Position numbers and translations under genes: made by a program. DNA of 22,606 nucleotides from a virus, in the IMG/VR virus record IMGVR_UViG_3300022594_000031, positions 1 to 22,606 of that record; one strand, 5' to 3'. This document shows positions 1 through 22,606 of the stretch, one piece after another (position 1 is the stretch's first letter; the number at the start of each line of letters is the position of its first letter). The notes below the pieces were generated by a model. It was not told the origin of the DNA, ran no database searches, and saw only the letters and a list, made by a program, of their open reading frames with translations.

Positions 1-279
1 AAGGTAGACTGCGCAGGCATGGGCCTTGTACTGATGCACAAATCTATCGTCCCTAAGCTGCGTGAGGCGTATCCCCAGCAGTCAATGTTTGCTGAGCAGG
101 AGGGGCTTGAGGGCCGCTATGTCAGCGAAGATATTGTTTTCTTCCGCAAGCGCAAGGCTGTGGGCGTTCCTGTCTATGCCCATACTGGGGCTATAGCCCA
201 GCATATGAAGCGCTTTAACTTTGACTACAACTACTACGCCATGTGGTGGAACTCGCAGACCCCGCCCCCAGAAAAATAG
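1..279 (+). CDS. Probable glycosyltransferase, C-terminal part (5' end outside window)
   Basis: The reading frame is open from base 1, so this is the last 92 residues of a longer protein. The visible part has a small residue pair (Gly-Met-Gly) before a hydrophobic 'VLMHKSIV' strand and helix. A 'SEDIVFF' acidic motif follows, then a Gly-Val-Pro-Val-Tyr strand and an 'IAQHMKR' segment. This order matches the C-terminal half of GT-A fold (GT2-like) glycosyltransferases, where an E-D pair and a late histidine line the active site. The family call is inference from this short stretch. Phage glycosyltransferases can decorate virion proteins, DNA or host surface glycans, and nothing here separates these. 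The end (TAG at 277-279) is followed by a small inverted repeat and the structured leader of the next gene. Confidence 0.5.
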   Translation, partial: KVDCAGMGLVLMHKSIVPKLREAYPQQSMFAEQEGLEGRYVSEDIVFFRKRKAVGVPVYAHTGAIAQHMKRFNFDYNYYAMWWNSQTPPPEK

Positions 280-280
280 G

Positions 281-305
281 CGGGCATCAGCTGTAGTACA
301 GCCCG
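281..305 (+). other. Small inverted repeat after the glycosyltransferase gene
   Basis: CGGGC at 281-285 can pair with GCCCG at 301-305, and the interior holds CTGT-AGT-ACAG. There is no real T-run behind it, only ATTTCTCT. It may be a weak terminator or an RNA stability element at the 3' end of the preceding gene. Confidence 0.3.
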
Positions 306-306
306 A

Positions 307-374
307 TTTCTCTGGAGTTGATAGATAGACTTATTAAGTCCTTTCGCGCATAGGACGCCTCAACTCTAGAGAAA
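307..374 (+). promoter_or_regulatory. Structured 5' leader with a 14-bp closing stem
   Basis: Bases 307-320 are complementary to 361-374 over 14 consecutive positions, one being a G-U pair in RNA. The 40-base interior holds two alternative small hairpins sharing bases: GACTT/AAGTC (328-340) and GTCCT/AGGAC (338-356). The closing stem ends immediately before the ribosome binding site (AAAGG, 375-379) of the gene at 386. The RNA could therefore expose or hide the start, or protect the 5' end of a highly expressed message. The pairing is seen in the sequence; the role is inferred. Confidence 0.5.
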
Positions 375-385
375 AAAGGTAAATA

Positions 386-1474
386 ATGGCAACAAATAAC
401 GACGGCCACGTCGTCGAGTCATGGACCTTGTACTCAGGTAACCCACGTATTGGTAATACCTCAGCTACAGTGACCACCACCGACGCGGTTAAGGCTGGTA
501 CGTTGGATAACGTAACCACCTCAACTGTTACAGGCTCTCCACAAATTGACCGCGTATGGGGTAACATCCCACTACAACCAAACGATGAGCGCCGCAAGTC
601 GGTCTCAAACTTTGGCGGCTCAACCTACGACCAACAATGGTCACAGACAACTTTGGTAGCTAGCGGAAACCTTGCTTATGGCGATGTCGCTGTAACTGTA
701 GGTAACAACCCTACTCGCACTGTTCCAATGGATAACCATGTTCGTGCTGAGTCAGGTTACGCTGGATACCCAGCATTTACATCATCAGACCAGGGCGTAT
801 ACATCATCACCCAGGCTTCTGGCGATGGCAGCACTCAGACTTACACAGCTCCAAATAACTTCCTCAAGGCTGGCGATACCATCAATATCACTGGTACAGG
901 CTTGGATGGAACTAACTTGACCGTAGCAACAGCAAACCGCTACACCTTCACAGTATCTGGTTCAGGAACTGGAAGCTACGTCAACATCTCAGGTCGTGCT
1001 CGTTACGCAGATGAGCTCACCGCAAATGACGGCGCTTACGTTGGAGCCGTTGACTATGTAGTAGTTCCTAACGTCATCGGCCTTACAATCGCTTTGGCTA
1101 CAGACGCTATGAACGATGCTGAGCTCGTTCCTACAACAGCCTCTGCTGTAACCCCAGCTATCTCTAACGTAGCACTTACAAGCAACGTTGTTACCATCAC
1201 AACTGCAGCAGCTCACGGCTATGCAGTTGGAGATTCAGCAACAATTGCTGCGGTTACTAATACAGCTGTCAATGGAACATTCACATTGCTTACAGCTTCG
1301 GGCTCAACTCTTACCTACGCACTTACACATGGAAACATCGCATCAGGTGCAGATACAGGTACTGTCAAGGTTGCTGCTCGCGCAGGAACAATCAAGACCC
1401 AGTCTGTTGCAGCAGGTGCAAGCTCAATTGCAGCAGGTTCAGCAGTTACAATCACACCTTACTTCGCTTCCTAA
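386..1474 (+). CDS. Beta-rich virion protein candidate with interrupted PASTA-like domain
   Basis: A 362-residue protein, rich in Thr, Ala, Ser, Gly and Val, with no signal peptide or membrane segment. Its start is set by AAAGG six bases upstream of ATG. Residues 1-130 are not recognised and contain a 'VWGNIPLQPND' motif. Residues about 136-207 form a beta module (A-G-D-T-I-N-I ... T-F-T-V-S-G). From residue 224 the 'VVVPNVIGL' segment and its helix look like the first half of a PASTA domain. The second half (G-T-I-K-T-Q-S-V-A-A-G ... G-S-A-V-T-I) appears only at 333-357. Between them, about 259-330, lies a second beta module resembling the first ('HGYAVGD ... NGTFT'). PASTA domains bind peptidoglycan in other proteins. 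The composition, strong leader and strong terminator suggest an abundant structural protein, such as a capsid decoration or fibre protein, but this is inference. Confidence 0.6.
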   Translation: MATNNDGHVVESWTLYSGNPRIGNTSATVTTTDAVKAGTLDNVTTSTVTGSPQIDRVWGNIPLQPNDERRKSVSNFGGSTYDQQWSQTTLVASGNLAYGDVAVTVGNNPTRTVPMDNHVRAESGYAGYPAFTSSDQGVYIITQASGDGSTQTYTAPNNFLKAGDTINITGTGLDGTNLTVATANRYTFTVSGSGTGSYVNISGRARYADELTANDGAYVGAVDYVVVPNVIGLTIALATDAMNDAELVPTTASAVTPAISNVALTSNVVTITTAAAHGYAVGDSATIAAVTNTAVNGTFTLLTASGSTLTYALTHGNIASGADTGTVKVAARAGTIKTQSVAAGASSIAAGSAVTITPYFAS

Positions 1475-1484
1475 GCTTAGTAAC

Positions 1485-1519
1485 AAAAAAGCCCCCTGCC
1501 TTACGGCTGGGGGCTTTTT
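1485..1519. terminator. Bidirectional intrinsic terminator between convergent genes
   Basis: An A-run leads into GCCCCC (1491-1496), an inner GCC/GGC pair with loop TTAC, then GGGGGC (1509-1514) and TTTTT (1515-1519). The hairpin has an A-tract on one side and a T-tract on the other, so it can end transcription from both sides. It lies between the plus-strand gene ending at 1474 and the minus-strand whiB-like gene ending at 1521. Confidence 0.9.
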
Positions 1520-1520
1520 G

Positions 1521-1781
1521 CTATCTAGCCTTTCTTCTAAGTCTTTTTCTCTCTATCTCAGTTGTCCCGCCCCAGACTCCCGCATAGGTGTCTTGTAAGG
1601 CGTACTCGAGACAAGGATTCTTAAAGTCGCATGTCCGACATATGCGGACTGCGTTCCTTGTCGATTCTTTATCGGTGACCTCAGGGAAAAAGAGTTCTGG
1701 GTCTACCTGTGCACAGGGTTGTGTTCCGTCAAAACTTGGAGCTTTAATACCAGCCGTTACGCTGGTGGAAGTTCCAAGCAT
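1521..1781 (-). CDS. whiB: WhiB-family iron-sulphur transcriptional regulator
   Basis: The four cluster-ligating cysteines are all present in the pattern C-X24-C-X2-C-X5-C (Cys23, 48, 51 and 57 from this start). They are followed by the family's G-V-W-G-G turn (about 68-72) and a basic tail (E-R-K-R-L-R-R-K) like the DNA-binding end of Wbl proteins. Length is 86 residues, normal for the family. The frame stays open up to 1922, but ATG at 1781 has AGGTG six bases upstream. ATG at 1802 is a reasonable alternative, and longer versions would overlap the upstream gene more deeply. WhiB proteins carry a [4Fe-4S] cluster and usually act with the primary sigma factor. The mycobacteriophage TM4 WhiB is known to down-regulate host whiB2, causing septation defects and superinfection exclusion. 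It overlaps the end of the exported lysozyme-like gene, so the two are probably co-transcribed. Confidence 0.93.
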   Translation of the reverse strand: MLGTSTSVTAGIKAPSFDGTQPCAQVDPELFFPEVTDKESTRNAVRICRTCDFKNPCLEYALQDTYAGVWGGTTEIERKRLRRKAR

Positions 1782-2265
1782 TGCAAGCACCTGTCGTGTC
1801 ATATTTGTTTCCATATCGTGTAGCGACGTAGTGGAGTCCATATTTAATTTGTAGTGAGGGGACGGTGGTCTTGCTGACCTTATAGTTTCCCCAAGTGCTT
1901 GGCAAGAACTGGGCAATTCCATATGCCGCAGAGCCGTGATTGAGTGCCTTGGGATTGAAATGGCTTTCGCTATTCCAGAGGTTGTTGAGGCAGGTCCACT
2001 GCTTCATGTTCCAACCTTTTGCATACACAGTAAGAAAAGCCAACGCTTGGGCGTCGTACATGCTGGTATACGGGCTTTTAAGGGCCGCTGCAGCCTCTTT
2101 GTGATTGACCGTAAGAGTTAGATGGGTCAAAGACACAGAGACCGTTAAATCGGCTCCTGAGGCGGTCCCAGGAGTTGAGGTCAGCGCTAGGGCTGTACCT
2201 GCACCGTGAGCTGATAGCACCATTGCTACCACCAACGCGGCTGATATCTTTCTGATATTAAGCAT
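1744..2265 (-). CDS. Exported lysozyme-fold (transglycosylase SLT-like) protein
   Basis: A 173-residue protein. Residues 1-27 form a Sec signal peptide: basic start, hydrophobic core 'AALVVAMVL', and an Ala-rich cleavage region. After a Thr-rich linker, residues about 85-173 match the compact actinobacterial transglycosylase type. This has W-N-S-E-S with likely catalytic Glu100, 'AAYGIAQFLPSTW', then 'QIKYGLHYVATRYG', ending in W-N-F-H ... G-W-Y at the C-terminus. That ending is typical of Rpf/APF-like cell-wall proteins. The start is set by GAGAGGAG five bases before ATG at 2265. The protein should cleave peptidoglycan from outside the membrane. It is a second cell-wall enzyme besides the CHAP endolysin and, unlike it, carries a secretion signal. 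The downstream whiB-like gene overlaps its 3' end by 38 bases. Confidence 0.85.
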   Translation of the reverse strand: MLNIRKISAALVVAMVLSAHGAGTALALTSTPGTASGADLTVSVSLTHLTLTVNHKEAAAALKSPYTSMYDAQALAFLTVYAKGWNMKQWTCLNNLWNSESHFNPKALNHGSAAYGIAQFLPSTWGNYKVSKTTVPSLQIKYGLHYVATRYGNKYDTTGACNAWNFHQRNGWY

Positions 2266-2284
2266 TGCTGCTCCTCTCAGTTGG

Positions 2285-2307
2285 CAAAAGCCACCTTGTG
2301 GGTGGCT
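2285..2307 (-). terminator. Terminator-like hairpin in the leader of the minus-strand island
   Basis: On the minus strand AGCCACC (2307-2301), a five-base loop and GGTGGCT (2295-2289) form a seven-pair hairpin followed by TTT (2288-2286). It lies 20-40 bases upstream of the lysozyme-like start at 2265. No minus-strand gene precedes it, so it would act on the leader of the island's own transcript, as an attenuator or as a guard against read-through. The hairpin is plain in the sequence; the regulatory role is inferred. Confidence 0.6.
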
Positions 2308-2379
2308 CTGTCATGTACTACCGTGCCAGAGAGTTACAAGACGTGTCAAGTCCAACAAGATGTTTATTGAGAAAAAAAG

Positions 2380-2465
2380 TTATACACATGTCAAAATTGC
2401 TCTAACACACCGTCTGAGACACATATTTGGAAAACAAGTGGCGAGTCTTTGTAATGTTATCCACA
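2380..2465 (+). other. Two DnaA-box matches in an AT-rich spacer: candidate origin
   Basis: TTATACACA occurs at 2380-2388 and the exact bacterial consensus TTATCCACA at 2457-2465, both on the plus strand, inside the 217-base divergent spacer. An A-rich run (GAAAAAAAG, 2371-2379) directly precedes the first box, as in a DNA-unwinding element. These are established DnaA-binding sequences. That they serve as a phage replication origin here is inference, and no initiator gene or iteron array is visible nearby. Confidence 0.4.
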
Positions 2466-2482
2466 CATCAGATTGGTGATAT

Positions 2483-2743
2483 ATGTCACTCCCCGTGGTT
2501 CTTGAAAGCACGCTTGCTGGGCTTTCTATCCTTGTAATTATCGGCGGAGGCGTTCGCTGGATTATTAAGAAGTACCTTTCTGAGCTTGTGCCCAACTCTG
2601 GCACATCTATCCACGACAAGATTAACCTTGAAATCATCCCTATGCTCAAAGACCTTCGCGCAGACCAAGTCATCATTGGTCAGAAGGTTGCCAAGCTAGA
2701 GGGCCGCTTCGAACAGCATGTTGAAGAGGGCATCGACTTGTGA
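2483..2743 (+). CDS. Small membrane protein with one N-terminal helix (DUF2746-like)
   Basis: An 86-residue protein with one hydrophobic segment at about residues 5-25 ('LAGLSILVIIGGGV'). After this come basic residues, a P-N-S-G-T-S-I-H-D motif and a C-terminal amphipathic helix likely to form a coiled coil. The P-N-x-G-x-S-x-x-D motif after a single membrane helix resembles the actinophage family DUF2746, of unknown function and often found near lysis genes. The start has GGTGAT just upstream of ATG. It is the first plus-strand gene after the divergent spacer. A role beside a holin or as an anchored assembly factor is possible; I cannot choose. Confidence 0.6.
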   Translation: MSLPVVLESTLAGLSILVIIGGGVRWIIKKYLSELVPNSGTSIHDKINLEIIPMLKDLRADQVIIGQKVAKLEGRFEQHVEEGIDL

Positions 2744-2754
2744 TAGCCTTTGGT

Positions 2755-2768
2755 CGGGATTACTCCCG
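2755..2768 (+). other. Short hairpin in a gene spacer
   Basis: CGGGA (2755-2759), loop TTAC and TCCCG (2764-2768) form a small GC hairpin between the two membrane-protein genes, ahead of the AAGGAG ribosome binding site at 2780. No T-run follows, so it is more likely an mRNA processing or stability element than a terminator. Confidence 0.35.
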
Positions 2769-2789
2769 CCACCTATAACAAGGAGAAAT

Positions 2790-3077
2790 ATGGACAAGAA
2801 GGTTCTCGCTCTCGTTGAGCACTACGTATACGCTTCAGCTGGTACCGCAGTAGGTATTGTCGGCGTTACCCTCAAGACCCCAGGACATCACGACTACAAG
2901 TCAGTCCTTTGGGCACTCGCAGCTGGTCTCGTTGGCCCAGCCCTTGCTAAGTTGAATCCGAACTCAGTAGCTAACATCATCTCTGCTAAGACTGGTCTCC
3001 CAGAGGCTGTTGTCGCTGAAGGTGTTGCAACAGCAGCAGCTGACGCTGAGAAGACAATCGCTAAGAACTCCAAGTAA
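2790..3077 (+). CDS. Small hydrophobic protein, holin-like candidate
   Basis: A 95-residue protein starting at ATG 2790 behind a strong AAGGAGAA (2780-2787). Starts further upstream in this frame lack a binding site and would overlap the preceding gene. Two hydrophobic segments are visible: about residues 13-29 ('YASAGTAVGIVGVTL') and 41-58 ('VLWALAAGLVGPALAKL'). An Ala/Val-rich helix ('AVVAEGVATAAADAEK') and a basic end follow. Size and topology fit a holin or small virion membrane-interacting protein, but no family is recognised with certainty. A terminator follows 14 bases after the stop, so transcription of this small unit ends here. Confidence 0.6.
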   Translation: MDKKVLALVEHYVYASAGTAVGIVGVTLKTPGHHDYKSVLWALAAGLVGPALAKLNPNSVANIISAKTGLPEAVVAEGVATAAADAEKTIAKNSK

Positions 3078-3090
3078 TCTCGTAGGCTTA

Positions 3091-3116
3091 GGCAGGGGTA
3101 ACACCCTGCCTTTGTC
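3091..3116 (+). terminator. Intrinsic terminator
   Basis: GGCAGGG (3091-3097) pairs with CCCTGCC (3104-3110) around a small loop and is followed by TTTGTCGTTT. It closes the two-gene membrane-protein unit ending at 3077 and lies 40 bases before the next start. Confidence 0.8.
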
Positions 3117-3127
3117 GTTTCTTGAGG

Positions 3128-3144
3128 TATTATTAGAACCTACT
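3128..3144 (+). promoter_or_regulatory. Possible promoter (-10-like TATTAT) behind the terminator
   Basis: TATTAT (3128-3133) is five of six to the -10 consensus, followed four bases later by ACCTACT. It sits between the terminator at 3091 and the gene at 3156, which needs its own promoter if termination is efficient. No convincing -35 is present. The hexamer and a following CCT recur after two other terminators. Confidence 0.3.
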
Positions 3145-3155
3145 AAGGAGTGCTT

Positions 3156-3338
3156 ATGAAGTGCGTGAACTGTGACCGCGATGCGGTTTATACGTTGAAT
3201 GACCCAGGATTTAACACCATCGACTACTGCAACATTTGCCTACCTCGCCACCTACATAAGCGTGCCGAGTCAGGACAGCTCCGTCTTCGTGAGGCCCCAA
3301 AGAGCAAGAGTAAGGCACCAGAGACAGTAGACGAATAA
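3156..3338 (+). CDS. Small zinc-ribbon protein
   Basis: A 60-residue protein. AAGGAG at 3145-3150 sets ATG 3156 as the start in preference to an in-frame GTG at 3150. The N-terminal half carries two cysteine knuckles, C3-X2-C6 and C25-X2-C28, with two histidines just behind, a classic zinc-ribbon layout. The C-terminal third is charged and probably disordered (K-S-K-S-K). Such proteins bind nucleic acid or stabilise small folds, but no specific function can be given. The stop TAA overlaps the next ATG by one base, so translation is coupled through the following cassette. Confidence 0.65.
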   Translation: MKCVNCDRDAVYTLNDPGFNTIDYCNICLPRHLHKRAESGQLRLREAPKSKSKAPETVDE

Positions 3339-3598
3339 TGCGCATTATCGAAAAGATAAACGCCATACAGGTTCACCCTGTTCCCGCCCGCATCATGTCT
3401 CCCAAGGGGCCATTTCCAGCAGAGCTGTTTGATGAGCCTGAGATTATTAACGTCTACGACCAGACCGCGTACGGCGAGGAATACGAGCTAGGCGCTACTG
3501 CGCAAAATAACTTTACCCCACCTAAGTGGCTTCGCTGCGGCGAGTGCTATGAGCGAGTCCTAGAGACTGAGACTGAAAACCACGTCTGCGAGGAATAA
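3338..3598 (+). CDS. Small protein with C-terminal Cys/His cluster
   Basis: An 86-residue protein starting in a TAATG overlap with the previous gene and ending in another TAATG overlap with the next. The C-terminus holds C67-X2-C70-X11-H82-X-C84, a spacing compatible with one structural zinc site. The first 60 residues are acidic and not recognised. Two adjacent, coupled small genes with cysteine motifs suggest a common process, perhaps binding of host or phage nucleic acid or protein, but that is inference. No family name can be supported. Confidence 0.6.
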   Translation: MRIIEKINAIQVHPVPARIMSPKGPFPAELFDEPEIINVYDQTAYGEEYELGATAQNNFTPPKWLRCGECYERVLETETENHVCEE

Positions 3599-4113
3599 TG
3601 GCTGAATATATCGGCAACGATGAGGTTAACGCCTTTCGTGAGGGAATGACTCCAGAGTCTCCCTATGACCCTGACTTTGAGGTAGTGGACACCCCAGAGG
3701 TACTGCCTGAAGGACTTCACTTTATTCAAACCTCTACCACTAACCCATCACGTCCACGAACTGTTCGCGCTGCTTACGATTCAGAGAACAGCGTTATGTA
3801 TGTGGTCTTTCCTGACGGAACCTACTGGTTTTACAACAAGGTCGATGCTGGTACGTGGGGGGACTTTAAGGCAGCTGCTTCTAAAGGAAGCTTTTTGTGG
3901 GAGAACGGCTTCGACCCACGTAACGGGTTAATTTACGATGACCAAGGACCAGTTGACCTACTGCAGATGTCTACGCACCGCAGGGCAGCTTTGTCTAGCA
4001 ACCTTAACCGCGCTCGCAGTCAGCAGATGCAGCTCAAGGGTAAGCAGAGCACTCGCCTTGGCGGCAAGGGAGTTAACTACCGATTACGTGGCCAGGGAGG
4101 CTTAAAGAAATAA
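3598..4113 (+). CDS. KTSC-like domain protein
   Basis: A 171-residue protein coupled at both ends by one-base stop/start overlaps. The region at about residues 52-112 reads as a KTSC-type fold. An A-Y-D-x-x-x-S-x-M strand is followed by 'YVVFPDGTYWFYNKV', an aromatic turn (T-W-G-D-F), then A-A-A-S-K-G-S-F. KTSC domains occur in phage and bacterial proteins near nucleases and lysyl-tRNA synthetases. They are thought to bind nucleic acid, but their role is not settled. The acidic N-terminus (1-50) and basic C-terminus (about 128-171, rich in Arg, Lys, Gln and Gly) look flexible. The basic tail fits contact with DNA or RNA. Confidence 0.55.
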   Translation: MAEYIGNDEVNAFREGMTPESPYDPDFEVVDTPEVLPEGLHFIQTSTTNPSRPRTVRAAYDSENSVMYVVFPDGTYWFYNKVDAGTWGDFKAAASKGSFLWENGFDPRNGLIYDDQGPVDLLQMSTHRRAALSSNLNRARSQQMQLKGKQSTRLGGKGVNYRLRGQGGLKK

Positions 4114-4424
4114 TGAAATCATTCGGACCACTATACGGAACAATAGTTAAGTACCCCCACCGCCCAGCATGGCCTGTAGTTGAGACGGGCTGGAGCCAAG
4201 AGATTGAAGAGCCTTACCGTAAGGGCTCGTGCTTAGTTTTTCGTGTACCATTTACCGTCCCAGGGTTTGCAGTAGGTATCTTTACCGAGGCTTTGCCTGA
4301 GGAAGAGGCGCTTACCAACGCCATCAAGTCTCGGGTCCATAATGTGGATGTAGCAGAGCTTGAGGGCTGGGATAGCGCTAATAGCGAGTACACAGGCGAA
4401 TGGACTATTAATGAATATCTTTAA
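4113..4424 (+). CDS. Hypothetical protein of the small-gene cassette
   Basis: A 103-residue soluble protein, starting one base inside the previous stop and ending 14 bases inside the next gene. It holds an N-terminal 'GPLYGTIVKYPHRPAWP' segment, a hydrophobic strand (C-L-V-F-R-V-P-F) and an acidic helix, and contains no motif I recognise. The tight coupling supports that it is real. Confidence 0.6.
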   Translation: MKSFGPLYGTIVKYPHRPAWPVVETGWSQEIEEPYRKGSCLVFRVPFTVPGFAVGIFTEALPEEEALTNAIKSRVHNVDVAELEGWDSANSEYTGEWTINEYL

Positions 4425-4659
4425 GAAGAAGCAGTGGGACAAGCCTTTTAGTCCCAAGATTGCTAACCGTGTTCGTCGCATCCCTACCTCAGAGCTAACC
4501 ATGTGGGGCGAGCAAGCTATCAATGAATTGGGCAGAACTCTTAACGCCTATGCCCGCACCAATAGTCCAGAGCTTTTAGAGGAAGCTCGAGCTGGTGCTG
4601 AAGCCATCCATGCCGTCATCGAAGCCCTACATCAACGCACTACAGTGACAGGCTTGTAA
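4411..4659 (+). CDS. Hypothetical small helical protein
   Basis: An 82-residue protein. ATG 4411 gives a 14-base overlap with the preceding gene; an upstream in-frame start at 4360 would overlap much more, and the protein only begins to look natural at 'MNIFKKKQW'. It has a basic N-terminus and then mainly amphipathic helix (about residues 30-75, rich in Ala and Glu). Size and helical character are compatible with a small terminase subunit, and terL is next downstream. However, no DNA-binding signature is seen, so this is a possibility only. Confidence 0.55.
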   Translation: MNIFKKKQWDKPFSPKIANRVRRIPTSELTMWGEQAINELGRTLNAYARTNSPELLEEARAGAEAIHAVIEALHQRTTVTGL

Positions 4660-4673
4660 TAAAGCGATTAGCA

Positions 4674-4710
4674 ATTTGTCGACATTTGTACTACACTTAT
4701 AGAGCCTCGT
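4674..4710 (+). promoter_or_regulatory. Candidate promoter/operator with TGTCGACA palindrome upstream of terL
   Basis: The palindrome TGTCGACA (4677-4684) lies seven bases before TACACT (4692-4697) and AGCCTCGT (4703-4710). TTAGCA (4668-4673) with TACACT would form a -35/-10 pair at 18 bases. TTGTCG with TATAGA at 16 bases is another reading. A 12-base stretch of this site (4674-4685) occurs in inverted orientation before the portal gene at 7269-7280. The sequence match is direct; promoter or operator function is inference. Confidence 0.35.
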
Positions 4711-4735
4711 TTCCTTCTCTCCCGTGTGGCATCAG

Positions 4736-4764
4736 AGCCTGAGTTTAACGACTCAGGCTTTGTT
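4736..4764 (+). terminator. Intrinsic terminator upstream of the terminase gene
   Basis: AGCCTGAGT (4736-4744) and ACTCAGGCT (4751-4759) form a nine-pair hairpin with loop TTAACG, followed by TTGTT. It would end transcription of the small-gene cassette before terL. If the element at 4674-4710 is a promoter, it would instead act as an attenuator in the terL leader. Confidence 0.8.
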
Positions 4765-4806
4765 ACATCATCTAGACTGTAGAGACCTGCTACTGAATCG
4801 GACAAC

Positions 4807-6390
4807 ATGAGCGACAAAGAATTTATCGATGAAGAGGAGTTCCTCGAAGACGAAGAGGAAAACGAGCTCCTTAACGAAGAGCCTGAAGAAGAGCTAGACG
4901 AGCTCTCTAAAGAATTTGTCAAAATGCTGATTGACCGCATCATGCAGTTCATGGCTACCTTTGTAGGCCACGACCTTCACCCCTATCAGGTGCCGCTAGC
5001 CCGACGTATTATTGAATCAGTTATTATTAATGACGGCGAAGAAATCACAGCCCTAGCAGCTCGTCAGTCTGGTAAGTCCGAGACTATTGCCAATACAGTT
5101 ATTACTTTGATGATTCTGCTCCCCCGTCTAGCAAAGATGTACCCAGACCTACTGGGCAAGTATAAGAATGGCATCTGGGTGGGCATGTTTGCCCCCGTCG
5201 AAGGGCAGGTTGAAACCCTGTTCGGCCGTGCTATTAATCGCCTTACCTCTGAGATTGCCAACGAGATGTTTGCGGACGCAGAGATTGATGACGCTGTTAG
5301 TAAAGTGGCAGGTGTCACACGCCAGATTAAGCTTAAGAACTCTGGCTCTACCCTAACCATGATGACCGCAAACCCGAGGGCCAAGATTGAGTCTAAGTCT
5401 TTTCATCTTATTGTTATTGATGAGTGCCAAGAGGCGGATGATTTTGTGGTTAGCAAATCCATTAGTCCTATGCTTGCTTATTACTCTGGAACCATGGTCA
5501 AGACTGGCACGCCGACTACTAGCAAGAATAATTTTTACCGTTCAATCCAGCTGAACAAGCGCCGCCAGACAGGTAGCCGCGCACGGCAGAACCATTTTGA
5601 ATGGGACTGGCGCGATGTTGCCAAGTGCAACCCTAACTATGCCAAGTTCATTAAGCGTGAGATGCTGCGTATCGGTGAGGACTCTGATGAGTTCCTGATG
5701 TCGTACTGCGGAAAATGGTTATTGGAACGCGGCATGTTCGTCACCTCATCTATCATGGATGAGCTTGGCGATACTTCTCAAGAGATTGTTAAAGCATGGC
5801 ATCGTTCCCCTGTGGTTGTAGGCATTGACCCAGCCCGTAAGATGGACAGCACTGTAGTTACAGTTGTTTGGGTTGATTGGGATAGACCAGATGAGTTTGG
5901 CTATTACGACCACCGTATTCTTAACTGGCTAGAAATCCAAGGAGACGACTGGGAAGACCAGTACTTTCAGATTGTCAACTTCCTTGCTAACTACGATGTA
6001 CTTGCTGTAGGTATTGATGCTAACGGAGTTGGCGACGCAGTAGCTCAACGTATGAAATTACTTTTGCCTAGAGCTGAGGTTCACTCAATCGGCAGTTCTC
6101 AGTCAGAGCAGTCCAAGCGTTGGAAGCACTTAAAGGCCCTTATTGACCGCCGCATGGTGGGGTGGCCTGCTCATGCTAAAACCCGTCGCCTCAAGGCATG
6201 GAAGCGCTTCTACCAACAGATGACTGACCTAGAGGTTAAGTTCCAAGGACCTAACTTCCTTGCCGCGGCCCCTGACGAAGCCCACGCCCATGACGACTTT
6301 GCTGATTCTTTGGCGCTTGCAGTCTGCATGACTATGGACTTGGCGATGCCATCTGTAGAAGTGAGTTCTAACCTCTTCTTCTCTAGATAG
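4807..6390 (+). CDS. terL: Terminase large subunit (packaging ATPase-nuclease)
   Basis: A 527-residue protein, normal length for TerL. It drives DNA into the prohead and cuts the concatemer. The ATPase domain shows Walker A 'ARQSGKSE' at about 85-92 and Walker B 'LIVIDE' at 201-206, followed by the coupling segment near 'KTGTPT' (232-237). The RNase H-like nuclease domain shows 'VVGIDPA' with Asp341, 'VGIDANGVGD' (Asp404) and 'HDDFADS' (Asp496/497), the usual acidic triad. The first about 36 residues are almost entirely Glu, Asp, Leu and Asn, an acidic extension not typical of the family. No strong Shine-Dalgarno is visible before ATG 4807, and an in-frame stop at 4780 excludes longer versions. 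The portal lies two genes downstream. Confidence 0.97.
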   Translation: MSDKEFIDEEEFLEDEEENELLNEEPEEELDELSKEFVKMLIDRIMQFMATFVGHDLHPYQVPLARRIIESVIINDGEEITALAARQSGKSETIANTVITLMILLPRLAKMYPDLLGKYKNGIWVGMFAPVEGQVETLFGRAINRLTSEIANEMFADAEIDDAVSKVAGVTRQIKLKNSGSTLTMMTANPRAKIESKSFHLIVIDECQEADDFVVSKSISPMLAYYSGTMVKTGTPTTSKNNFYRSIQLNKRRQTGSRARQNHFEWDWRDVAKCNPNYAKFIKREMLRIGEDSDEFLMSYCGKWLLERGMFVTSSIMDELGDTSQEIVKAWHRSPVVVGIDPARKMDSTVVTVVWVDWDRPDEFGYYDHRILNWLEIQGDDWEDQYFQIVNFLANYDVLAVGIDANGVGDAVAQRMKLLLPRAEVHSIGSSQSEQSKRWKHLKALIDRRMVGWPAHAKTRRLKAWKRFYQQMTDLEVKFQGPNFLAAAPDEAHAHDDFADSLALAVCMTMDLAMPSVEVSSNLFFSR

Positions 6391-6469
6391 GCCGTTTAGC
6401 CTTACGTAGGAGTCTTTCTGTAGCACACTTTAACTGAGGTCCTCAAACCCATATTTCAAGGAGTCATAT

Positions 6470-6868
6470 ATGACAATCGCACCATCCCCTAAGTTCCCAG
6501 AACGCGAAGGCGCTGTCTACGACCGCAAGATGTCAGCAGCTCTTCCAGGACAACGTGGCCCACTTCGCTTCGAAGAAGGTATCGCTACCGACACCGACGT
6601 TCCACAGGAATTTTCAAAGGGCGCAGCTCAGGGCTATCAGCCAGCAGCAGGTCGTCCAAACCGCAATGCAAATGTTTTCGAGAAGCCAGCTGAAGAGACC
6701 ATGCGCGAGCGTGCTCACGTAGGCTCAGCTTCATGGGTCGAAGCACCAAATACTCTTTCAGAGTTTTCAAACGGTGCATTTGCTGACCACGGCTCAAACG
6801 TCATCGAGGAAGTCTTCCGCAACGGAGCTCACCAACAGCGTTTGAACCCATCAGTAATCAACGACTAA
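6470..6868 (+). CDS. Conserved-looking small protein between terminase and portal
   Basis: A 132-residue hydrophilic protein, rich in Ala, Gly, Pro, Glu and Asn, with no hydrophobic segment or predicted enzyme motif. A strong AAGGAG lies seven bases before ATG 6470. Codon choice resembles the capsid gene, with many GCA, CCA and TCA codons, hinting at high expression and a possible minor capsid or head-completion role. The repeated motifs 'FSKGA' and 'FSNGA' suggest two related halves. I cannot assign a family. Confidence 0.65.
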   Translation: MTIAPSPKFPEREGAVYDRKMSAALPGQRGPLRFEEGIATDTDVPQEFSKGAAQGYQPAAGRPNRNANVFEKPAEETMRERAHVGSASWVEAPNTLSEFSNGAFADHGSNVIEEVFRNGAHQQRLNPSVIND

Positions 6869-6884
6869 TTAAATAGATAGTTTT

Positions 6885-6923
6885 CTGTCCCCCGTTTCTA
6901 CGGCGAATACGTGGCGGGGGCAG
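6885..6923 (+). other. GC-rich hairpin in the spacer before 6943
   Basis: CTG plus CCCCCG (6885-6894, one bulged T) can pair with CGGGGG plus CAG (6915-6923). There is no T-run after it (GACCTATTGAGG), so it is a poor intrinsic terminator and more likely a structured 5' leader or processing site ahead of the GAGGAG ribosome binding site. Confidence 0.4.
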
Positions 6924-6942
6924 GACCTATTGAGGAGTAATT

Positions 6943-7245
6943 GTGCTTATTAGAGGCCAAGAAGCCAAGGAAACACCAAAGCAAGTCCCCGCTAATCCCA
7001 AGCTGTGGAACATGATTAAGGCCCAGGCTTTGACGCGCTTCTCTAAAAACTCCCCAGCTAAAGCTCACTGGATTCATACTCGTTACCTACAAATGGGCGG
7101 CAAGTTTGTAGAGTCCAAGGCTCAAGTAGACCCCCGTATGCGCGACTACGCAGAAGAGGCTAAAGAGCGTAAAGAAGAAGCCGACAAGAAGAAGGTTATG
7201 AAGCCTGTCGGCAAGAACATCACTTACGGCGAACGCGTAAGATAA
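6943..7245 (+). CDS. Small basic phage protein of unknown function
   Basis: A 100-residue protein with a GTG start supported by GAGGAG upstream. The middle carries 'PAKAHWIHTRYLQMGGKFV', a pattern that recurs in small actinophage head-region proteins (A-K-x-W-V/I-H-x-x-Y-x-x-x-G-G-x-F-V). The C-terminal part is a highly charged helix rich in Glu and Lys. Its net charge is basic and there is no membrane segment. Position between terminase and portal suggests a packaging or head role, possibly DNA contact, but function is unknown. Confidence 0.65.
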   Translation: MLIRGQEAKETPKQVPANPKLWNMIKAQALTRFSKNSPAKAHWIHTRYLQMGGKFVESKAQVDPRMRDYAEEAKERKEEADKKKVMKPVGKNITYGERVR

Positions 7246-7255
7246 TAACTAGCTT

Positions 7256-7280
7256 AGTGTGTTACACTATGTCGACAAAT
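7256..7280 (-). promoter_or_regulatory. Inverted copy of the terL-upstream element before the portal gene
   Basis: ATGTCGACAAAT (7269-7280) is the exact reverse complement of 4674-4685. On the minus strand CACACT (7261-7256) follows the TGTCGACA palindrome after eight bases, nearly the spacing of TACACT in the terL copy. It lies just upstream of the portal ribosome binding site. It could be a regulator-binding site or a minus-strand promoter; function is inferred. Confidence 0.35.
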
Positions 7281-7303
7281 AGACTTATTGAGAGGACGTG
7301 TCG

Positions 7304-9016
7304 GTGAGCTCCATTGATTTCTCGCCACCGAGTTATCGGGCAGCCTCCTCTGACCTAACAATCTCCATCTCCCCTCTGGGACTTGTTGAGCTTGCGGATG
7401 AAGAGTTTGAAGTCCACGGACCTCGCTTAAATCGCTATTCCCTTAACTGGGCCATGTATCTGGGTCATCATTACAGCTACCGCCGTCAGACTGGCGAAGC
7501 TCAGATGGTTATGAACTACTTCCGCGCCTTTACAGACTTTATCGTTAACTTTACCTTCGGCAAAGGTGTGGACTTCCGTTCCCCTAAAGAGACTGAGGCG
7601 ATTGTTCCCGAGCTCCTAGAGCGTGTGTGGGAAGTAGATAACAACAAAGCAACCGTCCTCTGGGAAATTGGACAGCAGGGTGCTGTTTCAGGCGACTGCT
7701 TTATTAAGGTGGCTTATGAAGAAGCTTATGTCGATACTGCTGGCCGCGCTCACCCTGGACGTGTCCGCATCCTACCTCTTAACTCGTCGTTCGCTTTTCC
7801 AGAATTCCATCCTCACGACCGTGAGCGTCTTATTCGTTTTAAGCTCAAGTATCGTTTTTGGGGCACATCGCTTGAAGGTACGCGCCAGGTCTTCACATAC
7901 ACGGAAATCCTAACCGATGACACGATTGAAGAGTACATCAACGACGAACTCATTGACTCTCGCCCTAATCCTCTCGGTACTATTCCCGTTATTCACATTC
8001 CTAATATCCGTATCTCTGGTTCTCCTTGGGGTTTGTCTGACTGCGACCAGATTATTTCAATCAACCGTACGTACAACGAAACGGCTACTGATATCGCTGA
8101 CATCGTTAATTACCACGCGGCGCCAGTCACCATCATTATCGGAGCAAAAGCTTCACAACTAGAAAAGGGAGCCAACAAGGTTTGGGCGGGTCTGCCAAAA
8201 GACGCCCGCGTAGAGAACCTTGAAGGCGGCGCCCAAGGTCTAAAGGGCGCCATGGAATTCATGGCAATGCTAAAGAAGTCCATGCACGAAATGACAGGTG
8301 TGCCAGAGACTGCCCTTGGTCAAGCACAGCCTATTTCCAACACCTCAGGCGTTGCGCTCTCTATTCAGTTCCAGCCACTTATGGCTCGTTACCACCAAAA
8401 GATTATTCAGTACGCACACGGCTTAGAGCGTGTGAACGAACTCATCATGCTTAACCTTGCAGTCAAGGAACCTGAGACCTTTACTTGGGACCCTCAGACC
8501 AGCAACACACCTCTTAAGCCAGGTCAGGTAGCTCAGCTCAACCCTGACGACCCACTGACTTACCGTTCTTATGTTCACTTCCCACCTCCACTTCCTCTGG
8601 ACAAGCTCATCGTCCTGAACGAAATTCAGACCAAGATGTCCCTTGGTTTGGAGTCAAAGGAAGGCGCCTTGCGTCTGCTTGGAGAGGCATTTCCTGCCGA
8701 GAAGCTCACTGAGATTCGTCAAGAGCTCATGGATGACGCAAAGGCTGACGGCGCTCTTAAGCTCCTACAGACTGAAATCCAGAACGAAATTGCATCTCTA
8801 ACTGGCATGCTCGCTGGCCCAGACGGTCAAGCGGCCCCAGTTCCAACAGGTCCAGAAGGACAGCCAGCTATGCCAATGGGTGGCCCAACTCCTATCTTGG
8901 ATGAAGCAACACTGTTGAACCAGGCGGGTGAATCGCAACTGCGTAACCGTCTAGTAACCGAAGCTTATGGCACGCAACTTCCACAAAAGCGCGTACCAGA
9001 AGACTACGAAAAATAA
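7304..9016 (+). CDS. Portal protein
   Basis: A 570-residue protein in the size range of siphovirus-type (SPP1 gp6-like) portals. It forms the twelve-fold ring at one capsid vertex through which DNA passes. Recognisable features are the N-terminal 'NYFRAFTDFIVNFTFGKGV' wing segment, a beta-rich central part, and a stem/clip region with 'SINRTYNETATDIADI'. A conserved 'MTGVPETALGQAQP' turn follows, then a long helix ending 'VNELIMLNLAV'. The C-terminal 70 residues are Pro/Gly-rich. The frame can begin at GTG 7298, but the binding site GAGAGGA (7290-7296) lies seven bases from GTG 7304 and only one from 7298, so 7304 is preferred. Scaffold and capsid genes follow. Confidence 0.93.
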   Translation: MSSIDFSPPSYRAASSDLTISISPLGLVELADEEFEVHGPRLNRYSLNWAMYLGHHYSYRRQTGEAQMVMNYFRAFTDFIVNFTFGKGVDFRSPKETEAIVPELLERVWEVDNNKATVLWEIGQQGAVSGDCFIKVAYEEAYVDTAGRAHPGRVRILPLNSSFAFPEFHPHDRERLIRFKLKYRFWGTSLEGTRQVFTYTEILTDDTIEEYINDELIDSRPNPLGTIPVIHIPNIRISGSPWGLSDCDQIISINRTYNETATDIADIVNYHAAPVTIIIGAKASQLEKGANKVWAGLPKDARVENLEGGAQGLKGAMEFMAMLKKSMHEMTGVPETALGQAQPISNTSGVALSIQFQPLMARYHQKIIQYAHGLERVNELIMLNLAVKEPETFTWDPQTSNTPLKPGQVAQLNPDDPLTYRSYVHFPPPLPLDKLIVLNEIQTKMSLGLESKEGALRLLGEAFPAEKLTEIRQELMDDAKADGALKLLQTEIQNEIASLTGMLAGPDGQAAPVPTGPEGQPAMPMGGPTPILDEATLLNQAGESQLRNRLVTEAYGTQLPQKRVPEDYEK

Positions 9017-9081
9017 ACAGTTTAGGCTGTAAAAATTCGTACGTAAGGCAAAATTGAATATACAAATACGTTAGGTCATAT

Positions 9082-9123
9082 GTGGCACGCCGCAAGGCAT
9101 TCGGAAGACGACCCAGAGGATAA
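9082..9123 (+). CDS. Possible 13-residue arginine-rich leader peptide
   Basis: GTG 9082 with a weak TTAGGT upstream opens a 13-codon frame ending TAA at 9121-9123: a peptide starting M-A-R-R-K and ending R-R-P-R-G. The stop lies inside the scaffold gene's ribosome binding region (AAGGA), nine bases before its ATG, so translation of it could tune scaffold initiation. It is too short to be supported by coding statistics. Confidence 0.2.
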   Translation: MARRKAFGRRPRG

Positions 9124-9132
9124 GGACGCACT

Positions 9133-9927
9133 ATGTCAGAAATAGCACAAGCAGCTGTCGAAGGCTTTGCAGCCGAGGCAGGAACAGTTCCAGTTGTAAA
9201 CGTGTCGGATGTTGACGCATCTACTGTTACAACTACTACACCTACTAAGTCACCAAAGTTTTATACTGAGGAAGACCTAGCTAAGGTACGAGCACAAGAG
9301 AAGAACAAGCTCTATCCTGAACTTGAAAGCTTAAAGAACGAAGTTCTTGAGCTAAAGAAGGAACGGGAAGAAAAAGCCGCTCGTAAAGCTGCTGAGGAAG
9401 CTGAGAAGCTTTCTAAGAAAGCAGAAAAAGAAAAGGCTAAGATTGAAGAGGACCTTGATGCCAAGGACCTCATCAAGATTAAAGAGCAAGAGTGGAAAGA
9501 ACAGTTGGAGCGTGAGCGTAACGAACGCGAACGCGCCATCGCTCTTCTGGAACAAGAACGCGCTTATGCAGATTTGCAATCTTACCGCCAGCAGCGCCTG
9601 GAGCAGGAACGGGAAAGTATCATCCCAGAACTGCTAGACCTCGTGAGTGGTAATAATCGCGAAGAGCTCGATTCAAGCCTTGAAAGCTTGAAGGAGCGCT
9701 CCGCAAAGATTCTCGAATCAGCTCAGTCAGCAATGACCGCAGCTCGTCGGGATATGACGGGGACAAGGGCAACCTTGCCTCCTGCAGGACCACTGGAAAC
9801 CAATTCGGAACAACGTAACTTCTCAGCTGAAGAAATCGCAGCTATGCCGATGAACGAATACGCTAAGTACAGAAACCGCCTGATGAGCGACTCAGCTCGT
9901 GGGGTAACTAAGGGTCTGTTCGGTTAA
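9133..9927 (+). CDS. Capsid scaffolding protein
   Basis: A 264-residue protein directly between portal and major capsid genes, the standard place for a scaffold. The N-terminal 35 residues are flexible and Thr-rich. From about residue 45 to 165 the sequence is an almost uninterrupted highly charged helix (Lys/Glu/Arg/Ala heptads), a strong coiled coil. The C-terminus from about 200 to 264 holds a 'EEIAAMPMNEYAKYRNRL' helix followed by a basic end, as in scaffold segments that contact the capsid protein. It would be lost from the mature head. An AAGGA ribosome binding site precedes ATG 9133. Confidence 0.9.
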   Translation: MSEIAQAAVEGFAAEAGTVPVVNVSDVDASTVTTTTPTKSPKFYTEEDLAKVRAQEKNKLYPELESLKNEVLELKKEREEKAARKAAEEAEKLSKKAEKEKAKIEEDLDAKDLIKIKEQEWKEQLERERNERERAIALLEQERAYADLQSYRQQRLEQERESIIPELLDLVSGNNREELDSSLESLKERSAKILESAQSAMTAARRDMTGTRATLPPAGPLETNSEQRNFSAEEIAAMPMNEYAKYRNRLMSDSARGVTKGLFG

Positions 9928-9970
9928 CAACAAACACCTCAACCCACTTTAACGAAAGAGGAACCATTTA

Positions 9971-11041
9971 ATGGCTTCAGGAATTACAGGAACTGGCTCA
10001 CTTGCAGCCGCTCCAACAGCTTACTCGGGTACCAATACCCAGCTGACTCAGGCGATTCAGCAAATCTGGTCCAAGGAAATCTTGTTCCAGGCTATGCCTA
10101 TCCTTCGCTTTGAGCAGTTCGCAGTAAAGAAGACCGAACTCGGCGTTGCCCCTGGTCTTCAAATTAACTTCATGCGTTACAACAACCTCGGCTTTGCTTC
10201 ACCGCTCGTCGAAGGTGTTCGTATGCAGACCAACGCGTTGACCGCACAGCAGTTCTCAATCACTGTAACTGAGCATGGTTATGCTCTTGCAGTTTCAGAG
10301 CTCTTGCTCAACGCTTCATTCGATGACGTTATGGCTTCTGCTTCACGTCTTCTTGGTCGTAACATGGCTGTCTATCTTGACCAGCTTTCACGCGACACCC
10401 TCTACGCAGCATCTTCAACCATCTACGGTGAAGACCGCTCAAACCTCTCTGCTGTCAACAACTGGTACGCAGATGGTACAAAGGGTACAAACCGCGCCTC
10501 TATGACTGGCAACTTCTACTTGACACCTCACACTGTCAAGGATGCCATCGAGAGCCTCGCAACCAAGAACATCCCTCGTTTGGGCGAAACCTACGTTGCG
10601 TTTGTTCACCCACACCAAAGCCGCAAGCTTCGTGACAATCCAGAATTCATTGAAGTCACCAAGTACGCTGCTCCAGGAAACTTCATGCTCGGTGAAATCG
10701 GTCGCTTGTACGACTGCGTATTCATTGAGACCACTCAGGTTCTTAAGGTTGCTAACGGTGCTGGCGCTAACTACAGCGCAGACACCGCTGTTGCTAACCC
10801 AACAGTAACCCCTGGTGGAGGCTACACAACTCCTGCTACCTTCACAGGTAACGGTTCAAACGACCGCTATTCAGCTATCTTCATTGGAGATAACGCATTC
10901 GGTCACGCAATCTCACTCCCAGTCGAGCTCCGCGATGGCGGTATCTTGGACTTCGGTCGTGAGCACGCACTTGCTTGGTACTCAATCTTCGGTCTTGGTC
11001 TTATCACTGACCAGTCTGTAATCATTGCAGAAACCAACTAA
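9971..11041 (+). CDS. Major capsid protein (N4-gp56-like)
   Basis: A 356-residue protein with a strong binding site (AAAGAGGAA, 9955-9963). Codon choice is biased towards a narrow set, as expected for the most abundant virion protein. A segment 'SITVTEHGYALAVSELLL' is followed by 'LGRNMAVYLDQLSRDTLYA', then 'YVAFVHPHQSRKLRDNPEF' and a C-terminal 'HAISLPVELRDGGILDFGR'. This matches the N4-gp56 family of HK97-fold capsid proteins. It follows the scaffold and is closed by a strong terminator, so the head operon ends here. No separate protease gene or clear prohead protease domain was seen. Confidence 0.93.
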   Translation: MASGITGTGSLAAAPTAYSGTNTQLTQAIQQIWSKEILFQAMPILRFEQFAVKKTELGVAPGLQINFMRYNNLGFASPLVEGVRMQTNALTAQQFSITVTEHGYALAVSELLLNASFDDVMASASRLLGRNMAVYLDQLSRDTLYAASSTIYGEDRSNLSAVNNWYADGTKGTNRASMTGNFYLTPHTVKDAIESLATKNIPRLGETYVAFVHPHQSRKLRDNPEFIEVTKYAAPGNFMLGEIGRLYDCVFIETTQVLKVANGAGANYSADTAVANPTVTPGGGYTTPATFTGNGSNDRYSAIFIGDNAFGHAISLPVELRDGGILDFGREHALAWYSIFGLGLITDQSVIIAETN

Positions 11042-11060
11042 GTTACAACTTAATAGCAAG

Positions 11061-11084
11061 GGCCCAGGGCAACCTGGGCCTTTT
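11061..11084 (+). terminator. Strong intrinsic terminator after the capsid gene
   Basis: GGCCCAGG (11061-11068), loop GCAA and CCTGGGCC (11073-11080) form a perfect eight-pair GC-rich hairpin followed by TTTT. It lies 20 bases after the capsid stop and separates the head genes from the exported PA14 protein. Confidence 0.93.
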
Positions 11085-11116
11085 GCCTTTGTAGGGACTC
11101 TTTGAGGGCTAGGACT

Positions 11117-11133
11117 TATACTTAAAGCCTAGT
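11117..11133 (+). promoter_or_regulatory. Candidate promoter (-10-like TATACT) for the PA14 gene
   Basis: TATACT (11117-11122) lies 32 bases behind the capsid terminator and 26 before the TTG start at 11148. AGCCTAGT (11126-11133) follows after three bases, similar to the element before terL. No good -35 is present. Because the upstream terminator is strong, a promoter in this 63-base gap is expected. Confidence 0.35.
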
Positions 11134-11147
11134 CAACGGGAGATTGA

Positions 11148-13478
11148 TTGAGAGCACTGCGTTTATTCGCAGCACTATTTGTAACACTACTCGCAGGTTT
11201 ATACCCACTAATACTCGCCACACCAGCACACTCGGATAGTCCTGTCATTTTGTACAGCGACTATCAGCAAAAGGTTTCGTCCGCTCAGGCGGCGATAGCT
11301 GCTGACCAGACCGCCACACAGCTGGCTCAGCAGATACTTGACTCTGCTACAGCTGCAAAAGCTGTGGCAGACCAAGTCGTAACAACAGACTCTGCAGCAC
11401 TTACCGCTGCACAAGCAGCGTATGACAATAGCTCAGTAACCGACGGCTCTACCGTTACTGCAGGTCTTATCGCACAGGTGTACAACGACTCACCTCAAGG
11501 CGGCTCACCAACAATTAGCCAATCCACTCTAGTAAAAACGTTGACTGTTTCTCAGATTAACTACAACTGGGGCCAAGGCGTCATATTAGGAACCAACCTA
11601 TCTGACCGTGTAGGCGTTCAGTTCAGCGGCTACATAACCTCACCTACGACTACAAGCTACCGATTCTACGCCCCTGCTGATGACGGTGCCCGAGTATTTA
11701 TTAACGGCGTAATGATTATTAACGACTGGTTTGATAAAGGTGGCGGCGGCTCTACCTCAGCGGCTATCCCATTTACAGCGGGAGTTCCCCAGCAAATCAC
11801 TGTCTGGTATTACGAGAACGGCGGTGGAGCGGCAGTATCTTTGTACTGGAATAACGTCGTTGTCCCAGCCTCAGCCTTCTCTACTGGGGTAGTTCATATG
11901 GTTAAAGACGCCAGCTTACTTCCCGCTATTCAAACAGCTCAATCTAAATACAACGCTGATGTGGCAGCTGATGGCGTAGCTGCTCAAGCTGTTACTGACG
12001 CACAGGCTACTTTGTTATTAGACCAGTCCCAGCTTGCTGCAGCCCAAGCAGTACTGGCAGCTATACCACCGCTAGTTATCAACACCCCTACAAATCTACA
12101 AGAGACCTCACAGGGCGGCTCAGTTACCTTAACGTGGGATGCGCCAACCTCAGGATTAATCCCAGAGCGGTATGCCATCTTCTGGACCAATGGAACTTCC
12201 GCTGGGTGGGGCGTGGCATCAACCACTAACTCTTTAACTTTAACGCCTGATATGTTTGCAAGCACAGGCGGCTGGAATAGCACTTATAGCTTTACTGTGC
12301 GCTCAGATAATGACACGGCGCAAATGTACTCTAATCAGTCAGCTTCTGTGACGGTGTATCTTGCGGACCCGAACCCACCAGTCGTCGTAGTGATTCCTCC
12401 ATTGCCCGTCGTGACTCCTCCTGCCACGGAAGAGACGAGTACCGTTGTTGACTCTTCAACCGCTGTTCCAGCTCCCACTGTTTCGCCCAGCGATACTCCT
12501 GCACCGTCAGATACACAGACAGTAGAACAAACCCCAACGTCACCAACACCAGACCCAGTACCTCAGACACCTGACACCTCCACGGTAGTTTCTACGCCCG
12601 ATACATCAACAGTTATTGTTGATACCTCCACAGTTATTACTGATACATCTTCCAGCGAAGTTGTTCAGCAGCCTGTCGTGACGCCTCCCGTACCAACTCC
12701 GACTCCTGCCCCCGCGCCAGAACCTCAGCCTGCGCCTGCTCCGCAGCCTGCGCCACAACCTGAACCCACTCCAACTCCTGAGCCTGCTCCTTCGCCAGAG
12801 CCGTCACCTGCTCCTGCACCTCAGCCACCCCCTGACCCTGTTCCATCTCCAGACCCATCTCCTGCACCCACGCCGCAGCCAAGCCCAGCACCCGCACCTG
12901 CTCCTTCGCCAGAGCCTGTACCCGCTCCTGCGCCCAGTCCAGAGCCGACGCCAACTCCTGAACCCGTAGTTGAGCCATCTAGTCCTCCTGTAGTACCTGG
13001 CCTTGTTCCTAATAATCCTGACCAATTGTCCGATACTACACCAAAAGAAGCGCCAGCAGAAGTACTTGTGGCGCACGTACAAGTAGACCAAGTAGGTGTG
13101 GAGAACGGTGGTATTGCGTTCTACGGAACTAAATCCGCTCCACAAGTTGTAGGTGAAGACGGCAAGTTAACTCCACCTGCTCCGCCTCCTGGTTCTGGTC
13201 TCCCGATTCCTCCAGACGCCATCACGGTGGCTGCGACCTTTATCGGTCAGCCAGGAGGCACCACATTTAACTCACCTGACGTTGCTGTTCCAGTAGTGGC
13301 AAAGCCTGTAACAGGTGCCCTTGCCTCAGTACCTGGAGTAGAGGCATTAAACAAGTCCTTCGTAGCGGTTGAGAACATCGGAAATGACATGTCTCCAATT
13401 ACCCGCAAGAAGGCAAAGAAGATTCTGGTCGCAACATTGATTGCTGGTCAGATTGCCCAACTGAGAAGGAGAAACTAA
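11148..13478 (+). CDS. Exported PA14/Fn3 protein with proline-rich stalk
   Basis: A 776-residue protein starting at TTG 11148; GGGAGA lies just upstream and an in-frame TGA precedes it. Residues 1-29 are a Sec signal peptide (basic start, long hydrophobic core, T-P-A-H-S cleavage region). Two Ala-rich helices (about 40-95 and 255-305) flank a PA14 domain (about 104-245) with 'YRFYAPADDGARVFING' and 'WYYENGGGAAVSLYW'. A fibronectin type III domain follows (about 311-404). Residues about 408-630 are a Pro/Thr/Ala/Glu stalk with D-T-S-T-V repeats, then P-A-P/P-E-P repeats. The last 25 residues are a short hydrophobic helix between K-K-A-K-K and R-R-R-N, like a tail anchor; there is no LPXTG. PA14 domains usually bind carbohydrate. 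It could be a host-surface adhesin, a receptor mask or a virion fibre. The signal peptide favours export from the infected cell. Confidence 0.85.
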   Translation: MRALRLFAALFVTLLAGLYPLILATPAHSDSPVILYSDYQQKVSSAQAAIAADQTATQLAQQILDSATAAKAVADQVVTTDSAALTAAQAAYDNSSVTDGSTVTAGLIAQVYNDSPQGGSPTISQSTLVKTLTVSQINYNWGQGVILGTNLSDRVGVQFSGYITSPTTTSYRFYAPADDGARVFINGVMIINDWFDKGGGGSTSAAIPFTAGVPQQITVWYYENGGGAAVSLYWNNVVVPASAFSTGVVHMVKDASLLPAIQTAQSKYNADVAADGVAAQAVTDAQATLLLDQSQLAAAQAVLAAIPPLVINTPTNLQETSQGGSVTLTWDAPTSGLIPERYAIFWTNGTSAGWGVASTTNSLTLTPDMFASTGGWNSTYSFTVRSDNDTAQMYSNQSASVTVYLADPNPPVVVVIPPLPVVTPPATEETSTVVDSSTAVPAPTVSPSDTPAPSDTQTVEQTPTSPTPDPVPQTPDTSTVVSTPDTSTVIVDTSTVITDTSSSEVVQQPVVTPPVPTPTPAPAPEPQPAPAPQPAPQPEPTPTPEPAPSPEPSPAPAPQPPPDPVPSPDPSPAPTPQPSPAPAPAPSPEPVPAPAPSPEPTPTPEPVVEPSSPPVVPGLVPNNPDQLSDTTPKEAPAEVLVAHVQVDQVGVENGGIAFYGTKSAPQVVGEDGKLTPPAPPPGSGLPIPPDAITVAATFIGQPGGTTFNSPDVAVPVVAKPVTGALASVPGVEALNKSFVAVENIGNDMSPITRKKAKKILVATLIAGQIAQLRRRN
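12360..13000 (+). repeat. Proline-rich stalk coding repeats
   Basis: This internal part of the PA14 gene encodes four D-T-S-T-V-like units, then a long run of P-A-P, P-E-P, P-Q-P and P-S-P units. At the DNA level a stretch near 12782 recurs near 12896 (CTGCTCCTTCGCCAGAGCC in both). Such repeats are prone to length change by slippage or recombination. Confidence 0.8.
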
Positions 13479-13660
13479 TGAAGTTCATTAGAGAGCTCAT
13501 CCAAGACCTAGCTAACCAGATTTGGACCTTCCTGGGTCTCTTCGTAGGTTGGCTGGTTCTGACTGGCTCGGCAAAAAAGGTAATCGGAGAGTCGATTTTA
13601 TTCTCGACCTTCCTTTGGATTACATCGTTCAGAATAAGAAACCCTAAGGAGAAGAAGTAA
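13478..13660 (+). CDS. Small two-segment membrane protein of the lysis cassette
   Basis: A 60-residue protein overlapping the PA14 stop by one base and the next gene's start by one base. It contains two hydrophobic stretches (about residues 15-30 'IWTFLGLFVGWLVLTG' and 38-50 'ESILFSTFLWITSF') and a basic C-terminus (R-N-P-K-E-K-K). Size, topology and position before a second membrane protein and the endolysin fit a holin or antiholin. There is no family signature that decides between them. Confidence 0.65.
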   Translation: MKFIRELIQDLANQIWTFLGLFVGWLVLTGSAKKVIGESILFSTFLWITSFRIRNPKEKK

Positions 13661-14061
13661 TGAAAGACAACATTAAGCTATTCTGGAACGTCCTTATGCG
13701 CATCGTCGCGGCGTTCACAGCAACCGCACTGGGAGTTATCGGTGCTGGAGCAATCGCCCACATCTCTACTCTTAAAGCAATGACCGTAGCAGGCCTTACT
13801 GCCTGTGCAACTGTTGTAGAGAAGTTAGCTCGTGGCTTCATGGACGACGGCAAGCTATCACTTGATGAAATTAACGCAGCATTTGCTGCTGTTGACACCC
13901 AGGCTAAGACCGCAGCAGACCTTCAGGTAGAAGCTCGTCAGTCAGGCACAGACCTCACTGTCTCTGCCGTTGATGGCTCTGTTACACCCGCAGTTGCCCC
14001 TGCAGCACCTGTTGCCCCAGCTGTAGAATCAGCTCCAGAAGACGACCCACACTACAACTAA
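13660..14061 (+). CDS. Holin candidate (r1t-type-like)
   Basis: A 133-residue protein with AAGGAG before its ATG. It contains hydrophobic segments at about residues 10-33 ('MRIVAAFTATALGVIGAGAIAH') and 38-52 ('KAMTVAGLTACATVVEKLA'). The soluble C-terminal half has a short acidic 'DDGKLSLDEINAAF' stretch and ends in an Ala/Pro-rich tail. Position eight bases before the endolysin and two N-terminal membrane segments fit actinophage holins. It would form the membrane lesion that times lysis. The D-x-G-K-L-S-L-D-E-I segment resembles an EF-hand-type loop, but one loop alone is not proof of calcium binding. Confidence 0.7.
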   Translation: MKDNIKLFWNVLMRIVAAFTATALGVIGAGAIAHISTLKAMTVAGLTACATVVEKLARGFMDDGKLSLDEINAAFAAVDTQAKTAADLQVEARQSGTDLTVSAVDGSVTPAVAPAAPVAPAVESAPEDDPHYN

Positions 14062-14069
14062 GGAATAAC

Positions 14070-14873
14070 ATGGCATTAGGAAATGTAGGAAACCCAGTAC
14101 CACCAGTAACGGACGCCCAGCCAGGAACAGCAGCTCGTATGCTTGAAGTGGCTAAGTCACAGGTTGGTGTTATCGAGGGACCAAAAGATAACGAAACACT
14201 TTACGGCGCTTTTACCAAGGCTAACTTCCAAGCATGGTGCGGAAGTTTGATGATGTGGTGCGCTGATAAGGCAGGAGTAAAGCTTCCTAATACTGTCTAC
14301 ACCCCAGCGGGTGCAGCAGCGTTTAAGAAGATGGGCGCTTGGGCAGATGCGGCTAACGCACACCCACAGCCAGGAGACCTTGTCTACTTCTCCTTTATTC
14401 CAGCCGCTAAGCCAGATAGCCCAATTCAGCACGTTGGTATTGTGGTTAAGGACAACGGCGATGGAACCATCACTACTGTAGAGGGAAACACCACACCAGA
14501 CTCAAAGCCAAAGGGCTCACCTAATAACGGTGGCGAGTGTGCTATGAATGTCCGCGGCTACAAAGTTGATAACAAGCGCCACTTGTGGGCATCTGTTGTT
14601 GGCTTCGGTCGCCCCTCATACACAGATGGGGTCCATGCTAGCCCAGCTACACCTGTAGTTAAGCAAGTTCCCCCATTCCCAGGTCAAGTAAAGCCTGGCG
14701 ATACTGGAGATGCCGTAAAGCTTATCCAAGAAGCTTTGGACCTTGACGCTGATGGTCAATATGGCCCAGCTACCAAGAAGGCTATCTTGGCTATTCAAGA
14801 CGCTCACCCTGGTCTTGATTCCAACGGAATTGTTGGTCCAAAGACCTGGCAGGAAATCTTTAATCACGCATAA
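14070..14873 (+). CDS. Endolysin: CHAP amidase/peptidase with peptidoglycan-binding domain
   Basis: A 267-residue protein. The N-terminal CHAP domain (about residues 25-180) has catalytic Cys57 in 'AWCGSLMMWC', His121 in 'QHVGIVV', and the third polar position around Glu138/Asn140 ('VEGNT'). The C-terminal domain (about 205-265) is a PG_binding_1 repeat ('VKPGDTGDAVKLIQEAL ... DGQYGPATKKAI ... GIVGPKTW'). CHAP enzymes cut the peptide or the amide bond of peptidoglycan; which one cannot be told. There is no signal peptide, so release needs a holin, consistent with the two membrane-protein genes directly upstream. AAGGAA precedes ATG 14070, and an intrinsic terminator follows. Confidence 0.93.
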   Translation: MALGNVGNPVPPVTDAQPGTAARMLEVAKSQVGVIEGPKDNETLYGAFTKANFQAWCGSLMMWCADKAGVKLPNTVYTPAGAAAFKKMGAWADAANAHPQPGDLVYFSFIPAAKPDSPIQHVGIVVKDNGDGTITTVEGNTTPDSKPKGSPNNGGECAMNVRGYKVDNKRHLWASVVGFGRPSYTDGVHASPATPVVKQVPPFPGQVKPGDTGDAVKLIQEALDLDADGQYGPATKKAILAIQDAHPGLDSNGIVGPKTWQEIFNHA

Positions 14874-14891
14874 GCGTTAAGTAAAGACTAG

Positions 14892-14926
14892 CGGCCTTAT
14901 CCTTTACATAAGGGATAGGGCCGTTT
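14892..14926 (+). terminator. Intrinsic terminator after the lysis cassette
   Basis: CGGCCTTATCC (14892-14902) pairs with GGATAGGGCCG (14913-14923) over eleven positions, with one G-U, and is followed by TTTCCTT. It ends the PA14-holin-endolysin transcript. Confidence 0.88.
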
Positions 14927-14929
14927 CCT

Positions 14930-14953
14930 TATGCTAAACTTAGGCCTACGAGT
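14930..14953 (+). promoter_or_regulatory. Possible promoter (-10-like TATGCT) behind the lysis terminator
   Basis: TATGCT (14930-14935) follows the terminator directly. GCCTACGAGT (14944-14953) repeats the CCT-containing motif seen after the terminator at 11061 and in the terL leader. There is no clear -35. It would drive the gene at 14975. Confidence 0.25.
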
Positions 14954-14974
14954 CAATATATTGGAGGATTTACA

Positions 14975-15340
14975 GTGGCTACAAAACCAAAGCCGTCCGA
15001 TGTCACAGGACGCACCCGCGCTGCCATGCAGGAGCAATATGCTGAAGAGCAAGCTCAACGTGCTGGCGAAATGTCTCTGGCTACAGCTAAAGCGGCTGAG
15101 AAGCTGGATGACGTCATCGATGCAACCGTACCTAATCGACCAACCATCATTGTGGATAATGCCACAACCGTTGGTAAGGAAAACGATGATATGGTCGAAA
15201 TCCGCGTCATTGAGAATATTGAGAACATGACCCTTGGAGTTGGAAACAACTACAACTTTAAAGCTGGGCAGAAGTACCGCGTTACACGCGCTGTCGCTGA
15301 CCACCTAAAGGAAAAGGGTTACCTAGCTGGCGTTATTTAA
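14975..15340 (+). CDS. Small head/tail-region structural protein, function unknown
   Basis: A 121-residue protein starting at GTG 14975 behind GGAGG. The N-terminal half is a charged helix rich in Ala, Glu and Gln. The C-terminal half is beta-rich, with 'EIRVIENIENMTLGVGNNYNFKAGQKYRV', then a helix 'AVADHLKEKGYL'. The last part (F-x-x-G-x-x-Y-x-V-x-x-x-V-A-x-x-L-x-x-K-G) is a recurrent ending in small phage virion proteins encoded near connectors. The gene forms its own unit between two terminators, suggesting separate and possibly high expression. Confidence 0.65.
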   Translation: MATKPKPSDVTGRTRAAMQEQYAEEQAQRAGEMSLATAKAAEKLDDVIDATVPNRPTIIVDNATTVGKENDDMVEIRVIENIENMTLGVGNNYNFKAGQKYRVTRAVADHLKEKGYLAGVI

Positions 15341-15356
15341 TACTAGCTTTTGAACA

Positions 15357-15387
15357 GGGGCGTCCTTCGGGGCGCCCTTTGTTGTTT
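15357..15387 (+). terminator. Intrinsic terminator with UUCG tetraloop
   Basis: GGGCGTCC (15358-15365), tetraloop TTCG (15366-15369) and GGGCGCCC (15370-15377) form an eight-pair stem with one G-U. TTTGTTGTTT follows. The C-UUCG-G loop is an exceptionally stable RNA tetraloop. The hairpin isolates the gene at 14975 from the connector/fibre genes. Confidence 0.92.
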
Positions 15388-15445
15388 GCGCTGATTTTTT
15401 GGGCATTACCCGCCATCATTGTATGGATACCGAGCAGGGGTGGAC

Positions 15446-16510
15446 GTGGCCGACTTAACAACTTTAGTCTCTAAGGTTCGACTTGAACTAGCAGACCAAC
15501 CAAGACAATTTACCAAGACTTTCGTTGGCGACGGTTCAACTAAGGCTTTTACCCTTGGAGTTAAGCCTGTCGATATTAACACCCTGATGGTTACGGTAAA
15601 CGGAACCGCTCAAGCTATCAACACAGGATATACAGTAGAAGTCACCTACGGCGTAGTTCATCTAGTAACCGCCCCAGCTGCAGGTCAAGCTGTCGTAGTC
15701 ACTGGCAACGTTTTCCGATACTTTACAGACGACGACCTTACGGGCTTTGTTAATACCGCTGTGACCCAGCACACTTACAATAGAGTAGATGCTTACGGCA
15801 GTTTAATTACCATCGGAACCCTACCCCCAGTTGAAGACTACCCCCTAACTATCTTGGCTACGATTGAAGCCTTATGGGCTCTCGCCACAGACGCATCTTT
15901 TGATATCAATATCCAAGCCCCAGACGGCGTAAGCATTCCCCGCTCGGAGCGCTACCGCCAACTTATTAACACCATCCAAGCTCGTTGGGACCAATATCAT
16001 CAGCTCTGCTCGGCTCTCAATATTGGTCTTTGGAAAATGGAGATTGGTACGCTCATACGTACATCTCGTACAACCAACAAGTACGTGCCAATCTACATGG
16101 GTCAGGAAGTGGACGACTCTCGTATGCCAGAGCGCGTCTACATCCAGAACAACCTCCTTGGACGCACCCCTACTCCAACAACCGCTCAGCTCTACGACAT
16201 CATCCTTTATCAAGGCGACTCATGGTCTGCGGAGTTTGACTTCCCATTTGATGTGACGGGTCTTGTCTTTAAAGCACAAATACGAACCTACCCAAACTCT
16301 CCGTCACTGTATGGAACATTTACTATCAATGTCCTCTCTACATCGTCAGACCTAAGCCGAGTTCAGCTTGTTCTTACAAAGTCAGACACTGCTTACTTAC
16401 CAGTCCGAGCATTCTGGGATTTGCAAGCTACGGCCCCTGGCGATGACAACTTTGAAGAAACGTATATTCGCGGACAGGTCTTTACTACCCAGGAGGTGAC
16501 CCTTGACTAA
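15446..16510 (+). CDS. Probable connector protein fused to a fibre-type (BppU-like) C-terminal domain
   Basis: A 354-residue protein. The frame is open from TTG 15419, but AGGGG at 15436-15440 sits five bases before GTG 15446, where the typical opening 'ADLTTLVSKVRLELAD' begins. The N-terminal part (to about 190) combines this helix with a 'FVGDGSTKAFTLG' beta module. It continues into a helical region with 'TILATIEALWALATD', like head-tail connector proteins that plug the portal. The C-terminal about 105 residues ('LYQGDSWSAEFDFPFDVTGLVFKAQIR ... VFTTQEVTL') resemble the N-terminal immunoglobulin-like domain of baseplate/fibre proteins such as BppU. One protein linking connector and fibre-type modules is unusual. 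It is coupled to the next gene by an overlap. Confidence 0.7.
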   Translation: MADLTTLVSKVRLELADQPRQFTKTFVGDGSTKAFTLGVKPVDINTLMVTVNGTAQAINTGYTVEVTYGVVHLVTAPAAGQAVVVTGNVFRYFTDDDLTGFVNTAVTQHTYNRVDAYGSLITIGTLPPVEDYPLTILATIEALWALATDASFDINIQAPDGVSIPRSERYRQLINTIQARWDQYHQLCSALNIGLWKMEIGTLIRTSRTTNKYVPIYMGQEVDDSRMPERVYIQNNLLGRTPTPTTAQLYDIILYQGDSWSAEFDFPFDVTGLVFKAQIRTYPNSPSLYGTFTINVLSTSSDLSRVQLVLTKSDTAYLPVRAFWDLQATAPGDDNFEETYIRGQVFTTQEVTLD

Positions 16511-16871
16511 TCGCCTCAAGAATATAAATGTCATTCCCCCAGCCCCAATTATTGTAACTGTTACATCGGGACAAGCTGGTGGTCGCGGCGTTCAGGGAAT
16601 TCAAGGAACAGGTATCCAAGGAACCCAAGGCCTTATTGGCCCTCAAGGACTCACTGGAGCTACAGGCTCTGCGGAATCCATATCTTACGTTTACACCCAG
16701 AACACCCCAAGCGATACGTGGGCCATTTCCCACAACTTAAACTTCTACCCTAACGTTACATTCCAGGACTCTGGAGGTACAATTGTAGAAGGCGAAATCA
16801 ACTACACCACTCGGAATACTCTCACCGCTACATTCTCGGCAGCATTCTCAGGCAAGGCCTATCTAAGTTAA
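16503..16871 (+). CDS. Short collagen-repeat fibre protein
   Basis: A 122-residue protein. The TTG start at 16503 has a near-perfect AGGAGGTGA six bases upstream and overlaps the previous stop. After a hydrophobic N-terminus, residues about 27-56 are Gly-X-Y repeats rich in Gln ('GIQGTQGLIGPQGLTGATG'). The C-terminal about 60 residues form a small beta domain: 'WAISHNLNFYPNVTFQD', then 'NTLTATFSAAFSGKAYLS'. The W-x-I-x-H-N-L-x-x-Y-P-x-V-T pattern recurs at the ends of phage tail fibres. It resembles the 'TVTHNLGTRDVVVSVYD' end of the next gene product. Probably a trimeric virion fibre. Confidence 0.75.
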   Translation: MTNRLKNINVIPPAPIIVTVTSGQAGGRGVQGIQGTGIQGTQGLIGPQGLTGATGSAESISYVYTQNTPSDTWAISHNLNFYPNVTFQDSGGTIVEGEINYTTRNTLTATFSAAFSGKAYLS

Positions 16872-16892
16872 TTATCTTAAGGAGATAATCGA

Positions 16893-18974
16893 GTGGCACG
16901 TAAATATTTAACCCCTATTGACCTTACAGGTCTCGAACTACAAAACTTCAAGGTTCAAAACCTTGCAACTGACCCTTCCGCATACGGAAAGGGCCACACC
17001 TACTACAACACCGCACATAACGAACTTCGTGTATATGACGGTTCAGCTTGGCAGCCAGTTGGTGGAGCAATTGCTTACGGCAATACAGCCTCTCGCCCAG
17101 CTGCAGGTAACGCAGGAAATGCGTATGCAGATACCCAGACACAGACCCTTTACATCGATAACGGAACCGCATGGGTTCAAATTGGTGTCAACTCTACTGA
17201 CGTTTCAACAGCTATTTCTAACGCTGCAATCACTTCAACAGACCAGCTCTCTGAAGGTACGACCAACCTTTACTATACAGATTCGCGTGCACGCGGCGCC
17301 GTATCTGCATCTTCAAGCCAAGGTCTTTCTTACGATTCTGGTACTGGTGTATTTAGTGTTGATTACACAAGCCTTGAATCAAACCTTGTAACAGACGGCT
17401 TTGCTAAGACTTCAGATATCCCAACTGCTCAGTCTATTGCCAATGAGATTGCTGGCGACCTTGTCACAGGCTCTACATACCTCACCACAGGTACCAACGC
17501 AGGTAACACTTATGTTGACCTAAATCTTTCAACTCTTGAGTCACAACTTGTTAGCGACAGTTTTGCTAAGTTGTCTGACATCTCAGGTAACTACATCACT
17601 GCAGTTGATTCTAACGTCTTCAATGTTGACAGTGGAACTCTTCAACTAAACTCAGTTGTTGAGTTCACCAACGGTGAACTGCATCTACGCAAGACCGAAT
17701 ACTGGAACGATGGAACCCAGTATGGCATTATTACCAATAATAGCAACACCTTTAAGCAGGTAGCAACACAAGGTGATTTTGCTATTGAGTCAAACAATGG
17801 TTGGGTGTCACTTGCTGGTGATAGCGGAGTTGAATCACTATCTAACTTCCAAACAACTTCTGGAAACAACATTACATCAGGAAACAACCTGTATGTAAAG
17901 AACGGCATCTACGCTGGTGGAACTGATACAGAGACTGATGGTTATCTGTACATTCAGGATGCTTCAGGCAACAACCTCGTAAGCCTAAGCGGAACTGCTG
18001 GTGCAGGTGTTATCGAGACACATGGTACTGTCAACCTCTACCGTGCATACGGTGATGGTGGCACACAGTACGCAGCAATCAACAGCGATGCAGACAACAA
18101 CCTCATCATCAACGCTTACGATAACAACCTCATTCTTCAGGCTGATTCTAGCCGTGCTTACATTGGCTCTGTTACTGACGGTAACAAGATTGCAACGATG
18201 TCAGACGTCAATGCTGCTGCACAAGGTCTTTATGTTCTTGGCTCAGTCCGCACTGCTACAGACTCAAACATTGACATTACTGCCAATGCTTCTGCCCCAA
18301 TCAGTGGCGTTACGCTTGTAAACGGTGACCGTGTTCTGGTTAAGTCACAGTCAACTGCGACTGAAAACGGAATTTACATTTACAACTCTGGGTCTCAAAC
18401 ACTTGTTCCATCTGCAAACCCTGTAGATGCAGATATCAAGGAAGGTTCCTACACTCTCGTAGAAGAAGGAACCTACGCTGCTCAAGGTTGGATTGTCACA
18501 GCATTTACTGCTGGAGCATCTACTTGGACACAGTTCTCAGCCGCTGGTGAGTACACCGCAGGTTATGGAATTGATATCTCTGGTGGCTCTATCTCAGTCA
18601 AACTTGATTCAGACAGCCTTTCAGAGTCAGGTTCTGGCCTAAAGGTAAACATCAAGTCAAACGGTGGTTTGGATAACGATAGCGGTGTTTATGTAAAGAC
18701 TGCTAACGGTGTAACCGTTGATGGTAGCGGCAACGTTACAATTGACACCGCAGTTGTTGTACGCAAGTACGCAGCTCTTGTTGGTGATGGTACAAACACC
18801 TCGTTTACCGTTACCCACAACCTTGGAACACGCGATGTAGTAGTGTCTGTCTATGACGCTGCAACATACGAAGAAGTGATGACTGATGTAACCCGCACTT
18901 CTACAAACGCCGTGTCTGTTGGATTTGCAGTAGCGCCAACAGCCGACGCCTACCGTGTGGTTGTCCACGCTTAA
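16893..18974 (+). CDS. Modular tail-fibre protein
   Basis: A 693-residue protein starting at GTG 16893 behind AAGGAGA. It is rich in Ser, Thr, Asn, Gly and Asp, with a chain of small beta modules. Residues about 30-100 hold two 'Y-x-x-T ... L-x-V-Y/I-D-x-G-x-A-W' units. At about 114-136 is the fibre motif 'TDQLSEGTTNLYYTDSRAR'. 'LVTDGFAKTSDI' and 'LVSDSFAKLSDI' mark two repeats near 165-235. Residues about 445-545 hold an 'NGDRVLVKSQSTATENGIY' module that recurs in the giant gene at 19195. The C-terminus (about 623-693) holds 'FTVTHNLGTRDVVVSVYD', a fibre-tip domain also seen in the preceding gene. It probably forms a trimeric shaft and contacts the host surface. No enzymatic motif is seen. 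Confidence 0.8.
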   Translation: MARKYLTPIDLTGLELQNFKVQNLATDPSAYGKGHTYYNTAHNELRVYDGSAWQPVGGAIAYGNTASRPAAGNAGNAYADTQTQTLYIDNGTAWVQIGVNSTDVSTAISNAAITSTDQLSEGTTNLYYTDSRARGAVSASSSQGLSYDSGTGVFSVDYTSLESNLVTDGFAKTSDIPTAQSIANEIAGDLVTGSTYLTTGTNAGNTYVDLNLSTLESQLVSDSFAKLSDISGNYITAVDSNVFNVDSGTLQLNSVVEFTNGELHLRKTEYWNDGTQYGIITNNSNTFKQVATQGDFAIESNNGWVSLAGDSGVESLSNFQTTSGNNITSGNNLYVKNGIYAGGTDTETDGYLYIQDASGNNLVSLSGTAGAGVIETHGTVNLYRAYGDGGTQYAAINSDADNNLIINAYDNNLILQADSSRAYIGSVTDGNKIATMSDVNAAAQGLYVLGSVRTATDSNIDITANASAPISGVTLVNGDRVLVKSQSTATENGIYIYNSGSQTLVPSANPVDADIKEGSYTLVEEGTYAAQGWIVTAFTAGASTWTQFSAAGEYTAGYGIDISGGSISVKLDSDSLSESGSGLKVNIKSNGGLDNDSGVYVKTANGVTVDGSGNVTIDTAVVVRKYAALVGDGTNTSFTVTHNLGTRDVVVSVYDAATYEEVMTDVTRTSTNAVSVGFAVAPTADAYRVVVHA

Positions 18975-18978
18975 TTAA

Positions 18979-19194
18979 ATGAGCAAAAAGGCACTGGTAC
19001 CCGTAAACGTACTAGCCAGTGGGAGTAATCCCATTGGCAAGTACGCGGGTGACCTGTACTTTAACTCAATCGAAAAGACAGTCTACGTCTTTGATGGTGT
19101 AAACTGGAGCCCTATATCGGGCGGAGCCATAGATGGCGGCTCCCCTGAATCAGTATTTGGCGGTACAAATTCCATTGATGGAGGAAATGCCTAA
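18979..19194 (+). CDS. Small fibre-associated protein
   Basis: A 71-residue protein starting four bases after the previous stop with no Shine-Dalgarno, so probably translated by coupling. The middle 'AGDLYFNSIEKTVYVFDGVNWSPI' matches the 'HTYYNTAHNELRVYDGSAWQPV' unit near the start of the preceding fibre gene. It may be a detached copy of that module, serving as adaptor or cap. The tail is Gly/Ser-rich ('GGSPESVFGG ... DGG'). The next ATG follows its stop directly (19195), and that gene's GGAGGAA lies inside this reading frame. Confidence 0.65.
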   Translation: MSKKALVPVNVLASGSNPIGKYAGDLYFNSIEKTVYVFDGVNWSPISGGAIDGGSPESVFGGTNSIDGGNA

Positions 19195-22100
19195 ATGGCA
19201 CAAAAGATTCAATTACGTCGCGGCATTTCCACCACATGGACCTCCGACAACCCAGAGCTAGCTCAAGGTGAAATCGGCTTTGAAACCGACACTGGAAAGT
19301 TTAAAATTGGTGATGGCATTCACCTATGGCGTGACCTTGACTACGCAACAGTAACCCCAAATGATATTGCCGATGAGGTCGCAAGTGCTATTTCAGCCGC
19401 GGCACTCCAATCAACTGATGACCTTCCCGAAGGCATACAGAACCTTTACTTCACAGTAGGGCGTGTGGCAGATGCCCTTAATAGTGGCACGCACACAAAT
19501 ATTTCTTTTACTTACAACTCTGGCTCAAAAACAATCGATGTTGACGTACCTACTGTACAAGGACTTAATGGACTTCAAGGTGCTGTTGGTCTTCAGGGAA
19601 TCCTTGGAGCGCAGGGCTTAACTGGCTCACAAGGCGTTGTTGGTATTCAAGGTGCATCAGGTACGCAAGGAATTACTGGTGCGCAGGGCACTACTGGTAC
19701 ACAAGGTTTTGTTGGTACACAGGGCGCAAATGGAACGCAAGGTGCTCAAGGTACTCAAGGCACTCAGGGTCTGCAAGGTATCCAGGGCACAACAGGTATT
19801 CAAGGTAATTTTGGAACGCAGGGTACAGCAGGTGCACAAGGCACACAGGGCGTACAAGGTACACAGGGCGTTAGCGTTCAAGGTACTGCTGGTACCTCTG
19901 TAGTTATTCTTGGTTCGTACAGCACTCTTGCTGAATTAGAAGCGGCGCACCCAACAGGTAATAACGGCGATGGATATATCATCGACCCTTATCTCTATGT
20001 ATGGGAAGGCGCATCGTGGGTTAACGTTGGCGTTATCCAAGGCCCACAAGGAACTCAAGGAACAACTGGTTCACAAGGCGTACAGGGTACAACAGGTATC
20101 CAAGGACAGGTTGGGTTGCAAGGTGTTCAGGGAATCACAGGTTCTCAAGGAACTACTGGGTCACAGGGAACTGTCGGAGCCCAAGGAGCAACAGGAACCC
20201 AAGGCACGCAAGGTGTGCAAGGTTTACAGGGTACTCAAGGTAATAACGGTACCCAAGGTACAACAGGCATGCAGGGTACAACAGGTACCCAAGGATTTAA
20301 CGGCATTCAAGGTATCACTGGTGCACAAGGTACACAAGGTACTCAAGGAGTCCAGGGCAACCAAGGAACTCAGGGTGTACAAGGCAATCAAGGTACAACA
20401 GGAATTCAGGGCGCCCAAGGAACTCAAGGAGTGCAGGGAAATCAAGGTACTCAGGGAGTTCAAGGTAACCAGGGTACAACTGGTCTACAGGGTACTCAAG
20501 GAGTTCAAGGCACACAAGGAACGCAAGGTGTTCAAGGAGCCCAAGGCTCTCAAGGATTACAAGGTCTTCAGGGTATTCAGGGTATTCAAGGCCCAGTCTC
20601 TTCACAGAACGCTCACCAGTCTGTTCACGCAGTTTCGGCCACCGCACTTCCTAATACACCTACCTATACCGCAGGTTCTGCTGATGCTGAAAACGGGTAC
20701 GGCGTAGGAGCATACCTACAATCAAGCACAAATGCGGCTTTAGTAATTGATGGTTACACATTAGGTGTTGGTGACCGTGTACTTGTTGCTGGTCAAGCAA
20801 CAACGCTTAATAACGGCATCTATGTAGTAACCGCTGCTGGTAAGAACAACCCAGGCGGTAGTGCGTGGAAGTTAACTCGCGCTACAGATGCGGATAACCA
20901 CGTTGTTGGTCAGGTAGAAGAGGGCGATTACGTCTACGTTCTTCATGGAACCACCTATGTCTCAACTGCTTGGATTATGAACGCTGATGGGTCTAATCCT
21001 GACGGCTCTATCATTATTGGAACTGACCCTATTACATGGACTCAAACATCTGGTGTTGGTGTTCAAGGTGCAACTGGTGCTACTGGCGCTGGTGGAGTTA
21101 TCTCTAACTATGGCTCTTTCTATTCAACCGTAGACCAAAGCGCAACAACAGGTGGAGAGGCAGTTCGCTTTGATACAACTAACATTCAAAATGGTGTAAC
21201 CCTTGTTACAGACGGAACGCACTTAACACGCTTAACTGCGCCAGTAACAGGTACTTACCTCATTGACTTTGTAGGACAACTTGCTCTTACGGGCGCAGGA
21301 AACCACCAAGCAAACTTCTGGCTTGTTAAAAACGGCGCAACCCAAGTATCAACAGCGTTTGACTCTGTTGTTTCATCTACCACTCCAACACTTACTGGTT
21401 GGACATGGCAGGTTAACGCAACTGCTAACGACTATTATGAAGTATTCTGGAACGGCGACAGCACCAACCTCTACCTTAACGCTGTATCAGCCGCATCTCC
21501 AGTTCCACAGGCAGCGGGCGCAGTTATCCGCATGTCCCAGATTAACTACCAAGGTATTCAGGGAACAGTTGGATTACAGGGAGCACAAGGTACGCAAGGA
21601 ATTCAAGGCACCCAGGGAATCCAGGGTGTACAAGGAATCCAGGGTGTACAAGGAACACAAGGTATCCAAGTTCAAGGTACTCATGGTATTCAAGGCGTAC
21701 AAGGCGTTCAGGGTACTCAAGGCATCCAAGTACAAGGTACTCAAGGTGTCCAAGGAAACCAAGGAACCACAGGTATCCAGGGAACTACTGGCACTCAAGG
21801 TCTTACTGGTACACAAGGTGCGGTAGGAACTCAGGGAGCAACTGGTACACAAGGATTTACAGGAAGCCAAGGAATCACGGGTACCCAAGGACTTACAGGA
21901 ACGCAAGGAACACAGGGTGTTCAGGGTGTTCAGGGCGTTCAAGGACCTCAAGGTACGCAAGGTGTTCAGGGTAACCAAGGAGTTCAGGGACCACAAGGAA
22001 CTACTGGTATTCAAGGTCTACAAGGTCTGCAGGGAACTCAAGGATTTACTGGCGCACAAGGAACTACAGGTACCCAAGGTACAACTGGAACTCAAGGTTT

Positions 22101-22606
22101 TACTGGTACTCAGGGCGCTGTAGGTTCACAAGGAACCACTGGTTCACAAGGTGCACAGGGTACGCAAGGTTTACAAGGCACTCAAGGTACTCAAGGTACT
22201 CAAGGTCTGCAGGGTGTTGCGGGTGACCACTACAGCACTTCCTCTACTACTTCCTTTACCCTCAGCTCTAGTGGTACAACAACAATCACTATTGCTCAAA
22301 ACTATCAGTACTCCACAGGCCAAAACATTGTGGTTGCTTACGACGCAACACATATTGTTTACGGAACTGTTACCTCCTACACGCCATCTACAGGCTCATT
22401 AACATTTAGCAATGACCGTATCGTCGGTACTGGAACATTTGCTACATGGTCAGTTAACCTTGACGGCGCTGTCGGTATCCAGGGTGTTGTTGGTCCACAA
22501 GGTACAACAGGTGCACAAGGCACCACAGGTACTCAGGGAACTACAGGTACTCAGGGTCTTACTGGTCTACAGGGACTTACAGGCTCACAAGGTACGACAG
22601 GCACAC
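19195..22606 (+). CDS. Giant collagen-like multidomain fibre protein (3' end outside window)
   Basis: ATG 19195 has GGAGGAA eight bases upstream. The frame stays open to the last base, giving at least 1137 residues. Residues 1-50 ('IQLRRGISTTW ... LAQGEIGFETDTGKFKIGDG ... W') match the Mtd_N-type fibre N-terminus. Gly-X-Y repeats rich in Gln and Thr occupy about 123-235, 283-466, 786-1008 and 1093 to the edge. Between them lie, in order, a 'YIIDPYLYVWEGASWVNVG' module (about 237-280) and a 'VGDRVLVAGQATTLNNGIYVV' module (about 469-620). A C1q/TNF-like jelly-roll candidate follows (about 635-784; 'YLIDFVGQLAL', 'NFWLVKNG', 'YYEVFWNGD'), then a Ser/Thr-rich beta domain (about 1011-1090). A long trimeric rod with globular knobs is expected, for adsorption or surface decoration. 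Proline is nearly absent from the repeats. Confidence 0.88.
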   Translation, partial: MAQKIQLRRGISTTWTSDNPELAQGEIGFETDTGKFKIGDGIHLWRDLDYATVTPNDIADEVASAISAAALQSTDDLPEGIQNLYFTVGRVADALNSGTHTNISFTYNSGSKTIDVDVPTVQGLNGLQGAVGLQGILGAQGLTGSQGVVGIQGASGTQGITGAQGTTGTQGFVGTQGANGTQGAQGTQGTQGLQGIQGTTGIQGNFGTQGTAGAQGTQGVQGTQGVSVQGTAGTSVVILGSYSTLAELEAAHPTGNNGDGYIIDPYLYVWEGASWVNVGVIQGPQGTQGTTGSQGVQGTTGIQGQVGLQGVQGITGSQGTTGSQGTVGAQGATGTQGTQGVQGLQGTQGNNGTQGTTGMQGTTGTQGFNGIQGITGAQGTQGTQGVQGNQGTQGVQGNQGTTGIQGAQGTQGVQGNQGTQGVQGNQGTTGLQGTQGVQGTQGTQGVQGAQGSQGLQGLQGIQGIQGPVSSQNAHQSVHAVSATALPNTPTYTAGSADAENGYGVGAYLQSSTNAALVIDGYTLGVGDRVLVAGQATTLNNGIYVVTAAGKNNPGGSAWKLTRATDADNHVVGQVEEGDYVYVLHGTTYVSTAWIMNADGSNPDGSIIIGTDPITWTQTSGVGVQGATGATGAGGVISNYGSFYSTVDQSATTGGEAVRFDTTNIQNGVTLVTDGTHLTRLTAPVTGTYLIDFVGQLALTGAGNHQANFWLVKNGATQVSTAFDSVVSSTTPTLTGWTWQVNATANDYYEVFWNGDSTNLYLNAVSAASPVPQAAGAVIRMSQINYQGIQGTVGLQGAQGTQGIQGTQGIQGVQGIQGVQGTQGIQVQGTHGIQGVQGVQGTQGIQVQGTQGVQGNQGTTGIQGTTGTQGLTGTQGAVGTQGATGTQGFTGSQGITGTQGLTGTQGTQGVQGVQGVQGPQGTQGVQGNQGVQGPQGTTGIQGLQGLQGTQGFTGAQGTTGTQGTTGTQGFTGTQGAVGSQGTTGSQGAQGTQGLQGTQGTQGTQGLQGVAGDHYSTSSTTSFTLSSSGTTTITIAQNYQYSTGQNIVVAYDATHIVYGTVTSYTPSTGSLTFSNDRIVGTGTFATWSVNLDGAVGIQGVVGPQGTTGAQGTTGTQGTTGTQGLTGLQGLTGSQGTTGT
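19561..19890 (+). repeat. Collagen-like Gly-X-Y tract 1
   Basis: About 110 residues of Gly-X-Y with Gln dominating one variable position (G-T-Q, G-A-Q, G-I-Q). Synonymous codons (GGT/GGA/GGC, CAA/CAG) vary from unit to unit, so the DNA repeat is less exact than the protein repeat. It ends in a 'GVSVQG' interruption. Confidence 0.9.
20041..20592 (+). repeat. Collagen-like Gly-X-Y tract 2
   Basis: About 184 residues of uninterrupted Gly-X-Y, mainly G-T-Q, G-V-Q, G-N-Q, G-I-Q and G-T-T, with only the first and last units holding proline ('GPQ', 'GPV'). The other frames stay open here because the nine-base period avoids stops. Confidence 0.9.
21550..22226 (+). repeat. Collagen-like Gly-X-Y tract 3
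   Basis: About 225 residues of Gly-X-Y. Two two-residue interruptions break the phase near 21661-21675 and 21721-21735, both reading G-I-Q-V-Q-G, so the segment between them is itself duplicated. It ends in 'GVAGDHYS'. Confidence 0.9.
22471..22606 (+). repeat. Collagen-like Gly-X-Y tract 4 (runs off the window)
   Basis: At least 45 residues of Gly-X-Y, starting 'GAVGIQGVVGPQG' and continuing G-T-T-G-T-Q to the last base of the window. It shows that the fibre gene continues beyond the right edge. Confidence 0.88.

Follow-up and report, generated by a model that had tools for sequence, protein, structure and literature searches.

A few lipoproteins that enterobacterial phages encode are known to remodel the surface of the infected cell. 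The Llp proteins of T5 and BF23, lipoproteins that these phages place in the cell envelope, block receptors, exclude superinfection and presumably spare progeny on debris, and related phages carry non-homologous variants (PMC4728585). Here, we analyzed a 22,606-nt (22.6-kb) virus fragment (IMG/VR record IMGVR_UViG_3300022594_000031, positions 1 to 22,606; hereafter, the window), in which an intact ORF on the (+) strand, from 11148 to 13478, encodes an exported, stalked PA14-Fn3 protein of 776 aa (the stalk protein), as judged from the ORF reading, Pfam, AlphaFold2 (AF2) and fold comparison. By analogy with Llp, it could be a phage-made envelope protein that covers receptors, with blocking as our proposal; it differs from Llp in lacking a lipobox, in being large, multidomain and stalked, in its apparently actinobacterial hosts and in having a gene that adjoins lysis genes, whereas the Llp gene adjoins the receptor-binding gene. 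Like LPXTG-type Gram-positive adhesins, the stalk protein starts with a signal peptide and an N-terminal binding head, continues in a wall-spanning Pro-rich stalk and closes with a C-terminal hydrophobic run and a basic tail, but it is phage-encoded, has no sortase motif, belongs to a family in which the hydrophobic run measures 11–15 aa and comes with a dedicated two-TM partner. We consider it fairly probable that the stalk protein is a modular adhesin or lectin that is displayed by the infected actinobacterial cell and held there by a new anchor pair.

The stalk-protein gene begins with a TTG codon preceded by a good ribosome-binding site, and residues 1–29 (11148 to 11234, + strand) form a Sec-type signal peptide with an h-region and a small-residue cleavage site. 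A crude, home-made Sec rule (n-region, h-region and small-residue cleavage site) passed 42 of 42 distinct complete N-termini of the family compared with 9 of 163 neighbouring gene clusters taken as controls, in agreement with the signal peptide claimed in an earlier note on this DNA, and by this rule every complete family member carries one. A lipobox-like match was found in only 1 of 51 N-termini. Upstream, a terminator-like hairpin lies 3′ of the major capsid gene (11061 to 11091, + strand; GGCCCAGG-GCAA-CCTGGGCC followed by TTTTGCCTTT); its RNA fold is stable (z = −3.5), which bears out the strong terminator described before. The evidence for a promoter of the gene's own, also claimed, is divided: a sigma-70 scan found no site ahead of the window's gene, but a putative −10 element, TATACT, is located 25 nt upstream of the start (11117 to 11122, + strand), and 27 of 51 relatives have a perfect TATAAT 25–43 nt upstream of theirs.

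The head of the stalk protein consists of a PA14 domain (residues ~105–250) set between long helices (~36–93 and ~255–304; together 11253 to 12059, + strand), followed by an Fn3 domain (residues ~315–412; 12090 to 12383, + strand). The PA14 domain matched Pfam PF07691 with an E-value of 6.7e-10 (39.4 bits versus a curated cut-off of 24), and AF2 models the head (pLDDT 89.3) as a PA14 domain carried by a helical hairpin and followed by Fn3, so the helix-flanked PA14 and Fn3 read earlier from the sequence hold. Structure comparison with PA14 lectins, proposed at that time as a check, likewise returned the PA14 fold: the closest solved structure was RsgI3 (Z = 20.6, rmsd 1.7, 138 aligned), followed by a sugar-bound Marinomonas PA14 lectin (Z = ~16.4) and by yeast flocculins and Epa adhesins (Z = 14–15). 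The Fn3 part (model residues 283–381), in which AF2 places the strands, aligned with solved structures of Fn3 type at Z = ~13.

Residues 178–180 of the window protein read DDG, and the same triplet occurs in 38 of 38 members that have the NWG motif, supplying the Asp-Asp (DcisD) calcium site of calcium-dependent PA14 lectins. Since DDG is widespread among PA14 domains in general, it is no proof of sugar binding; by analogy with solved lectins, we infer that the PA14 head may bind sugars or glycans. The stalk protein resembles MpPA14, Flo5 and Epa1 in its PA14 fold (Z = 14–16), in the DDG motif and in a head that emerges from a split carrier element, here the helical hairpin, whereas carrier, stalk and anchor are unrelated to theirs and its sugar binding is putative.

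Behind the head, the proline-rich stalk predicted earlier (~220 residues) is indeed present, with 70 prolines among its 202 residues (413–614; 12384 to 12989, + strand). Within the Pro-rich stalk, a deletion of 38 aa separates the near-identical proteins of L001 (6515–8845) and L002 (290–2506); stalk length therefore varies among close relatives. A low-complexity spacer precedes the C-terminal domain in all family proteins whose length allows a judgement, and most spacers are of two unrelated chemistries, either Pro-rich or rich in Ala, Lys, Glu, Asp and Gln.

The conserved part of the protein is this C-terminal domain, the putative anchor (residues 615–776; 12990 to 13475, + strand), whose ~160 aa show a mean column identity of 66% in a 79-sequence alignment. 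AF2 models it as small and mostly irregular, ending in a 26-residue helix (SPITRKKAKKILVATLIAGQIAQLRRR; pLDDT 79.5, pTM 0.67). The model has no fold match in the PDB, the profile has no PDB sequence match at an E-value of 1, and neither the domain nor the two-TM partner receives a name from Pfam, PHROGs or NCBIfam. The short hydrophobic C-terminus with flanking basic residues noted earlier corresponds to a 14-aa run between TRKKAKK and RRR; across the family the run measures 11–15 aa, is uniformly hydrophobic and lies between two basic clusters. An amphipathic C-terminal helix was considered and is ruled against by low hydrophobic moments. Strict LPXTG patterns hit only 2 of 110 family proteins, both in the local variant LPGTG. 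The earlier note took the protein as a complete display design with a simple C-terminal TM anchor; this part of the claim is doubtful because the run is short for an ordinary TM helix and because conservation extends over a ~160-aa domain and its obligate two-TM partner. The terminal helix and the two-TM partner together would then form the membrane anchor.

The partner gene (13478 to 13660, + strand) encodes 60 aa with two predicted TM helices, and its ATG overlaps the stalk-protein stop at 13478. The overlap with a holin-like gene reported before is thus real, but the overlapped gene is this partner; the holin-like protein itself (133 aa, hydrophobic N-terminal half, putative holin) follows at 13660 to 14061 (+ strand) and precedes an endolysin with CHAP and PG-binding domains found by domain search (14070 to 14873, + strand). 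PHROGs labels the holin-like protein "nuclease" (phrog_26427), a function to which its hydrophobic sequence does not point. In 77 of 81 loci, the partner (~60 aa) starts no more than 3 nt from the stalk-protein stop; three of the remaining four are cut by a contig end, and the fourth has its partner ~120 nt further on. Wherever sufficient DNA lies downstream, practically every locus has the partner; searching back from the partner, in turn, recovered the C-terminal domain in the preceding gene of each newly found locus where that gene was readable, and no solo partner. Judged by sequence and comparison, then, the partner is obligate for the stalk protein, and the signal peptide and the modular head-and-stalk anatomy stand on the same ground.

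With its two hydrophobic segments, the partner has the small size and TM hairpin of a holin, but it tracks the stalk protein and not the endolysin, which lies within 2 kb in only 14 of 21 records. Nor does the pair resemble spanins, an inner- plus outer-membrane pair of diderm hosts: it includes no lipoprotein, and whiB, present in 20 of 23 records, indicates actinobacterial hosts. T4 RI and T serve as a model for a further role, in which occupancy of the head outside the cell would be relayed through the C-terminal domain to the partner, acting as holin or antiholin, and would set the time of lysis. Export, strict pairing with a two-TM protein through overlapping genes, proximity to lysis genes and weak start codons would all suit such a sensor; since the cassette has a separate holin-like gene, we regard it as very improbable and favor an anchoring partner. 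A possible fused form of the partner occurs in the metagenome-assembled actinophage DSL-LC01 (PMC10611076), whose protein WJZ48438, likewise an exported stalk protein with Fn3, ends in hydrophobic segments but lacks the conserved C-terminal domain. In hhalign, the WJZ48438 C-terminus aligned with the partner at E = 3e-4 and a probability of 40%; its score was 23, and the best of 26 controls reached 15. This weak match is suggestive of a fused two-TM partner but no proof of one, and TM sequences give false similarity. A search for further fused proteins of this kind returned one near-identical copy only.

Several relatives in IMG/VR matched the whole window protein in the last ~160 residues only. 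Searches with the C-terminal alignment and with the 60-aa partner gave 126 loci (80 of them retrieved) and 134 loci, respectively, and together 110 readable family proteins, all from collections of metagenomic fragments and some near-identical or cut by contig ends. The heads that precede the shared C-terminal domain in these 110 proteins are PA14, Fn3, SUEL lectin or an unnamed beta module; among 47 members, Pfam named PA14 in 30, Fn3 in four and SUEL lectin in one, with the others left without a Pfam name. A tree built from the C-terminal domain (~160 columns, modest branch support, head types assigned by motif) requires at least about 15 head changes and at least 7 stalk changes; the program counts 17 head changes, a figure that includes wrong labels given by the motif rule, to L021 and L073 at least. 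The window and L006 share 48% identity in the ectodomain, 78% in the C-terminal domain, 93% in the partner and 97% in the endolysin; thus, the head diverges fastest. The stalk gene was present in one copy per record in all 23 records tested.

Beyond these contigs, the C-terminal domain and the partner had no match among 50,697 annotated phage records, and a search seeded with a pattern yielded no true relative in 84,980 species genomes; the sole match there, L088, was rejected as chance, as it overlaps a ferritin-like gene on the opposite strand. The only significant matches to viral models (BFVD) were three family members from uncultured Caudovirales phages, A0A6J5PD65, A0A6J7WJ61 and A0A6J5Q5W7, which carry the same domain (68–76% identity) and are named after their SUEL lectin, PA14 and Fn3 heads while the domain itself is unnamed. 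The family is not described in the open-access papers covered by our literature search. We can propose, as somewhat less likely than not, a phage-specific display system of its own kind in which swappable glycan-binding heads and stalks on a ~160-aa anchor domain with its obligate two-TM partner re-coat the cell before lysis; that the anchor domain is nearly invariant and, with its partner, not known elsewhere is part of the same guarded reading.

Swapped heads, a layout equal to that of Gram-positive adhesins and nearest solved PA14 domains that include adhesin and flocculin lectins would also suit adhesion, whereby the same anatomy would stick the infected cell to host cells, particles or grazers. 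Release of progeny would then occur close to new hosts, or the cell would be shielded until it lyses; if linkage to lysis genes means late expression, little time would be left for either, and we hold this role to be possible but rather unlikely. The scheme that we prefer begins with the signal peptide, which would send the stalk protein through the Sec pathway; the C-terminal domain, probably with the co-translated two-TM partner, would hold it at the membrane, and the long stalk would carry the PA14/Fn3 head through or past the cell wall, where the head would bind glycans. With host glycans covered, neither the infected cell nor its debris would adsorb siblings and fresh progeny, in the manner of the T5-type receptor-blocking lipoproteins. 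The benefit of display, be it receptor masking at and after lysis, adhesion or help with lysis, is one that we infer; covering of receptors or glycans is, by analogy, the most likely of these, although we advance it only tentatively. Export and surface display, as suggested in the earlier note, are well supported: each complete member has a signal peptide, stalks are interchangeable and heads are lectin-like.

The window places the stalk gene between capsid and lysis genes, as noted before, but this position is peculiar to its lineage. The window capsid protein shares ~73% identity with its counterpart in Borockvirus-type Streptomyces phages, which have other genes 3′ of the capsid gene in place of the stalk-protein cassette, and ~12 kb separates cassette and capsid gene in a relative whose capsid protein is 94% identical. 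A homologue of the window capsid protein was detected in 10 of the 23 records, all of which encode the C-terminal domain. A glycan-binding decoration of the virion head or tail, with the signal-like N-terminus as incidental, would match the gene's place after the capsid gene in the window and the use of such domains on virions, as suggested by a fibre-region gene of G017. However, virion decorations have no Sec signal and a fixed place among head genes, whereas the stalk protein has a signal peptide in all complete members, a capsid neighbourhood that is not conserved, a C-terminal domain common to phages with no detected homologue of the window capsid protein, and an obligate TM partner. Signal peptide and TM partner thus disfavor a virion function, which appears very unlikely, and a protein displayed on the cell remains our choice. 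In G017, the sole PA14 is in that fibre-region gene, which has no signal peptide, and the stalk protein has Fn3; one host glycan bound by both would explain the arrangement, a speculative idea since the G017 PA14 is only ~35% identical to the PA14s of stalk proteins.

By gene order, the stalk gene is associated with lysis genes and not with the capsid gene. Among the 21 records that reach 40 kb, 14 have the endolysin within 2 kb of it (we derived the distances by hand, using two tables), and the block of stalk protein, partner, holin-like protein and endolysin recurs in L006 at a different place in the genome. This linkage could indicate a lytic role in which stalk protein and partner would help to breach the envelope: either the cationic C-terminal helix or the partner, which is holin-sized, would act on the membrane while the head holds the wall. 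However, the partner tracks the stalk protein, the other 7 of the 21 large records keep the pair with the endolysin 3–19 kb away, and swapping of heads and stalks would be unexpected for a lysis protein. That the pair is kept even at a large distance from the endolysin makes a lytic role less likely, and we rate it as improbable. The comparative evidence slightly favors a glycan-binding role over a lytic one, and lysis-linked genes with fast-changing lectin-like heads fit receptor blocking and adhesion alike.

The carriers appear to be phages of lake actinobacteria, whiB (found in 20 of 23 tested records) being an actinobacterial marker; a tail-sheath search (PF04984) matched 3 of 24 records, which settles nothing on morphology. 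More than 100 viral contigs, apparently of actinobacteria-infecting phages, thus encode one modular, fast-changing lectin-like protein per genome, the conserved C-terminal part of which belongs to no named family. If the proposed role is true, the heads would offer a handle on the surface glycans that decide infection in hard-to-culture actinobacterial hosts, and the anchor pair would be one whose mechanism could be studied in monoderm bacteria.

Several other features were observed. Further signal-peptide genes lie beside the stalk gene in L003 (5646–6695), L025 (3349–4419), L054 (5316–5858) and relatives, and Pfam, PHROGs and NCBIfam give these clusters no name. Another signal-peptide gene, present in nine loci (L024, 7964–8851), begins like a secreted subtilisin-type protease, as named by eye, and an HslV/proteasome-like peptidase gene is found near the stalk gene in 25 loci (L038, 3339–3890, and relatives). 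In the window, a long collagen-repeat fibre gene (19195–22605) runs off the contig. The stalk gene of L059 (3290–6043) is apparently split by a frameshift, with the signal-peptide start in a separate ORF. Finally, start codons of 51 stalk-protein genes, assigned by motif, comprise ~30 TTG, 7 ATA, 3 ATT, 4 GTG and 7 ATG, one ATA having been re-read by eye as TTG. The stalk-protein gene avoids ATG, whereas 72 of 77 partner genes begin with it. The ATA and ATT starts are unusual and have good ribosome-binding sites and conserved signal-peptide beginnings; the start-codon cases include the window (11148), L014, L027, L036, L044, L053, L060, L061, L068, L074, L087 and others.
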